From Ruminococcus sp. AM22-13 (GTDB lineage: Bacteria; Bacillota; Clostridia; Lachnospirales; Lachnospiraceae): DNA of 64,000 nt. The stretch's first letter is position 1. Each line of letters begins with the position of its first letter. Under the pieces are notes generated by a model. That model made no database searches. It saw only the letters and a program-made list of their open reading frames with translations, and was not told where the DNA came from. Made by a program: the position numbers and the translations under genes. This document shows, piece by piece, positions 1-64,000 of this stretch. The stretch covers positions 62,001 to 126,000 of the forward strand of contig NZ_QRIL01000009.1 in assembly GCF_003471165.1 (NCBI RefSeq), written 5' to 3'.

Positions 1-519
1 AGAATCCTGTCCGATATCATACAAAAGACCGATTTTCTTTACATCAGGATTTACTGCCTGAATCAGTTTCATAATTGATGCTGTATCCAGGTAATCACTT
101 GTACCTGTGATATTTGCCCCAGGGGCATCTAAATCTTCTACAAGTCCACTGCCTACCGGATCAGATACTGCGGAGAATACAACCGGTGTATCTGTTCCTT
201 CTGTTGCGGACTGCATACGCATTGCTACCGGTGTCGCAACACCTACCATTAAATCTACATTATCAGTCTGAAAATCAGAAATGATCTGTTCCATGACGTT
301 GGCATCTGCATTACAGTTATCATAGGATACATCAAAAGTAACATCTTTGTCCTCGCCGATTTCTTTCAGACGGGACTGGATATTATCTACAATCTGATTT
401 AAGGAAGCGTCATCTACATAGTTGCAGATACCGATTTTGAAATCCTGTGCCATAACCGGTGATGCCATCATCATAGTTGCCATTGCTGTTGCTGCGATTG
501 CTAATACTCTTTTTTTCAT
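1..519 (-). CDS. trpX: ABC transporter substrate-binding protein (TrpX-like), 3' end outside window
   Basis: N-terminal 173 residues of a secreted solute-binding protein; the rest lies beyond position 1. A signal peptide of about 24 residues (MKKRVLAIAATAMATMMM, then ASPVMA) precedes a mature part beginning QDFKIGICNYVDD. The text resembles the ABC_sub_bind (DUF534) family, whose T-box-controlled members in Firmicutes are assigned to tryptophan or other aromatic uptake. The start at 519 follows a GAGAGAGGAAAAAG ribosome site. A T-box with a UGG specifier candidate lies about 240 nt upstream, which supports the tryptophan assignment. The substrate itself is inferred from the leader. Confidence 0.8.
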   Translation of the reverse strand, partial: MKKRVLAIAATAMATMMMASPVMAQDFKIGICNYVDDASLNQIVDNIQSRLKEIGEDKDVTFDVSYDNCNADANVMEQIISDFQTDNVDLMVGVATPVAMRMQSATEGTDTPVVFSAVSDPVGSGLVEDLDAPGANITGTSDYLDTASIMKLIQAVNPDVKKIGLLYDIGQDS

Positions 520-758
520 AGTCTTTTTCCTCTCTCTACATCTTATTTAGCAGTTCATTTTTGGCTGCCATAGTCTCAGGGATATTTGCCAACCCCTTGT
601 TACTGTCTGTGAGAAAGAACTCCCCGGATTCCTTTTCCCGGATGTGTCAATCACTCTGAAGAACCACTCAGATCAAAAAGAATTCCTGCCCTGTCATTTT
701 TTATCTGTCGGGCTTTTATATATAATAGCAGAAATCTTAATAAGGTTTCTTTATATAT

Positions 759-795
759 AAAAAATCCGCCACAAGCTATCTCCTGCTTGAGACGG
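759..795 (-). terminator. T-box attenuator terminator
   Basis: Minus strand CCGTCTCAAGC, short loop, GCTTGTGGCGG, then ATTTTTT. It directly follows the T-box sequence, with which its 5' arm would compete. Confidence 0.85.
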
Positions 796-1040
796 TAATA
801 AGAATCTTATTATCGCGGTACCACTCAAATTGACGAATCGTCCACTTTCTCATGTACAAACATACACTCCTGATTTATAACGGGTTCGGTTCCCGTCGGC
901 GCCTACTCTCACGCTTATTAAGATTTCGGGCCGCCCTCGAAAGGCCATTCAACAATCAGTTTCATACGGCTTCCCACCAGTGACCGCTCTCTGGAATGAT
1001 TCTTAATTGCTTACTCTTCTTTCTCATCGGTTTTGATGTG
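759..1040 (-). promoter_or_regulatory. T-box riboswitch leader, probable Trp specificity
   Basis: On the minus strand the leader shows an AGAGAG motif near 990, a specifier-loop candidate GAAUGGCC with UGG at 945-947, and the near-invariant T-box sequence TGAGTGGTACCGCG at 814-827. An intrinsic terminator follows. Uncharged tRNA-Trp would pair with the leader and prevent termination, switching on the downstream binding-protein gene. The T-box call is firm; the codon assignment is read by eye from the specifier-loop position. Confidence 0.9.
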
Positions 1041-1043
1041 TTT

Positions 1044-1072
1044 ACTTTACCACGCTAACGTGCATATGTCAA
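1044..1072 (-). promoter_or_regulatory. Sigma-A promoter for T-box/trpX
   Basis: TTGACA at 1067-1072, a 17-nt spacer, and TAAAGT at 1044-1049 on the minus strand, immediately upstream of the T-box leader. Confidence 0.75.
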
Positions 1073-1305
1073 GAGGTTTATTTTTTTCTTTTCCTTTTTT
1101 CATTAAGGGACGCGGGGAATATAAAAAGATTTCGGGCTTAGTTTCGGAACCATGCAATTCTAAGGCATTCGGGAAGCTGCGTTATTAACTTTGTAACATA
1201 GCTACTGGCTATCAATAATAGCTTGTGGTAATATATCAGATAGAAAATAGGTGTCAATACGCTAATAAACAGCGATAAATTTTATACAGAAATGAGGAAT
1301 GTTAT

Positions 1306-2397
1306 ATGTCAACTACTAAAATGGTTTTTCACGGAAGTGATATCGAAAAAATATGCGAGATTTACCACCTCAAACAGGAAAATATTGTAAAATTCGGAGC
1401 TAATGTAAATCCACTTGGACTTTCTGAGAATGTGAAAAAACAGCTCGCCAGCCACCTGGACATCCTGTCTTCTTACCCGGACAGAGACTACACCTCTCTT
1501 CGCAATACAATCTCAGACTACTGCAACGTCCCTGCCAATTTCATCCTTCCCGGAAACGGATCCAGCGAGCTGATCGCACTTCTGATCCAGGAAAGAAATC
1601 CGAAACACACTCTAATCCTCGGACCTACCTACTCCGAATATTCCAGAGAACTTTCCTTCTCCGGAAGCACCCAGGAATACTACCACCTTCGCGAGGAGGA
1701 TAACTTTATCCTGGATATAGATGATCTCTGCCAGACTCTGAATGGAAAATACGACTTTCTCATCATCTGCAACCCAAACAATCCAACCTCTTCCGCCATT
1801 TCCACAGAAAATTTACGAAAACTCCTCGCATTCTGTGCCGAGAAAAACATCTTCGTAATGATCGACGAAACCTACGTAGAATTCGCCCCCGACATCCAGG
1901 CAATCACTGCTGTAACCCTCACCAGAGAATTCACTAACCTCATGGTACTTCGCGGCGTATCCAAATTCTACGCCGCCCCGGGAATGCGTCTCGGCTACGG
2001 AATCACCGGAAACCTCGAATTCCTCAAAAAAATGAAAGAGAAACAAGTCCCATGGTCCCTCAACAGCCTCGGAGCCCTCGCCGGTGAACTCATGCTCAAA
2101 GACCAGGAATACATCAGCCAGACCCGGACTCTGATCCTCTCCGAACGTGACCGCCTCCTTCACGCCCTGAGCCAGATTCCAACATACAAAACCTACCCAG
2201 CCTACGCAAACTTCATCCTCCTGAAAATCCAGAAACCAGGCCTGACCTCTTACGACGTCTTCGACGCCTGCATCCGCCAGAACCTCATGATCCGCGACTG
2301 TTCCTCCTTCGAATGCCTCGACGGAGAATACATCCGCTTCTGCATCATGATCCCCGAAGACAACACTAAACTCCTCCATATATTAAAATCATTATAA
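1306..2397 (+). CDS. PLP-dependent aminotransferase, CobD/HisC-like
   Basis: 363-residue fold-type I PLP enzyme. Visible motifs are GNGSSEL (84-90), CNPNNPTS (155-162), MIDETYVEF (185-193) and SKFYAAPGMRLGYG with the Schiff-base lysine at K220. The N-terminus (HGSDIEKICEIY, then FGANVNPLG) resembles L-threonine-phosphate decarboxylase CobD more than typical HisC, and a clear CobD homologue lies at 30296-31339 here. It could be a histidinol-phosphate or other aminotransferase; its place beside a Trp T-box gene does not settle this. It stands alone on the plus strand. Its 3' half is unusually rich in C-ending codons (for example gccctcgccgg), unlike most neighbours. Confidence 0.75.
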   Translation: MSTTKMVFHGSDIEKICEIYHLKQENIVKFGANVNPLGLSENVKKQLASHLDILSSYPDRDYTSLRNTISDYCNVPANFILPGNGSSELIALLIQERNPKHTLILGPTYSEYSRELSFSGSTQEYYHLREEDNFILDIDDLCQTLNGKYDFLIICNPNNPTSSAISTENLRKLLAFCAEKNIFVMIDETYVEFAPDIQAITAVTLTREFTNLMVLRGVSKFYAAPGMRLGYGITGNLEFLKKMKEKQVPWSLNSLGALAGELMLKDQEYISQTRTLILSERDRLLHALSQIPTYKTYPAYANFILLKIQKPGLTSYDVFDACIRQNLMIRDCSSFECLDGEYIRFCIMIPEDNTKLLHILKSL

Positions 2398-2426
2398 ATC
2401 ATCCAATATTGCCCCATAAACAACCA

Positions 2427-2642
2427 GCGTGGCAGAAAATACTTTGTCCGGGGTGCATTTGCAGGGGTCTTAGATATTTTTAGCTCTCAGAAATCTGCGT
2501 TATGAGAAGAAAAGTCCTCTGTCTGAGCGCAGCGAGTAATCCCGACTTTTCTTCTCATGCCCTTAGCAGATTTCTGAGAGCTTAGAATATCTTAGACCCC
2601 GAAACCGCACCCCGGACAAAGTATTTTCTGCCACGCGTCCCT
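2427..2642 (-). repeat. Long palindromic repeat element, copy A
   Basis: A 30-bp perfect inverted repeat (2427-2456 against 2607-2636) encloses a second nested palindrome (CTCTCAGAAATCTGC, ATGAGAAGAAAAGTC and their complements) and a loop containing TTACTCGCTGCGCTCAGACAG. It carries AGGGACGC at one end. The same core recurs at 40143-40353 with different outer arms that are still perfectly paired. It sits between two convergent gene ends. No coding capacity is evident. Confidence 0.85.
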
Positions 2643-2647
2643 CCTGA

Positions 2648-2692
2648 TAAAAAAAGAAAGGCCAGAACCCCCCTCTCCCGAAGTTCCTGGCC
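2648..2692 (-). terminator. Terminator of the polA-PFL operon
   Basis: Minus strand GGCCAGGAAC, loop, GGTTCTGGCC, then TTTCTTTTTTT, 20 nt after the PFL stop codon. Confidence 0.85.
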
Positions 2693-2711
2693 ATTCCTCT
2701 TTCTGACAATA

Positions 2712-4076
2712 TTAATTTTTAAAACTATGAATCGGCGCCGGAATTCTACCCCCACGCTGAACAAACGCATCACAAGAAAACTGATTCACCGGCATAATCG
2801 GCGCATAACCCAACAATCCGCCAAACTCAACAACCTCGCCAACTCCCTTACCAATAACCGGAATCAGACGCACAGCCGTAGTCTTCTGATTAATCATACC
2901 AATCGCAGACTCATCCGCAATAATACCCGCAATCGTAGAAGCCTTCGTATCTCCCGGAATTGCGATCATATCAAGACCTACAGAACATACACAAGTCATC
3001 GCTTCCAGCTTCTCAATCGTCAGCGCACCTGCATTAACCGCATCAATCATACCCTGATCCTCACTGACCGGAATAAATGCGCCACTCAGACCACCAACTG
3101 CTGTGGAAGCCATAACGCCGCCCTTCTTAACCTGGTCATTTAACAACGCAAGAGCAGCTGTTGTTCCCGGTGCACCTGCATGCTCAAGACCAATCTCCTC
3201 CAGAATCTCAGCAACACTGTCGCCAATCGCCGGAGTCGGAGCAAGAGACAGATCCACGATTCCAAATTTCACACCCAGACGTCTGGAAGCCTCCTGTGCA
3301 ACCAGCTGTCCCACACGTGTAACCTTAAATGCAGTACGCTTGATCATCTCACAAAGAGTTTCAAAATCCTTACCTCTTACCTGTTCCAGAGCTGTCTTTA
3401 CAACGCCAGGTCCGCTGACACCCACATTAATAATGGTATCTGCCTCTGTCACACCATGGAACGCACCTGCCATAAACGGGTTATCATCCGGTGCATTACA
3501 GAATACAACCAGCTTCGCACATCCAAGAGAATCCTGTTCTTTCGTAGCCTGAGCTGTCTCCAGTACAATCTCTCCCAGCAGCTTGACAGCATCCATATTG
3601 ATACCGGTACGTGTAGAACCTACATTCACAGAACTGCACACACGCTCCGTCTTTGCGAGCGCCTGAGGAATAGATTCGATCAGAAGCTTCTCTGCCGGAG
3701 TCATTCCCTTGCTTACCAGTGCAGAATATCCACCGATAAAGTTTACGCCAACTGTCTTGGCAGCTTTATCCAGAGTCTCTGCGATCGTAACAAAATCTTC
3801 TTTTGTCTTACATGCAGCTCCGCCTACCAATGCGATCGGAGTTACAGAAATTCTTTTATTCACGATCGGAATTCCATATTCACTGGAAATTGCCTCACCT
3901 GTAGATACCAGATCCCTTGCGCAGTTTGTGATCTTGTCGTAAATCTTTTTATTTAATGTTTCAAGGTCACTGTCAATGCAGTCAAGAAGACTGATACCCA
4001 TTGTAATGGTACGCACATCCAGGTTTTCCTGTTCGATCATTTTATTCGTTTCATTTACTTCAAAAATATTGATCAT
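2712..4076 (-). CDS. PFL family protein (UPF0210/DUF711)
   Basis: 454 residues, the usual length of the UPF0210/PFL family, which is structurally related to pyruvate-formate-lyase-type barrels and has no established reaction. The N-terminus [14 protein letters not shown] and the glycine-rich [18 protein letters not shown] stretch are characteristic. The start follows GGGAGAAATTAGAC. An ACT-domain protein lies directly upstream, a pairing that recurs in many Firmicutes and suggests the two act together, with the ACT protein perhaps sensing an amino acid. It is the last gene of the operon and is followed by a strong terminator. Confidence 0.85.
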
Positions 4077-4158
4077 GTCTAATTTCTCCCTTGTATGTTT
4101 TTTCAGCGTTTTGAGTCAAGTGAAATTCGCAATCCGCTTCGCTACTTGCCTTCCTCTA

Positions 4159-4431
4159 TTAGATTCTGTGCATTACATTGAAGATGTCTTCATGCTGGCA
4201 GCGGATTACTACGCCGATCTGATCTCCAAGGGCTTCCAGTTCTTTTGCAAGAACCCCGTTATCTTTCTCACATTTGCTGGCATCAGTTACCATCATCATG
4301 TTGAAGTATCCCTGTACAATGGTCTGGGAGATATCAAGAATGTTTACATTGTTGTCTGCAAGATACGTACAAACTTTTGCGATAATTCCTACGGTGTCGT
4401 TTCCTACTACTGTGATGATTGTCTTTTTCAT
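4159..4431 (-). CDS. ACT domain protein (UPF0237)
   Basis: 90 residues, essentially one ACT domain: KTIITVVGNDTVGIIAKV at the start with the ligand-loop glycine, and a C-terminal VIRCQHEDIFNVMHRI. The ORF is open further upstream, but the ATG at 4431 follows AAGGACAAAGAACTT and gives the family's usual length. It probably binds a small ligand and modulates a partner; its constant neighbour is the PFL protein at 2712-4076. An 82-nt gap between the two contains a fragment of the dispersed AATCCGCTTCGCTACTTGC repeat. Confidence 0.85.
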   Translation of the reverse strand: MKKTIITVVGNDTVGIIAKVCTYLADNNVNILDISQTIVQGYFNMMMVTDASKCEKDNGVLAKELEALGDQIGVVIRCQHEDIFNVMHRI

Positions 4432-4447
4432 AAGTTCTTTGTCCTTT

Positions 4448-5242
4448 CTACACTGTAATTGCTTCTGATATGCAATCCCTTTTCGCCACCTGAATCTTAA
4501 AATCACGGGACTTATAAGGGTTGTCACCTAAGGTTACCTCTGAACAGACGGTTTCATATGCCAGTTCTTCATAATTGTTTTCCCTGCTTAAATGCCCAAG
4601 GAATATGGCTTTCATATTGTCATGCAATAACCTGCACAAAAGTCTTCCCGCATTTTCATTGGAAAGATGGCCTCTGTCTCCCAGAATTCTCTGTTTCAGA
4701 TAATAAGGATACTTTCCAACCTGAAGCATGCGGATATCATGATTTGCCTCCAGAAGAAGCGCGTCAAGATTCTGCAGATTACTGATTATGTATTCATTAT
4801 ATTTTCCAAGGTCTGTAGCAATTCCCACAGAATGTTCTCCACATTCCACGCGATACCCGACCGGCTGTGCCGCATCATGCGGAATCGTAAAGGGATTTAC
4901 TGTCAGATCTTTTATTTCAAAAGGTTCATCCTCATAAATTTCATGAAAAATCCCTTCCGGCATTTTTCCAAGATTCATCCGGGATAAAGCATCCACAGTT
5001 CCGCCGGTCGCATAGATCGGAATCTGATGTTTCCTTGCAATCACGCCCAGACCTTTGATATGGTCGGAATGTTCATGTGTAATCAAAATACCATCAATAT
5101 CTTTTCCTGTCAATTCCAAAGAATTTAATCCTTGCTCCACCCGCTTTCCGCTGATGCCTACATCCACCAGAAGATGGGTATTGTCAGAGCCAACATAAAT
5201 ACAGTTTCCACTGCTTCCGCTGGCAATGCTACAAATTCTCAT
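4448..5242 (-). CDS. MBL-fold metallo-hydrolase, WalJ/YycJ-like
   Basis: 264-residue metallo-beta-lactamase-fold protein. It opens MRICSIASGSSGNCIYVG, typical of the YycJ/WalJ subfamily, and has the zinc motif THEHSDH at 55-61. Further His and Asp ligands are in HDAAQPVGY and LLEANHD. WalJ-type proteins are linked to the WalKR cell-wall system or to nuclease activity in other Firmicutes; no walKR is visible here. The start at 5242 uses AGGAA just upstream and overlaps the coaE end by 14 nt, suggesting translational coupling. Confidence 0.85.
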   Translation of the reverse strand: MRICSIASGSSGNCIYVGSDNTHLLVDVGISGKRVEQGLNSLELTGKDIDGILITHEHSDHIKGLGVIARKHQIPIYATGGTVDALSRMNLGKMPEGIFHEIYEDEPFEIKDLTVNPFTIPHDAAQPVGYRVECGEHSVGIATDLGKYNEYIISNLQNLDALLLEANHDIRMLQVGKYPYYLKQRILGDRGHLSNENAGRLLCRLLHDNMKAIFLGHLSRENNYEELAYETVCSEVTLGDNPYKSRDFKIQVAKRDCISEAITV

Positions 5243-5828
5243 ATTTCCTGATTCCTTCCTCAATCTGCTGCCTGGTCTGTGCAAAATTGCCATTATTTAC
5301 AACAACATAATCTGCATTTTCCCGAAAAAAGCTCTCCGGAGCCTGACTCGCAATGATACTGGCTGATTTCTCTCTGGTATAACCACGATTCTCCATCAGC
5401 CGCTGAATACGGATTTCTTCATCCGTATGGATATACCATATGGTATCACAAAATTCCTGATAATGATCCTCCAAAAGAAGTGCAGCCTCCACCACACATA
5501 CTTTCTGTCCCTGCTGTTTTTTTATCTCCAGCTGCTCTTTGATATACTGCTTCACAGCCGGATGAATGATCTGATTTAATTTCTCCAACAGTTCGGGATG
5601 TGAAAATACTACATCCGAAATCTGCCTGCGGTCAATAGTTTTATCATTTTTTATTACTTGTTTTCCAAATAATGCAATCACAGGTTCATAGCAGACCTGC
5701 CCCGGCTCCATCACCAGATGGCCGATCTCATCCGCTTTCATCACATATGCCTGATATTTTTCTTCGAGAAAATCAAGCACTGTACTCTTTCCGGCACCCA
5801 CTCCGCCGGTAATTCCTATTGTAATCAT
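5229..5828 (-). CDS. coaE: Dephospho-CoA kinase
   Basis: 199 residues. Catalyses the last step of CoA synthesis, phosphorylating the 3'-hydroxyl of dephospho-CoA in the cytoplasm. The P-loop GGVGAGKST is at residues 8-16, followed by the family motifs KADEIGHLVMEPG, RRQISDVVF and VVEAALLLE. It lies 63 nt behind polA, the classical polA-coaE arrangement. The other CoA genes (coaBC, panT, coaX) form a separate operon at 43016-45847. Confidence 0.93.
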   Translation of the reverse strand: MITIGITGGVGAGKSTVLDFLEEKYQAYVMKADEIGHLVMEPGQVCYEPVIALFGKQVIKNDKTIDRRQISDVVFSHPELLEKLNQIIHPAVKQYIKEQLEIKKQQGQKVCVVEAALLLEDHYQEFCDTIWYIHTDEEIRIQRLMENRGYTREKSASIIASQAPESFFRENADYVVVNNGNFAQTRQQIEEGIRKYENL

Positions 5829-5891
5829 TTCTGCCTCTTATCTATTCTCACATCTGCTGCTGAAAGTCAAACAGATATTTGCAAACCGTTT

Positions 5892-8606
5892 TTACTTCGC
5901 CTCGTACCAATTATTTCCCTGATGCATATCTACTTCCAGTTCTACTGCAAGTTTCGCCGCACCTTTCATCTCTTCTTCCAGAATCGCAGATACCTGCGGA
6001 ATTTCCGCTTTATAAGTCTCTATCAGAAGCTCATCATGCACCTGAAGCACCAGACGGGACTTCAGATGTTCTTCCTTTAATCGTCTGTATACGCGGTTCA
6101 TTGCAATCTTGATGATATCCGCCGCAGTTCCCTGAATCGGAGAGTTCATTGCAACCCTCTCGCCAAAAGATCTCTGCATGAAATTGCTGGATTTCAGTTC
6201 CGGAATCGGCCTGCGCCTGCCAAACATGGTCGTCACATACCCTTTTTCCTTTCCTTCTTCCACCAGCCCGTCAAGAAATCCCTTAATCTTTGGATAGGAT
6301 TTAAAATATCTCTCAATATATTCTGCGGCTTCTTTTCTAGTAATACTTAAGTCCTGACTCAGTCCGAATGAACTGATTCCATAAACAATCCCAAAGTTTA
6401 CCGCTTTTGCATTTCTTCGCTGCAGATCCGTCACCTCATCAAACGGTACATGGAATACTTCTGATGCCGTATGTCTGTGGATATCCTGTGCCTCCCGGTA
6501 TGCCTGAATCAGCTTTTCATCCCCGGACATATGTGCCAGAACACGAAGCTCGATCTGTGAATAATCCGCATCCAGAAATACGTATCCTTCTTCTGGCACA
6601 AAAACTTTTCGAATCAGTCGTCCCAGTTCCATTCTTATCGGAATATTCTGCAGGTTTGGCTCCGTACTGCTGATTCTTCCTGTAGCCGTGATTGTCTGAT
6701 TAAAGGTAGAATGAATCCTGCCATCCTCTGCAATCACATTTGCCAGACCATCCGCATAAGTTGATTTCAGTTTTGTAAGCTGACGGTATTCCAGGATATC
6801 CTTTACAATCGGGTATTCCGGTGCAAGCTTCTCCAGAATATCTGCCGCTGTAGAATAGCCCGTCTTTGTTTTCTTTCCACCTTTAAGGCCAAGCTTTTCG
6901 AAAAGAATCACTCCCATCTGTTTCGGTGAATTGATATTAAACTCTTCCCCTGCCTGCTGCCAGATCAGTTTCTCCAGCTCCTCAATGCGGACATTCAGTT
7001 TCTCCCCGTAGCTTTTGAGTTCTTCTCCTTTTACGCTGATTCCCCACTTCTCCATGGAATCCAGAGTAAAGATCAGAGGAAGCTCAATCTGTGTATATAC
7101 ATTCCACATACCAGTCTCTCTCAACGTCTCACACATCGGCACCTGGCAGGCAAACGCCGTATATGCCATATAGCAGGCCCAGAAGGTAAGTCCCTCTACG
7201 CTTTCTTCCCATGCTTTCTCTGCCGTTTTCTTTCCAAGAAGTTCTTCTCTTGTCGGCAGAATTCGTCCATTCAGGTATTCCTTCGCCATATCATCATACG
7301 TGTAGGATGATTTTAACGGATTTAACAGATATGCTGCCACGCCTGCATCAAACACTGCTGACGGATCATCAAATGTCACATGTTTCAATATCGCTTTTAT
7401 ATCTAGCGCGCAGACTACATGACGCTCTGTACCGGCGTCAGTGTTGTTTGCCGCCGCACTGTCTTTCATATTACTTTTTACATTATGCTCAGATGCTTTC
7501 TTAAAAAGTGTTTCCAGCTTTCCGCAAAGATACGCCTCTGTAACCATTCCCTCTACCGGAATATAATAAATCTCTTCTTCGCTCAGTGCAATTCCTGCAC
7601 CGTACACATGGCCATTTTCACTTATAAGAGAGACACCGGTTCTGGAACCTGCTTCTGCTTTTTCAAACAATGCTTCGCATCCCGACAGATCTGCGCAGGT
7701 AAAAAACTCCTGTTCCAGTGCATCTTCCTGCACTGCCTCAGAATCAAAACGGCTCAGCAGATTCTTAAATTCCAGCTGTCGGCACAGAATAAACGCTTCT
7801 TTCGTATAAAGATTTCCCAGTTTCGCCTTCTCATAGGAGAAATCGATCGGACTGTCTGTACAGATCGTTGCCAGTGCCTTGCTCATCTGTGCCATATCAT
7901 AGTGCTCTCTCATGGATTCTCTGGCTCTGTTTGGTTTCAGTTCCTCCAGATGCTCATGAGCATTTTCAATGCTTCCGTATTCCACTATGATCTTCGTGGC
8001 AGTCTTTTCACCCACGCCCGGAATTCCCGGGATATTATCAGCGCTGTCACCCATCAGTGCTTTTAACTCTATGATCTGTGGAGGTGTCACCTGATATTTC
8101 TCAATTACCTGCTGCGCATGATAATCCTCTATCGTAGTTTTCCCTCTTACTGTCTTGGGCAGGCGGATCATGATCTTATCCGTCGCAAGCTGAAGCAAAT
8201 CCCTGTCCCCGGAAAGGATTGTCGCGTCCATCCCCTCTGCCTCGCTCTTCTTTGCCAGAGTTCCCAGAATATCATCTGCCTCATATCCTTCTTTTGTCAC
8301 AATGTTAACGCCCATTGCCGTAAGGACTTCCTTGATCAACGGCACCTGTTCTCTCAGTTCCTCAGGCATCGGCTTACGCGTTCCCTTATATGCCTCAAAC
8401 ATCTTGTGACGGAAAGTCGGCGCCTTCAGGTCAAATGCCACCGTCAGATACTGGGGCTTTTCCTCCTCAATCGTACGAAAAAGAATATTCAGGAATCCAT
8501 ATACTGCTCCTGTATGTTTTCCCTCTGAATTTGTAAGATCCGGCAGGCCATAAAAAGCTCTGTTCAGAATGCTGTGCCCGTCAATCAGTAATATTTTCTC
8601 ACTCAT
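5892..8606 (-). CDS. polA: DNA polymerase I
   Basis: 904-residue family A polymerase. Residues 1-290 are the 5'-3' nuclease (ILLIDGHSILNRAFYGL, GVGEKTA). About 310-480 is the 3'-5' exonuclease fold, but the DTET-type metal motif is replaced (GVSLISENGHVYG), so proofreading is probably lost as in Bacillus. From about 510 on is the polymerase, with DADYSQIELRVLAHMSGD, RRNAKAVNFGIVYGIS and LQVHDELLIE. It repairs and matures Okazaki fragments. It is transcribed after the small zinc-finger gene (16-nt gap) and before coaE. Confidence 0.97.
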   Translation of the reverse strand: MSEKILLIDGHSILNRAFYGLPDLTNSEGKHTGAVYGFLNILFRTIEEEKPQYLTVAFDLKAPTFRHKMFEAYKGTRKPMPEELREQVPLIKEVLTAMGVNIVTKEGYEADDILGTLAKKSEAEGMDATILSGDRDLLQLATDKIMIRLPKTVRGKTTIEDYHAQQVIEKYQVTPPQIIELKALMGDSADNIPGIPGVGEKTATKIIVEYGSIENAHEHLEELKPNRARESMREHYDMAQMSKALATICTDSPIDFSYEKAKLGNLYTKEAFILCRQLEFKNLLSRFDSEAVQEDALEQEFFTCADLSGCEALFEKAEAGSRTGVSLISENGHVYGAGIALSEEEIYYIPVEGMVTEAYLCGKLETLFKKASEHNVKSNMKDSAAANNTDAGTERHVVCALDIKAILKHVTFDDPSAVFDAGVAAYLLNPLKSSYTYDDMAKEYLNGRILPTREELLGKKTAEKAWEESVEGLTFWACYMAYTAFACQVPMCETLRETGMWNVYTQIELPLIFTLDSMEKWGISVKGEELKSYGEKLNVRIEELEKLIWQQAGEEFNINSPKQMGVILFEKLGLKGGKKTKTGYSTAADILEKLAPEYPIVKDILEYRQLTKLKSTYADGLANVIAEDGRIHSTFNQTITATGRISSTEPNLQNIPIRMELGRLIRKVFVPEEGYVFLDADYSQIELRVLAHMSGDEKLIQAYREAQDIHRHTASEVFHVPFDEVTDLQRRNAKAVNFGIVYGISSFGLSQDLSITRKEAAEYIERYFKSYPKIKGFLDGLVEEGKEKGYVTTMFGRRRPIPELKSSNFMQRSFGERVAMNSPIQGTAADIIKIAMNRVYRRLKEEHLKSRLVLQVHDELLIETYKAEIPQVSAILEEEMKGAAKLAVELEVDMHQGNNWYEAK

Positions 8607-8622
8607 AAAATCCTCCAGTATC

Positions 8623-8970
8623 TCATATGATATGAATTGTTTCCATCATTACATAAACCAATATTGCCGCAAGTGCAGCGATCAGAAGACAAATCCCCGC
8701 CCCGACCAAAAACCAGCTTAATTTCTTCTTGCGGATATATCTTCTGGATTTCCGGATGTCCTGCTCAAGCAGCCCTTTAAAATCCAGAACAGAATTACTG
8801 CTGTTATCGTCAAGCTGCTGCGTCACCTCATGAACAATAAAATATGTTTCCAGTTCATCATAGCAGGATGAACAATTCTGTACATGGTCAAGAAATTCCT
8901 CCAGCTCATTTACCGGGAGCTTATGCTCAATATAGCTGCTCACCATTCCCTCTGCTGTCTGGCAATCCAT
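8623..8970 (-). CDS. Small anti-sigma-like zinc-finger membrane protein
   Basis: 115 residues. The N-terminal part has the zf-HC2 pattern C3, H29, C33, C36 (LDHVQNCSSC), as in ZAS-type anti-sigma factors. The C-terminal part has one hydrophobic segment at about 84-109 preceded by a basic RRYIRKKK stretch, giving a cytoplasmic N-terminus anchored in the membrane. No sigma factor gene is adjacent; instead it heads the polA-coaE-walJ operon. Its partner is unknown. The start follows AAGAAGGGAACAGGT. Confidence 0.75.
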   Translation of the reverse strand: MDCQTAEGMVSSYIEHKLPVNELEEFLDHVQNCSSCYDELETYFIVHEVTQQLDDNSSNSVLDFKGLLEQDIRKSRRYIRKKKLSWFLVGAGICLLIAALAAILVYVMMETIHII

Positions 8971-9111
8971 ACCTGTTCCCTTCTTTCTCTTTCAGTGTTA
9001 CTATCTGTGCTGTACCCGGCAGCATGCTTCGCGATGCATAAATCTGTACTGCACGTCTCGTGCTCACTATTACGAATTATAACCGAACCGGCGTTAATTG
9101 GCAAGGAAAAG

Positions 9112-9158
9112 CGCAAGAGAGCAACAGAAGCCTTTATTGCCCCTGCTGCTCTCTTTTG
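9112..9158 (-). terminator. Terminator downstream of ftsH
   Basis: Hairpin AGAGAGCAGCAG against CTGTTGCTCTCT on the minus strand, followed by the modest tract GCGCTTTTCC. It separates ftsH from the zinc-finger/polA operon. Confidence 0.55.
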
Positions 9159-9183
9159 TAAAAACTGCATCTGTATTTAATCT

Positions 9184-11094
9184 TTAGTTTTCAGCATTCT
9201 CACTGTTCTCTTCTGATTCTGTCTGAGATTTTTCCAGAACAACTGCTTTCGGAGTTTCCAGAGGAGCATTCAGAATCTTCATAAATTCCTCACCTGTGAT
9301 TGTCTCATGTTCATAGAGATATTTGGCAAGTTCATGAAGTTTACCGATATTGTCCTGAAGAATCTTCAATGCTTTCTGATGTTCTGTTCTTACAAGTTCT
9401 ACAACCTTCTTATCCAGAAGTGTCTGTGTCTCAAAAGAACAGCTTAAGCTGGAGTCTCCGCCCAGGTACTGGTTGGTCACGTTCTCCATGGCTACCATAT
9501 CGAAGTCTTCACTCATACCATATCTGGAGATCATCGCTCTCGCAAGCTTGGTTGCCTGCTCAATATCATTGGATGCTCCGGTTGTAATTGAATGGAAAAT
9601 CAATTCCTCTGCGGCACGTCCGCCTGTAAAAGTTGCAATCTTATTTGCAAGTTCTTCCTTCGTCATCAGATAATGATCCCCATCATCTACCTGCATGGTA
9701 TAACCCAGGGCTCCTGATGTACGTGGAATAATCGTAATCTTATGAACCGGCGCAGATTCTGTCTGCTTTGCAGCAACCAGCGCATGTCCGATCTCATGGT
9801 AAGCAACGATCAGTTTTTCCTTATTGGAAAGAACTCTGTTCTTCTTCTGATATCCGGCGATAACTACCTCAATGCTCTCTTCAAAGTCAGCCTGTGTGGC
9901 AAATTTTCTGCCATCACGTACGGCGCGAAGAGCAGCCTCATTGACAATATTTGCAAGTTCAGCACCGGAAGCTCCTGCAGCTGCTTTCGCAATATCGTCA
10001 AAACGTACGGAATCCGCGATCTTAATCTTCTTTGCATGAACTTTAAGGATTTCTTCACGTCCTTTTAAATCAGGAAGCTCAACAGGAATACGTCTGTCAA
10101 AACGTCCCGGACGGAGAAGTGCAGGGTCAAGGGAATCCGGTCTGTTCGTTGCAGCCAGGATTACAACACCCTTGGAACCGTCAAAACCATCCATCTCTGT
10201 AAGCAGCTGGTTCAGAGTCTGCTCACGTTCATCATTGCCGCCTGTAAATCCGGCACCATCACGTTTCTTACCAATTGTATCAATCTCATCGATAAATACG
10301 ATACATGGAGCTTTCTCATTTGCCTGTTTGAAGAGGTCACGCACTTTGGCAGCACCCATACCAACAAACATTTCTACGAATTCAGAACCGGAAATAGAGA
10401 AGAACGGAACTTCTGCTTCGCCGGCTACTGCCTTCGCAAGAAGTGTCTTACCTGTTCCAGGAGGGCCTACAAGAAGCGCTCCTTTCGGCATGGATGCACC
10501 GATTTCTCTGTATTTCTGAGGATTGTGAAGATAGTCTACGATCTCAGTCAGAAGATCTTTCGCTTCATCCTCTCCTGCTACATCTGAAAATTTAATTCCT
10601 GTAGATGATTTCACATATACTTTGGCATTACTTTTACCAAATGACATTGCTCCGCCAGGGCCACCACCCATAGAGCTCATCATCTTCTTACTGAGCCATC
10701 TTCCAAGAAGGATAAAGATAGCAATCGGCAAGATATATCCTGCCAGCAGACTGATCCAGATAGATGTCTGCTGAGGTGCTGCCGCATCAAATTTCACATT
10801 TGCATCATGTAAACGGTCTACAAGGTCAGGATCATTTACCTTAACGGTTCTGAAATAACCCTCCTGATTATCGCTGACATCTGCTACATAATAAATATAA
10901 TCATCCTGAATCTCTACTGTCTTGACATAACCCTTCTCTACTCCTGTCAGGAAGACACTGTACTCTGTTGTCTGTACCTTTCGTCCCTCAATCGCAGGAA
11001 GTAACAGCACATTCAGAAGAATGATAATAATTGCCGCAATGATATAATATACATAAAGCGGTTTTCTGCCTGGTTTTTTATTATCAAGGTTCAT
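9184..11094 (-). CDS. ftsH: ATP-dependent zinc metalloprotease FtsH
   Basis: 636 residues. Two membrane segments (about 12-34 and 113-133) flank an extracytoplasmic domain. The AAA domain has Walker A GPPGTGKT (210-217), Walker [10 protein letters not shown] and the second region of homology. The zinc site HEIGH is at 433-437. It degrades membrane and short-lived cytosolic proteins. The frame is open to an ATG at 11109, but that ATG lies inside the ribosome site GGAGGAAAAGCCG, which positions translation at the ATG at 11094 ([11 protein letters not shown]). The C-terminal tail is acidic and Asn/Glu rich. Confidence 0.96.
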
Positions 11095-11127
11095 CGGCTT
11101 TTCCTCCATTCGTTATTGTTATGATGT

Positions 11128-11156
11128 ACCATATCACTTATTTCTTCATTTTTCAA
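11128..11156 (-). promoter_or_regulatory. Probable ftsH promoter
   Basis: TTGAAA at 11151-11156, 17-nt spacer, TATGGT at 11128-11133 on the minus strand, about 34 nt upstream of the ftsH start. The surrounding 11160-11330 is AT-rich and shows no gene. Confidence 0.5.
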
Positions 11157-11330
11157 GAAAGGTCGGTTAAATTTCATAAACATTTTAGAAATATCCTGAT
11201 TTTTTTATCATTATTCTTTCACTATTTGAATTTTTTATCTTAATCAGTAAGTTCTTATCTCTTCTTGCCTTTTCTATATTTTTGCAACCCCAAAATGCCA
11301 AAAAATTTTCCAAAAAATCCAAAAACTCTC

Positions 11331-11359
11331 TTGCCATATGATTGAAATCGTGTTATTAT
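11331..11359 (+). promoter_or_regulatory. tRNA-Leu promoter
   Basis: TTGCCA at 11331-11336, 17-nt spacer, TATTAT at 11354-11359, ending 15 nt before the tRNA 5' end. Confidence 0.7.
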
Positions 11360-11374
11360 ATTAAACGTTCAAAC

Positions 11375-11457
11375 GCCGGCATGTCGGAATGGCAGACGAG
11401 GCAGACTCAAAATCTGTTGTGGGCAACCACGTGTGGGTTCAAGTCCCACTGCCGGCA
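11375..11457 (+). tRNA. tRNA-Leu (anticodon CAA)
   Basis: 83-nt cloverleaf with acceptor GCCGGCA paired to TGCCGGC (11450-11456), discriminator A, and anticodon loop CTCAAAA giving CAA, which reads UUG. The long variable arm (TGTGGGCAACCACG) is typical of class II tRNA-Leu, and the T arm contains GGTTCAAGTCC. The CCA end is not encoded. It is a single tRNA gene with its own promoter and terminator. Confidence 0.95.
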
Positions 11458-11461
11458 GTTA

Positions 11462-11496
11462 AAAAACTGGATTTCTGAGAATCCAGTTTTTTTATG
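11462..11496 (+). terminator. tRNA-Leu terminator
   Basis: AAAACTGGATTC, loop, GAATCCAGTTTTTTT directly after the tRNA. Confidence 0.9.
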
Positions 11497-11560
11497 CCAA
11501 TATAGGTAAAATCATATCTTTCTCTTGTTTCTGTAAATATACCGGATTCAAGCAACCTCC

Positions 11561-11586
11561 GCAGGGGACTTACTTGATTTGGTTAA
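11561..11586 (+). repeat. Dispersed repeat module (GCAGGGGACTTACTTGATTT)
   Basis: The same module recurs at 49163-49188 and, with one change, at 52311-52332. It lies in the 225-bp gap between the tRNA terminator and the LRR gene; nothing else is recognisable there. Confidence 0.7.
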
Positions 11587-11682
11587 GCATTTGTCTCTGC
11601 CCGTCCTTATATTTGCTTTTTATTACACTATTATAGCCAAAAGCTGCAGCTTTGTACATAGCTGCTGCTTCGGATAAAATGT

Positions 11683-12774
11683 TTAAGATTTTATAAATTT
11701 TGTCTTCGGATATACGCTGCTTGCCTTGATCATTTTCTGATATTTAGTAAATAACTTCTTTGGAAGTTTCATCGTGACTGTTTTATTAACAGCGAGGCCT
11801 TTCTTTCCAACGTATTCAAGTGCTGTGCTGTTGATCTTAACTGTTTTAACAGCCGGGCACTGATAAAAGGCTTTGGTGTCAATGCGTTTCACGCTTGCGG
11901 GAAGTGTGAAATTTTTCAGTTTTGCACATTCTGCAAATGCATTACTTCCGATTTTGGTTACTTTTGTACCAAATCTTATGGTTCTGAGATTTGGACATTG
12001 ATAGAAAGCCTGTTTTTCAATGGTAGTTACATTATTTCCGAAAATGACGTCTGTAATCTCTTTGTCCGCACTGAATGCACTCTGATCAATCGTCGTTACT
12101 TTATAGGTCTTATCATTGATCGCAACGGTGGACGGAATCTGCACAACATTAAGTGCTGCGCCAAGTCCTGTCACGCTTACTTCTTTTTCATTTAAAATTT
12201 TATATCCGAGTCCGCCTATCAGATAGTTGTAGCTTTTTCCCTGATCTGTTAATGGTGCTGCGTTGAACTGGTATCTTACTGGCTGGATAATGTCATTTTT
12301 TACCCATGCGTTTTCAATATATTCTTCCCTCTGGAAAAATACATACATATTATATGCGCGTTCTACTTTTGTATAAATTCCTTTTGCAGAACCGATTTCC
12401 CATTTTCTGTTGATATTACTTTCCTGAGGTTTAATGGACAAACTCCAGTATAGTGGTGTCCATCTGACATCTCCGTTGACAGGATTCATATTCTGTGTAC
12501 CGGCTCCGATCACATTAAATTTGTAATATGTATTTGGGTAAAAGACGAGTGGTTTCTCAAATCCTTCTACAATACTGTCGTTCGCGCTTACGCTCTTCGT
12601 TTCCTCTGTATCGTTTGTCGCATCCTCTCCGGCAGACCACGAATAGTCATAATTATCATCAAAATATTCTTCTCTTTCTGTATCCGTTCCATCTGAAAAT
12701 TCTGCTGCATTTACTGTAGTAAATGCTCCTGCTGCCAGTACACCTGCCAGGATAATAGCTGCTAGTTTCTTCAT
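11683..12774 (-). CDS. Secreted BspA-type leucine-rich repeat protein
   Basis: 363 residues. A signal peptide (MKKLAAIILAGVLAAGAF, then TTVNAA) precedes an acidic linker rich in Asp, Glu and Ser, a middle domain of unknown fold (about 60-180), and LRR_5-type repeats from about 210 on (TTIDQSAFSADKEI, TTIEKQAFYQCPNL, TKIGSNAFAECAKL, KRIDTKAFYQCPAV). No LPxTG sorting signal is seen, so it is probably released or loosely bound. The start at 12774 follows AAAGGAGGAG; an upstream in-frame ATG at 12798 has no such site. The binding partner is unknown. Confidence 0.85.
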   Translation of the reverse strand: MKKLAAIILAGVLAAGAFTTVNAAEFSDGTDTEREEYFDDNYDYSWSAGEDATNDTEETKSVSANDSIVEGFEKPLVFYPNTYYKFNVIGAGTQNMNPVNGDVRWTPLYWSLSIKPQESNINRKWEIGSAKGIYTKVERAYNMYVFFQREEYIENAWVKNDIIQPVRYQFNAAPLTDQGKSYNYLIGGLGYKILNEKEVSVTGLGAALNVVQIPSTVAINDKTYKVTTIDQSAFSADKEITDVIFGNNVTTIEKQAFYQCPNLRTIRFGTKVTKIGSNAFAECAKLKNFTLPASVKRIDTKAFYQCPAVKTVKINSTALEYVGKKGLAVNKTVTMKLPKKLFTKYQKMIKASSVYPKTKFIKS

Positions 12775-12869
12775 CAGGTACTCCTCCTTTTCATACATAC
12801 TTAGATTACATTTTTCATTTTACTTTCTTTTCCAGCAAATGTCCACTTAGATTTTCTGCGAACTTTGTC

Positions 12870-13082
12870 GTATTTACCGTTACTGTTCACACGCCACTAT
12901 CCCGCGAGGTGTTTTGGCATGAGAATGCCAAAATCCCGAGACATACCGCGCGAATTTATGCGAATAGCATAAATTAAGTTTGCGAAGCAAACGATACTCC
13001 TTGGGCTTTGCACAAGGAGGTTCATATTTCCTGCATCGCGAAGCGTGTTACTGAGAACGGAGTGAACAGTAACGTATTTACC
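12870..13082. mobile_element. MITE-like element with 9-bp target duplication, copy 1
   Basis: Element 12879-13073 (195 bp) has 12-bp terminal inverted repeats GTTACTGTTCAC/GTGAACAGTAAC and is flanked by the direct repeat GTATTTACC (12870-12878 and 13074-13082). The interior is a string of hairpins, such as TTTTGGCAT with ATGCCAAAA, AATTTATGC with GCATAAATT, and CTCCTTG with CAAGGAG. It encodes nothing. A shorter copy is at 26152-26291. It inserted exactly at the stop codon of the small ORF at 13082-13297. Confidence 0.85.
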
Positions 13083-13297
13083 TATATCTCATCCCTCATA
13101 TGCCATTCCTGGTCTGCTTCTTTTATGTCTGGTATGTTTTTAAATACTTCGCAGTCCTGGTCACATCCATCTTTTATGCATGGACAGACCATCTTTACTT
13201 TCTTAAAATGGCCGGGAACTCCCTCGTACTGCACAGTCCATAAACCATTATAATGTAACTGCTTACACATTCCTGCTTCATATTCATATTTAATCAT
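13082..13297 (-). CDS. Small cysteine-rich protein of unknown function
   Basis: 71 residues with cysteines at 11, 38, 40, 45 and 49 (CPCIKDGCDQDC), a pattern that could bind a metal. No signal peptide or membrane segment is seen. The start follows GGAAAAGAGAAG. The stop codon falls at the edge of the MITE target duplication, so the insertion may have changed the 3' end. I do not recognise a family, and it could be a short remnant. Confidence 0.45.
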   Translation of the reverse strand: MIKYEYEAGMCKQLHYNGLWTVQYEGVPGHFKKVKMVCPCIKDGCDQDCEVFKNIPDIKEADQEWHMRDEI

Positions 13298-13325
13298 AAA
13301 TTTTTCTTCTCTTTTCCTGCTATTT

Positions 13326-13363
13326 AAAGGTTACTGTTCACTCCGTGCCCAGTAACCTTTAAA
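13326..13363. repeat. Solo hairpin of the GTTACTGTTCAC family
   Basis: TTTAAAGGTTACTG and CAGTAACCTTTAAA form a 14-bp stem around the loop TTCACTCCGTGCC. The loop and inner stem match one end of the MITE at 12879-13073. Other solo copies are at 46001-46029 and 60838-60864. Confidence 0.75.
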
Positions 13364-13393
13364 GCTCAAACTTTTTCTATCCAGATGCAAAAC

Positions 13394-13438
13394 GAAAGGC
13401 ACTGACCATTTTTTTCTTACAGATCAGCACCTTTCACT
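13394..13438 (-). terminator. Probable lysA terminator
   Basis: Minus strand GAAAGGTGCTGATC, loop, GGTCAGTGCCTTTC followed by GTTTTGC. Stem pairing is good but the T-tract is short. Confidence 0.5.
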
Positions 13439-13512
13439 TTATACGCCTTAATTATACGTCTTACTTTATATTATTTGATTTGTACTTCTTCAGTTGAAAT
13501 AAATATCCGGAT

Positions 13513-14793
13513 TTATTTCATATCTTCCAGAAGTTTCTCATAAATCGGGAAGCAGTCAAATGTTGCAAAGTAATCCTTCGGTGTCTCAGCACGACGAATC
13601 ATCTCGAATCTTCCATCCTCATGAAGAAGAATCTCAGAAGATTTCAGTTTACCATTATAGTTGTATCCCATTGCAAAACCATGAGCACCTGTGTCATGGA
13701 TTACAAGCAGATCTCCCATGTCAACCTTCGGCAGGTAACGGTCGATTGCAAATTTATCATTGTTCTCGCAAAGAGAACCTGTTACATCATACATGTGGTC
13801 ACATGGCTGATCTTCTTTTCCCATAACAGTAATATGATGATAAGCTCCATACATTGCAGGACGCATAAGGTTTACGGCACACGCATCAACACCGATATAC
13901 TCTTTGTGAGTATGTTTCTCATGGATTGCCTTTGTTACCAGGCAGCCATAAGGTCCCATCATGAAACGTCCCATCTCTGTATAGATTGCGACGTCACCCA
14001 TTCCGGCCGGAACGAGAACTTCTTCGTATACTTTACGAACGCCTTCACCAATCTCTCTGATATCGTTTGGAGTCTGATCTGGTTTGTAAGCGATTCCGAC
14101 ACCACCGGAAAGGTTGATGAACTTCACATGAGCGCCTGTCTCTTTCTGAAGCTTCACAGCCAGTTCAAACATCTCTTTTGCTAACATCGGATAATACTCA
14201 TTTGTCACTGTGTTACTTGCAAGGAATGCATGGATACCGAATTCCTCAGCACCTTTTTCTTTCAGAATCTTGAATGCCTCAAAGATCTGCTCAGTAGTCA
14301 TACCATATTTCGCATCTCCAGGATTATCCATGATATCGTTGCTGATCTTGAATACTCCGCCCGGATTGTAACGACAGCTGATCACTTTCGGAATATATCC
14401 TACCGCTTTCTCTACGCTCTCGATATGTGTGATATCATCAAGGTTGATGATTCCACCGATCTCATTTGCATATTTAAACTCTTCTTCCGGTGTATCATTT
14501 GAAGAGAACATGATGTCTCCTTCTTTGCATCCGATTGCTTTGGACATCATCAGCTCTGTCATGGAAGAACAGTCACATCCACATCCATACTCCTGAAGAA
14601 TTTTGATCAGAAATGGGTTTGGAGTTGCTTTTACAGCGAAGAACTCTTTGAAACCTTTGTTCCATGCAAATGCTTCTTTTACTGCTTTTGCGTTGTCACG
14701 AATACCTTTTTCATCATAAAGATGGAAAGGGGTTGGAAACTGTGCTGTGATTTCCTGGAGTTTATCCAGGGTGACAAATGGTACTTTTTTCAT
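13513..14793 (-). CDS. lysA: Diaminopimelate decarboxylase family protein
   Basis: 426-residue fold-type III PLP decarboxylase with the cofactor lysine K55 in FFAVKATPNP. Further motifs include INLSGGVGIAY, the catalytic cysteine region GSLCENNDK, and HDTGAHGFAMGYNYNG near the C-terminus. LysA removes CO2 from meso-diaminopimelate to give lysine; related enzymes act on carboxynorspermidine, so the substrate is inferred from overall length and text. It lies 17 nt behind the rhomboid-like gene and probably shares its transcript. Confidence 0.85.
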   Translation of the reverse strand: MKKVPFVTLDKLQEITAQFPTPFHLYDEKGIRDNAKAVKEAFAWNKGFKEFFAVKATPNPFLIKILQEYGCGCDCSSMTELMMSKAIGCKEGDIMFSSNDTPEEEFKYANEIGGIINLDDITHIESVEKAVGYIPKVISCRYNPGGVFKISNDIMDNPGDAKYGMTTEQIFEAFKILKEKGAEEFGIHAFLASNTVTNEYYPMLAKEMFELAVKLQKETGAHVKFINLSGGVGIAYKPDQTPNDIREIGEGVRKVYEEVLVPAGMGDVAIYTEMGRFMMGPYGCLVTKAIHEKHTHKEYIGVDACAVNLMRPAMYGAYHHITVMGKEDQPCDHMYDVTGSLCENNDKFAIDRYLPKVDMGDLLVIHDTGAHGFAMGYNYNGKLKSSEILLHEDGRFEMIRRAETPKDYFATFDCFPIYEKLLEDMK

Positions 14794-14810
14794 AATAATC
14801 TTCTCTCCTC

Positions 14811-15680
14811 TTACTTCTTGTGTATATGTGTATATAAGTGATCCTGACAGTACTCATAATTTCCATTACATTTAGAACAAAAACGGAATTCCAGATTTGG
14901 ATCATCTTTCTCTGTACGTCCACAGACTGCACATTTATGCTTCGTCACTCCCTGTGTATTACCAGGGAAAGGAACAGTCTTACTTTCTCCCATCGCTCTC
15001 TTAAACTGATTTCTCCGGTGGATTTCCTTCGGATTATATCGGTTAAGATTTCTTGTTCCCAGGAAGAAAATAATAAAGTTCAGTAAGGATGCAACGATTG
15101 GCAGAGCCATAAACCATGCTCCGTTCATAACATAGCTTACAACGTTCCATCCAACAATCAGGACATAAAAAAGTGCCATCCATTTCATTTTTATAGGAAT
15201 CACAAAATATAACAAGATCTTCATCTCCGGATATGTCATCGCATATGCCAAAAAAACGGATAAACTAATATAATAAGTTGTAAATGGCTGACCATTTAAA
15301 ACATCCGAAGCTCCTCCTGTAATAAAATACAATATAAATGCCGAAATTACAGTAAATAGTATTCCCGATAAAATATATAATGTAAATTTAAAAGAGCCCC
15401 ATGTATGTTCCAAAGAACTACTTACAGGATAATAGAAGCACACAATTACTATAATAAATAAAAATAAATTCGTTGTTGTTGGCGGATAAATTACCCACGT
15501 TATCAATCTCCATATTTGTCCATGTAAAATTTGAGTCACATTCAAAGTAAGCATAGACAACAATTCTGGATTCAAAAACATCAGCGCATATCCCAGCACA
15601 TAACTTACAATAATATATATCGTAAGATTCTCAATCCCGCGATTTCCAAATTTGCGTTCCAGTTTGTCAATAAATTTCAT
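14811..15680 (-). CDS. Rhomboid-like membrane protein with C-terminal zinc ribbon
   Basis: 289 residues. About six hydrophobic segments between 20 and 210 match the rhomboid-like fold (HGQIWRLITWVIYPP, SSSLEHTWGSFKF). The GxSG serine motif expected near the fourth core helix is absent: the equivalent stretch reads YYISLSVFLAYAMTYPE. It is therefore probably not a protease. The tail has a C4 zinc ribbon (CAVCG near 245, CSKC near 268) and ends in the His-rich HIHKK. It is cotranscribed with lysA. Its role is unknown. Confidence 0.7.
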   Translation of the reverse strand: MKFIDKLERKFGNRGIENLTIYIIVSYVLGYALMFLNPELLSMLTLNVTQILHGQIWRLITWVIYPPTTTNLFLFIIVIVCFYYPVSSSLEHTWGSFKFTLYILSGILFTVISAFILYFITGGASDVLNGQPFTTYYISLSVFLAYAMTYPEMKILLYFVIPIKMKWMALFYVLIVGWNVVSYVMNGAWFMALPIVASLLNFIIFFLGTRNLNRYNPKEIHRRNQFKRAMGESKTVPFPGNTQGVTKHKCAVCGRTEKDDPNLEFRFCSKCNGNYEYCQDHLYTHIHKK

Positions 15681-15814
15681 AAGTCTCCTTTACTAAATGA
15701 AGCGAAGCTCTCCTTCGCTTTACTCTGTCCATGACCAGTCTGCCGCTTAAGCCAAACCAATCATGTGTTACCGACACCTTTATTCTCAGTGGCAATAAAA
15801 TTTCTACAGTAAAA

Positions 15815-16756
15815 TCAGAAAAACTTCTTCTTGGAAAGAAATGCCCCTGCAATGATACTCACCACGACAGAAAGGATGATAATAAGTAAAAATCCCCATG
15901 GTGTCTTGGAAAGCGGCATTCCCGCTGCACTTACGTTCATTCCATAGGCACTGAAAACAATAGTCGGTATACTCATAACGATCGTAATCAAAGCCAGTGC
16001 TTTCATAACGATGTTCAGATTATTTGAGATTACAGAAGCAAAGGTTCCCATCATACTGCTTAGAATCCCGCTGTAAATGTTCGCCATCTCAATCGCCTGC
16101 TTATTCTCAACGATAACATCCTCCAGAAGTTCTGTATCCTCCGGATATTTCTTGATACTCTCCACTTTCAGGAGTTTCTCAAGCACCATTTCATTTGATT
16201 TTAGAGAGGTTGTAAAATATACCAGTGATTTCTCCAGTTCCAGAAGTTCCATTAACTCCTGATTTCTCGTAGACAGATGAAGTTTCTCCTCGATCTGCTC
16301 GCTCTTCTTATCTATAATACGCAGATATCTCAGATACATACTGGCATTACGGTACAAAATCTGCAGGATAAATCTTGTCTTCATATAAGTAAAGAAATTT
16401 CTGACCCTGCCTTCCATAAATCTGGTAAGCACCTGTGTATCTTCCAGACATATAGTAAAAATCATCTTCTGTGTTACTATAATACCAAGAGGGATGGTCA
16501 CATACCAGTCCTTCTCATTACGCTCTTCAATGGTAGGTACATCTGCAAGGATAAGGGTGTAATTGTCCTCCACTTCAATACGGGAACGTTCCTCCTCATC
16601 CAAAGGCGCGCGCAAATCGTCTACCTCTATCCCAAACTGCTCGGAAATTTCAAAAATCTCTGTTGCTGTAGGATTCGTCAGTGCAATCCAGCATCCCTCC
16701 TGTGATTCCTGTATTTCATGGATTGAGCCATCGATTGTCTTAAAAATCCTTACCAC
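15815..16756 (-). CDS. corA: CorA-family divalent cation transporter
   Basis: 313 residues. A long soluble N-terminal domain is followed by two C-terminal membrane helices with the signature GMN (AYGMNVSAAGMPLSKTPWGF) at the pore mouth and a basic end SKKKFF. It probably carries Mg2+ or Co2+; cobalt uptake would suit the nearby B12 genes, but this cannot be read from the sequence. The frame starts at a GTG at 16765, but AAGGGAAG fits the GTG at 16756 better and gives the usual VRIFKTIDG beginning. Confidence 0.88.
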   Translation of the reverse strand: MVRIFKTIDGSIHEIQESQEGCWIALTNPTATEIFEISEQFGIEVDDLRAPLDEEERSRIEVEDNYTLILADVPTIEERNEKDWYVTIPLGIIVTQKMIFTICLEDTQVLTRFMEGRVRNFFTYMKTRFILQILYRNASMYLRYLRIIDKKSEQIEEKLHLSTRNQELMELLELEKSLVYFTTSLKSNEMVLEKLLKVESIKKYPEDTELLEDVIVENKQAIEMANIYSGILSSMMGTFASVISNNLNIVMKALALITIVMSIPTIVFSAYGMNVSAAGMPLSKTPWGFLLIIILSVVVSIIAGAFLSKKKFF

Positions 16757-16910
16757 GATCCACACTTCCCTTCTTCTCTCGATTTCCCCTCATCATATAA
16801 GCTGCTCCTCATCCTGTATACGGCAGCCTATATAAACTCTCTGTTTTGTACAAAGATTCAACATCCATTATAATTTGAACATGAATTTTTGTCAATTCCA
16901 ATGCTTTCGG

Positions 16911-16939
16911 TTTACAAAACTTTTACACTTCGCTATAAT
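16911..16939 (+). promoter_or_regulatory. aroC promoter
   Basis: TTTACA at 16911-16916, 17-nt spacer, TATAAT at 16934-16939, 70 nt upstream of the aroC start. Confidence 0.75.
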
Positions 16940-17009
16940 AAAGTCATATGTGTACTTCAAACATGTACACACTATATAAAAAGTGATAGCAAGAAAGGAC
17001 TTAAAACAT

Positions 17010-18101
17010 ATGAGCCAGTCATCATTTGGAAATAAATTCAAGGTAACTACCTGGGGAGAATCACATGGAAAAGCCCTCGGCGCTGTTGTAGACGGATGCC
17101 CTGCCGGACTGTCCCTCTGTGAAGAGGATATCCAGGTCTTCCTCGACAGAAGAAAGCCAGGACAGAGTAAGTACACCACTGCCCGCAAAGAGGGAGACCT
17201 CGTAGAGATCCTCTCCGGCGTTTTCGAGGGCAAAACAACCGGTACTCCTATCTCTTTGATGGTAAGAAACACAGACCAGCGTTCCAGAGATTATGGTAAT
17301 ATCGCTTACTCCTACCGTCCGGGACACGCTGACTATACTTTCGATCAGAAATACGGATTCCGCGATTACAGAGGTGGCGGTCGTTCTTCCGGACGTGAAA
17401 CTATCGGAAGAGTCGCAGCAGGTGCTATCGCTTCCAAAATTTTATGCGAACTTGGCATCTCCATCTGCACCTACACCAAATCCATCGGACCTGTAGAAAT
17501 CACAACATTTGATAAAGAAGAGATAAATAACAACGCATTCTATATGCCGGATGCCCTGGCAGCTGCCAAAGCAGGTGAATATCTGGAAGAATGTATGAAA
17601 AATCAGGACAGCGCCGGCGGTGTGATCGAATGCCGCATCAGCGGTACTCCTGCCGGACTCGGCGACCCTGTCTTTGACAAACTCAATGCCGTACTTGCAC
17701 ATGCTTTAATGTCTATCGGAGCTGTCAAAGCCGTAGAAGTCGGTGATGGCATTGCCGTAACCTCCCTGAAAGGCTCTACTGATAATGATGGTTTCACAGT
17801 CAAAGATGGAGAAATCGTCAAAACTTCCAACCATGCCGGTGGCATCATGGGCGGTATCAGCGACGGAAGCGAAATCATTCTCCGTGTTCACATTAAACCA
17901 ACTCCGTCCATCAGCCAGCCACAGCAGACTGTCACCAAAGACAAAGAGCCACTTTCCATGGAAATCCACGGCCGCCACGATCCCGTTATTGTTCCAAGAG
18001 CCGTTGTTGTCGTAGAATCCATGGCTGCAATCACACTTGCAGACGCACTCTTCGCCAACATGAGTTCACAGATGGATAAAGTGCGCGACTTTTACCTGTA
18101 A
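17010..18101 (+). CDS. aroC: Chorismate synthase
   Basis: 363 residues. Converts 5-enolpyruvylshikimate-3-phosphate to chorismate with reduced FMN, the last common step to Trp, Phe, Tyr and folate. Signatures: GESHG at 16-20, GGGRSSGRETIGRVAAGAIA, and RHDPVIVPRAV near the C-terminus. The start at 17010 follows AGAAAGGACTTAAAACAT; the frame is open to a GTG-type start at 16983 without a ribosome site. It stands alone with its own promoter and terminator. Confidence 0.96.
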   Translation: MSQSSFGNKFKVTTWGESHGKALGAVVDGCPAGLSLCEEDIQVFLDRRKPGQSKYTTARKEGDLVEILSGVFEGKTTGTPISLMVRNTDQRSRDYGNIAYSYRPGHADYTFDQKYGFRDYRGGGRSSGRETIGRVAAGAIASKILCELGISICTYTKSIGPVEITTFDKEEINNNAFYMPDALAAAKAGEYLEECMKNQDSAGGVIECRISGTPAGLGDPVFDKLNAVLAHALMSIGAVKAVEVGDGIAVTSLKGSTDNDGFTVKDGEIVKTSNHAGGIMGGISDGSEIILRVHIKPTPSISQPQQTVTKDKEPLSMEIHGRHDPVIVPRAVVVVESMAAITLADALFANMSSQMDKVRDFYL

Positions 18102-18167
18102 ATATTGGCAGCTGTTCAATAAGCAGCCATCCCTCAAAATGTTCAAACATAAAATTACAGAACATAT

Positions 18168-18222
18168 AAAATCCCCTGCGTTAATTACTTATCACCTTTT
18201 GTAATTAATGCAGGGGATTTTT
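18168..18222. terminator. Bidirectional terminator between aroC and the lactonase gene
   Basis: AAAATCCCCTGCGTTAATTAC, loop, GTAATTAATGCAGGGGATTTTT: a long stem with T-tracts on both strands between convergent genes. Confidence 0.9.
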
Positions 18223-18232
18223 CATACTCTAA

Positions 18233-18275
18233 GTCAATCGGATATTCGCAATCCGCTTTCACTACTTGCTCATAA
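18233..18275 (+). repeat. Dispersed repeat module (GGATATTCGCAATCCGC)
   Basis: AATCGGATATTCGCAATCCG, then CTTTCACTACTTGCTCATAA. Near-identical at 49025-49068, with partial versions at 4113-4149, 28618-28650 and 31375-31410. It contains a small CGGAT/ATCCG hairpin and lies just past the lactonase stop. Confidence 0.7.
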
Positions 18276-18282
18276 GTTCTAT

Positions 18283-19350
18283 TTATTCTTCCGGTACTGG
18301 CCAGATACGGATACTGTTCGGTTCTGAAACTTTTAAAGGTTTTCCGTTCATTACAATAATATTCTTCTCATAATCCACTGTAAAAATAGTAATAGTATTA
18401 CTTACATGATTTATAGCAGCCAGATGCTTATCATCCGGGAAGAGTACCAGGTCTTTCGGATACTCACCACTAATCGGAAGTGTAAACTTTCTGGTAAGCA
18501 GTCCTGTCTCTTCATCTCTCTCAAACATAGATACGGTATCCTCACCTGCTGTTGTGCAGAACAGATGTTTTCCATCATTTGCAAGGGACAGACCTGATGC
18601 AGCATTATGTGTATCGTGAGAATCCTTCTTTATACTTGTCTCAATACTCTGAATCAGTTCAAACTCCGGTGACTTACCGCTTCCATCATATTTATAAGTC
18701 TTGATCTCATTTGTAAGTTCAAAAAGAATATAAGCAAACTTGCCATCATCACTGAAACGGATGATACGCGGACCACTCTCTCTCGGACATCTTAAGATAT
18801 CCACCAGTTCAAGCTTATCACGCATTTTATTGATACGATAAATCTTCACCTGATCAATTCCGTTATCAACTGCGCACAGATATTTATTATCCGGTGTCGG
18901 ACGCACACAGTTTACATGCGGACGGAAGTTACGCTCTGCAACACTTCCAAGTCCCTTATGAAATACACCATCCATCAGGCTTCCAAGTCTTCCGTCCTTA
19001 TGAGTATGTACAACGGTCACCTTACCGTCATGGTATCCGGCAACATAAAGATATCTGCCATCCACATCAGTGGAAAGGAAACATCCTCTCATTCCATCAA
19101 TATTCACACTGTTGATACGTGACAGATCACCATTCTTATCACGTTCAAACACTGCAACACCCTCATCCTCGATAGAATAGAGATACTTGCCATTCTTTGA
19201 AACAGCCGTGTGGGATGCGTTACTTACTTCAACACTGCTGCGCTCTGTAAGAGTACCATTCTCCACATCAACATCATATACATGAATCCCCTGTCTGGAA
19301 GAGCCATGTGTATAAGAACCCACATAAGCTACATATTTTTTCTCACTCAT
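18283..19350 (-). CDS. Lactonase-like seven-bladed beta-propeller protein
   Basis: 355 residues built from repeated blades (VAYVGSYTHGSSRQGIHVYDVD, then recurring GKYLYSIED, GRYLYVAGYHDG, NKYLCAVDNG and GKHLFCTTAGED units). It resembles the YkgB/Pgl lactonase family, in which some members hydrolyse 6-phosphogluconolactone. No signal peptide is present, so it is cytoplasmic. Substrate identity is not shown; no other pentose-phosphate gene is nearby. It is a monocistronic gene on the minus strand. Confidence 0.8.
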   Translation of the reverse strand: MSEKKYVAYVGSYTHGSSRQGIHVYDVDVENGTLTERSSVEVSNASHTAVSKNGKYLYSIEDEGVAVFERDKNGDLSRINSVNIDGMRGCFLSTDVDGRYLYVAGYHDGKVTVVHTHKDGRLGSLMDGVFHKGLGSVAERNFRPHVNCVRPTPDNKYLCAVDNGIDQVKIYRINKMRDKLELVDILRCPRESGPRIIRFSDDGKFAYILFELTNEIKTYKYDGSGKSPEFELIQSIETSIKKDSHDTHNAASGLSLANDGKHLFCTTAGEDTVSMFERDEETGLLTRKFTLPISGEYPKDLVLFPDDKHLAAINHVSNTITIFTVDYEKNIIVMNGKPLKVSEPNSIRIWPVPEE

Positions 19351-19529
19351 AATGTTCGTCCTCCTGCTGTCCTTCTAATACATCAAAAATCAGTCAACTA
19401 TTCACGATGTACTCATCTATTGCCCGTTACTCTGGCCGGCACTGCCATATGATGTCGATATTATAGCACATTTTGCCAATACTCACAAGACAACCCACCC
19501 CATTTTTATGTATTTTTCCAAATCCAAAG

Positions 19530-19566
19530 AAAAAAGGCCGTCATCTCCCCTTCGAAAGATAGCAGC
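19530..19566 (-). terminator. Probable terminator of the hem operon
   Basis: Minus strand GGCTGCTATCT, loop TTCGAAGGGG, AGATGACGGCC followed by TTTTTTC, shortly after the hemL stop codon. The stem is imperfect. Confidence 0.6.
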
Positions 19567-19578
19567 CATTTAATCCCA

Positions 19579-20853
19579 TTATTTAAAATAATTCTTAACC
19601 GCTTCCAGCGTCTTATCAATAATCTCATCTGTATGAGCCGTAGAAAGGAACATAGCCTCAAACTGAGACGGTGCCAGATGAATCCCCTGTGCCAGCATTC
19701 CCTTGAAATATTCAGAAAACGCCTTCGTATCCGCACTCTTCGCAGAAGTATAATCCACAACCTCCTGCTCAGTAAAGAACAGACTACCCAGAGAAGAAAC
19801 ATGGTTCACATGATAAGGAAGATCTTTCTCTGCCAGGATCTTCTCCATACCGCTGTAAAGTCTCTCACCCTTCTTTTCCAGTTCCTTATAAACTTCCTGA
19901 TGCTCATAGAGATATTTCAGCTGAGTCAGTCCCGCAGCCATGGCGATCGGATTACCACTTAAAGTACCGGCCTGGTAAACCTTACCAACAGGAGAAACCA
20001 GTTCCATGATTTCTCTTCTTCCACCATAAGCGCCAACAGGCATACCTGCTCCGATGATCTTACCATAAGTAACCAGATCCGGTGTCACCCCGAAATACTC
20101 TGCCGCTCCGCCAAAAGCCAGACGGAAACCAGTGATAACTTCATCAAAGATCAGAAGTGCGCCATACTCATCACAGAGCTTTCTCAGTCCCTCCAGGAAA
20201 CCTTTCTTCGGAGGAACCACACCCATGTTAGCGCCAACAGCCTCAACAATAACAGCTGCTGTCTGGCCATCAGCCTGTTCCATCAGTGCACGAACGCTGT
20301 CCAGATCATTATAAACTGCTGTCATGGTATCCTCTGTGCAACCTTTCGGTACACCTGCGCTGTCAGGAACACCACTTGTCATCACACCTGAACCTGCACT
20401 TACCAGCATTGCGTCACTATGTCCATGATAACATCCTGCAAATTTGATGATCTTATTCTTTCCCGTAAAGCCTCTCGCAACACGAACAGCACTCATAACA
20501 GCTTCTGTTCCGGAGTTAACCATACGTACCATGTCCACATGCGGAATATGATCACAGATAAATTCTGCCATCTCCACTTCAATAGCAGTCGCACATCCAA
20601 AGCTTAAGCCCTTCTCGCAGGCCTTCAGCACACTTTCCTTTACTGCCGTAAAGTTATGTCCAAGGATCATCGGTCCCCAGGAATCAATATAGTCCACATA
20701 TTCATTGCCTTCTACATCATAAATATAGCAGCCATCTGCGCGGTCAATAAATCTTGGTGCCATACCAATTGCACCGTAGGCACGAACCGGGCTGTTTACT
20801 CCTCCCGGAATCACCTTCACCGCTCTGTCAAATAATTCTTCTGAAGTTCCCAT
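19579..20853 (-). CDS. hemL: Glutamate-1-semialdehyde 2,1-aminomutase
   Basis: 424-residue PLP enzyme. It moves the amino group of glutamate-1-semialdehyde to give 5-aminolevulinate, the second C5-pathway step after HemA. The Schiff-base lysine is K265 in VTYGKIIGAGMPVGAYGG; IFDEVITGFR and VNSGTEAVMSA are also present. It is the last gene of the hem operon, and its ATG overlaps the hemB stop by one base (TAATG). Confidence 0.96.
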   Translation of the reverse strand: MGTSEELFDRAVKVIPGGVNSPVRAYGAIGMAPRFIDRADGCYIYDVEGNEYVDYIDSWGPMILGHNFTAVKESVLKACEKGLSFGCATAIEVEMAEFICDHIPHVDMVRMVNSGTEAVMSAVRVARGFTGKNKIIKFAGCYHGHSDAMLVSAGSGVMTSGVPDSAGVPKGCTEDTMTAVYNDLDSVRALMEQADGQTAAVIVEAVGANMGVVPPKKGFLEGLRKLCDEYGALLIFDEVITGFRLAFGGAAEYFGVTPDLVTYGKIIGAGMPVGAYGGRREIMELVSPVGKVYQAGTLSGNPIAMAAGLTQLKYLYEHQEVYKELEKKGERLYSGMEKILAEKDLPYHVNHVSSLGSLFFTEQEVVDYTSAKSADTKAFSEYFKGMLAQGIHLAPSQFEAMFLSTAHTDEIIDKTLEAVKNYFK

Positions 20854-21836
20854 TAGCCGATTCTCCCTTCATCCATACACTTGGCAAGTTCTTTTGCATA
20901 ATAAGTCAGATAAATCTGCGCACCTGCACGATAAGCACTTACAGCCATCTCGCACATGATACGTTCCTCATCGATCCAGTCCATCTTTGCAGCGGCTTTT
21001 ACCATTGCATATTCACCACTTACACTGTACGCTGCAACCGGCACGTTCACTGCCTTGGATACTTCTGAAACCATATCCAGATAAGACATTGCAGGTTTTA
21101 CCATAATGATATCTGCGCCTTCTTCTACGTCAGTCAGAGCCTCTTTCATTCCCTCTCTTCTGTTGTGGAAATCCATCTGATAGCTCTTTCTGTCGCCAAA
21201 GGATGGGGCTGATCCTGCTGCATCACGAAATGGTCCGTAGAAAGCAGACGCATATTTTACTGCATAAGACATGATCGGTGCTTCATAATGTCCGTTTGCA
21301 TCAAGAGCTTCGCGGATTGCGCGAACACGTCCGTCCATCATGTCAGACGGTGCTACCATGTCTGCACCGGCCTCTATATGAGAAACGGCAGTCTTGGCAA
21401 GTAATTCCAATGTTGCATCATTGTCTACATCATGACCGCAGAGTACTCCGCAGTGACCATGGGAAGTATACTCGCACATACATACATCAGTGATATAGTA
21501 CATATCCGGGAACTGTTTTTTTGCTTCTCTTAAAGCTTTCTGTACGATTCCGTTCGGATCATATGCACCGCTTCCCACTTCATCTTTGTGATCTGGAATT
21601 CCAAACAGCATAACACTGTTTACACCAGCCTTCTGCAAGCGTTCCAGTTCAAAAGGAAGACGGTCTATGCTGTAACGGAACTGTCCTTCCATAGATGGAA
21701 TTTCTTCTTCAATTCCTGTTCCTTCTTTTACAAACAACGGATAGATAAGGGAAGACTTGTCCATTCTTGTTTCTCTTACCATTTTTCTTAAGTTTTCACT
21801 GCCTCTTAATCTTCTTGGTCTCTGAATTAAATCCAT
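20853..21836 (-). CDS. hemB: Delta-aminolevulinic acid dehydratase (porphobilinogen synthase)
   Basis: 327 residues. Condenses two aminolevulinates to porphobilinogen. Active-site lysines are K194 (YAVKYASAFYGPFRDA) and K247 (IIMVKPAMSYLD). The cysteine triad DVCMCEYTSHGHCG (C119, C121, C129) indicates a zinc-dependent enzyme. The gene is tightly coupled to hemL downstream and lies 51 nt behind cobA/hemD. Confidence 0.96.
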   Translation of the reverse strand: MDLIQRPRRLRGSENLRKMVRETRMDKSSLIYPLFVKEGTGIEEEIPSMEGQFRYSIDRLPFELERLQKAGVNSVMLFGIPDHKDEVGSGAYDPNGIVQKALREAKKQFPDMYYITDVCMCEYTSHGHCGVLCGHDVDNDATLELLAKTAVSHIEAGADMVAPSDMMDGRVRAIREALDANGHYEAPIMSYAVKYASAFYGPFRDAAGSAPSFGDRKSYQMDFHNRREGMKEALTDVEEGADIIMVKPAMSYLDMVSEVSKAVNVPVAAYSVSGEYAMVKAAAKMDWIDEERIMCEMAVSAYRAGAQIYLTYYAKELAKCMDEGRIG

Positions 21837-21887
21837 GTCTTTTTGCTCCTTTTTACATCTAAATCCATAAATTGGAATTTCTACTTA

Positions 21888-23396
21888 TCAGCAAATTTCC
21901 AGTTTCATTTGCTCTACTAATTCAATCAGACTCTCAATCGTCGCCTTTTCAGCCATTCGGGTCTGCATGCCATATGCATCTGCCGCAGCTTTCGTCTGTT
22001 TTCCGATACATGCAGCTTTTACTTTTGTATAATCAAGACCAGGAGTGCCTTCCACAAAACCTTTTACTGTAGAAGCACTGGTAAATACCACACAGTCCAC
22101 ACTTCCGGTCTCAAATTCTTTCTTCTCATCGATCAGTCTGCTCTTCTCATAGCGGGTCGTATAAGTAGCAATATCATCTACTTTTGCGCCGGTTTCTTCC
22201 AGCAGACTGGTCAGTTTCTTATTTCCGGCTTCTGCCCTTGGAATCAGAATATTCTCATTCCCCTGCAGTTCCTTCGCAAGTTCTGCTCCAAGCGTATCCC
22301 CATCGTATACGCTCGGCACAAAGTCCGCCATCAGATGGTGTTCTTTAAGCTTTTTCTTCGTTCCTTCACCGATCACTGCGATCTTCGCCTGACCAATACT
22401 TCGCACATCCATCTCTTTTTTATCCATCTCATCAAAAAAGATTTCCACACCGGCCGGACTTGTGAAGATGATCCACTGATACGTCCGGATTTTCTCAAAT
22501 GTCTCGTATAATCTGCTGTTATCTTCTACCGGTACTGTACAGATTGACGGCAGTTCCAGCACCTCCGCGCCCCTTTTGCGAAGAAGATCAGCGGTCTTTG
22601 AGATATGCTGTCTTGGTCTTGTCACCAGGACTTTCCAGCCTGCCAGCGGAAGTTTCTCATACCAGGCAAATTTATCTGCCAGAGAGCATACCTTTCCGAC
22701 AACAATAATCGCAGGTGTCTCAATTCCCTGTCTGTCCACTTCTGCTTTCAGAGTACCGACTGTAGCTACCACACGTTTCTGTCCTGCCGTAGTTCCTTTC
22801 TGAAGGACTGCTGCCGGCATATCCGGATTCATACCCCCTGCAAGAAGTCCGCTGCAGATATCTTCCAGTGCGGCAATTCCCATCAGGAAAACCAGCGTTC
22901 CTTTTGTCTGTGTCAGCGCCTTAAAATCAATATCATACTCCTGTCCTGCACGTTTATGTCCTGTAATGATATGCAGGGAAGAGCAGAAATCTCTGTGCGT
23001 CACAGGAATTCCGTTATACGCCGGAACAGAAATCGGAGAAGTCACTCCCGGTACAATCTCATACGGGATTCCATTCTCAGAAAGAAGTTCCAGTTCCTCA
23101 CCGCCTCTGCCAAAAAGGAATGGATCTCCACCTTTAAGTCTTACTACTTTATTTCCTTTTTGAGCCTCTTCCAGAAGGACTTTATTGATATCCTCCTGCA
23201 CCATGGTGTGATGGCTTGCTCTTTTTCCCACGTTGATCAGTCTTGCGTGCTCCGGAATTCTTGCCAGAACGCCTTCGCCAACCAGACTGTCATATACTAC
23301 CACATCTGCCTGCTGCAAAACCGCTTCGCCCTTTAATGTAAAAAGGCCGATATCTCCCGGTCCTGCACCAACCAGCCAAACTTTGCCAGATGTCAT
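21888..23396 (-). CDS. cobA/hemD: Fused uroporphyrinogen-III C-methyltransferase / uroporphyrinogen-III synthase
   Basis: 502 residues with two domains. About 1-240 is SUMT ([36 protein letters not shown]), which methylates uroporphyrinogen III to precorrin-2. About 250-502 is HemD ([41 protein letters not shown]), which closes hydroxymethylbilane to uroporphyrinogen III. The fusion commits the ring made here to siroheme and B12. The start at 23396 follows AAGGAGA; the frame is open upstream to 23429 without a better site. Confidence 0.95.
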
Positions 23397-23444
23397 TTGT
23401 TTTCTCCTTATTATCACCTGATATACCAAGCTATTTTATATCAG

Positions 23445-24335
23445 TTATTTACTTTCGCAATCAAACTTCAACTGTTTTGCAAGAGCAATTCCCAGTTCAG
23501 TGCCTTTCCCTGCAGAACCTTTTATCTGCCCTGTAAGCCACTTTCCTGTCGCTTCGCTATAATATAATCCACGGATAAAGATCTCATCTCCACTTACCTC
23601 TGCAAATGCGGCTACCGGTGAAGAACATCCTCCGTCCAGATATTTTACATAGGCACGCTCTGCACTTCCTGCCATCCATGCATTTCTGTCGCAATATCCT
23701 TTCAGATAAGAATAGTCCTGATCCTTTCGTCCCTGCACCGCCAGAATTCCCTGTCCGGCTGCCGGGATCATTTCATCCGGTGTAAAATATCGGTTGATTC
23801 TTGCCTCCAGACCCAGACGTTTCAACCCCGCCGCAGCCAGAATCAGTCCGGAATACTCTCCCTCATCCAGCTTGCGCAGTCTTGTCTGCAGATTTCCGCG
23901 AATACTCTTTACTTCCATCTCCGGATATAATTTCTTTAACTGAAGAGTTCTTCTTAAACTGGAACATCCCAGCGGTTTCTCAGGATTCAGTGCTGTGACA
24001 CCCTCCGGAAGTACCAGAACATCCCTTGGATCTTCTCTCTTTGAAAAAGCCAGCAGCGGAAGTTCCTCAGGTACCTCCATCGGCATATCCTTCAGGCTGT
24101 GCACAGAAAGATTGCTTCTGCCATCCATCAGTGCTCTGTCCAGTTCTTTTACAAACAACCCCTTGCCGCCTACTTTATCCAGGGTACGGTCAAGAATAAT
24201 ATCTCCGGTCGTTTTCATAGTCAGAATATCCACCGTTATCTCAGGACTGTTATTCTCTTCTATGTAACTTTTTACCATTTCACTCTGCAAAACTGCAAGT
24301 TTACTCTCTCTGCTTCCAATGATCACCCTCGTCAT
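23445..24335 (-). CDS. hemC: Porphobilinogen deaminase (hydroxymethylbilane synthase)
   Basis: 296 residues. Polymerises four porphobilinogens to hydroxymethylbilane. The dipyrromethane cofactor cysteine is C237 (LDGGCSSPVAAFA) and the catalytic aspartate is in SVHSLKDMPME (D83). The start was set at the second of two tandem ATGs (24335), 6 nt after GAGGAGGAGA; longer starts to 24377 run through the end of sirC. It overlaps sirC by 35 nt. Confidence 0.94.
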   Translation of the reverse strand: MTRVIIGSRESKLAVLQSEMVKSYIEENNSPEITVDILTMKTTGDIILDRTLDKVGGKGLFVKELDRALMDGRSNLSVHSLKDMPMEVPEELPLLAFSKREDPRDVLVLPEGVTALNPEKPLGCSSLRRTLQLKKLYPEMEVKSIRGNLQTRLRKLDEGEYSGLILAAAGLKRLGLEARINRYFTPDEMIPAAGQGILAVQGRKDQDYSYLKGYCDRNAWMAGSAERAYVKYLDGGCSSPVAAFAEVSGDEIFIRGLYYSEATGKWLTGQIKGSAGKGTELGIALAKQLKFDCESK

Positions 24336-24819
24336 CATTCTCCTCCTCATCTTCCCGCGCGACTTTCTCCAGTGCATCCTGGATTTCTTCCCTTATCCTG
24401 CGCGCTTTCTTATGGTCAAGACCGCTGGCCGTAATTCCGACCACCAGTCCTTCCTGCATATAGATTCCCGGAAAATAAAAATCACACTGCTCTCTGTCAC
24501 TGGCTACATTTACATAAATCCCTTCCTGTCGGCAGATTCTATGTATCTCATCATTCAGTTTTCTGTCATTTGTGGCAGCGATCACCATATACGCCATCGC
24601 AAAATCAGACCGCTTCACCGGACGTGTAAGCAGTTCCACATAGCCTGCTTTACTAAGCTCCATCATCTCCATGGTAACCTTCGGTGCAATGACTCTGATA
24701 TTTCTGGTAAATGACAGCAGTGTTTTTACCCTGCGGGTTGCGATATTTCCGCCTCCCACCACCACGATATTCTTATCCGATAAATCTATAAACATTGGAA
24801 AATAAGGCTTATTCTTCAT
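24301..24819 (-). CDS. sirC: Precorrin-2 dehydrogenase / sirohydrochlorin ferrochelatase-type protein
   Basis: 172 residues, the single CysG-N/Met8-like domain. The NAD site VVVGGGNIATRRVKTLL is near the N-terminus, followed by VIAATNDRKLNDEI and NVASDREQCDFYFPG. It oxidises precorrin-2 to sirohydrochlorin, the entry to siroheme and to the cobalt-early corrin route. The start at 24819 follows CTGGAGAAAAT. The C-terminus is very acidic (REDEEENDDEGDHW), a feature partly forced by the overlapping hemC ribosome site. Confidence 0.88.
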   Translation of the reverse strand: MKNKPYFPMFIDLSDKNIVVVGGGNIATRRVKTLLSFTRNIRVIAPKVTMEMMELSKAGYVELLTRPVKRSDFAMAYMVIAATNDRKLNDEIHRICRQEGIYVNVASDREQCDFYFPGIYMQEGLVVGITASGLDHKKARRIREEIQDALEKVAREDEEENDDEGDHWKQRE

Positions 24820-26038
24820 ATATTTTCTCCAGTCCTGCAACACACTCCAGAAAAGCTTCCTGATTCAGACTGTCCCGTAAGCCAAAAATCAGCTTATTTA
24901 CTACTTTTCCGGCGGCGGTATCTACTGCCTGCACCAGGTTCTGTCTGTCATCCTCTTCCATTGGTGTTTTCTTCAATATCTTCGCAATTCTGAGATTCAG
25001 GTCATTTACTGCCTCTTCTTTGATCTCCTGAATTCTCGGAATCAGGTCTCTTCCATCCAGCCATTGGAAAAACTCATCCATCTGTTCTCTTACAATTGCA
25101 CCTGCCGCCTCCAGATTCTCCTGAAGTTCTGCCGGAATCTCTTCAATACGGAAACTATCCATATCGTAAAGTGTGATTCCCTGAATCTTTCCAATAGATG
25201 GCTCAATATCTCTTGGAACTGCCAGATCGATCAGAATCAGTTCATCTTTCATCTGAAGATTCTGAAACAGTTCTTCTCTTAATGTAAAATTCGGGCTCGC
25301 AGTCGCACTTACCACCAGATCACACTGCGGCACATATTTCATTCTCTCTCCGTAATTAATACGTTTGCAGCCCAGCGGAATATTTACCACACCGCTTCTG
25401 TACTGGCGAATTGTTACTGTCACATCAGCACCCGCTTCTCTCAAAGCCTGTGCAGCTACTTTTCCCATCTCTCCGTTTCCAATAACCATGCAGGTCTTGT
25501 CCTTAAGAGAATACCCCTTCTGGGCCAGGAATCCGATTGCCTGATGGATTACTGACGGGTTTCCATGGGAAAAGGGAACTTCTGTCTTGATTCTCTTTCC
25601 TGCTGTAACGGCCATTCTGAACAGAACTTCCAAAACCCCGTCTGCCGCAAAATTCTCTCTTGCCAGATTCAATGCATCCTTTACCTGTGTAAGGATCTGA
25701 TCCTCCCCGATAATCTGGGATTTCAGTCCGCTTGTAAGATAAAAAAGATGTTCGACTGCCTCTTTGTCTTTTCGTTCCACAAAATATTCTCTATAAGAAT
25801 CTTCTGTGATTCCTTTTAACTGACAGAGACAGTCGTAAAGACAGACTTCCTCGTCATCATCCACACTTGCCCAGACTTCCAGGCGGTTACAGGTTGAAAG
25901 GATCACACATCCGTAAATTCCTTTGTGGTTCTTTATTTTTTCCATGGCTTCACCGGCATTTTTCTTTGTAAATGCGAAATGCGCACGTATATCTACCGGT
26001 GCCATATTATGATCTATTCCAATCATGGAAATACTCAT
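24809..26038 (-). CDS. hemA: Glutamyl-tRNA reductase
   Basis: 409 residues. Reduces glutamyl-tRNA(Glu) to glutamate-1-semialdehyde, the committed step of tetrapyrrole synthesis in the C5 pathway. The catalytic cysteine is C50 in ILSTCNRLEVWAS. An NADPH-binding domain (CMVIGNGEMGKVAAQAL) and a C-terminal helical dimerisation region follow. The start at 26038 follows AAGGAGAAGTAGAAATT; the frame extends to 26110 without a site. It is the first gene of the hem operon and overlaps sirC by 11 nt. Confidence 0.95.
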   Translation of the reverse strand: MSISMIGIDHNMAPVDIRAHFAFTKKNAGEAMEKIKNHKGIYGCVILSTCNRLEVWASVDDDEEVCLYDCLCQLKGITEDSYREYFVERKDKEAVEHLFYLTSGLKSQIIGEDQILTQVKDALNLARENFAADGVLEVLFRMAVTAGKRIKTEVPFSHGNPSVIHQAIGFLAQKGYSLKDKTCMVIGNGEMGKVAAQALREAGADVTVTIRQYRSGVVNIPLGCKRINYGERMKYVPQCDLVVSATASPNFTLREELFQNLQMKDELILIDLAVPRDIEPSIGKIQGITLYDMDSFRIEEIPAELQENLEAAGAIVREQMDEFFQWLDGRDLIPRIQEIKEEAVNDLNLRIAKILKKTPMEEDDRQNLVQAVDTAAGKVVNKLIFGLRDSLNQEAFLECVAGLEKIYEE

Positions 26039-26081
26039 AATTTCTACTTCTCCTTCGTATCTCCTATTTTCGTCCAAAAAT

Positions 26082-26110
26082 ATCATAAACATTTCCTGCG
26101 AAGATGTCAA
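26082..26110 (-). promoter_or_regulatory. hem operon promoter
   Basis: TTGACA at 26105-26110, 17-nt spacer, TATGAT at 26082-26087 on the minus strand, 44 nt upstream of hemA. No riboswitch is recognisable between it and the start codon. Confidence 0.75.
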
Positions 26111-26143
26111 TTACAAACACACGAAAAGCGCCCGAAATGAGCA

Positions 26144-26299
26144 CTTATGGTTACTGTTCACTCCGTTCTCAGTAACACGCTTCGCGATGCACAGAATTTA
26201 TTCTAATCTCATAAATTCGCGCGGTATGTCTCGGGATTTTGGCATTTTCATGCCAAAACACCTCGCGGGATAGTGGCGTGTGAACAGTAACCATTTATG
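26144..26299. mobile_element. MITE-like element, internally shortened copy 2
   Basis: Element 26152-26291 in the opposite orientation to the copy at 12879-13073. It shares the same termini (GTTACTGTTCAC/GTGAACAGTAAC), the TTTTGGCAT hairpin and the GCATCGCGAAGCGTG end, but lacks the two central hairpins (GTTTGC and CTCCTTG). The flanks CACTTATG and CATTTATG look like an 8-bp target duplication with one mismatch. It lies between the hemA promoter and the remnant at 26369. Confidence 0.8.
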
Positions 26300-26368
26300 C
26301 TATACGCTCATTCGGACGTTTTTTGCTTTGCTACCTGATATCTGTATACAGGATGCTCCTGCAATATC

Positions 26369-26602
26369 TCACGGTGAATATTTTCTTACTCTTAACGGAA
26401 TTCCATTCTGCGCAGCCAAAATCTTACTCTGCGCTACCTTTTCCTCCCCGATCACGTCTACAACTGTAAATCGTACATCGTCGATGTACTGTTTGCAATC
26501 TCTTGCAATTTTCAGCATGGCGTCAAAGGGCTTCTCTCCGTATGCCGGTCGGACCACCTCATTGTAAGAAGCTGCATCCGGCATGTTAAGACTGATAGAT
26601 AA
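26369..26602 (-). pseudogene. C-terminal remnant of a TatD-associated radical SAM protein
   Basis: The minus-strand frame reads LSISLNMPDAASYNEVVRPAY, continues to GIPLRVRKYSP and then a natural stop. This matches the C-terminal third of the radical SAM protein usually linked to TatD nuclease (SISLNAPDA...YNEVVRP pattern). The N-terminal part with the CxxxCxxC cluster is missing. Frame similarity begins at about 26602, inside the 3' end of the small ORF at 26586-26741, so a deletion seems to have joined the two. It is not expected to be functional. Confidence 0.7.
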
Positions 26603-26741
26603 CTTCCTTTGCCGTGGAACGGTTATGAAAGATATAAGTGGTCATCAGCGTGGTAAGAGCCGCCATTACAGCTGTTGCCGTAATTTTCTTTACTGTACTT
26701 GCAGTCTGTACATTCTGTTTTGTTGTTGTTACTTCTGACAT
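26586..26741 (-). CDS. 51-residue single-span membrane peptide
   Basis: A short ORF, MSEVTTTKQNVQTASTVKKI, then a hydrophobic TATAVMAALTTLMTTYIF, ending in VIYQS. It has a very strong ribosome site (CGAGGAGGAGTTATT) directly before ATG. One membrane helix is predicted by eye. The last codons lie in DNA that, in another frame, belongs to the radical SAM remnant, so the present C-terminus may be secondary. I do not recognise the family. Confidence 0.55.
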   Translation of the reverse strand: MSEVTTTKQNVQTASTVKKITATAVMAALTTLMTTYIFHNRSTAKEVIYQS

Positions 26742-26840
26742 AATAACTCCTCCTCGTTATGTCTTTTTAACTGTGTTTTATGAATTTTCTGTCAATCAGG
26801 CTGATAAAAATATCCACCTGGTATTCATCCCCAAAAACAG

Positions 26841-27701
26841 CTACAGCATTTTTAAGTATTTTTCAAAACAGACACCGTCATTTCTGTCGGTTCCTTCCAG
26901 TACCGCATCATGAATGGCTCCGGCAAGGAATGCGATTGCTTTCTGCACACATTCCTTCATGGAAATTCCTTTTACCATTCCTGCGCTGAGCACGGATGCA
27001 AACAGGTCTCCGGTTCCGGAATAGCTTCCGCCTTCTTTTATGGAAAAATACCAGTCTGCTTCATTTTCCTCTATTACCAGATTACCCATTTTCACACTGC
27101 CATCACCGCACACTACATCCACTCCGGTGATAACAATCGATTTTAATCCAAAACGGTCTGCCAGCTCTCTGCCGGATTTCTCTGTTTCTTTCAGCTGCTG
27201 TGTCTCGTCCATCTGAGAAAAAAGTTCCATTTTCTCTTTCATGCCCTGTTCTCCGTACAAAAGCAACAGTGCTTCTGTAAGATTCGGAGTAATTACTGTC
27301 GCATGCTGAACCAGAATCCTCATCTTCTCGCAAAGTTCTTCGGAATATGTCCTGTAAATATTTCCTCCATCGCCCATTACAGGATCTATCAGGATATGTG
27401 TCTCATCCGTACAGAACATATCTGTAAATTTTAAAATCACATCTACCTGTCTGGCATCTGCCAGAAACCCTGTATATACACCATCCGGTTTAAAACCCAT
27501 TTTCTTCCATTCGTCCATGATCAGTTGCATCCGGTCTGTATAATCATCCCAGAAATAAGAACCGTATCCGGTCTGGTTGCTCAGAACTGCTGTAGGCAAT
27601 GGACAGGCCTGCACTCCCATAGCAGAAATCACCGGTATTGCCGCTGTCAGGGAACATTTTCCCATTCCGGACAGATCATGAATGACTGCAATCTTCTTCA
27701 A
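26841..27701 (-). CDS. pdxY: Pyridoxine/pyridoxamine kinase (PfkB/ribokinase family)
   Basis: 286 residues from a TTG start: KKIAVIHDLSGMGKCSLTAA, VLSNQTGYGSYFWDDYTDRM, PVMGDGGNIYRTY and the catalytic SYSGTGDLFASVLSAG. It phosphorylates B6 vitamers to feed PLP enzymes; HMP kinase activity is an alternative for this family. The TTG at 27701 follows AAGAGG and gives the family's usual beginning. Longer ATG starts (27752, 27914) have weak sites. It is downstream of cbiC with a 244-nt gap. Confidence 0.82.
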   Translation of the reverse strand: MKKIAVIHDLSGMGKCSLTAAIPVISAMGVQACPLPTAVLSNQTGYGSYFWDDYTDRMQLIMDEWKKMGFKPDGVYTGFLADARQVDVILKFTDMFCTDETHILIDPVMGDGGNIYRTYSEELCEKMRILVQHATVITPNLTEALLLLYGEQGMKEKMELFSQMDETQQLKETEKSGRELADRFGLKSIVITGVDVVCGDGSVKMGNLVIEENEADWYFSIKEGGSYSGTGDLFASVLSAGMVKGISMKECVQKAIAFLAGAIHDAVLEGTDRNDGVCFEKYLKML

Positions 27702-27945
27702 TTTATCAGTACCTCTTGCTTTCTTAATAAGTCTGTCATCAGCCTGAAACATCTGAATTCTTATTCTTCCAGATGTGATTTTCATTCTAACCTTATTAAT
27801 ATAGCATTGGATTCTATATCTGGATATATCCAGTTTTGTATTTTTTTTAGAGGTCAGTTTTATGTCAGATATAATATAAAATAAACTCAAATCCATCGGA
27901 TATCTGTGATTCACTTCAATTACCTGTCCATAACAGGTAACCGGG

Positions 27946-28590
27946 TTAATATCCTCTGTTATTATCGATCATATAAAGTAATGCATTACAGATACATGCC
28001 GCGATATTGCTTCCGCCTTTCCTTCCTCTTGCCACAATATACGGAACGTCTGCCTGCATGATCAGTTCCTTTGACTGTACCACATTTACAAAACCTACCG
28101 GCACGCCAATAATGAGTTCCGGATTCAGTTTGCCATCCTCGATCAGTTCATAAAGACGTACCAGTGCTGTCGGGGCGTTTCCAATAGCAAAGATCAGTTT
28201 CTTTCCCATCGCTGCTGCTTTATCCATGCTGGCAGTTGCCCTTGTTGTTCCATTGGCTTTTGCTGTCGCTGCCACATCTTCATCCGAAATAAAGCAGAAT
28301 ACCTCTCCACCATAACGGGAAAGAACTCTTTTATTGATTCCGGATTCCGCCATATGTGTGTCTGTCACAATGCAGGCTCCCTCTTTAATCGCCGCGATAG
28401 CTTTCTGTACTGCATCCTCAGAAAAGCAAAGATTCTTTGCATAATCAAAGTCTGCACTTGTATGAATGCATCTCTTTACGATCAGTTCCGTTCCGGGAAT
28501 CAATTCTGTATCTCCCAGCTCCTCTGTAATGATCTCAAAGCTACGCTTCTCTATATCCATCGGTTTTACATTTTCCAGCTCTACTTTCAT
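27946..28590 (-). CDS. cbiC: Cobalt-precorrin-8 methylmutase
   Basis: 214 residues. Moves the C11 methyl to C12 to give cobyrinate. The catalytic histidine is H43 in KRCIHTSADFDYA; VTDTHMAESGI, TTRATASMD and VGFVNVVQSKE are family signatures. It is the last cbi gene of the cluster, 74 nt behind cbiP. A hairpin TTACCTG...CAGGTAA lies just after the stop. Confidence 0.95.
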   Translation of the reverse strand: MKVELENVKPMDIEKRSFEIITEELGDTELIPGTELIVKRCIHTSADFDYAKNLCFSEDAVQKAIAAIKEGACIVTDTHMAESGINKRVLSRYGGEVFCFISDEDVAATAKANGTTRATASMDKAAAMGKKLIFAIGNAPTALVRLYELIEDGKLNPELIIGVPVGFVNVVQSKELIMQADVPYIVARGRKGGSNIAACICNALLYMIDNNRGY

Positions 28591-28605
28591 TTTATACCTC
28601 CAAAA

Positions 28606-28664
28606 TCTGCTCGAGCAGATAATATCATCCGCTTTCGCTTCATAACTGCAGAACGTCTTTTATA
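28606..28664. repeat. Intercistronic palindrome and repeat fragment
   Basis: The perfect 16-bp palindrome ATCTGCTCGAGCAGAT is followed by a piece of the dispersed ATCATCCGCTTTCGCTTC module, in the gap between cbiP and cbiC. Confidence 0.55.
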
Positions 28665-30173
28665 TTACACTCCCTGCTCCAGAATCTCATAAATCTTCTT
28701 CATATCCAGATGCTTCCGAAGTTCAGAAGCCAGAATGTCATACTGTGTCTCTTTAAATGCCGCAAAATCAACTCCTGTCATCTCAGATACATCAAGTCCT
28801 TTCTTTTCTCCGAGCGCGCGGACAACAGCCTCCGCAACATCTTCTTTGTCAAAAACTCCATGTACATAAGTTCCACAGACATTTTTACAATATGCACCAT
28901 CTTCCTTCCGGCTGCCTGATACGTGATCCTCAATCGACACACAATGACCTGCGTTTTCTTTCAGAACAGTCTCTCCCATATGAATCTCATAGCCTTCCAG
29001 TTCCGCGCCGGAAAGAGCAGCAAGATCTCCGTTCAGATTCAGGAACTTTCCGGATACTCTGGTTCGTGTCTTATTCTCTGCAAATATGGTATCCATAGGC
29101 AGAAGTCCCATTCCTTTGATCGTTCCGCCCGCTTCTACATGGTGAGGGTCGCTTAAAGTTTCTCCGAGCATCTGATAGCCGCCACAGATTCCGAAAATAA
29201 TCTTTCCTCTTGCTGCTTCTTTGAGTACTGCCGCTTCCAGTCCATTTGCGCGCATCCAGAGAAGGTCTTCCATGGTATTCTTCGTTCCCGGCAGAATGAT
29301 CATATCCGGATTCTTTAATTCACTTACATGCTGTACATAACGAAGAGAAACCCCCGGAATACTTTCAAATGGGTTAAAATCTGTGAAATTAGAAATTCTC
29401 GGCACCCGGATAACTGCAATATCAATCAGATCCACTTCCGTTTTTCTGTCAAATCGCTCCGTCAGACTGTCCTCATCCTCCACCTGAATATTGAGATAAG
29501 GCGCCACACCAACTACCGGGATATGACTTCTCTCCTCCAGCATTTGTACGCCCGGATCAAGGATTGTCTTGTCTCCGCGGAATTTGTTGATGATCAGTCC
29601 TTTAACCATCTGGCGCTCATCCTCTTCCAGAAGCTCCACTGTACCGATCAGCTGGGCAAAAACACCGCCTCTGTCGATATCTCCGACCAGAAGTACCGGA
29701 GCTTTCGCCATCTTTGCCATTCCCATGTTTACGATATCTTCTGTTTTCAGATTGATCTCTGCAGGGCTTCCTGCTCCTTCGATCACGATAATATCGTTCT
29801 CTGCTGCCAGCGCATTATATGCTTTCATGATATCCGGCACCAGTTTTTTCTTATATTTGAAATAGTCTCTGGCGCTCATGGTTCCAAGGACTTCTCCATT
29901 TACGATCACCTGAGAACCAACGTCATTGGTAGGTTTTAACAGAATCGGATTCATCAACACTGAAGGCTTGATTCCTGCGGCTTCCGCCTGCATAACCTGT
30001 GCTCTTCCCATTTCCAGCCCCTCTTCTGTAATAAAGGAATTCAGAGCCATATTCTGTGATTTAAAAGGTGCTACCCTGTATCCGTCCTGCTTAAAGATCC
30101 TGCACAGACCGGCTGCCAGTAAGCTTTTTCCTGCATTGGACATTGTCCCCTGCACCATAATCGCTTTTGCCAT
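28665..30173 (-). CDS. cbiP: Cobyric acid synthase
   Basis: 502 residues. Amidates four side chains (b, d, e, g) of adenosyl-cobyrinate a,c-diamide using glutamine and ATP. The N-terminal synthetase domain has the P-loop-like [11 protein letters not shown] (9-19) and DIDRGGVFA. The C-terminal class I glutaminase domain has its nucleophile at C330 ([12 protein letters not shown]) and a conserved YVHGVFD. It sits between cobD and cbiC. Confidence 0.96.
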
Positions 30174-30295
30174 TTCTTTGTCCCCTCTTTTCTTTTGCTG
30201 TATTTCTTATTTTCTATATTTTCATAATTATCTATAAATAATGTCAGGGATAAAAAATCTTTTGATTCCGACTTAATACCACCGATTATAATGGT

Positions 30296-31339
30296 TTATC
30301 CCACTAGTTCTGTCAACACCCGCACCAGCTTTTCATTCTGTTCATGAAGTTTCACTGCCACGCGGTAATATCCTTTCTGTAGCCCCGGATAGTTGCTGCA
30401 GTCACGAATCAGAATTCCTTTTGGCACACATTTCTCAAATAAATCTTCCGGTCCACGAAAGAATATATAATTTGCCTCTGACGGATATACCTTCAGGCCA
30501 AGCTTTGTCATTTCTTCCTTCAGCCACGCAGATTCCTGAAAAATGATCTTTCTTCCTTTTTCTACGTATTCCGTTTCTTTCAGCGCCGCCAGTCCTGCCT
30601 GCTGTGCCATGGTAGATACATTCCAGGGCTGTGTCACTGCCTCCATCCGTTCCAGAACTTTTCTGTCAGAACAGAATCCATATCCAAGGCGCACACCCGG
30701 AATCGCATAACGTTTGGTAAATGCCTTAAGCAAAAAAAGATTCGGGTGCTCTGCAAGTTTTCCCTTTAATGTATGTCTGTCCGGATCTTTTACAAAATCC
30801 AGGAAGCATTCGTCCACGACCATAAAGATACCAAGTTCTGAACAACTTGCAAGAATCTTCTCCGGTAATTCCTGCGGCATTGTGATTCCTGTAGGATTAT
30901 TTGGATTACACAGAAAAATAATATCTGGTTTTTCTGTTTTAAGAAGCTGCAGATAATTTTCCTCTACACAAAAATCTGACGTTTCTTCCAGATAATATCT
31001 TGTAATCTCACATCCCACGCTCACCAGTGCCTGCTCATATTCTGCAAAGGTCGGTGCCAGAAGAAGTGCTTTTTTCGGATTTTTTGCTCTGCAGAGAGAA
31101 AAAATAAGGTCTGCGGCTCCATTGCCGCAGATCAGATACTCTTTTTGCGTCTGCTCATAAACTGCGATTGCTTCTTTTAATGGTCCGCAGCCTACCCTTG
31201 GATAATCACTGAGACCATCCACGCTGTCTATGATTGCCTTTTTCACACTCTGCGGTGTCCCAAGAGGATTACAGTTTGCTGAAAAATCCAGGCAATGATC
31301 ATATTTATATACATCACCGCCATGTATGTGTTTTGTCAT
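30296..31339 (-). CDS. cobD: L-threonine-O-3-phosphate decarboxylase
   Basis: 347-residue PLP enzyme. Makes aminopropanol phosphate for the corrinoid side arm, the substrate of CbiB encoded next door. HIHGGDVYKY, DFSANCNPLG, CNPNNPTG (144-151) and AFTKRYAIPGVRLGYG with K209 are present. HisC-type transaminase is the alternative, but the position inside the cbi operon beside cbiB strongly favours CobD. Confidence 0.9.
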   Translation of the reverse strand: MTKHIHGGDVYKYDHCLDFSANCNPLGTPQSVKKAIIDSVDGLSDYPRVGCGPLKEAIAVYEQTQKEYLICGNGAADLIFSLCRAKNPKKALLLAPTFAEYEQALVSVGCEITRYYLEETSDFCVEENYLQLLKTEKPDIIFLCNPNNPTGITMPQELPEKILASCSELGIFMVVDECFLDFVKDPDRHTLKGKLAEHPNLFLLKAFTKRYAIPGVRLGYGFCSDRKVLERMEAVTQPWNVSTMAQQAGLAALKETEYVEKGRKIIFQESAWLKEEMTKLGLKVYPSEANYIFFRGPEDLFEKCVPKGILIRDCSNYPGLQKGYYRVAVKLHEQNEKLVRVLTELVG

Positions 31340-31364
31340 CTGTTCTCTCCCGTCTCATAATGTA

Positions 31365-31443
31365 TGTCTGTATCGCAGTCAAACGGATAAAATCATCCGC
31401 TTCCGCTACGTGGCTCTACATCGAATAACTGCTTCGCAGTTTA
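31365..31443. repeat. Two hairpins between cbiB and cobD
   Basis: ACGGATAAAATCATCCGC is followed by GAATAACTGCTTCGCAGTTT, then ATTC. Both pieces recur at 49025-49090. They may be processing or stability elements within the cbi mRNA. Confidence 0.6.
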
Positions 31444-31448
31444 TTCGG

Positions 31449-32423
31449 TTAAAACAGCCACATTCTGACTGCCACACTAATCAGCATAAATACTATTACA
31501 CCCAAAATCGCAGTAGCATAAAGCAGATGATTGGACCGTCTGATATCTTCTACTTCTATCGGCCGGATTGCATCTCCAATCGTCGGTTTCTCATAAAGCT
31601 TTCCAAAATAATATGCATTTCCGGCAAGCTGTACATCCAGTGCTCCTGCCATCGCAGCTTCTGTCTGTGCAGAATTCGGGCTTGCGTGATTTCTTCTGTC
31701 ACGACGGTAAATCTTTGCCGCATTTTTCACATCCATTTTTACAAACGCTGACGCAGCTACCATAAGCCATCCTGAGATTCTTGCCGGAATGTAGTTTGCC
31801 ACATCATCCAGTTTTGCAGCACAACGGCCGAAATAAAGGTACTTGTCGTTTTTGTATCCCAGCATGGAGTCCATCGTGTTGATTCCTTTATATAAAAACA
31901 TCAGCCAGACTCCGCCGATTGCCATATAAAACATCGGAGCTATAATTCCATCAGAAGAATTCTCTGCCACAGTTTCCACTGCCGCCTTTGTCACTCCCTC
32001 TTCTGTGAGAGACTGTGTATCTCTGCCGACAATCATAGATACTGCATAGCGTGCCTCATCCAGAGTTCCGTTTTTCAGTCTGTCATATACTTTCATGCTC
32101 TCTGTTTTCAGAGATTTCGTTGCCAGAAGCTGATAGCACCAGAATGTTTCCAGTGCCAGTCCTGCCCAGGCAGAAATTCCATAAAGAAAATGTAAAATCA
32201 GAAACGGGATTCCGCCACTGAACAGACAGACCAGGATTACTTCTACGGTACCTGCCACAAGTTCTCCCTTATCCGTTTTCGGAAAAATTTTCCGAAGTAT
32301 CTTTTCCAGAAGCGCTATAAGATTTCCAATCACGCACACCGGATGATACAGCCATCTTGGATCTCCTATGATAAGATCAAGGATAAAACCTGCGGCCAGG
32401 GCATATATACTGTAATATAACAT
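31449..32423 (-). CDS. cbiB: Adenosylcobinamide-phosphate synthase
   Basis: 324-residue membrane protein with several hydrophobic helices. It joins cobyric acid to aminopropanol phosphate. Signatures: GFILDLIIGDPRWLYHPV, ETVAENSSDGIIAPMFYMAIGG, KNDKYLYFGRCAAKLDDVANY and SPNSAQTEAAMAGALDVQL. It lies between cbiA and cobD, its substrate-supplying partners. Confidence 0.95.
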   Translation of the reverse strand: MLYYSIYALAAGFILDLIIGDPRWLYHPVCVIGNLIALLEKILRKIFPKTDKGELVAGTVEVILVCLFSGGIPFLILHFLYGISAWAGLALETFWCYQLLATKSLKTESMKVYDRLKNGTLDEARYAVSMIVGRDTQSLTEEGVTKAAVETVAENSSDGIIAPMFYMAIGGVWLMFLYKGINTMDSMLGYKNDKYLYFGRCAAKLDDVANYIPARISGWLMVAASAFVKMDVKNAAKIYRRDRRNHASPNSAQTEAAMAGALDVQLAGNAYYFGKLYEKPTIGDAIRPIEVEDIRRSNHLLYATAILGVIVFMLISVAVRMWLF

Positions 32424-32459
32424 AATAAATAAGACTCCTTGTTACATACTTTATCTCAA

Positions 32460-33860
32460 TCAGACATAATGTTGTGCTGTATGATATTCCAGACACTTTA
32501 ACAGAAACGCTCTGGGAATGTTCGGATTGCCATAATAGTACAGATGCGGATATCCTGCCAGAAGATTTTCCTCACTGTGTACACAGTCCCATCCTCGTTT
32601 ACTGAGAGGTTTTGACGCATGAAAATCTGTACCACAGTTCTCAGAATCAAAATAGTGAAACTCATGAGCCGGAATCTCCCCTATTTCTTCTGCCGCCTGT
32701 CCAAATACCGGTTGTCTGGCATTCAGTGTGATATACCCAAACCTCGTCAGTTTCGGAGTTCTGTAACACTTTCCCGGAATCACTCCACAGGTTTTACGGC
32801 TGATTCCTTCCATATCCTCCATCTGTTCATGAAGATACATAAAGCCGCCACACTCTGCCATGCAAGGCATCCCTTGTTTAATCGCCCGAACAATCTCCTC
32901 TTTCATGGATTCATTTTGTTCCAATGCCTCTCCGTTTAATTCCGGATAGCCTCCATAAAGCAGCAGCCCATCTAAATCTGACGGCAGATGTGCATCATGA
33001 ACCGGTGAAAAATAAACTAGCTCTGCTCCCATTTCCTGCAATAGCCGGAAGTTATCTTCATAGAAGAAACAGAATGCTTCATCCCTGGCTACTCCAATCT
33101 TCAGTTTCTGTGGCAAATGAAAATCAAAGGCAGGATTTTTCTGATCCAGAGATTCCGGCACATTCAGATCCGGTGCTTTTTCTGCAAGCGCAAGGATTCT
33201 GTCTATTTCCAATGTCTCTTCCAGCACGCCTGCCAGTTTCTTCAGACGACCTTTCAGATCTTTGATCTCTTCCGGAAGTACCAATCCCAGATGACGGCTC
33301 TCAATCACGCAGTCCTCTACTTTCGGTACATAGCCAAGAACTTCCACACCCAACTGTTCTTCTGCCAACTTCTTCATCCTTGGATAAAGCATCGGAGACA
33401 TCTGATTAAAAATCACACCTTTGATATGGCTGTTCTCTTTATATTCCATAAAGCCTTTAATATAAGCAGCCAGAGAAATACTCATTCCCCTGCTGTTCAC
33501 AATAAGAATCACAGGTGTATCTGTCGTATCTGCCAGATCATAGGCACTTGCTTTCGTGGAAATACCTCCCACTCCATCATAAAATCCCATGACACCTTCC
33601 ATCACTGCGATATCGCAGTCCGCAGCATTTCGCCCAAGAAGATATCTGGTAACATCAGAATCTGTAAAAAAAGTATCAAGATTTCTTGATTTCGTTCCGA
33701 TGACTCTGGAATGAAACATAGGATCTATGTAGTCCGGTCCACACTTAAAAGATGCCACCTTCATTTTTCTGTTTACCAGCGCCTGCAAAAGTCCGCAGGT
33801 AATCAGTGTCTTTCCACTGCCACTGGCTCCTGCTGCCAGAAGTATTCTTGGAATTTTCAT
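32460..33860 (-). CDS. cbiA: Cobyrinate a,c-diamide synthase
   Basis: 466 residues. Amidates the a and c carboxylates of cobyrinate. P-loop GASGSGKT at 11-18, GVMGFYDGVGG near 90, and a C-terminal glutaminase domain with nucleophile C337 (PCMAECGGFMYLHE). It ends with HEFHYFDS and YPHLYYYGNP typical of the family. It starts 12 nt after the cobK-cbiET fusion. Confidence 0.96.
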   Translation of the reverse strand: MKIPRILLAAGASGSGKTLITCGLLQALVNRKMKVASFKCGPDYIDPMFHSRVIGTKSRNLDTFFTDSDVTRYLLGRNAADCDIAVMEGVMGFYDGVGGISTKASAYDLADTTDTPVILIVNSRGMSISLAAYIKGFMEYKENSHIKGVIFNQMSPMLYPRMKKLAEEQLGVEVLGYVPKVEDCVIESRHLGLVLPEEIKDLKGRLKKLAGVLEETLEIDRILALAEKAPDLNVPESLDQKNPAFDFHLPQKLKIGVARDEAFCFFYEDNFRLLQEMGAELVYFSPVHDAHLPSDLDGLLLYGGYPELNGEALEQNESMKEEIVRAIKQGMPCMAECGGFMYLHEQMEDMEGISRKTCGVIPGKCYRTPKLTRFGYITLNARQPVFGQAAEEIGEIPAHEFHYFDSENCGTDFHASKPLSKRGWDCVHSEENLLAGYPHLYYYGNPNIPRAFLLKCLEYHTAQHYV

Positions 33861-33872
33861 CCTGTTTCTCCT

Positions 33873-35837
33873 CTATTTCTTCTGCAATGTAATAATATAA
33901 ATTGGATTTTCGCCCATCATCATATGGTAACGTCCAATCGCCTTTGAACGTGCCGCACCAAGCTGAACAATCTCATTCTCCTCAAATCCAAATTCTTTCG
34001 CTGTCTCAAGTGCTTCAGACACTGTCTCCAGAGTAATGCAATTGATCACAATACGAACCTGGGGGTTCTTTTCGATCAGAAGCTTCACGATTTCTTTCAG
34101 ATTTCCGGAGGAGCCTCCAATAAACGCATGTGTAGGTACCGGAAGTTCTGTCAGTGCCTCCGGTGCAAGTCCTTCGACGATCTCCAGATTATCCGCTACA
34201 AATTTCGCCTTGTTCAGACGAATCAGTTCCACTGCATCCTCTTTCTTCTCTATCGCCCAGACTTTACCCTGATGAGCGCGAAGTGCCATCTCTATAGATA
34301 AAGAACCTGTTCCCGCTCCGACATCATAGCAGATGGAATCCTGTGCCAGACAAAGCTTTGAAAGTGATACAGTACGCACTTCCTCCTTCGTCATAGGCGC
34401 TTTGCCCCTGATAAATTCTTCATCTTTTATTCCATGAGTCTCCGGTCGTGTTATCGCATTCTCGTTGACCGCACAGACCACTGAGAGCGGATCACCCACA
34501 TACTCTGTCAGTTCACTGGCCGGTTTTACAAAAATCTTCTCATTATCATAAGAAAGATTTTCTCCCACATAAAGAAGAACATCTCCCATGTCATATCCTG
34601 TCAGCTTTCTGGCAAGAACCGCCACTCCGTCTGAAGTTCCAAGAATCGCAAATACCTTTTTCTCATGGCGGATATGCGATATGAGATTACAGCCTCTTCC
34701 ATGAGCACTGACAATCTTCGCATCATCCCAGGATAAGCCAATCTTTGACATAAAATATACTACAGAAGAAATTCCACACTGAACTTCTATCTTTGATTCT
34801 GCCATAACATCCAGCAGTTTTTTTGCTCCACTGTAGAATCCTACATCCCCGGAAAGAACAATCACAATGTTATCATACTCAGGGTGTTTCCCGATATAGT
34901 CTTTAATCTCCTGGCTTCTGTACTCCACGAATACGTCCTGTCCCGGACGCTTCACAGAATCCACCATTCTTTTCGCTCCGATCAGAAGATCTGCCTGATC
35001 CAGACTGTTCTTTCCCTGTACTGTCAACGTCTGAGAACTTCCCATGCCAATTCCAAGAAGCGTAATATGCGGCTGATGCGTCAGGCTGAAATGTTCCATA
35101 AGGAATCTCTTGCATTCTTTTACAGACATTCCATCTTCTTTCAACGGGCGCCCGATGATCACAGGAATCGCGTCACATTCCAGCGCCGCATCTATCTTAT
35201 CCTGAAAACCGCCCGCTTTTCCGGTATCCTTTGTCACCAGATATTTACAATGGTACTGTCTTAACATCGCTGCATTTAATTCTCTGGAAAAAGGTCCCTG
35301 CATTCCGATCAGATGTTTTCCCTCAAAGCCCAGTCCGGCACATGCCTGCATGACGTTCGGCAGGGAAAGGACTCTGGCATAGAGACGTTCCTTATAATCT
35401 TTCATTCCCGTAAAACCAGCCAGTTCCTTACTTCCTGTTGTCAGCAATACATTTCCCTGTGTCCGGTCCAGGTACTCAGCTGCCGCCTGCACACTCTCCA
35501 CATAGACAGCTTTCTCTTCATGTCCGCCCATTTCCCGCAGAACTCTATAGTAAAGTGTCTGTGTTTTCTCACAGGCTGTCCGGATATTTATGGTAACCTC
35601 AGCTGCATAAGGGTGCGTCGCATCCAGCACCATCTCCGGCTCCTCTCTGGCAAAAATCTGCTCCATGGCAGTTTCATCCAGTCTTCCTGTCTGCACAGTG
35701 AGATATTCATTTTCCATAAGAGATTTGCTGCCGTATTCTGTCGCGACAAATCCCATCGTCTGTACCTGATGTGCTGCCAGAAAACGGCAGACCTCATATC
35801 CTTCTGTTGTTCCTGCAAAAACAAGGACTTTATACAT
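33873..35837 (-). CDS. cobK-cbiE-cbiT: Three-domain fusion: precorrin-6A reductase / CbiE / CbiT
   Basis: 654 residues. About 1-250 is CobK/CbiJ (VLVFAGTTEGYEVCRFL, LDATHPYAAEVTINI, DTGKAGGFQDK), which reduces the corrin ring. 256-460 is CbiE (HITLLGIGMGS, VIVLSGDVGFYSGAKKLL), the C5-methylating methyltransferase. About 475-654 is CbiT (FIRGKAPMTKEEVR, YDVGAGTGSLSIEMALRA at 504-521), which methylates C15 and decarboxylates C12. Fusion of CbiE with CbiT is known as CobL; adding CobK at the front is less usual. It overlaps cbiH by 8 nt. Confidence 0.93.
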   Translation of the reverse strand: MYKVLVFAGTTEGYEVCRFLAAHQVQTMGFVATEYGSKSLMENEYLTVQTGRLDETAMEQIFAREEPEMVLDATHPYAAEVTINIRTACEKTQTLYYRVLREMGGHEEKAVYVESVQAAAEYLDRTQGNVLLTTGSKELAGFTGMKDYKERLYARVLSLPNVMQACAGLGFEGKHLIGMQGPFSRELNAAMLRQYHCKYLVTKDTGKAGGFQDKIDAALECDAIPVIIGRPLKEDGMSVKECKRFLMEHFSLTHQPHITLLGIGMGSSQTLTVQGKNSLDQADLLIGAKRMVDSVKRPGQDVFVEYRSQEIKDYIGKHPEYDNIVIVLSGDVGFYSGAKKLLDVMAESKIEVQCGISSVVYFMSKIGLSWDDAKIVSAHGRGCNLISHIRHEKKVFAILGTSDGVAVLARKLTGYDMGDVLLYVGENLSYDNEKIFVKPASELTEYVGDPLSVVCAVNENAITRPETHGIKDEEFIRGKAPMTKEEVRTVSLSKLCLAQDSICYDVGAGTGSLSIEMALRAHQGKVWAIEKKEDAVELIRLNKAKFVADNLEIVEGLAPEALTELPVPTHAFIGGSSGNLKEIVKLLIEKNPQVRIVINCITLETVSEALETAKEFGFEENEIVQLGAARSKAIGRYHMMMGENPIYIITLQKK

Positions 35838-36561
35838 TCTTATATCCCCTTGGTGTAACCATCTTATGGTTGATTTCCTTTGTCTGCGAATTTCCGATAA
35901 ATACAGTTGTAAACATATCTACCTGTGTATCTCTCAGTTCTTTTAATGTCATTACATTGGCTGTTTCGCCTTCTCTTGCGATATTAGAAACAGTTCCACA
36001 GATCGTATCCGGTGACTTATATTTCATCATCAGGTCGCATGCTTTCTGCAGATAATCATGGCGTTTCTTACTGGATGGATTATAAAGACATACGACAAAA
36101 TCTGCCTGAGCTGCAGCCAGAAGTCTTGCTTCGATCTTTTCCCATGGAGTAAGAAGGTCGCTTAAGCTGATAAGACAGAAATCATGGATCAGAGGTGCAC
36201 CAAGAACTGCCGCTCCGCCTGTAGCTGCTGTCACACCCGGAATAATCTCCAGTTCTGTTTCCGGATAATTAACGCCGACCTCATACATCAGTCCTGCCAT
36301 ACCATAAACTCCGGCATCACCGCTGCAGATCATAGAAACCGTCTTGCCTTTCTTCGCTTCTTCAAAAGCAAGAACGCAGCGGTCAACCTCTTTCTTCATT
36401 GGTGTAGTCATAAATTCTTTTCCAGGGAAGTATTCCTTTACCAGATCAACATATACAGTGTATCCGATGATCGCATCACTTTCATTCATTGCGCGGATTG
36501 CCTTTCCTGTCATCTGGTCATAAGCTCCCGGTCCGATTCCGATTACATATATTTTACTCAA
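35830..36561 (-). CDS. cbiH: Cobalt-precorrin-3 C17-methyltransferase
   Basis: 243 residues, SAM-dependent tetrapyrrole methylase fold: IYVIGIGPGAYDQMTGKA, MICSGDAGVYGMAGLMYE, IPGVTAATGGAAVLGAPL and the CbiH-type DLLTPWEKIEARL. It catalyses C17 methylation and ring contraction. It overlaps both neighbours by 8 nt, indicating coupled translation. Confidence 0.93.
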   Translation of the reverse strand: MSKIYVIGIGPGAYDQMTGKAIRAMNESDAIIGYTVYVDLVKEYFPGKEFMTTPMKKEVDRCVLAFEEAKKGKTVSMICSGDAGVYGMAGLMYEVGVNYPETELEIIPGVTAATGGAAVLGAPLIHDFCLISLSDLLTPWEKIEARLLAAAQADFVVCLYNPSSKKRHDYLQKACDLMMKYKSPDTICGTVSNIAREGETANVMTLKELRDTQVDMFTTVFIGNSQTKEINHKMVTPRGYKNV

Positions 36562-37702
36562 AATGTATCCTCCATTCTCTGGCTGCCACTGCTGTGGTCA
36601 CACCGTTTTCTCCTTTTTTCTTGTGAATCAGTCTGCCATTACCGCTGGCAAAAACTGCACTTCTCTCACAGACATTATCTACACCTGTGATTTTCTTTAC
36701 AAACGGTGAGGGCGTAAATTCTCCCGGCACCTGTTTTAATTCATCTTCTGTATAAGTGACAAAAGGAATCTGCCAGTCTTTTGACAACGTTTTGATTCCC
36801 TGTTCTTCTTTCTTCAGGTCAATGCTGGCGATCTGTTCAAATGCTTCTTTAAAAAATTCGCCTGTATCGAGCACTTTCTGTGCCGCCTCTGCGATTCCTT
36901 CGGCATCTTTGCCCTTACGGCATCCCATTCCCAGTGTCAGATTCCCGGGAACGATCTGTGTCGTAGATGCAAAAGGCTGGCAGGATGTATGTACTGTGAC
37001 AGCGGCTCCACAGTCTATCCCTGAATCATCCAACTTTCCAACAATTGATTCTGCATTTTCAGATATCATTTTTTTGCTTTCTGGTGATTCCGTAGTATCT
37101 GACTGCATGCCTTCCATATTTCTAACCGGGATTCCCCGTTCGTCACACATAATCAGTCCTTCCGGCAGTCTGCCATCTACAGGAAATTCACTGTAAAATC
37201 CCACTTTTTTTCCTGCCAGAAGCGCTGCTGAAACTTCTTTTGCCGCTTTCATATTGAAAATGCTACAATCATTTTTCTTTGCAAAGACATCTACCGCAAA
37301 GCGATGATGCAGGTCCGTGGCGGTCGTTACCACCGGTACTGCGTTTAATATTTCTGCCGTTTTCAGCGCCAGTTCATTAGCGCCGCCCAAATGCCCTGAC
37401 AGCAGTGAAATCACGAACTTCCCGCATTCATCCACCACAAGCACCGCCGGATCTGATTTCTTTGACACTACATAAGAAGCAATACTGCGGACTGCAATTC
37501 CACTTGCGCCAATGAAAATCAACGCATCTGAATCAGGAAATTTCTCCCCTGCCCATGCAGAAGTACTGATCTGTATGGAGTCCGGCAGGTATTTACTTTT
37601 TTTGTCAAGGGTTGCCGTTATGCCGGCAGATTTCAGTCCCCTGCATAATTTCTCACCTGTTTCCTGTCCGGTCAGGCTGAAACAGATCATTGCAATCTTC
37701 AT
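36554..37702 (-). CDS. cbiG: Cobalt-precorrin-5A hydrolase
   Basis: 382 residues. Opens the lactone of cobalt-precorrin-5A with release of acetaldehyde, a step specific to the anaerobic pathway. N-terminal and middle parts carry ALIFIGASGIAVRSIA and KFVISLLSGHLGGANELA; the C-terminal CbiG domain has NLTLGMGCRKGKD and CERSAVFASGNGRLI. A variable, charged linker of about 60 residues (220-280) separates them. Confidence 0.94.
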   Translation of the reverse strand: MKIAMICFSLTGQETGEKLCRGLKSAGITATLDKKSKYLPDSIQISTSAWAGEKFPDSDALIFIGASGIAVRSIASYVVSKKSDPAVLVVDECGKFVISLLSGHLGGANELALKTAEILNAVPVVTTATDLHHRFAVDVFAKKNDCSIFNMKAAKEVSAALLAGKKVGFYSEFPVDGRLPEGLIMCDERGIPVRNMEGMQSDTTESPESKKMISENAESIVGKLDDSGIDCGAAVTVHTSCQPFASTTQIVPGNLTLGMGCRKGKDAEGIAEAAQKVLDTGEFFKEAFEQIASIDLKKEEQGIKTLSKDWQIPFVTYTEDELKQVPGEFTPSPFVKKITGVDNVCERSAVFASGNGRLIHKKKGENGVTTAVAAREWRIHFE

Positions 37703-37729
37703 TTTATCCTCCTATCGAAGGTTCTTTTC

Positions 37730-38488
37730 TCATTTTGTAGCCTCGCGGAACTCTGTCGTAAATCCCGGATCGTACAGTTTGGAACGATCGTAATGTGCTG
37801 CTGCCACACTGTCACCAATGATCATCAATGCGGTTTTTGTGATATTGTTATCTGCTGCTGTTTTTGCCAGCGTTCCTACTGTGCAGACAAAAGTCTTCTG
37901 ATCCGGCCAGGTGGCTTTGTATACGATAGCTGCCGGTGTATCTGCTGTATAACCGCCTTCAATCAGACGTCTGCTCAGTTCTTCCAGCATTCCTGTACTT
38001 AAGAATACAACCATTGTTGCCTGATGAGCTGCGAATGATTGAATGCTCTCTTTGGACGGAACCGGAGTTCTGCCTTCCATACGGGTGATGATTACGCTCT
38101 GGGAAATATCCGGAAGTGTATATTCCAGATTCAGGGCGCTTGCCGCACCACAGAATGCACTGACACCCGGGCAGTAATCATACGCGATATTCTTCTCATC
38201 CAGAATATCCATCTGCTCACGGATCGCGCCGTAAATACAAGGGTCGCCTGTGTGGAGACGGACGGTTATCTTTCCTTCTGCTTCTGCTTTCTCAATTACA
38301 TGAATGACCTCTTCCAGTGTCATCTTGGCACTGTTATGGATCGTGCAGATGTCCTTTGTATATTCAAGAAGCTGTGGATTTACCAGTGATCCTGCATAGA
38401 TCACCACATCTGCTTCTTCCAGATACTGTTTTCCTCTTACTGTAATTAAATCCGGTGCTCCCGGGCCTGCTCCTACGAAATGTACCAT
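37730..38488 (-). CDS. cbiF: Cobalt-precorrin-4 C11-methyltransferase
   Basis: 252 residues. VHFVGAGPGAPDLITVRG at the N-terminus, VIYAGSLVNPQLLEYT, RLHTGDPCIYGAIREQMD and CPGVSAFCGAASAL are CbiF/CobM signatures. It methylates C11 using SAM. It lies 27 nt before cbiG and 145 nt after cbiD. Confidence 0.95.
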   Translation of the reverse strand: MVHFVGAGPGAPDLITVRGKQYLEEADVVIYAGSLVNPQLLEYTKDICTIHNSAKMTLEEVIHVIEKAEAEGKITVRLHTGDPCIYGAIREQMDILDEKNIAYDYCPGVSAFCGAASALNLEYTLPDISQSVIITRMEGRTPVPSKESIQSFAAHQATMVVFLSTGMLEELSRRLIEGGYTADTPAAIVYKATWPDQKTFVCTVGTLAKTAADNNITKTALMIIGDSVAAAHYDRSKLYDPGFTTEFREATK

Positions 38489-38633
38489 GTTTTATATCCT
38501 CCTTTTATCTATCGTTTTTGTTCTATATTATGTATCAGACAATAACTGTCATTTTTATAATTATAAATCATAACTTAGTTAAACAGCTATGATTATCTAT
38601 TTCTCCATATTTTTTGCTTACCTGATTGATTAT

Positions 38634-39800
38634 CTATTTATCTTTGATTTTCTCATTCTGTATATTAATCTGTTCAATCAGTTTGGCAGCATCTGCCGTC
38701 TGTCCCAGATATCCGCAGGTGTTAGAAAAAACTACTGCTCCAAGCAGAATCTGTTCATAGGATCTGTGATTCAGATAAAACTGGATTCTGTCCAGAACCT
38801 CTTTCATCGTTCCCTGTGTCATCTGGTATCTGTTCAAAATATCCAGTGCCTCATCTGTGGTAGATGCGTTCAGAATCTCTTTTGCACATTCCAGTGGTGC
38901 TCCTGCGCGGATTGCATTAGACGCCAGAACTTCCATTCTTGCATCTGCGCTGTGTGAATGTGTATTCATAATTCCAGCTGCTACTTTTACAAACTTCCCG
39001 ATATGCGCAATGAAAAGGATTCCTTTCACGCCCATGTCGATTGCCATATCTATCGTTTCTCCTACATAGTTGCTACACTTGATGTTCTTCTCATATGGGA
39101 GATCCATGTGTTCTCTCAGATAATCTGCACCGTAATTTCCCGGTGTTACCAGAAGATATTCTTCTCCCTGGGAAAAGTGCTGTTTCATTTCCACCCGGAT
39201 GCTCTGGACAAGGGCTGCCTCGCTCATAGGCTCTACGATACCGGATGTTCCAAGAATTGAGATTCCCCCGACGATTCCCAGTCTGGGATTGAACGTTTTC
39301 TTTCCGATTTCCACACCTTCCGGAACAGAAATGATAATCTTTAGGCCACCCTCGTAGTCATATTTTTCTGCTATTTCTGTGGCTGCCCGGAGGATCATGG
39401 ATTTTGGTACCGGATTGATTGCGGCTTCTCCGATTTTCTGGGAAAGTCCGGCTTTTGTTACTCTTCCGACACCAATTCCGCCGTCAAGAGTAATTCCCTG
39501 CTCTTTTGTTTTCTCTACGGTCGCATAGACCAGTATTCCGTTTGTGGTGTCTGGGTCATCTCCGGCATCTTTCCGGATTGCGCAGGTTACTTTATCTGTT
39601 TCTATCTGAATGTCTTTCAGTTCCAGTGTGAGCAGAATTCCTTTGGGAGTCATCAGTGTAACGGTTTCCTGTAATTTGCCTCCAAGGAGTATTTCTGTGG
39701 CGCCTTTGCAGGCTGCTGCTGCGCAGGAACCTGTTGTGTAGCCGAATCTCATTTTTTTGTTTCCGCGGATTACGTAGTAGTCTTCCAGTCCGTTTTTCAT
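38634..39800 (-). CDS. cbiD: Cobalt-precorrin-5B C1-methyltransferase
   Basis: 388 residues. Methylates C1 in the anaerobic route; CbiD has no counterpart in the aerobic pathway. MRFGYTTGSCAAAACKGATE, KDAGDDPDTTNGI, GVGRVTKAGL and LVTPGNYGADYLREHM are conserved. It is the first gene of the B12 operon, directly under a cobalamin riboswitch. Confidence 0.95.
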   Translation of the reverse strand: MKNGLEDYYVIRGNKKMRFGYTTGSCAAAACKGATEILLGGKLQETVTLMTPKGILLTLELKDIQIETDKVTCAIRKDAGDDPDTTNGILVYATVEKTKEQGITLDGGIGVGRVTKAGLSQKIGEAAINPVPKSMILRAATEIAEKYDYEGGLKIIISVPEGVEIGKKTFNPRLGIVGGISILGTSGIVEPMSEAALVQSIRVEMKQHFSQGEEYLLVTPGNYGADYLREHMDLPYEKNIKCSNYVGETIDMAIDMGVKGILFIAHIGKFVKVAAGIMNTHSHSADARMEVLASNAIRAGAPLECAKEILNASTTDEALDILNRYQMTQGTMKEVLDRIQFYLNHRSYEQILLGAVVFSNTCGYLGQTADAAKLIEQINIQNEKIKDK

Positions 39801-39886
39801 GGGTGCTCCTTTGTCTTTTGCTGCCGGCGTATGAGATATAACAGTTCAATAAAATACTGCATTATTTTGCTGATTTATTATAGTTA

Positions 39887-39926
39887 CATAAAAGGAGGGA
39901 TTTTTGTGTGCAACAAAATCCCTCCT
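39887..39926 (-). terminator. Riboswitch-controlled terminator before cbiD
   Basis: Minus strand AGGAGGGATTTT, loop, AAAATCCCTCCT followed by TTTTA. It follows the cobalamin aptamer and precedes cbiD by 86 nt. Confidence 0.85.
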
Positions 39927-39937
39927 GAAAGTTCCTA

Positions 39938-40066
39938 GAAAATATTCTCTGGTTGCCGCAGATTGTATTTCAACTGAAAAAGCAGACAGTATCTGGCTGT
40001 TACAGTAACGGACTTGCGCAGGGATTTCACCTGACTTCCTGTGGTGCTTTTCTGGGGTTATTTTTC
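39938..40066 (-). promoter_or_regulatory. Cobalamin riboswitch
   Basis: The minus strand contains the aptamer landmarks CAGGTGAAATCCC (40021-40033), CCGTTACTGTAA (near 40000-40011) and GCCAGATACTGTCTGC (39981-39996, B12-box region), in the right order and spacing. Together with the terminator downstream it should stop transcription of cbiD and the following cbi genes when adenosylcobalamin is plentiful. Outer boundaries are approximate. Confidence 0.9.
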
Positions 40067-40073
40067 GACAATC

Positions 40074-40102
40074 ATTATATAATTTTGAGGGGGAAAAGTC
40101 AA
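40074..40102 (-). promoter_or_regulatory. cbi operon promoter
   Basis: TTGACT at 40097-40102, 17-nt spacer, TATAAT at 40074-40079 on the minus strand, placing the transcript start just before the riboswitch. Confidence 0.8.
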
Positions 40103-40142
40103 TGTATTTGACGGGCATTAAAGGATTAAAGGATACCCATTA

Positions 40143-40353
40143 AGGGACGCTCAGAAAAAGTTCTTGTGTTGGGTGCGGTTTCGAAGACTAAGATATTCTA
40201 AGCTCTCAGAAATCTGCTAAAGGCATGAGAAGAAAAGTCTGGATTACTCGCTGCGCTCAGACAGTGACTTTTCTTCTCATAACGCAGATTTCTAAGGGCT
40301 AAGAATATCTAAGTCTCCTGCAAATGCACCCAACACAAGAACTTTTTCTGAGC
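40143..40353 (+). repeat. Long palindromic repeat element, copy B
   Basis: Same family as 2427-2642, opposite orientation. AGGGACGC begins the element; a 28-bp perfect inverted repeat (40149-40176 against 40326-40353) encloses the conserved nested palindrome with GCTCTCAGAAATCTGC, ATGAGAAGAAAAGTC and the loop TTACTCGCTGCGCTCAGACAG. The outer arms differ from copy A at about a third of positions, yet each copy pairs perfectly. It lies between the MATE gene end and the cbi promoter. Confidence 0.85.
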
Positions 40354-40431
40354 TAGGGATTGGAAATGAGCAAGTCATCTACTGTAATATATTTATTTTA
40401 TGGGTAATGTTCCTTACGGCCAGTAGGAAGC

Positions 40432-41787
40432 TTATACTACCTTGTGGTTTAGCCATTTGCGGCTGTGGAAGCGGAGGGAGAATACGATTCCGCGGACAGT
40501 CCAGTCGGTGAACATTCCAATCCATACGGCCATTGGGCCGAAGCCTCTGAAGCGGATGAGATATACGCAGAGGCAGAATCGGAAAACCCACATGGTGATG
40601 CAGGAGGTGAGCATGGAGAATTTTACGTCACCGGCGGCTCTGAGGCCGTAGGCAGGGACGAAGGCCATTACCCATACGATTGGTTTGATGATTGTGATCC
40701 AGGTTACCATGTGGAAGCACATCTGAGCGCTTTGGGATTCCATTCCACCTAGTTTTGTTATCGGAATGGTCAGGGCGAATACCAGGAGGCAGCTTGCGAT
40801 GATGATGATTTCCGCAATGATACTGAGTTTTTTTATGTAGTAAATGGCTTCGTCTTTTCTACCGGCTCCGAGGCATTGGCCTACTACGGTCATCAGACCG
40901 ATTCCTACGCCGATGGCTGCGATTCCGTTTAGGTTTTCGAGGATGTTTGTCATTGCCTGGGCTGCGATGGCTACGGTTCCCAGGGTGGATACTGAGGATT
41001 GGATTGACAGTTTTCCGAGCTGGAACATGCTGTTTTCTACACCGGATGGGATTCCCAGTGAGAGGATTCTGCCGATCATTTTTCCGTCGGGACGGATCTG
41101 GTAATAGTTTTTTACTACGATTGGCTGTCTGTCAAGTCTGAGCTGCCAGAGTACAACTACTGCGCAGAAGATTCTGGAGGCTAAGGTTGCAATGGCGGCA
41201 CCGGCTACGCCCATATGGAATACCCAGATCAGGACTGCGTTTCCACCGATGTTGATTACGTTTGATATGACGGAGACAGTCATCGGGCCTCTGGTGTTTC
41301 CCTGTGAACGGAATATAGAGGCACCGGCATCATAGAGCGCAATAAACGGGAAGGATAGCGCTGTATAGAAGAAGTATGTTCTGGATGCTGTCATAACGTC
41401 TGCTTCTACTTTTCCGAATATGAATTGTAAAAGAGGTATTCGGAATATCAGGCATAGTGTAGTTACCGCTACAGATATGGCTGTGATGATGAATAGTACC
41501 TGTCTGGCGGATTTGTTTGCCATTTCGTGATTTTTCTGTCCTATATATTGTGAACAGATGATTGCTCCGCCTGCTGCCAGTGCTGAGAATGCCTGGATTA
41601 CCAGTACATTGATGGAATCTACCAATGATACGGCGGATATTGCTGCGGAGCCTACATTGCTGACCATCATGGTGTCAACGGTTCCCATTAAGGAGTTTAA
41701 CACCTGTTCAAAGATGACTGGTATCAGCAGACTTCGAAGCATTTGATTCGTAAAAATGTGTTGCTGTTCTTTTGTATTTTCTTTCAT
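40432..41787 (-). CDS. MATE-family multidrug/cation antiporter
   Basis: 451 residues with about twelve hydrophobic helices. N-terminal LRSLLIPVIFEQVLNSLMGTVDTMMVSNVG and the mid-protein SVISNVINIGGNAVLIW fit the DinF/NorM-like MATE superfamily. It probably exports drugs or metabolites in exchange for Na+ or H+; the substrate is unknown. Monocistronic, followed by palindromic element B and preceded by the 72-bp hairpin repeat. Confidence 0.88.
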   Translation of the reverse strand: MKENTKEQQHIFTNQMLRSLLIPVIFEQVLNSLMGTVDTMMVSNVGSAAISAVSLVDSINVLVIQAFSALAAGGAIICSQYIGQKNHEMANKSARQVLFIITAISVAVTTLCLIFRIPLLQFIFGKVEADVMTASRTYFFYTALSFPFIALYDAGASIFRSQGNTRGPMTVSVISNVINIGGNAVLIWVFHMGVAGAAIATLASRIFCAVVVLWQLRLDRQPIVVKNYYQIRPDGKMIGRILSLGIPSGVENSMFQLGKLSIQSSVSTLGTVAIAAQAMTNILENLNGIAAIGVGIGLMTVVGQCLGAGRKDEAIYYIKKLSIIAEIIIIASCLLVFALTIPITKLGGMESQSAQMCFHMVTWITIIKPIVWVMAFVPAYGLRAAGDVKFSMLTSCITMWVFRFCLCVYLIRFRGFGPMAVWIGMFTDWTVRGIVFSLRFHSRKWLNHKVV

Positions 41788-41804
41788 CTTTCCCCACCCA
41801 TTTT

Positions 41805-41876
41805 AGAGTGTATTTGAAAAAGGCTTTCTGCAAGATGTGCGTGCAGATTGCGGGAATGATTTTTCAAACACGCTCT
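41805..41876. repeat. 72-bp imperfect palindrome upstream of the MATE gene
   Basis: AGAGTGTATTTGAAAAA pairs with TTTTTCAAACACGCTCT; an inner TTTCTGCAA/TTGCGGGAA stem follows, with loop GATGTGCGTGCAGA. G-U pairs are tolerated. It begins 17 bp upstream of the MATE start codon. It looks like a dispersed repeat, though this window holds one copy. Confidence 0.7.
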
Positions 41877-42051
41877 AGTTTCTTTTTCTGATTATACGCT
41901 TAATTTTTTGTGATGCAAGAGAGTGGGCTGTGTTTTTTCTCATATTTTTGTATAAAATTCTGTTGTTTTTCTTGTTATGGGCTGTAAAATCTGATACATT
42001 AGAGCCACATATAAGTTATAGATTCAGAAAGGTAAATAAAATACACCAGTC

Positions 42052-42942
42052 ATGCAAAGAGTTATTGAATATATTATTTCTGAAAATACAAGTCCGGTTA
42101 CGATTCTGGACTTTCTTAAAAGAGAGGGATTTTCCCGGCATATATTAAGTTCTATGAAGAATGCTTCTGATACGATCATCCTAAACGGCGAACGTGGTTT
42201 CGGGCGGTCTGTGTTGAAGCCGCAGGATCATCTGGTAATCACTGTGCCTGAGACGGAATCAGGAGAGAATATTATCAGGACGAAGATGGAATTAAAGATT
42301 CTTTATGAAGATGAAGATATTCTTGTGATAAATAAACCTGCTGATATGCCGGTACATCCTTCTGCCGGAAATTATGAAAATACGTTGGCTAATGGGATTG
42401 CCTGGTATTTTTATGAAAAAGGAGAAGATTTTGTTTACCGATGTATTAATCGGCTTGACCGTGATACAACCGGTGCTTTGATTCTTGCAAAGAACCCTCT
42501 GAGTGCCGCTATTCTGTCTGTGCAGATGAGAAATCGTCAGATCTGCAGAACGTATCTGGCGCTCGTAGACGGAGTGCTTCCAGAATCAGGCAATGTCGAT
42601 GCCCCTATTGCACGAATGGATGGATCGGTTATCACACGTGAAGTAAATTTTCAGAATGGAGAATCTGCTGTTACACATTATGAACGTCTGGCAGTTGGCA
42701 AAGACTATTCTCTTGCAGAACTTCATCTGGAGACAGGGCGCACGCATCAGATCCGGGTGCATATGAAATATATCGGTCATCCTCTTCCCGGAGATTTTTT
42801 GTATAATCCGGATTATCGTTGGATAAAACGGCAGCCGCTTCACTCCTATCAGCTGGAATTTACTCATCCAGTCACTAAAAAAGCGATGCTTTTCACAGCA
42901 CCTGTTCCGGCTGATTTCGTTTCTGCCTTTTGGTCAAACTAA
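42052..42942 (+). CDS. RluA-family RNA pseudouridine synthase
   Basis: 296 residues. An N-terminal S4-like RNA-binding part (about 15-65) precedes the catalytic domain with CINRLDRDTTGALILAK (catalytic D136), LHLETGRTHQIRVHM and HPLPGDFLY. It isomerises uridines in rRNA or tRNA; the exact site cannot be told. RluD-like text suggests 23S rRNA. It is monocistronic and shares a bidirectional terminator with coaX. Confidence 0.9.
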   Translation: MQRVIEYIISENTSPVTILDFLKREGFSRHILSSMKNASDTIILNGERGFGRSVLKPQDHLVITVPETESGENIIRTKMELKILYEDEDILVINKPADMPVHPSAGNYENTLANGIAWYFYEKGEDFVYRCINRLDRDTTGALILAKNPLSAAILSVQMRNRQICRTYLALVDGVLPESGNVDAPIARMDGSVITREVNFQNGESAVTHYERLAVGKDYSLAELHLETGRTHQIRVHMKYIGHPLPGDFLYNPDYRWIKRQPLHSYQLEFTHPVTKKAMLFTAPVPADFVSAFWSN

Positions 42943-42960
42943 AACCATTCTGTGGGCAAA

Positions 42961-43002
42961 AAAATAGTTCATCAGCATTAATTATCTGATGAACTATTTT
43001 TA
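42961..43002. terminator. Bidirectional terminator
   Basis: AAAATAGTTCATCAG, loop, CTGATGAACTATTTTT between the convergent pseudouridine synthase and coaX genes. Confidence 0.9.
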
Positions 43003-43015
43003 TATTCCCGGAGAA

Positions 43016-43780
43016 TTATTTATTTTTTTCGTAAATGATCAGAAGTCCTTTCAGCAGAAGTTCTTCATCCAGAATGATTTTTCTCTTACAGTGAGGAATG
43101 ATTTTCTTTGCCAGACCACCTGTTGCTACTACTGTGGTTTTCTCGCCAAGTTCTTCTTCGATTCTGTCAATGATTCCGTCAAGAGCGGCTGCATTGCTGT
43201 AGAGAACTCCGCTCTTCATACATTCGATCGTATTTTTTCCGATTACATGTCGCGGGGCATCAATGCTGATTCCGCTGAGCTGAGAAGCTCTTGCGGTAAG
43301 GGCATCCAGTGAAACTCCCACTCCAGGAAGGATCATTCCACCTACATACTGCTTTCTGCTATTAACAACGGAAGCTGTAGTTGCAGTTCCCATATCAATG
43401 AGGATCAAAGGCACCGGGTAATTAGCAATTCCTGCCACTGCATCTGCCACCTGGTCTGCACCAAGCTGTCCCGGATTATCCATCATGATATTCAATCCTG
43501 TCTTTACACCAGGTCCAAGAACGATCGCATCTTTCTTAAGTATCTTCTCCGCAGCCAACTTCGCAATATTTGTAATCTGTGGCACTACCGAAGAAATGAT
43601 GCAGCCTTCAATATCTGTTTTCCTGATATGATAAATATCAAGAACATTCTTAAGATCTACCGCATATTCCAGTTCTGTCTTCGTACGATTGGTTGAAAGT
43701 CGCTCTATAAAATATGTCTTTTTATCATCAATGCATCCAACTACAATATTTGTATTTCCGATGTCAATTGCTAAAATCAT
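43016..43780 (-). CDS. coaX: Type III pantothenate kinase
   Basis: 254 residues, ASKHA fold: ILAIDIGNTNIVVGCID (phosphate 1 motif), LGADQVADAVAG, LILIDMGTATTASVV (phosphate 2) and MILPGVGVSLDAL. It phosphorylates pantothenate without feedback by CoA, in a K+-dependent manner. It is the last gene of coaBC-panT-coaX, so uptake, activation and cysteine addition are encoded together. Confidence 0.95.
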   Translation of the reverse strand: MILAIDIGNTNIVVGCIDDKKTYFIERLSTNRTKTELEYAVDLKNVLDIYHIRKTDIEGCIISSVVPQITNIAKLAAEKILKKDAIVLGPGVKTGLNIMMDNPGQLGADQVADAVAGIANYPVPLILIDMGTATTASVVNSRKQYVGGMILPGVGVSLDALTARASQLSGISIDAPRHVIGKNTIECMKSGVLYSNAAALDGIIDRIEEELGEKTTVVATGGLAKKIIPHCKRKIILDEELLLKGLLIIYEKNK

Positions 43781-43796
43781 ACTTATTTATCTCCAA

Positions 43797-44450
43797 TTAT
43801 CTTTCTAATGCTACTTTTCCGTTTTCACTGTCTGCTGCTTTCTGCGCCGGAATCAGGTGTGCTTTTGAAAGGGCAGCTCCTACAGCTCCTGTGATCACTG
43901 TTGAGGACACCATTTCACATACTGCATTGATTCCAACCATCATACAACATCCGATGATGATATTTCTTCCACCCATCAGTCCCTGTACATACTCTGTATT
44001 TCCAAACAGACCTACCAGAGCAGTCATAAAGAATAAGGTATTGAGGAATGCGGAAAAGAATCCAGTCACTGCGCATGATACATATACATTTGTCTTCTTA
44101 CGCATAGCCTTGTAAATATAGCCAAGGCAGATTCCGTCAAGAAGACGTGGCACAAATCTCTGGATAAATGCCAGAACCGGATTGATGCTAAATAACATAG
44201 CTCCCATTGCACTTGTACCGCCAAGTCCGATACACTGTCCAAAACTTGTCAGTCCGAAGATCGCACCTGCGATTGCTCCGCCTGTCGGTCCGAGCACGAC
44301 TGCACTGATTGCAACAGGGATCACGTTAAACGAAATCGCCAGTGGTCCGATGTTTAAGTATCCCAGTGGTGTGTAGGCCATCAGCAGAAGTACTGCTGCC
44401 ATTAAGCCTAGCATAGTGAGCTGTGTCGTTGTGAATTTCTTTGTTTTCAT
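43797..44450 (-). CDS. panT: ECF transporter S component, pantothenate-type
   Basis: 217 residues, about six membrane helices. The short N-terminal KKFTTTQLTMLGLMAAVLL with the TxxLT-like motif, ISFNVIPVAISAVVLGPTGGAIAGAIFG and the RRFVPRLLDG-like loop (RFVPRLLDGICLGYIY) fit S components that dock on a shared EcfAAT module; no EcfA or EcfT is encoded here. Its position between coaBC and coaX points to pantothenate. The start follows AAGGAGGAAAA. Confidence 0.85.
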   Translation of the reverse strand: MKTKKFTTTQLTMLGLMAAVLLLMAYTPLGYLNIGPLAISFNVIPVAISAVVLGPTGGAIAGAIFGLTSFGQCIGLGGTSAMGAMLFSINPVLAFIQRFVPRLLDGICLGYIYKAMRKKTNVYVSCAVTGFFSAFLNTLFFMTALVGLFGNTEYVQGLMGGRNIIIGCCMMVGINAVCEMVSSTVITGAVGAALSKAHLIPAQKAADSENGKVALER

Positions 44451-44463
44451 TTTTTCCTCCTTG

Positions 44464-44625
44464 TTACCGTTCCGTTTCCGGATACAATACGGTGATGGAA
44501 AGCAGATTGGTATTTTCCCTGACGGGATTTCTGCTTTTCTGATATAAAGTTATTTTTTGCAGACTGGCAAAATCCTCTCCTGCATTTGCCTCATAAAAGC
44601 AAAATCGGAAAATCACTGCTACCAT
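44464..44625 (-). CDS. Possible 53-residue ORF in the coaBC-panT spacer
   Basis: Open from ATG at 44625 (MVAVIFRFCFYEANAGEDF) to a stop just before the panT ribosome site. The AGGAAG upstream is 14 nt away, a poor site. The same DNA forms a long-range pairing (AAAGCAGATGGTA with TACCAATCTGCTTT on the minus strand), so it may be a structured leader of panT, not a gene. No family is recognised. Confidence 0.25.
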   Translation of the reverse strand: MVAVIFRFCFYEANAGEDFASLQKITLYQKSRNPVRENTNLLSITVLYPETER

Positions 44626-44647
44626 CTGCTTTCTTACTGCTTCCTGC

Positions 44648-45847
44648 CTAAAATGAGGTCAGCGTAAGAATTTTATCCAGGATTTTAAGGGCTGCGTCCT
44701 CCTTACTCATAAGTGGGAGTGATACTTCCTCATCCTGTGTAATCAGAGTCAGCACATTCGTATCTCCCTGAAATCCGGCGCCTTCTACTTTTACATTGTT
44801 GGCAGCTACCATATCCAGGTTCTTCTTTGTGAGCTTGGCTCTGGAATTACCGATCACATTCTGCGTCTCCATAGAGAAACCGCAAAGGAACTGTCCGTCA
44901 CGTTTGTGTTCTCCCAGAAACTTCAGGATATCATCTGTTCTCTCTAATTCTATGGACATCTGTCCGTCACTCTTCTTGACCTTCTCGTCACTGACTTTCG
45001 CCGGACGGTAATCTGCAACTGCTGCCGCCTTGATGATGATATCCTGCTCATCGCTGACAGAAGTCACTGCTTCATACATATCCTTTGCAGTCACAACAGG
45101 CACTACTTTTACAAACATCGGAGGTTCGATTGCAGTACGTCCGCTGACAAGCGTGACATCTGCTCCGCGAAGCATCGCAGCTTTTGCAATAGCATAGCCC
45201 ATTTTTCCGGAAGAATGATTCGTAATATATCGCACAGGATCGATTGATTCCTGCGTAGGACCTGCAGTTACAAGGATTTTCTTTCCTTTCAGATCTTTTT
45301 CACAGGCGGCTTCTCTCTCAATATATGCAAGTAATGTCTCAGGCTCCGGCATCTTGCCCGCACCTGTGTCACCACACGCCAGATAACCGCTTGCAGGAGT
45401 AATCACTTCATAACCATAATGCTCCAGAATCTTAAGGTTATCCTGAACTACAGGATTCTCAAACATATTTGTATTCATGGCAGGGGAAATGAATTTCTTG
45501 CATTTGCATGCCATGATCGTGGTAGTAAGCATATCATCTGCAATTCCATGAGCCAGTTTGCCAATCACATTGGCGCTTGCCGGTGCGATCATTACGACAT
45601 CTGCTTTCTTTGCGATAGATACATGCTCTACCTGGAACTGGAAATTCCGGTCAAAGGTATCTACCAGGCATTTATTGCCTGTGAGAGTCTCAAAAGTGAT
45701 CGGATTGATAAAGTTCGTCGCATTTTTTGTCATAAGTACATGAACATCTGCGCGGCGTTTCTTTAAGGTGCTTGCAAGATATGCAATCTTATATGCAGCA
45801 ATGCTGCCCGTCACTCCTAATAATACTGTTTTTCCTTCCAGTGTCAT
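44648..45847 (-). CDS. coaBC: Bifunctional phosphopantothenoylcysteine decarboxylase / phosphopantothenate-cysteine ligase
   Basis: 399 residues. CoaC flavoprotein domain (1-180): LLGVTGSIAAYKIAYL, active-site H75 in VEHVSIAK, PAMNTNM at 122-128, and C158 in SGYLACGDTGAGKM. CoaB domain (about 188-399): ILVTAGPTQESIDPVRYITNHSSGKMGYAIA. Together they convert 4'-phosphopantothenate plus cysteine to 4'-phosphopantetheine. It heads the CoA operon. Confidence 0.96.
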   Translation of the reverse strand: MTLEGKTVLLGVTGSIAAYKIAYLASTLKKRRADVHVLMTKNATNFINPITFETLTGNKCLVDTFDRNFQFQVEHVSIAKKADVVMIAPASANVIGKLAHGIADDMLTTTIMACKCKKFISPAMNTNMFENPVVQDNLKILEHYGYEVITPASGYLACGDTGAGKMPEPETLLAYIEREAACEKDLKGKKILVTAGPTQESIDPVRYITNHSSGKMGYAIAKAAMLRGADVTLVSGRTAIEPPMFVKVVPVVTAKDMYEAVTSVSDEQDIIIKAAAVADYRPAKVSDEKVKKSDGQMSIELERTDDILKFLGEHKRDGQFLCGFSMETQNVIGNSRAKLTKKNLDMVAANNVKVEGAGFQGDTNVLTLITQDEEVSLPLMSKEDAALKILDKILTLTSF

Positions 45848-46000
45848 TTTCTCTCTCCCTCTTTCTCCGGATCATTACTGACTGTTGTTTTCCTACATTC
45901 AGTAATTATTTCTGTTTTCTAACACAATTCTCCTTATTATAGACTAATTGTTATCAAAAATGCAATACAGGATTTGTTTTCTTTGCAAAACAATCTTTCC

Positions 46001-46029
46001 TGGTTACTGTTCACTCCGTGCCCAGTAAC
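46001..46029. repeat. Solo hairpin of the GTTACTGTTCAC family
   Basis: GTTACTG, loop TTCACTCCGTGCC, CAGTAAC. The loop is identical to that at 13326-13363. It lies in the divergent 275-bp gap between coaBC and the LuxR-type gene. Confidence 0.7.
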
Positions 46030-46068
46030 TTTTGCCACAGGTAATCCAGAATAAATTTAGATAAGCGC

Positions 46069-46097
46069 TTGTTTAATCTTTCCATGTAAATTATAAT
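46069..46097 (+). promoter_or_regulatory. Promoter of the LuxR-type/mnmM pair
   Basis: TTGTTT at 46069-46074, 17-nt spacer, TATAAT at 46092-46097, 25 nt upstream of the ATG at 46123. Confidence 0.65.
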
Positions 46098-46122
46098 AAA
46101 ATTTACGAAAGGAATTTTTATC

Positions 46123-46563
46123 ATGCCGAAACAAAAACCGAATTTAAATACTATTTACATATCCGAACGATTACACGAAAGTCTGAAACCAATTTCCCAC
46201 TGCACACTGACAACAGTAGTCGCCCCTATGGGATACGGTAAAACAACAGCCATAAACTGGTATCTTGCAGAACGCACAAAGAGAGAAGAACTATATTTGT
46301 GTCAGAAATACGAAGTCCGTCAGAAGGAACTGGACAATGCCGGTCCACGTCCCATGGTGCTCTCTTCGCTGACGGACCGTGAACACGAAATCGTCATGTT
46401 GTTGCAGCAGCGCTTAAGTAATCGTGAAATCGGAGAAAAACTTTTTCTTTCTGAAGGCAGTGTGAAACAATATATCAATCAGATTTATTCCAAACTTCAT
46501 ATCGGAGGCGATACCCGCACAAAACGAAAACAATTATTAGAATTGCTTTCATCCAACAATTAA
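46123..46563 (+). CDS. Internally deleted MalT-like LuxR-family regulator
   Basis: 146 residues. Residues 10-60 match the very N-terminus of the large MalT-type ATPase regulators (SERLHESL, then TTVVAPMGYGKTTAINWYL with Walker A at 34-41). From about 78 on comes a complete LuxR HTH (LSSLTDREHEIVMLLQQRLS, NREIGEKLFLSEGSVKQYI). Full-length relatives have about 800 residues; the sensor and TPR region is missing in frame. It has a good ribosome site (AAAGGA) and promoter, so a mini-regulator may be made. It could equally be a decaying gene. Confidence 0.75.
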   Translation: MPKQKPNLNTIYISERLHESLKPISHCTLTTVVAPMGYGKTTAINWYLAERTKREELYLCQKYEVRQKELDNAGPRPMVLSSLTDREHEIVMLLQQRLSNREIGEKLFLSEGSVKQYINQIYSKLHIGGDTRTKRKQLLELLSSNN

Positions 46564-46592
46564 TTTATTTGTTACATTTCATGGAGGTACAT

Positions 46593-47156
46593 ATGAAAAA
46601 CTATCAGATTACACAGTGGTGTGCTAATTTTATCAGACAGCAGGTAACTGAGGGCGATTTCTGTATAGACGCCACTATGGGAAATGGCAACGATACACTT
46701 TTATTATCTCAATTATGTAAAACGACAGGGAAAGTGCTGGCTTTCGATATCCAGAAACAGGCACTGGCTGCCACCAGAGAAAAGCTGGTCGCTGAGCATG
46801 CTCCTCAAAATTACACCCTTCTTTTGGAATCCCATGCAAATATGTCTAAGTATGCCGAGGCAGATAGTATAAGCTGCATTGTTTTCAATTTCGGCTATCT
46901 TCCGGGCGGCGATCATTCCCTCGCGACCAGAGGCGAGACCAGTATTCAGGCTTTAACACAGGCTTTATCTCTGCTGAAAAAGGGAGGCATGATCTCTCTT
47001 TGTATTTACAGCGGCGGTGATTCTGGCTTTGATGAACGAAATCAGATTCTTTCCTGGCTGAAAGAATTGGATCCGCATAAATATCTGGTAATAAAAAGTG
47101 AATATTATAACCGGCCAAATAATCCTCCGATCCCTGTACTTATCATAAAAAATTGA
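46593..47156 (+). CDS. mnmM: Class I SAM methyltransferase, MnmM/YtqB-like
   Basis: 187 residues. DATMGNGNDTLLLSQL at 26-41 is the SAM-binding motif of the YtqB/MnmM (rRNA_methylase) family; FNFGYLPGGDHSLATR and the C-terminal YNRPNNPPIPVLIIKN are characteristic. Known members methylate the 5-aminomethyl-2-thiouridine at tRNA position 34. The start at 46593 follows GGAGGTACAT; the frame extends to 46569 without a site. It is 29 nt behind the LuxR-type gene. Confidence 0.88.
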   Translation: MKNYQITQWCANFIRQQVTEGDFCIDATMGNGNDTLLLSQLCKTTGKVLAFDIQKQALAATREKLVAEHAPQNYTLLLESHANMSKYAEADSISCIVFNFGYLPGGDHSLATRGETSIQALTQALSLLKKGGMISLCIYSGGDSGFDERNQILSWLKELDPHKYLVIKSEYYNRPNNPPIPVLIIKN

Positions 47157-47162
47157 CAGCAC

Positions 47163-47211
47163 AAAAAGACACCGGAAAAGAATATCGTAAAAATCTTTTC
47201 CAGTGTCTTTT
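47163..47211. terminator. Bidirectional terminator after mnmM
   Basis: AAAAGACACCGGAAAAGA, loop, TCTTTTCCAGTGTCTTTT. It also serves the convergent cyclophilin gene poorly, as 76 nt separate them. Confidence 0.85.
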
Positions 47212-47287
47212 GTAATCTAAGTATTTTTTTAATCTGTTCTTTCTCCGATTTTTCTTATCTGACCAGAGAATTGAGAATTCATTCTGT

Positions 47288-48115
47288 TTAGTCTGTGATT
47301 TTGATTGTCTCAATCACCGGCTGTTCATCTGCCGGAATCGTTCCGTTGTTGTCTGTTGGTTTAGCGTCCTCGCAGATCTTATCTACAATGTCCATTCCTT
47401 CTGTTACATGTCCAAATCCTGCATAATCACCGTCCAGGAATGTGCTGTCTGTCTGAACGATAAAGAACTGTGAGCTTCCACTGTCCGGATCACTTGCTCT
47501 CGCCATGGAAATAGTTCCTCTTGTATGAGAAATATCGTTATCTACTCCATTGTTGCTGAACTCACCCTTAATGTTCTCGTCAGATCCGCCTGTTCCATCT
47601 CCATTCGGATCGCCGCCCTGGATCATAAATCCATCCATGATGCGGTGGAATGTCAGTCCGTCATAGAAACCTTCCTGTGCAAGCTTCACAAAATTTGTTA
47701 CAGTAATCGGCGCTGTATCTGCATCCAGTTCCACATCAATCGTGCCATAATCTTTTACTTCGATTTCTGCATGATGAGTTCCTGTAAGTTCTTTGGAAGT
47801 ATCCAGAAGTACACCTGTGTTGCTGTCTTTCCCATCTTCTGTATCACTATCAGTGTTATCTATATCCGAAGATTCGCTGTCTTCTTCATCAGATCCGTCA
47901 GTAAATCCTGCCTTCTCTGCCTCTTCTTCACTTACTGTATCTTCACTGTCAGAAGAAGTGGAATCTGTCTTGGTTTCTGTCTGATTGGAAGTTTCTTCCT
48001 TTGTTGTTTCTTCTGTCTTTGTTGGTTCCTCTGTTTTATCGCCGCTGCCACATCCTGCCAGTAAACTTGCTGACATGGCTGTAACGCAAAGTGCTGCCAG
48101 TAATTTTCTCTTCAT
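47288..48115 (-). CDS. Cyclophilin-type peptidyl-prolyl isomerase lipoprotein
   Basis: 275 residues. A lipoprotein signal with lipobox LLAGC (C22) is followed by a Thr/Glu/Ser/Asp-rich low-complexity linker (25-105) and a cyclophilin domain (about 110-275): ITVTNFVKLAQEGFYDGLTFHRIMDGFMIQGGDP, SGSSQFFIV and FGHVTEGMDIVDKI. It probably assists folding of exported proteins on the outer membrane face. Confidence 0.92.
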   Translation of the reverse strand: MKRKLLAALCVTAMSASLLAGCGSGDKTEEPTKTEETTKEETSNQTETKTDSTSSDSEDTVSEEEAEKAGFTDGSDEEDSESSDIDNTDSDTEDGKDSNTGVLLDTSKELTGTHHAEIEVKDYGTIDVELDADTAPITVTNFVKLAQEGFYDGLTFHRIMDGFMIQGGDPNGDGTGGSDENIKGEFSNNGVDNDISHTRGTISMARASDPDSGSSQFFIVQTDSTFLDGDYAGFGHVTEGMDIVDKICEDAKPTDNNGTIPADEQPVIETIKITD

Positions 48116-48434
48116 TATTCTCTACCTCCAAAATTATTCCGTTTCAAGGCTTTTATATCATTTATTACCATCCTCAAAACACAATCTTATCTGATTATAA
48201 CCTATCCTGAAAAAAAAACAACTCTTTTCACAAAATGTTCAGATTGTCTGGTTTACTTTCTGACATTTGCCTGTTAAAATATACCTGAAATACAGTAATA
48301 TATAATGATATCCGGGTCAAAAAAGCTGTTCAGACCTATACAATAAAGCTTTTGAATTTTGGGTCCTGATACCATATATATTCATCTGCTAAAAGCACGA
48401 GTAATTATTCTTATTTGAAAGTGAGGAATCCGAA

Positions 48435-48914
48435 ATGGAAAAAATTACAAGTTTTACCATTGACCATATCAAACTTCAGCCGGGTGTCTATGTTTCCCGC
48501 AAGGATCCGGTTGGAAACAGTGTGATCACCACGTTTGATATCCGTATGACCTCTCCGAATGAAGAGCCGGTCATGAACACTGCAGAGCTTCACACAATTG
48601 AGCATCTGGCAGCTACTTTTCTCAGAAATCATAAGGAATTCGGTCCTAAAATGATCTACTGGGGACCAATGGGATGCCGTACCGGAAACTATCTTCTTTT
48701 AGCCGGAGATTATGAATCAAAGGATATCGTTCCGCTTATGATCGAAACTTTTGAGTTTATCCGTGATTTCGAGGGCGACGTCCCGGGAGCATCTGCCAAA
48801 GACTGCGGAAACTATCTGGATATGAATCTGCCAATGGCCAAATATCTGGCCAAGAAATTCCTGGATGAAGTTCTCTATGACATCAAACCTGACAGACTTG
48901 TTTATCCACAGTAA
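48435..48914 (+). CDS. luxS: S-ribosylhomocysteine lyase
   Basis: 159 residues. Metal ligands H53 and H57 in HTIEHLAATFLRNH and C124 in KDCGNYLDM, with the catalytic cysteine C81 in WGPMGCRTG. It splits S-ribosylhomocysteine to homocysteine and the AI-2 precursor DPD, recycling SAM by-products. The start follows GAGGAATCCGAA. No pfs/mtnN or methionine gene is adjacent. The 319-bp upstream gap shows no riboswitch that I recognise. Confidence 0.96.
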   Translation: MEKITSFTIDHIKLQPGVYVSRKDPVGNSVITTFDIRMTSPNEEPVMNTAELHTIEHLAATFLRNHKEFGPKMIYWGPMGCRTGNYLLLAGDYESKDIVPLMIETFEFIRDFEGDVPGASAKDCGNYLDMNLPMAKYLAKKFLDEVLYDIKPDRLVYPQ

Positions 48915-48959
48915 GTAAGAACATATAAGTTACCAAGTGACTGTCTCTCAGCCATACTC

Positions 48960-49190
48960 TTTGCGTTGTATGTCTCAATATCAGGCGGATATTCGTAATT
49001 GATGCAAGAGCTTACTTATATTTGAGTCAATCGGATATTCGCAATCCGCTTTCGCTACTTGCTCATAACCAAATAACTGCTTCGCAGTTTATCAGAAGGG
49101 GCTTGTACCCCTTCTGATACAAGCAAGTCCCCACCCACTGCTTATTGCTCTTCGCAATTGAAGCAGGGGACTTACTTGATTTGGTTAAAA
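48960..49190. repeat. Composite of dispersed repeat modules downstream of luxS
   Basis: Contains, in order: GGCGGATATTCGTAATTGAT, the CGGATATTCGCAATCCGC module (49025-49068), AACTGCTTCGCAGTTTATC, an 11-bp perfect stem ATCAGAAGGGG/CCCCTTCTGAT (49091-49118), and AAGCAAGTCCCC paired imperfectly with GGGGACTTACTTG (to 49188). It is non-coding. Pieces recur at six other places in the window. Confidence 0.75.
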
Positions 49191-49192
49191 CA

Positions 49193-49248
49193 AAATGCAG
49201 AAGCTACCGAGTTATTATCACTCACCGCTTCTGCATTTATTTTTTTAT
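49193..49248. terminator. Bidirectional terminator between luxS and SH3 lipoprotein genes
   Basis: AAATGCAGAAGC, long loop, GCTTCTGCATTT followed by ATTTTTTTATT; on the other strand the stem is followed by TGTTTT. Confidence 0.8.
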
Positions 49249-49297
49249 TCACACAATAAATCTAATATCTCTAATTCATGGATAGTTATTAAACTCC

Positions 49298-49804
49298 CTA
49301 GTATTCTGCACTTTCATCATAGGAAGTATCATCGTAAGATGTATCTTCAGCTGCATCTGTATCTGCTGTTGCGGCTACCGCATCTGCTGCAGGAGCTGTC
49401 GTTGTCACAAAATCTCCGCTGGCATAGCATGTCTGTCCGTTGTAGTCCACACGGATCCAGCCATTCTCACATACACCTGTACTGTTCAGCTGAGTTCCGG
49501 ATGCCACGCTTGCAATCAATTCTGCATCCGCGCTTGCGTCAGAACGAAGGTTCAGTTCTGCAGATGCATAATATGTACCGGTCTTTACTTCTACCTTCAC
49601 ACCACTGGCTGTCTGCTCTGCTGAAGGAGTAGGTGTTGCCTCCGGTGTCGGTGTCGCTTCCGCTACTTCAGGAGTAGGTGTTACCTCCGGTGTTGGTGTT
49701 ACTTTAACGATCATAACACTGGAATCAATAGTAGGGTCAAATCCGCATCCCTGAACGGCAAATGCAAGTCCCAGTACCAGAACCAGCCAAAGTGATTTTT
49801 TCAT
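49298..49804 (-). CDS. SH3-domain lipoprotein
   Basis: 168 residues. Lipobox VQGC (C20) after a hydrophobic signal, then a spacer with TPTPEV-type repeats (about 37-65), then one bacterial SH3 domain (about 76-130: YASAELNLRSDASADAELIA, GWIRVDYNGQTCYASGDFV) and an Ala/Asp/Tyr-rich tail. SH3b domains often bind cell-wall peptides. No enzymatic domain is attached. It is monocistronic. Confidence 0.85.
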   Translation of the reverse strand: MKKSLWLVLVLGLAFAVQGCGFDPTIDSSVMIVKVTPTPEVTPTPEVAEATPTPEATPTPSAEQTASGVKVEVKTGTYYASAELNLRSDASADAELIASVASGTQLNSTGVCENGWIRVDYNGQTCYASGDFVTTTAPAADAVAATADTDAAEDTSYDDTSYDESAEY

Positions 49805-49935
49805 AAGTAGAATCCTCCTTTATCAAACACGACTGCTATCCTTTCGTGTTTTCTTTGTCCGCTCACATGCGGGCAATAACCTTTGAGTATTAATATACAC
49901 GATTCTCACGCAATATGCAAGTTAAACGTTACTGG

Positions 49936-50937
49936 TTACTGTTCACATACCTCAAAAAGGACTTCCACTTCTCCCCCGCAGATCATTCCCAGGTTTGCAC
50001 CGCCCTGATTGGACAGATTATACTTTCTGATTTCTCCGTGCTTCGCTTCCGGTGCATATTTAAGAGCCTGAAATTCCACATTTCCTCCGCCAATGCTTCC
50101 ATGCAATCTGCCTTCTTTGTCCAGGAACATTTTACTTCCTGTTCCTCTTGGTGAAGAGCCACTCTTGGAAATGATCGTGATCATAACTCCGCTTTCCTTT
50201 TCCCGGACAGCTTTTTCTACTGTTTCATCAATATAGGAAACATTGTATTTATTTTTTTCCTGTACGATCTCAGCAGTGATACTTACCGCAATTTCTGCCG
50301 GCATGTGCCCTCCGATTGGAAGTCCGATCGGTGCATGGATCGTATTGAGCTGTTCTTTGCTAAAGCCCTCTCCAAGCAGTTTTTCCATAGTCAGTTTTAC
50401 TTTATTTCTGCTTCCGATCATGCCCAGATAGGTATATGGACGTCTTAAAATCTGCCTTGCGCTGGCACTGTCTCCCAGATGGCCTCTTGTTACTATCACA
50501 TAGTAAGCATTTTCATATTCCGGAATTTTATCGGGAATCTCGTCATAACTTCCCGTTATCAGACGGTCTGCATCCGGAAATCTCTCCGGAGTCACAAAAT
50601 CTTTTCTATCGTCCATAACTGTCACATGAAATCCCAGCATTTTTCCGATTTTTGCCACAGGCTGAGACACATGTCCTCCACCAAGAATAATAAGCTGAGG
50701 ATTTTTTACATAAATTTCTACAAAAAAATCATTCTCTTTGATATGAACGACTTTTGTATCCTGACACGCAGCCAGCTCTGCCTCATATTCTTTCCAGAAA
50801 TCTTCTGCCTTACTGTCAAAGGCTACGCAACTTCCTTCTTTTATCAGGCATTTCTCTCCTTTATGGCTGCCATTCAAAAACATCGCTGTTTTAACTTTTC
50901 CTGTTTCTTCCAATATCTGATAAATTTTCTTGTACAT
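49936..50937 (-). CDS. xdhC: XdhC/CoxI-family molybdenum hydroxylase maturation factor
   Basis: 333 residues. A Rossmann part with LIILGGGHVSQPVAKIGKML (82-101) and LGMIGSRNK (171-179) comes first. The XdhC/CoxI motif SGSSPRGTGSKMFLDKEG (259-276) and GSIGGGNVEFQ come second, the reverse of the classical XdhC order. Such proteins sulfurate or insert the Mo cofactor of xanthine or aldehyde oxidoreductases. No hydroxylase subunit is encoded in the window, but yedF and a hydantoinase nearby suit a selenium/molybdenum purine-catabolism context. Confidence 0.82.
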   Translation of the reverse strand: MYKKIYQILEETGKVKTAMFLNGSHKGEKCLIKEGSCVAFDSKAEDFWKEYEAELAACQDTKVVHIKENDFFVEIYVKNPQLIILGGGHVSQPVAKIGKMLGFHVTVMDDRKDFVTPERFPDADRLITGSYDEIPDKIPEYENAYYVIVTRGHLGDSASARQILRRPYTYLGMIGSRNKVKLTMEKLLGEGFSKEQLNTIHAPIGLPIGGHMPAEIAVSITAEIVQEKNKYNVSYIDETVEKAVREKESGVMITIISKSGSSPRGTGSKMFLDKEGRLHGSIGGGNVEFQALKYAPEAKHGEIRKYNLSNQGGANLGMICGGEVEVLFEVCEQ

Positions 50938-51025
50938 AGTCTCTCCTGTCTCAATCCCCTCTTTCTGTTTTTCATTGTGATTTTTTCAAAAATATATTAT
51001 AATTGACGGAAAAGGGGGAAATATC

Positions 51026-52246
51026 ATGAAAAAAAGCAAATTTCTACACAGCCTGCCGTTCAAATTACTTGTCGGCGTGGCTCTCGGCATTTGTATCGGA
51101 CTCCTGCTGAATATCTCAGATGAATCCGCCATCACAACTGCCATATTGAATCTGGTTGTGACGCTGAAATATATCTTTGGTCAGCTGATCAATTTCTGTG
51201 TTCCACTAATCATTATAGGATTTATCGCGCCATCCATCACCAAACTTGGAAACAATGCTTCCAGAATGTTAGGAGTTGCAGTCTGTATTGCTTATGCTTC
51301 CTCACTGGGAGCCGCTTTATTCTCTGCGCTGTCCGGATATGTGCTGATTCCACACTTATCCATCAGTTCCACTGCTGATCACCTGAAGACTCTGCCTGAC
51401 GTGATCTTTGAACTTTCTATTCCGCAGATCATGCCTGTTATGAGTGCACTTGTATTATCGGTTATGCTTGGACTTGCAGCTACCTGGACAAAAGCCAGCC
51501 TGGTTTCATCCTTTCTGGATGAGTTTCAGAAAATCGTGCTTTCTATTGTAGCCAGAATTATCATACCGATTCTTCCTTACTTTATCGGACTGACTTTCTG
51601 CTCTCTCGCATATGAAGGAACTATTACCAGACAGCTTCCTGTCTTTCTTAAGGTAATCGTAATTGTTTTGATAGGGCATTTTATCTGGATGGCTCTTCTG
51701 TATGTACTTGCAGGCATTTACTCCAAAGAAAATCCTATGGAAGTCGTAAAGCACTATGGACCGGCATATCTTACCGCCGTAGGAACCATGTCCTCTGCTG
51801 CCACACTTGCAGTTGCTCTCCAGTGTGCGCGTAAAGCAAAACCTTTAAGAAAAGACATGGTTGATTTTGGTATTCCGTTATTTGCCAACATTCATCTCTG
51901 TGGATCTGTTCTCACAGAAGTCTTCTTCTGTATGACGATTTCTAAAATCCTTTATGGCGCAGTACCTGCACCGGGAACTATTGTTCTTTTCTGTGTTCTG
52001 CTTGGTATTTTTGCCATCGGAGCTCCCGGTGTACCTGGCGGAACCGTTATGGCGTCTCTGGGAATCATTACCGGCATTCTGAAATTCGGAGATTCCGGCA
52101 CTGCTCTGATGCTGACTATCTTTGCTTTGCAGGACAGTTTCGGAACTGCATGTAACGTAACAGGCGATGGCGCTCTGACTTTAATCCTTACCGGATATGC
52201 GAAACGTCATAATATTAAAGAACAGCATATCAGTGTTGATCTTTAA
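51026..52246 (+). CDS. Dicarboxylate/amino acid:cation symporter (DAACS family)
   Basis: 406 residues, about eight helices plus re-entrant loops. LLVGVALGICIGLLLN, FCVPLIIIGFIAPSITKLG and GAPGVPGGTVMASLGIITGIL fit the glutamate/serine-threonine (GltP/SstT-like) superfamily. It imports an anionic or small amino acid with Na+ or H+. The start follows AAAAGGGGGAAATATC. It is divergent from xdhC (88-nt gap), so the two may share regulation. Confidence 0.85.
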   Translation: MKKSKFLHSLPFKLLVGVALGICIGLLLNISDESAITTAILNLVVTLKYIFGQLINFCVPLIIIGFIAPSITKLGNNASRMLGVAVCIAYASSLGAALFSALSGYVLIPHLSISSTADHLKTLPDVIFELSIPQIMPVMSALVLSVMLGLAATWTKASLVSSFLDEFQKIVLSIVARIIIPILPYFIGLTFCSLAYEGTITRQLPVFLKVIVIVLIGHFIWMALLYVLAGIYSKENPMEVVKHYGPAYLTAVGTMSSAATLAVALQCARKAKPLRKDMVDFGIPLFANIHLCGSVLTEVFFCMTISKILYGAVPAPGTIVLFCVLLGIFAIGAPGVPGGTVMASLGIITGILKFGDSGTALMLTIFALQDSFGTACNVTGDGALTLILTGYAKRHNIKEQHISVDL

Positions 52247-52310
52247 CAGTATGAATTATAACGAACGCCCAACGCATCCTAGTCATAGTCATAGGATATT
52301 CACAATTGAA

Positions 52311-52332
52311 GCAGGGGACTTCCTTGATTTGG
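52311..52332 (+). repeat. Dispersed repeat module
   Basis: GCAGGGGACTTCCTTGATTT, then GG, preceded by GGATATTCACAATTGAA. Same module as 11561-11586 and 49163-49188. Confidence 0.65.
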
Positions 52333-52369
52333 TTAAAAATGCATTCTGCAAAATATAATTGATTTACAA

Positions 52370-52420
52370 AACCATCATATGTATGCTTCTGTTTTAAACA
52401 GACATACACATGATGGTTGT
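52370..52420. terminator. Probable terminator between symporter and yedF
   Basis: AACCATCATATGTATG pairs with CATACACATGATGGTT across a short loop between convergent genes. The T-tracts are weak. Confidence 0.5.
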
Positions 52421-52502
52421 TTATATCACAGGAATTTAATCACTACAGAGAATCTTTCAGGCACCAGACTGAATTCTTTCTTTATTTATAATTATGAGCG
52501 AG

Positions 52503-53117
52503 TTATGGGCGAATCACCTTGTCTGCACCTGTCATACGCTCAGCAATCGTATACATGTCTGTAACCTTACCAACCATCAGCTTATCCATCAGTCCGTAAT
52601 GTTTCAGGCAGGTACCACAAGTCAGAATTTCTACTCCCTCTTCTTCCATCTTTTTCAGATCTTCAATACTCTCAGAACCTTCTGTCGTAAGTTTAGCTCC
52701 TCCATTATAGAAGAGAATTGTATCCAGATGTGTATCCATCTGAGAAAGCGCATAGATAAATCCCTTGATCAGAATCTTACCAAGTTCATCATCACCATTC
52801 CCCATAACATTAGATGAGATTACAGCTACTGTCACTTTTTTATGTGGTGTCTCGCATACGAATTCTTCTTCATTTACATCTCCACCCGCCTGCTCTGTCT
52901 GAACAGTCATTTTTACCTGGTATTTCTTATCCTCCAACTTCTCTGACACAAATGTGCATCCTGTTTTATTTGCAAGTCTGCTCAGATTGTTTACTGCAGT
53001 TTCATTATCAACCAGAATCTCAATTTCATCACCGATTGCTGCCTTGTCAATTACTTTCTTTGTCATTACTACCGGGATTGGACACTGCTTTCCCATTGCG
53101 TCTACTTCATGTCTCAT
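52503..53117 (-). CDS. yedF: YedF-type sulfurtransferase-like selenium metabolism protein
   Basis: 204 residues. An N-terminal TusA-like domain (1-70) carries DAMGKQCPIPVVMTKK with C12. A C-terminal DsrE-like domain (about 90-204) has VMGNGDDELGKILIKGFIYAL and the cysteine pair in ILTCGTCLKHYGL. This two-domain form is associated with selenium metabolism in genomes that make selenium-dependent molybdenum hydroxylases. No selD or selA is present in the window. Confidence 0.87.
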   Translation of the reverse strand: MRHEVDAMGKQCPIPVVMTKKVIDKAAIGDEIEILVDNETAVNNLSRLANKTGCTFVSEKLEDKKYQVKMTVQTEQAGGDVNEEEFVCETPHKKVTVAVISSNVMGNGDDELGKILIKGFIYALSQMDTHLDTILFYNGGAKLTTEGSESIEDLKKMEEEGVEILTCGTCLKHYGLMDKLMVGKVTDMYTIAERMTGADKVIRP

Positions 53118-53215
53118 TTTGGGTCACCTCTTAATTATTTATTCTTTCAACATACAGCCTTGCCAGAACGCAATTTTATATGTTCAAATTCATTATTCTA
53201 TATCTTTCCACTCCA

Positions 53216-54589
53216 TCACAGCAACTTCTTACCACGTTTAATATATTTACCGGCTTTCTCCACGAGCACCTTTCCATTCTGTACCACATGCGCGCCTCTT
53301 AAGTAAACGCTGTCAACATCCCCATGAAGTTTAAATCCCTCATATGGATTGTTATCTGTATTATAAAGATGTGTCTTAGCAGAAATCACGTTTTCTTTCT
53401 CCGGGTCAAATACAACAATATCTGCATCACTGCCTTCACGTATCACACCCTTCTTCGGATAAACGCCATAAAGCTTTGCCGCATTTTCACTTAACAAACG
53501 GCACATCTGTTCCTGTGTGATTTTGCCGGTACGAACGCCATATGTATAGAGTAAAGTTCCTCTTGTCTGCACTCCGGGAAGCCCTCCCGGAATCTTTGTG
53601 AAATCATCTTTGCCTAGCGCTTTCTGCTCCATGGTAAAACTGCACTGGTCTGTGGCAACCGTCTGGATATCACCGTTTGCCAGCGCTTTCCAGAGACAGT
53701 CCTGATCTGTTTTCTTACGGATTGGAGGTGCGCACACATACTTCGCACCCTCAAAATCTGGTTTGGAATATACACTGTCATCCAGAAGCAAATACTGCGG
53801 ACAGGTTTCTGCATATACCTTCTGTCCATTCATTCTGGCACGCATCACCTCTTCAAAAGCTTTCCTGTTCGTCAAATGAACCACCATAACCGGTGCATCT
53901 GCTGCATCTGCAATCACCAGAAGGCGGTGAACTGCCTCCGCTTCCATGATGTCCGGACGTACCAGGGGATGATTCTCAGGTCCAAATCGCCCTTCTTTCT
54001 TCGCCTCCGCGATTAACGCATCAATCGCTCCTGCATTTTCACAGTGTACTCCCGCAAAACATCCGTATTCATTTAATTTCTTAATAATTTTATAAAGATC
54101 ACCGTCATCTACGATCATCGCCGGATATGTCATATAAAGCTTAAAGCTGGTGATTCCTTCATTGATCATATCCTGAATTTCTTTCTCCGTTTCTTCATTC
54201 CATTCTACAACAGACATATGGAACGAATAATCGCAGGAACATTTTCCATCCGCTTTCTTATGCCATTTTTCAAGACCTTCTTTAAGAGTATGTCCGCCTT
54301 TGTCCTGAGATGCATAATCAATCACCAGAGTCGTTCCGCCTGCAATCGCAGCTTTTGTACCTGTCTCAAAATCATCCGCAGTTACTGTACCTGCCACTTC
54401 CAGGTCAAAATGTGTATGTCCATCAATAAATCCCGGGAAGAGTAATTTCCCACTGACATCAACAACCCGGGCATCCTCTGACTCCAGATTCTGTCCTACC
54501 TTTACGATTTTCTCTCCATCTATCAGAACATCTTCCCTGACAGACATATCCCCCGATACTACCGTACCATTTTTCAATAAAGTTTTCAC
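53216..54589 (-). CDS. hydA: Dihydropyrimidinase / D-hydantoinase
   Basis: 457-residue amidohydrolase with binuclear metal ligands H58 and H60 (GFIDGHTHFD), the carboxylated lysine K150 (ITSFKLYMTYP), H182 (GVHCENA) and the C-terminal aspartate in VATDQCSF. It hydrolyses cyclic ureides such as dihydropyrimidines or hydantoins. It starts with GTG after GGGGTGG. It is divergent from the PAS regulator at 54894, which may control it. Confidence 0.9.
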   Translation of the reverse strand: MKTLLKNGTVVSGDMSVREDVLIDGEKIVKVGQNLESEDARVVDVSGKLLFPGFIDGHTHFDLEVAGTVTADDFETGTKAAIAGGTTLVIDYASQDKGGHTLKEGLEKWHKKADGKCSCDYSFHMSVVEWNEETEKEIQDMINEGITSFKLYMTYPAMIVDDGDLYKIIKKLNEYGCFAGVHCENAGAIDALIAEAKKEGRFGPENHPLVRPDIMEAEAVHRLLVIADAADAPVMVVHLTNRKAFEEVMRARMNGQKVYAETCPQYLLLDDSVYSKPDFEGAKYVCAPPIRKKTDQDCLWKALANGDIQTVATDQCSFTMEQKALGKDDFTKIPGGLPGVQTRGTLLYTYGVRTGKITQEQMCRLLSENAAKLYGVYPKKGVIREGSDADIVVFDPEKENVISAKTHLYNTDNNPYEGFKLHGDVDSVYLRGAHVVQNGKVLVEKAGKYIKRGKKLL

Positions 54590-54893
54590 TTTTTTGCCAC
54601 CCCTTTCTTTTTTTGTATTTAAGAATTACTGTTACTGCCTGTAATGAACAGCAACTATTTATGTGTAAAATATACCACCATTTAAATGACACTTCAATCT
54701 TTTCAGAGAATATTCACAAATTCTTTTAGGTATTCATATTTATTTTTTTAACACTCTTTTTATTTTTATTTTTTTATGTTAAAATATAGAAAACGTGCAG
54801 TTTTCGTACATCTTGCTGTTCATTCTGTCTCTGCTTTTGGCAATCCAACACATGAACAGTAACAAAAAATCATTTCATTTAGGAGGGAATTAA

Positions 54894-55526
54894 ATGGGAC
54901 GACTTACTGTATTAAAACAAATCGCCGCTGATATCGCATCTCAGTTCGGGCCTGACTGTGAAGTAGTAATCCATGACCTGAAGACTTCAGAACCAGAGCA
55001 TTCTATCGTGTATATTGTAAACGGGCATGTTACAAACAGAGATATCGGAGACGGACCATCCAGCGCGGTTTTTGATGCGATCCGTAATCAGGAGAAAGGA
55101 AAAGCCCCGGAAGACCATACCGGTTATTTGATGAAAACTTCCGACGGCAAGATTCTTAAATGCAGCACCTCCTACATCCATGACGATGACGGCACTCTTC
55201 ACTATGTTTTCGGAATCAATTATGATATCACCAAACTTACCATGATCGAGTCCGCACTTCATTCTCTTGTCACTCCTGAAGACAAAGAAGAAAAGCCGAA
55301 AGAAATCACTCACAACGTTAATGATCTTCTTGACCATCTGATTGAAGAGTCTGTTGCACTTGTCGGTAAACCTGTAGCTCTGATGAATAAGGAAGATAAA
55401 GTTACTGCTATTCAATTCTTAAATGATGCAGGTGCATTCCTTATCACCAAATCCGGAGATAAAGTTGCAAATTACTTTGGCATCTCCAAATATACGTTAT
55501 ACAGTTATATTGATGTAAACAAATAG
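54894..55526 (+). CDS. YheO-like PAS/HTH transcriptional regulator
   Basis: 210 residues. N-terminal YheO-like PAS domain (about 5-118: IASQFGPDCEVVIHDL, VFDAIRNQ, GTLHYVFGINYDIT) and C-terminal HTH_22/DauR-type domain (FLITKSGDKVANYFGISKYTLYSYID). In this family the PAS part senses a small ligand. The divergent arrangement with hydA suggests it regulates ureide or hydantoin breakdown. The start follows AGGAGGGAATTAA. The 304-bp gap before it is AT-rich, with no other gene seen. Confidence 0.85.
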   Translation: MGRLTVLKQIAADIASQFGPDCEVVIHDLKTSEPEHSIVYIVNGHVTNRDIGDGPSSAVFDAIRNQEKGKAPEDHTGYLMKTSDGKILKCSTSYIHDDDGTLHYVFGINYDITKLTMIESALHSLVTPEDKEEKPKEITHNVNDLLDHLIEESVALVGKPVALMNKEDKVTAIQFLNDAGAFLITKSGDKVANYFGISKYTLYSYIDVNK

Positions 55527-55574
55527 AAAAACTCCCTGGAATACTGTTTTTGCAGTATCTCAGGGAGTTTTTTT
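55527..55574 (+). terminator. Terminator of the PAS regulator gene
   Basis: AAAAACTCCCTGGAATACTG, loop, CAGTATCTCAGGGAGTTTTTTT. Confidence 0.92.
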
Positions 55575-55643
55575 CTATATATCCAGGAACCAGAGGATAA
55601 TTTATAATATCATGGCAGGAAATCATTTTTTCTTTTTGGCGCG

Positions 55644-55671
55644 AATGGTAACTATATGGTATAAATGGTAA
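55644..55671. promoter_or_regulatory. Probable LytTR-type operator
   Basis: AATGGTAA at 55644-55651 and again at 55664-55671, 20 bp apart, with a third ATGGTA at 55656-55661. The reverse complement TTACCATT resembles the ACC(G/A)TT half-sites of LytTR regulators, which bind direct repeats two turns apart. It ends about 20 bp before the -35 element. Confidence 0.5.
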
Positions 55672-55691
55672 GCAAATTAGGGGATAAGGGG

Positions 55692-55720
55692 TTGTGTTTG
55701 ATTTGGGAATCTTTTATACT
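55692..55720 (+). promoter_or_regulatory. Promoter of the kinase/regulator pair
   Basis: TTGTGT at 55692-55697, 17-nt spacer, TATACT at 55715-55720. The -35 is imperfect, as expected for an activated promoter. Confidence 0.55.
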
Positions 55721-55835
55721 GAACATATATTATGATATTCCATATAATAATATTCCGGCTGATAGGGAATTTTCTGTCAGGCATTGGCAATGCACCTGAT
55801 TTTCGTCGGAGTTACAGATGAATGGAGGTGCTGTT

Positions 55836-57104
55836 ATGCTGGTGCAGGTTTTATCTGCTATTCACAATATAACTATCATGCTTTTCGGGATTTTTTGTTC
55901 CGCTTTTTTTCTTGGGGTGAAACCCAGACGCAAAAATATCCTGACTTTATTTCTGCTGTTTTGCGGACAGGGATCGTTATATATTATTGATTTTCTGATA
56001 TTCGGGGAAACACTTGCCAATCAGTCTTATCCTTTGATCGTACATTTTCCTTTGATCTTATTCCTGACTTTTTATTACAAGTATCCTTTAATCTCTTCCG
56101 CAGTTTCCGTTTTCTCCGCATACCTATGCTGTCAGGTGAGTAACTGGATGGGATTATTCGCTCTACAAATAACAGAAGCCCAATGGTGTTATTATACTGC
56201 AAGAATCCTGACTACACTTGCCACATTTATCCTTCTGTACAAATATGTATTCCGCTCCACCCGGACACTCTTTTCCAAAGAGCCAAGAGAACTTTGCATC
56301 ATAGGTTTTCTGCCTTTTGTTTATTATATTTTTGATTATGCCTCTACCAAATTTTCCAGTCTGCTTTATTCCGGAAATAAGGCAGTAGTTGAATTTATGG
56401 GATTTGCTTTCTGTAACGCTTATCTCGCATTTCTCATAATCTACTTCCGGGAATATGAAAACAAACAGGAATTAAAACAATACAGCACGCTTCGTGAAAT
56501 TCAGGTTCAGTCCATGCAAAAAGAAATCGAACAGGTAAAAATAAGCAGCCAGAAACTTGCGATCCTTCGACATGATATGCGCCATCATCTGAATATCATT
56601 CTGACTCAGCTACAAAATGGACATTCAGAAAAAGTACAGGAATATATCAAAGAAATCAGCTCTGCATACGATGATACGATTATTTCCAACTATTCCAGAA
56701 ATGAAATGTTAAATTCCGTAATCTCTATTTATCATTCTCGTTTCACAGATAAGGGCTTCTCTCTTGAATGTAATATTTCCACATCAAAAGAACTTCCCTG
56801 TTCTGACATTGCAGTCTGTACGATCCTGTCAAACGCACTGGAGAATGCCATGCATGCTCTGGAACAGATGAACATTGTTTCAAAGCGGGCCAGACTTATT
56901 GTTTCTCAGAAAAAAGAACATCTGCTGATCCAGCTCGAAAATCCTGTAGAGAAAATTCCGGAGTTTGTTGATGGTGTTCCTGTTTCCAACAGAGATGGAC
57001 ATGGAATCGGAGTAAAAAGCATCATTTATTACGTTGAGCAGTTACATGGACAATGTCATTTTTCTGTCTCTGAACATTGCTTTGTTCTGAGAATTATCAT
57101 CTGA
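55836..57104 (+). CDS. AgrC-like sensor histidine kinase (GHKL type)
   Basis: 422 residues. Six to seven hydrophobic helices in 1-205 form a peptide-receptor-like sensor. A coiled segment (207-240) precedes the phosphoacceptor LAILRHDMRHHLNIIL with H246. N-box ILSNALENAMHAL and G-box DGHGIGVKSI follow near the C-terminus. The start at 55836 follows GGAGGTGCTGTT; an ATG at 55818 lies upstream of this site. No agrB- or agrD-like gene is adjacent, so the signal is unknown. Confidence 0.88.
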   Translation: MLVQVLSAIHNITIMLFGIFCSAFFLGVKPRRKNILTLFLLFCGQGSLYIIDFLIFGETLANQSYPLIVHFPLILFLTFYYKYPLISSAVSVFSAYLCCQVSNWMGLFALQITEAQWCYYTARILTTLATFILLYKYVFRSTRTLFSKEPRELCIIGFLPFVYYIFDYASTKFSSLLYSGNKAVVEFMGFAFCNAYLAFLIIYFREYENKQELKQYSTLREIQVQSMQKEIEQVKISSQKLAILRHDMRHHLNIILTQLQNGHSEKVQEYIKEISSAYDDTIISNYSRNEMLNSVISIYHSRFTDKGFSLECNISTSKELPCSDIAVCTILSNALENAMHALEQMNIVSKRARLIVSQKKEHLLIQLENPVEKIPEFVDGVPVSNRDGHGIGVKSIIYYVEQLHGQCHFSVSEHCFVLRIII

Positions 57105-57124
57105 TGTTTTGGTATACAGATTTT

Positions 57125-57153
57125 AGCAATTCCGGAAAAATACCGGAGTTGCT
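57125..57153 (+). other. Intercistronic hairpin between kinase and regulator
   Basis: AGCAATTCCGG, loop, CCGGAGTTGCT, then ATAAAATGG. A strong stem without a T-tract. It may modulate the kinase-to-regulator expression ratio. Confidence 0.55.
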
Positions 57154-57196
57154 ATAAAATGGTTTTACATAATCTTATAGAAAGGTCTTATAATTT

Positions 57197-57931
57197 ATGA
57201 AAATAGCAATCTGTGATGATGAACTATCTTCCATTCAGGAAATACGCTCTCTTCTGACGCACTGGGCGGTCAGACACGATCTGTCTTTTACCTTGTATCA
57301 ATATTCCAATGGAGACGATCTGCTTCTTGCTTTGAAACATACTTCTATGGATCTGATCATTCTGGATATTATCATGCCGTTACTAAATGGGCTGGATACA
57401 GCCAGAGAGCTTAGAAGTGAGGGTATTACTGTTCCACTTATCTTTCTAACCTCATCGAGGGATTTCGCTTTGGAATCTTATGAAGTAAAAGCTTTAAATT
57501 ACCTGCTTAAACCAATAGACAGCCGGAAGCTCTTCTCTGTCCTGGATGATTTTCTGAAGAATTTTGAAAGCTCTGCCGAAACTTTTACTGCACATACCGC
57601 AAACGGTTTCTGTAAAATAGCACTCAATGATGTAGATTATCTGGAAGCACAGAATAAATGGGTGCTGGTATATCTCTCTGACGGAAAAGTCCAAAAACTA
57701 CGTGAACAGTTTTCGAAATGCGAAGGGATCTTTACCCCTGAAAAGGGGTTCTTTAAGTGTCACCGCAGTTATATTGTAAACCTTTCACGCATCCGGCAGT
57801 TCACAAGAACACAGATTACTACTGCATTTTCTTCCTCTGTCCCAATTTCCAGGAACAGCTACGCCGCATTTAAGGATGCATATTTTGCATTTATGTTTGA
57901 CTCAGGAACAAATTTCACAACTCTTGATTAA
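57197..57931 (+). CDS. LytTR-family response regulator
   Basis: 244 residues. Receiver domain 1-120 with acidic pocket CDDE (6-9), phosphoacceptor D57 (MDLIILDIIMP), T/S in FLTSSRDFA and K in YLLKPID. LytTR DNA-binding domain about 140-240 (KIALNDVDYLEAQNKWV, FFKCHRSYIVNLSRI). AgrA-like partner of the upstream kinase. Its binding sites are probably the repeats at 55644-55671. Confidence 0.93.
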   Translation: MKIAICDDELSSIQEIRSLLTHWAVRHDLSFTLYQYSNGDDLLLALKHTSMDLIILDIIMPLLNGLDTARELRSEGITVPLIFLTSSRDFALESYEVKALNYLLKPIDSRKLFSVLDDFLKNFESSAETFTAHTANGFCKIALNDVDYLEAQNKWVLVYLSDGKVQKLREQFSKCEGIFTPEKGFFKCHRSYIVNLSRIRQFTRTQITTAFSSSVPISRNSYAAFKDAYFAFMFDSGTNFTTLD

Positions 57932-57944
57932 TTTGATTAGTTCT

Positions 57945-58130
57945 TTACTTTTCCATCTCATGCGCCTGTTTATAAATTTCACAGGCAGCATGATTTACAC
58001 ATCTGTCATGTGCACAGTCCATAAATGTTAATGTTCTTTTGCCTCCTTCTACAGTATACTCGCAGCAAACCGTCTGCGCCCCATTACACGTTCTACAAAA
58101 TCCCGAAATAAATTCTTCTTCAATTTCCAT
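57945..58130 (-). CDS. Small cysteine-rich protein
   Basis: 61 residues with seven cysteines (12, 15, 22, 23, 39, 44, 50): CRTCNGAQTVCCEY, then DCAHDRCVNHAAC. A zinc- or iron-sulfur-binding fold is likely. A good ribosome site (TAGGAGAAGAATT) supports expression. It is convergent with the response regulator, ending 14 nt away. Function unknown. Confidence 0.65.
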   Translation of the reverse strand: MEIEEEFISGFCRTCNGAQTVCCEYTVEGGKRTLTFMDCAHDRCVNHAACEIYKQAHEMEK

Positions 58131-58357
58131 AATTCTTCTCCTATCTCATATAATAATGTTAAGGTAAAAAGATCTTTTCTCCCTGACTTGATGTCTATGT
58201 CAAATTTTCTCTTATCTCGTTAAAATTGTAGCAATATTCACAATTTTTCCATTTAATTTCGTATTTTTATTGCATTTTATTACAAACAGATTTATAATCA
58301 GTATAACATAAAAATATGCGGAAATGCCAAAATATAATGAAAAAGAGGGAAAATGTT

Positions 58358-58885
58358 ATGAACAAAGAACTATATGACGAAGCGGTGCGCTCTAACACTC
58401 TTTCAAAGAATCTGATTGCTGAATTAATGGAGAGCATGAACTACAGCAGTATTTCATTTATCAACTGGACTGTAGAAGTATTGAAGATTATCAAAACACG
58501 ACTGGAACGTGGAGATAAGATTACAGATGAAGTGTCTAAAATTACTTACGATATGAAATCTTTCCGTAAATTCGTAGAGACTAATTTCTCTTCCTATATT
58601 ACAAGCCAGGTTTTCGATGCCCCTGACAAAGCCGAGAAAGTATATTTTTCTCTTGAAGCATCCGAAGACGGACATACTTACAATATGGTCATGACAAGTT
58701 CTTCAAAGAATAAAACATATAAGTGGATCTCCAGTCTCAGCGAGCGCTTCTCATTAGTTGAAATGATTGCTACCGGAATTGTATACCTGAAAGATAATAA
58801 AACAAATACATATCAGCCATTTATTTCCAAAAACGGTAAATACTGCAGATATGATGTAGAAAAGGGACAGATCATAGAATTATAA
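58358..58885 (+). CDS. Hypothetical soluble protein
   Basis: 175 residues from the ATG at 58358, which follows AGAGGGAAAATGTT; the frame is open to 58316. The N-terminal half is helical and charged (KELYDEAVRSNTLSKNLIAE, VEVLKIIKTRLERGDKITDE); the C-terminal half looks beta-rich (YNMVMTSSSKNKTYKWIS, GIVYLKDNKTNTYQPFIS). No signal peptide, membrane helix or known motif is seen. It stands alone. Confidence 0.7.
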   Translation: MNKELYDEAVRSNTLSKNLIAELMESMNYSSISFINWTVEVLKIIKTRLERGDKITDEVSKITYDMKSFRKFVETNFSSYITSQVFDAPDKAEKVYFSLEASEDGHTYNMVMTSSSKNKTYKWISSLSERFSLVEMIATGIVYLKDNKTNTYQPFISKNGKYCRYDVEKGQIIEL

Positions 58886-58982
58886 CCTTAAGTCTATTGC
58901 CGATCGAATATTTACAATTGAATCAAAGGACAAATAAATTCTTCTGACAAACTTAAGAATATCATTAATAACAAAATTTATT

Positions 58983-59017
58983 AAAAAAATCCCCCGCTTA
59001 ATGGCGAGGGATTTTAA
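58983..59017. terminator. Bidirectional terminator, ilvC end
   Basis: AAAAATCCCCCGC, TTAATG loop, GCGAGGGATTTTAATTT, next to the ilvC stop. Confidence 0.85.
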
Positions 59018-59033
59018 TTTAATCATATTCAGA

Positions 59034-60068
<1,035 letters not shown>

Positions 60069-60075
60069 CTAATCG

Positions 60076-60127
60076 TAAAAAAAATTTATCGTTAAGGGAT
60101 CTAGGCCCCTAGCAAACTTAACAAAAT
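60076..60127 (-). other. Hairpin in the ilvN-ilvC spacer
   Basis: Minus strand GTTAAG, inner TAGGGGCCTA, CTTAAC, then GATAAATTTTTTTT. It may be a leaky terminator or processing site that adjusts ilvC relative to ilvN. Pairing is interrupted. Confidence 0.4.
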
Positions 60128-60189
60128 ATATTCTGTTCCCTGAGATATGTAAATATGTAAATATTTAAATAACACTCTCTCATTCACTC

Positions 60190-60687
60190 TTACAGATAAG
60201 TAACATCCTCCGAACCTCTTGACAGTCCGGTCATTCCGGTACGTGCAAGTTCAAGAATTTCATAATCTCCCATCAGTTCAAGGAATGCTTCCAGTTTCTT
60301 ATAATTGCCTGTCATCTCCAGAATCATGGAATCCACACTTACGTCTGCAACCTTTGCATGGAAAACATCCGCAATGGAAATAAGACTCTGTCTCTGCTCC
60401 GGCTTCGCTGCCACTTTAATCATCAGTAATTCATGGCATACACTGTTATCCGGTTCAAGAATCTTGATTTCTCTTACATCTACAAGCTTGGCAAGCTGAT
60501 TCGTAATCTGCTCCAGGATCAGTTCATCCCCGCTGCACACAACGGTAATTCTGGAAAAGCGTTCGTCCGCTGTCACACCTCCGGTAATGCTATCGATGTT
60601 GTAGCCTCTGCGGCTGAATAGTCCAGATACTCTGGTTGTTACACCTGCTGTGTTATCTACTAACAGGGATAATACTCTCTTCTGCAT
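60190..60687 (-). CDS. ilvN: Acetolactate synthase small (regulatory) subunit
   Basis: 165 residues. N-terminal ACT domain (LSLLVDNTAGVTTRVSGLFS, RRGYNIDSITGG) that binds valine for feedback control, then the ALS_ss C-terminal domain (HELLMIKV to VTYL). The catalytic subunit ilvB is not in the window. The start at 60687 follows GCAGGTGGAAC; the frame extends to 60711. Confidence 0.94.
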   Translation of the reverse strand: MQKRVLSLLVDNTAGVTTRVSGLFSRRGYNIDSITGGVTADERFSRITVVCSGDELILEQITNQLAKLVDVREIKILEPDNSVCHELLMIKVAAKPEQRQSLISIADVFHAKVADVSVDSMILEMTGNYKKLEAFLELMGDYEILELARTGMTGLSRGSEDVTYL

Positions 60688-60753
60688 GTTCCACCTGCTT
60701 CCATCGTGCATCCTTTCAGCACGTTAATATAATAAATAGCTCGTATGGTTATC

Positions 60754-60781
60754 ATTATATCAATAATCATAATTTTGTCAA
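60754..60781 (-). promoter_or_regulatory. ilvN-ilvC promoter
   Basis: TTGACA at 60776-60781, 16-nt spacer, TATAAT at 60754-60759 on the minus strand. The roughly 60-nt leader is too short for a T-box. Confidence 0.8.
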
Positions 60782-60837
60782 TAAATTTTTCACACAAAAA
60801 CAAATGTCTTTCTGCGACAGCTTTTGTAGATTTTTTC

Positions 60838-60864
60838 GTTACCGGGCAAGAAGCGAACAGTAAC
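60838..60864 (-). repeat. Diverged solo hairpin of the GTTACTGTTCAC family
   Basis: Minus strand GTTACTGTTCGCTTC, then TTGCCCGGTAAC. It has base changes relative to 46001-46029 but keeps the 7-bp end pairing through a T-G pair. Confidence 0.6.
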
Positions 60865-60875
60865 ATTTTTTCTGT

Positions 60876-61928
60876 CTATATCAGATACTTGTCCCTGAGT
60901 TCTTCCACCATCTTTGGCTTCAGATAAAATACCTCCTGGAAAAACTTTTCCATAGAGCCATATTTCAGCTTTATCATTTCAAATACGATTCTGAGATATT
61001 CCTCTTTTACTTCATAAAAGGTCTGCAGTTTTCTCTGCATATTTTCATCTGCTTCCGGCCAGGTCTGCAGAAGTCTCTGCATATACAGGAAATCCTTTGC
61101 CAGATACCGGTTCGTGCGCAGATAATCTTCATAGATAATTCGGTCCTCAACACCAAGCAGGCTCAGTAGAAATGCCGTTCCGAGTCCGGTGCGGTCTTTT
61201 CCTGTCTCACAGTGCCAGAGAACGGCTCCTGTCTCCTGCTGGAAAAGAATATCTATAAACCTGGCATATTGTTTCAACACCAGCTGATCTTCGCACAAAT
61301 TTCTGTACTGTGTCCGCATATACATTTCTACATCATCCGGCATTTTATCCAGCCAGTCCAGAAGTTCTTCTTTGTTGCTGATCTTCTGTATAGCTTCATC
61401 TACGACTGGCACATGATAGTACTCCACATCTGCCATGATCGTATCCGGTCTGCACTTACGTTCCACCGAAGAGCGCAGGTCAATAATTATTTTCAGATTA
61501 TATTCTTCCACCAGTCTGGTCTTGTCTGCGTTGGACAGATGGTATAACTCCCCGCTTCTTAAAAGCCGTCTTGGCAGAATATGTCTGCCATCCGCAGTCG
61601 CAATCGCACCAAGATCCCTGGTATTCGAAAGGCTCTGAAGAAGGATTCTACCTCCCTTTGGAAATCCGGACGCCATATCCGGGTTTAAGATTCTAAGAAT
61701 CCGGATGCACTCATAGATTTCCTTCTCTGTCATATCAAATTTGTATCTTTTCTTACGTCTGGTAACGATTACAAGATAATTCACACTCAGCTGCCTGTCA
61801 TCGCCCTCATCTGAGCCCTCTTTTCTCATATAAGCCCATACGATGTCTTTGCATGGAAGGCTGTTTATCATCATGTGTCTGGTAAAAACCAGAAATCCAT
61901 CTTCAATTCGTATTTTTCCGTACTTCAT
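60876..61928 (-). CDS. Tyrosine-protein phosphatase-like protein
   Basis: 350 residues. An N-terminal domain of about 90 residues (KIRIEDGFLVFTRHMM; PH-like by appearance) precedes a Y_phosphatase3-type domain: NTRDLGAIATADGRHI, RRLLRSGELYHLS, IIDLRSSVERK and the loop WHCETGKDRTG with nucleophile C240. It may act on phosphotyrosine, phosphoserine or phosphoinositides. The start at 61928 follows GTGGAGTGGTGGAAC; an in-frame GTG at 61943 is less likely. Confidence 0.85.
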   Translation of the reverse strand: MKYGKIRIEDGFLVFTRHMMINSLPCKDIVWAYMRKEGSDEGDDRQLSVNYLVIVTRRKKRYKFDMTEKEIYECIRILRILNPDMASGFPKGGRILLQSLSNTRDLGAIATADGRHILPRRLLRSGELYHLSNADKTRLVEEYNLKIIIDLRSSVERKCRPDTIMADVEYYHVPVVDEAIQKISNKEELLDWLDKMPDDVEMYMRTQYRNLCEDQLVLKQYARFIDILFQQETGAVLWHCETGKDRTGLGTAFLLSLLGVEDRIIYEDYLRTNRYLAKDFLYMQRLLQTWPEADENMQRKLQTFYEVKEEYLRIVFEMIKLKYGSMEKFFQEVFYLKPKMVEELRDKYLI

Positions 61929-62064
61929 GTTCCACCACTCCACTATCTACGGTTTTATTGTTTTTTCATAACAATCTCTTTTTCAGGATAGCATAGAAAT
62001 CCTGATTTGACAATTCCTGTCAATCGTTTATAATCTAGTTATTCTTCTGAAAGGATACATAATT

Positions 62065-63009
62065 ATGGAAAATCTTGTTTTCTGTCTTAACGCCACGATT
62101 CCCATCTTTCTGACATTGATGCTGGGACTTTTTTTCAGGCGGATCGGGCTTTTTGATGACATTTTTGTCAGCCGGTTAAACAAATTTGTATTTAATGCCG
62201 CATTGCCCGCTCTCTTGTTTCTGGACATTGCGAAATCTGATTTCTACAGTGTCTGGAATACAAAGTTCGTATTATTCTGTTTCTTTGTAACCCTGATCAG
62301 CATCGGAATCTCCACAGGACTTTCTTATCTGCTGAAGCCGCGCAACATTCAGGGTGAATTTATCCAGGCATCTTACCGAAGCAGTGCAGCGATCCTTGGT
62401 ATTGCCATTATCCAGAATCTCTACGGAAACGCCGGAATGGCTCCGCTTATGATCATCGGAAGCGTGCCTCTTTACAATATCATGGCCGTCACAACACTTT
62501 CTCTCTTCGCTCCCGGCGGTGGAAAGCTTGATACGGCAAAACTTATCAAAACTCTAAAAGGAATCGCCACAAATCCTATCATCCTCGGAATTCTGACCGG
62601 TATGATATGGTCATTACTGCATTTCCCGATGCCGGCGATTCTCGAAACTTCCGTAAATAATCTCGGAAAAACAGCTACTCCTCTTGGACTGATGGCCATG
62701 GGCGGCGCATTGAAATTCGGCAAGGCATTTGCAAGGCCAAAACCGCTGATTGCCTGTACTTTCTTAAAGCTGGCAGGATATGAGGCAGTATTTCTTCCGA
62801 TTGCCGTGATGCTTGGCTTTTCCCATGATATGCTGGTAGCGATCATTATCATGCTGGGTTCTGCCACAACTGTAAGCTGCTATATCATGGCAAAGAACAT
62901 GAATTACGATGGAGATTTTACCTCCGGTGTCGTTATGACTACCACTCTGTTCAGTTCGTTTACCATGACAATCTGGCTTTATATATGCAGAAGCCTGGGA
63001 CTTATTTAA
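62065..63009 (+). CDS. AEC-family transporter
   Basis: 314 residues, about ten membrane helices in two five-helix halves (ATIPIFLTLMLGLFFRRIGL, NKFVFNAALPALLFLDIAKS; second half LIACTFLKLAGYEAVFLPIA). It belongs to the auxin efflux carrier superfamily, whose bacterial members move malate, lactate or malonate. The substrate is unknown. The stop codon lies in the loop of its terminator. Confidence 0.88.
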   Translation: MENLVFCLNATIPIFLTLMLGLFFRRIGLFDDIFVSRLNKFVFNAALPALLFLDIAKSDFYSVWNTKFVLFCFFVTLISIGISTGLSYLLKPRNIQGEFIQASYRSSAAILGIAIIQNLYGNAGMAPLMIIGSVPLYNIMAVTTLSLFAPGGGKLDTAKLIKTLKGIATNPIILGILTGMIWSLLHFPMPAILETSVNNLGKTATPLGLMAMGGALKFGKAFARPKPLIACTFLKLAGYEAVFLPIAVMLGFSHDMLVAIIIMLGSATTVSCYIMAKNMNYDGDFTSGVVMTTTLFSSFTMTIWLYICRSLGLI

Positions 63010-63027
63010 TCCCAGGCTTCTTTTTTT
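62989..63027 (+). terminator. Terminator overlapping the AEC gene end
   Basis: AGAAGCCTGGGA, loop containing the stop codon, TCCCAGGCTTCTTTTTTT. Confidence 0.92.
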
Positions 63028-63104
63028 ATTGCTTTTATATTTTTCAGTACTCTTTTTCATTCGCTGCCTCTATCAGACAATATCCGGAATGATTTTTATC
63101 CGGC

Positions 63105-63926
63105 TTATATAAGTCCCAGATATTCAAGACCATTCCGGATTCCGTAATGGAACATATCCTGCGTGATATAATCTGCCAGTGCTTTTATCTTCTCTGAACC
63201 ATTTCCCATCGCAACTTTCACAGCTGCGTATTCAAACATCGCCAGATCATTATTGCTGTCTCCGAATATGATCGTATCTTCCCATGGGATATCAAAGAGT
63301 TTACAGACTGCGGCAATTCCCACTGCTTTGTTAAATCCTTTCGGAACCAGTTCAATCGTCGTTCCTGCGATTCCGGAATTGCTCTCATGACGGATAATGT
63401 CATAATATTCGCCAAGCTCCCTGCACGCAGCTTCTGCATCGCAGCCCTTCACCATCTTGGCACTGATCTTATTGATCTTCATACAGTCTTCATTTCCTCT
63501 GATTGGTCTCCATTTTGATCCGAGGGACTCTGTGATTAAGTCACAATACCAATTGATATCTGTATTATACTCATCTTTGTCATAATACATTAAATCTGCG
63601 CCTTCCATCACAGGAACCAGACCGTATTTACGAAGAATTTCCACAGACAGTTTCGCAACTTCCGGCGTCATTTCTTTATTAAACAGGCGCTTTCCATCTT
63701 TTTCTATGGTTGCTCCACAAGCACTGATCATTCCTGTAAAGGGAAGTTCTTCCAGATACCAGGATACAAAAGCTCTGCTTCTTCCTGTACAAAGCCAGGC
63801 TTCATGACCGTTTTCTCTTAGCTTTTTCAGTGCTTCTTTAGTGCTGGCAGGAACTCCCTTTTCCATATCACAGAGAGTTCCGTCTGCGTCAAAAAATACT
63901 GCTTTTTTCTCTGTATTTCTGCTCAT
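63105..63926 (-). CDS. Cof-type HAD-IIB phosphatase
   Basis: 273 residues. HAD motif I FFDADGTLCD (12-21), motif II CTGRSRAF, motif III lysine near GFNKAVGI and motif IV FGDSNNDLAMFEYA. The C2B-type cap lies between motifs II and III. Members dephosphorylate sugar phosphates or nucleotides with broad specificity. It probably follows the partial gene at 63944 in one operon. Confidence 0.9.
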   Translation of the reverse strand: MSRNTEKKAVFFDADGTLCDMEKGVPASTKEALKKLRENGHEAWLCTGRSRAFVSWYLEELPFTGMISACGATIEKDGKRLFNKEMTPEVAKLSVEILRKYGLVPVMEGADLMYYDKDEYNTDINWYCDLITESLGSKWRPIRGNEDCMKINKISAKMVKGCDAEAACRELGEYYDIIRHESNSGIAGTTIELVPKGFNKAVGIAAVCKLFDIPWEDTIIFGDSNNDLAMFEYAAVKVAMGNGSEKIKALADYITQDMFHYGIRNGLEYLGLI

Positions 63927-63943
63927 GTGCTGTTCTCCTCTAT

Positions 63944-64000
63944 TTATGCAAACAGTACTGCTGCTGCCTTTGCAAGGCTCTCGGTATCCTTTGCACCTGT
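63944..64000 (-). CDS. C-terminal end of an unidentified protein
   Basis: The minus-strand frame reads TGAKDTESLAKAAAVLFA and stops at 63944-63946. Only 18 residues are visible, which is too little to name. The stop lies 17 nt before the HAD gene start, so the two are likely cotranscribed. Confidence 0.5.
   Translation of the reverse strand, partial: TGAKDTESLAKAAAVLFA

Follow-up and report, generated by a model that had tools for sequence, protein, structure and literature searches.

We identified a large, natural family of dispersed hairpins that corresponds to no Rfam family reached in our searches. The element is palindromic and ~220 nt in size, and two copies of it are present in the window, that is, the whole 64,000-nucleotide stretch analysed here. 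In our best reading, to which comparison of the sequences leads us to give about an even chance, this is a REP-like element acting as a hairpin at the DNA level, the arms of which would be copied from one another while its loops and feet would be kept by selection.

The two window copies lie on opposite strands, where the initial annotation had placed them (Table 1), and each folds as a single long hairpin. Folded together with a few flanking bases, copy 1 reached −141.1 kcal/mol (z-score −20.2) and copy 2 −122.6 kcal/mol (z-score −16.5), and in both cases none of 200 dinucleotide shuffles was as good. The outer arms had been described as perfectly self-complementary over 28–30 bp, and they pair with no mismatch over 30 bp in copy 1 and 28 bp in copy 2. 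The AGGGAC(GC) end attributed to both copies was also confirmed, as its complement GTCCCT lies directly 3′ of each outer helix. The proposed common core holds only in part: the complement of GCTCTCAGAAATCTGC is found in copy 2 in the 3′ arm only, and the 5′ core of this copy reads GCCCTTAGAAATCTGC. Copy 1 is flanked by two genes that both converge on it, one for an aminotransferase and one for a DUF711 protein, and copy 2 has a MatE transporter gene on one side and a cobalamin gene cluster on the other. At the gathering score, Rfam models gave no match at either element in the window, and permissive searches with window copy 2 and one Blautia copy returned sub-threshold matches only. Elsewhere in the window, a T-box leader was identified at 785–1036 on the minus strand (106.5 bits), and a sub-threshold match to the AdoCbl-II riboswitch (25.4 bits, cut-off 36.5) was found at 39979–40050 on the minus strand, just downstream of copy 2 and ahead of the cobalamin gene cluster.

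Table 1. Features of the two hairpin copies in the window.
Feature	Positions	Strand	Remark
Copy 1, full hairpin and 3′ tail	2427..2642	+	
Copy 1, 5′ foot CCA, just outside outer helix	2424..2426	+	(C)CA recurs at other loci
Copy 1, outer helix P1, 5′ arm, 30 nt	2427..2456	+	Sequence variable
Copy 1, first conserved asymmetric internal loop, 5′ side, ATTTGCA	2457..2463	+	Invariant, 36-sequence alignment
Copy 1, CTTAG..TTTAG box	2469..2483	+	T2471 and T2481 oppose T in the fold (T.T mismatches 10 nt apart)
Copy 1, second conserved asymmetric loop, 5′ side, GCGTTAT	2497..2503	+	Invariant, 36-sequence alignment
Copy 1, apical motif TGTCTGAGCGCAGCGAGT	2520..2537	+	
Copy 1, second conserved loop, 3′ side, ATGCCCTTAGC	2557..2567	+	36-sequence alignment
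Copy 1, CTTAG..CTTAG box, 3′ side	2581..2595	+	36-sequence alignment
Copy 1, first conserved loop, 3′ side, GAAACC	2601..2606	+	Invariant, 36-sequence alignment
Copy 1, outer helix P1, 3′ arm	2607..2636	+	
Copy 1, 3′ foot GTCCC	2637..2641	+	
Copy 2, full hairpin and 3′ tail	40143..40353	−	
Copy 2, outer helix P1, 5′ arm, 28 nt	40326..40353	−	
Copy 2, outer helix P1, 3′ arm	40149..40176	−	
Copy 2, 3′ foot GTCCC	40144..40148	−	

The copies of the family share one architecture. From the outside inwards, this is composed of the foot (C)CA, an outer helix of 28–30 bp, the loop ATTTGCA/GAAACC, a short helix and a T.T mismatch, followed by nine pairs, a second T.T mismatch, a long helix, the loop GCGTTAT/ATG..TTTTAGC and an apical helix. 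The apex is TGTCTGAGC..GCGAGT and the outgoing foot is GTCCC. The outer helix is free in sequence and near-fixed in length, and the loops and feet are conserved. Blautia copies carry an additional weak CCAA box farther out than the (C)CA foot. Copies with comparable feet and a helix of about 28 bp were also found in genomes G174, G178, G282, G007 and G053, those of G530 have GG-type feet, and the arms are longer or less regular in some other copies and genomes. Short forms (L016, L020:2406, L131 and L204) retain the outer helix, together with parts of the region around the first loop. Orthologous copies may differ strongly in the apical segment (L007 versus L022; window copy 1 versus L015), and one type of this segment is common to both window copies; based on this, we infer that copies within one genome may exchange sequence.

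Individual loci show further peculiarities. The 3′ arm of one hairpin (L012 5434–5610, compared with L129 1586–1760 and L002) is intact in Blautia wexlerae, but G039 and a faecal “phage” contig both have it interrupted at an identical position, as if a second element had integrated into the hairpin. L173 and L176 match the model weakly, fold as branched structures and not as a single hairpin, and have a CCATGGA..GGC segment in common. In the right flank of L109, the 3′ end segment TTTTCTATGCGTCCC is tandemly repeated after the element.

A search of the genome collection with the pattern GTGCATTTGCAGGNNNCTTAGA returned 23 stretches, of which 11 were in B. wexlerae MSK.20.46, nine in Blautia sp. 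MSJ-9 and three elsewhere without a hairpin. A covariance model of the element gave 65 matches in the single-contig Blautia-group genome G039, corresponding to 40 places when both strands of a palindrome are counted once. Among 299 genomes sampled from the bacterial family, the model matched at least 27 (E up to 1e-4), and among 295 genomes of the order at least eight (E up to 1e-5), three of which are also among the 27; these counts are lower bounds, given the stricter filters and the limit of nine candidates per genome. BLAST alone matched five of 60 genomes of the genus and missed G053, where the covariance model finds at least nine copies. The copies found across genomes, together with the arm data below, support the original view that these elements form a defined repeat family, that their arms covary and that they are not simple terminators. 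We rejected an origin from phages or plasmids, as the element was found in only three unannotated faecal “phage” contigs and in no plasmid. Among viral contigs, the apical pattern had one match, which is not this hairpin, and the core pattern had 12, none with a hairpin by eye. A search of open-licence PMC papers found none describing these repeats.

The covariation of the outer arms is the central property of the family. Both arms could be read in 79 of 81 copies, a set that includes orthologues, and with the best register within 2 nt all of them match at 20 or more of the outer 28 positions (38 copies at 28, 24 at 27 and 17 at 20–26), so that unpaired outer arms were not encountered among the readable copies. 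At 50 independent loci, an arm differs from its own partner at a mean of 0.46 of 26 positions (32 loci are perfect) versus 13.2 of 26 between loci. The own partner beats that of every other locus in 48 of the 50; it is not strictly best in the other two, and at least two loci have identical arms. The nine copies of G106, whose outer helix spans 60 bp or more, show this pattern too, with 1.2 of 60 own mismatches versus 35 of 60 between copies in ungapped comparison. The best register within a few nucleotides was picked in these arm comparisons and in the orthologous comparisons below, and orthologous duplicates were removed before the 50-locus arm, foot base, G.T/A.C and flanking-repeat counts.

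Such helices could in principle be transcription terminators into which the core had inserted, and many copies do lie a short way past the stop codon of an opposite-strand gene. We regard this explanation as highly improbable. Of 73 copies flanked on either side by an open frame, 27 run antisense to the two neighbours, nine run sense to them, 19 are in convergent gaps and 18 lie between divergent frames (contexts taken from open frames, orthologous copies included), and the last of these positions does not suit a terminator. Nor are the arms unrelated local sequences, as they are homologous between many loci and near-fixed in length. At 49 loci we detected no strong T-run after either foot; the 3′ side is moderately rich in T, and some individual copies do have a T-run. 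Among variant copies, L070–L075 have different outer arms and are situated at contig ends; L074 adjoins the end of a 23S gene, and L071 and L073 adjoin a region resembling a ribosomal RNA promoter by eye, with no 16S match.

The copies are also oriented with respect to replication. Across the five single-contig genomes used for this comparison, 53 of 68 copies are directed against the replication fork (binomial p = 4e-6), as do 24 of 28 when G039 is left out; by genome, the counts are 29/40 (G039), 8/9 (G053), 9/10 (G106), 4/6 (G530) and 3/3 (G003). The origin was taken from dnaA (at 328 in G039) and the terminus as the point opposite to it; outside G039, signs were assigned by hand from coordinates, mostly for the best-scoring places listed, and neither fragments (G106 42787) nor the short form L204 of G003 entered the count. 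In G039, a hand count with the terminus placed at ~1.65 Mb still gave 29/40, and within the convergent and divergent gaps of this genome 14 of 18 copies oppose the fork (p = 0.03). The orientation bias may derive in part from gene orientation, in view of the 27 versus nine copies in tandem contexts. As with REP elements, the fork bias suggests a hairpin formed on the template of the lagging strand.

Comparison of orthologous sites indicated how the helices change. Across 28 orthologous pairs we counted 33 double changes from one paired state to another, one other double and 13 singles; orthology was based on one or both matched flanks, and the pairs are partly non-independent and some are single-flank only. 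The 34 doubles comprise 20 transversions and 14 transitions. One pair, L111/L133, contributes 13 doubles and two singles, with flanks partly 92–94% identical, and without it there remain 20 paired doubles, one other and 11 singles. Window copy 1 differs from its B. wexlerae counterpart L015 by four doubles and no singles. Together, the four diverged pairs (L007/L022, L015/window, L020/L023 and L014/L027), with flanks 81–86% identical where matched, show 14 paired doubles, one other and no singles. A simple clock is disfavoured, as L021/L093 is comparably diverged (flanks 82–83% identical) yet its outer helix is unchanged, and L010/L017 (flanks 90 and 81%) has two singles only.

Selection on a DNA hairpin or cruciform alone, for example for protein binding, nucleoid organisation or a function at the fork, would explain the conserved loops and feet, the near-fixed length of 28–30 bp and the orientation bias without any copying of arms. 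Strong selection of this kind could also leave a pattern like that of template switching. We nevertheless consider this account rather unlikely. Double transversions are frequent, and one-sided states are absent from the four diverged pairs. Selection alone is also implausible for the near-perfect helices of G106, with at least 60 bp of free sequence, because a single mismatch there should hardly matter.

The covariation might instead reflect a structured RNA, either a small RNA or a UTR element, whose pairing would be maintained through compensatory changes selected in the transcript. The hairpin does resemble an RNA family in its conserved loops and apex and its variable helices: in an alignment of 36 inner hairpins, 38 of 51 predicted pairs have at least one pair-preserving double change. 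Isolated G.T mismatches also exceed A.C by 39:22 (p = 0.04) in 58 Blautia-group copies, a ratio that does not differ (p = 0.58) from the 51:22 of 139 terminator-like control stems obtained by a crude scan. This excess is not seen in 28 other copies (16:15) and disappears when four further sets are added to cover all stems examined (78:67, p = 0.41; two copies of the further sets had already been counted in the first two, where they account for one G.T and two A.C mismatches). Against the control, a difference was found both for the pooled ratio (p = 0.03) and for its non-Blautia part of 39:45 (p = 0.004). Isolated G.T amounts to less than 1 percent of Watson–Crick pairs in each of three pools (39/4503, 16/2171 and 23/2921), and the transversions that make up 20 of the 34 in situ doubles cannot pass via G.U. 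The long helices of G106 likewise speak against an RNA, no Rfam family was reached, and no conserved promoter was apparent by eye in the printed flanks. Because of the transversions and of G.T not exceeding A.C overall, ordinary RNA compensation appears less likely than arm conversion at the DNA level, though it may still apply in Blautia itself, and we would put the probability of a structured RNA as low. As the Blautia ratio does not differ from that of the control, the DNA reading draws less on this ratio than on the distant relatives, the transversions and the scarcity of wobble pairs.

The unpaired positions behave differently. T.T mismatches are retained at fixed places (68 isolated cases in the Blautia set) though free copying would erase them, which suggests that they are protected by selection; the loops likewise persist where free copying would remove them. 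Of the two explanations offered in the initial annotation, arm conversion at the DNA level is favoured for the helices and selection for the unpaired loops.

We also considered whether the copies are relics of an ordinary MITE mobilised by a DDE-type transposase, with the arms as its long inverted repeats. G106 provides the evidence for this: 7–11 bp direct repeats flank eight of its nine copies, compared with one of 72 cross-comparisons reaching 7, and several copies have the outer ends GTTACNGTT. These repeats point to a cut-and-paste transposase, so the same core can travel on a cut-and-paste element and in this genome rides on a transposon-like one. Outside G106, no excess of target duplications was detected: the longest shared stretch averaged 3.85 versus 3.81 across loci for 20 loci of the other 28-bp type, one of which reaches 8 (a GTCCGTCC repeat), and 4.43 versus 4.22 for 49 Blautia-group loci. 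In addition, a transposase needs conserved ends, whereas the helix ends vary here. For the family as a whole, we therefore judge this origin doubtful.

Joined flanks of 15 loci were compared with 60 genomes for empty sites, and six comparisons aligned at four sites. Remnants or a short form were present in four (L200, L203, L204 and L207) and two (L201 and L202) look empty, with no clear insertion junction in any of the six. The L014/L088 comparison between G001 and G039 is deletion-like, with an element end left behind, and not an insertion. A Y1 (IS200-type) transposase as neighbour was rejected, as none of 15 loci, fetched from 28 matches in five genomes, carries a copy within ~1.5 kb; a distant gene acting in trans is compatible with this result. 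Around 25 copies in other genomes, no transposase was noticed by eye in the longest frame on each side (49 frames), and the translated frames look like ordinary chromosomal genes. Among the 28 matches in G106, we found copies and fragments only and no autonomous partner. A second, larger repeat family with ends GTTACNGTTCAC is present in G039 (198 occurrences versus four of a reversed control pattern). Several of its listed places pair into elements of ~143 bp, its outer ends look like those found on several G106 hairpins, and members were seen at L282, L284 and the following even numbers and in the left flanks of L116, L122 and L125.

Among the closest known systems are REP/REPIN (BIME) sequences, which are likewise intergenic hairpins dispersed in many copies with a conserved foot. 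The present element occupies 40 places in G039, and some of its copies, too, form close inverted pairs, such as those at 1964586/1964938 and 3092965/3093328 in that genome. Integron attC sites, with their conserved R boxes and an integrase, were considered as an analogy. The account of REP/RAYT systems drawn on here names the lagging-strand template as the source of the processed single strand (PMC6006769), which parallels the orientation bias of our copies. The same account gives REP hairpins of 21–65 nt, in contrast to ~220 nt here (PMC6006769). Moreover, the present element lacks a GT[AG]G foot and has GGGAC on one strand (Blautia) and (C)CA on the other, contains several conserved internal loops, and adjoins no Y1 transposase that we could find. 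MITEs are similar as short non-coding palindromes in many copies, and the G106 variant has their flanking direct repeats. The Blautia type, however, yielded no target duplications, and its inverted repeats are what varies most, with the 13.2 of 26 differences between loci leaving no conserved terminal inverted repeats. We therefore did not file the family as REP, from which it differs in size, foot and neighbouring genes, or as MITE, since duplications were found only in G106.

In the REP-like reading that we prefer, the outer arms would stay identical because one is recopied from the other by template switching as the palindrome folds in the course of replication. Selection would preserve the loops, T.T mismatches and feet because the folded single strand is recognised by some factor. 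The form that is recognised or copied would be the hairpin on the lagging-strand template, reading 5′-GGGACGC-hairpin, and the element would be a very large, non-autonomous REP analogue, the folded single strand of which is acted on in trans. Arm copying and the recognising factor are both putative, and any function is a prediction from the sequences. Several results weigh against this reading: the Blautia G.T:A.C ratio, the changes in the pairs L021/L093, L010/L017 and L111/L133, the absence of a Y1 transposase from the 15 loci and of a clean insertion from the compared sites, and the direct repeats of G106. More tentatively, the family may represent a class of giant REP-like single-stranded DNA elements in which the folded lagging-strand copy is recognised through a ruler of ~28 bp between foot and loop, with one arm rewritten from the other at each replication-linked folding, so that the outer sequence would drift in a self-complementary manner.

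According to published work, template switching can both create stems and maintain them (PMC8794818). As quasi-palindrome correction, the process described there makes arms match and gives simultaneous double changes, as seen here; the part of that work considered treats mutation at existing stems and not the evolutionary mode of dispersed bacterial repeats. One further study has reportedly addressed quasi-palindrome correction by template switching, and long inverted repeats in Caenorhabditis elegans are said to show evidence of active maintenance. The latter are similar in the concerted evolution of two arms, but they are long arms that contain genes, and they belong to an animal, whereas the hairpins described here are bacterial, short and non-coding.

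Covariation commonly counts as proof that an RNA is functional; in this family, where it is strong, copying of DNA arms may explain it better. The hairpins provide built-in controls, namely conserved mismatches that are not erased, counts of G.T versus A.C, and orthologous sites, and each genome offers tens of loci at which template switching could be measured. The family also suggests that gut bacteria have a factor able to recognise a large hairpin.
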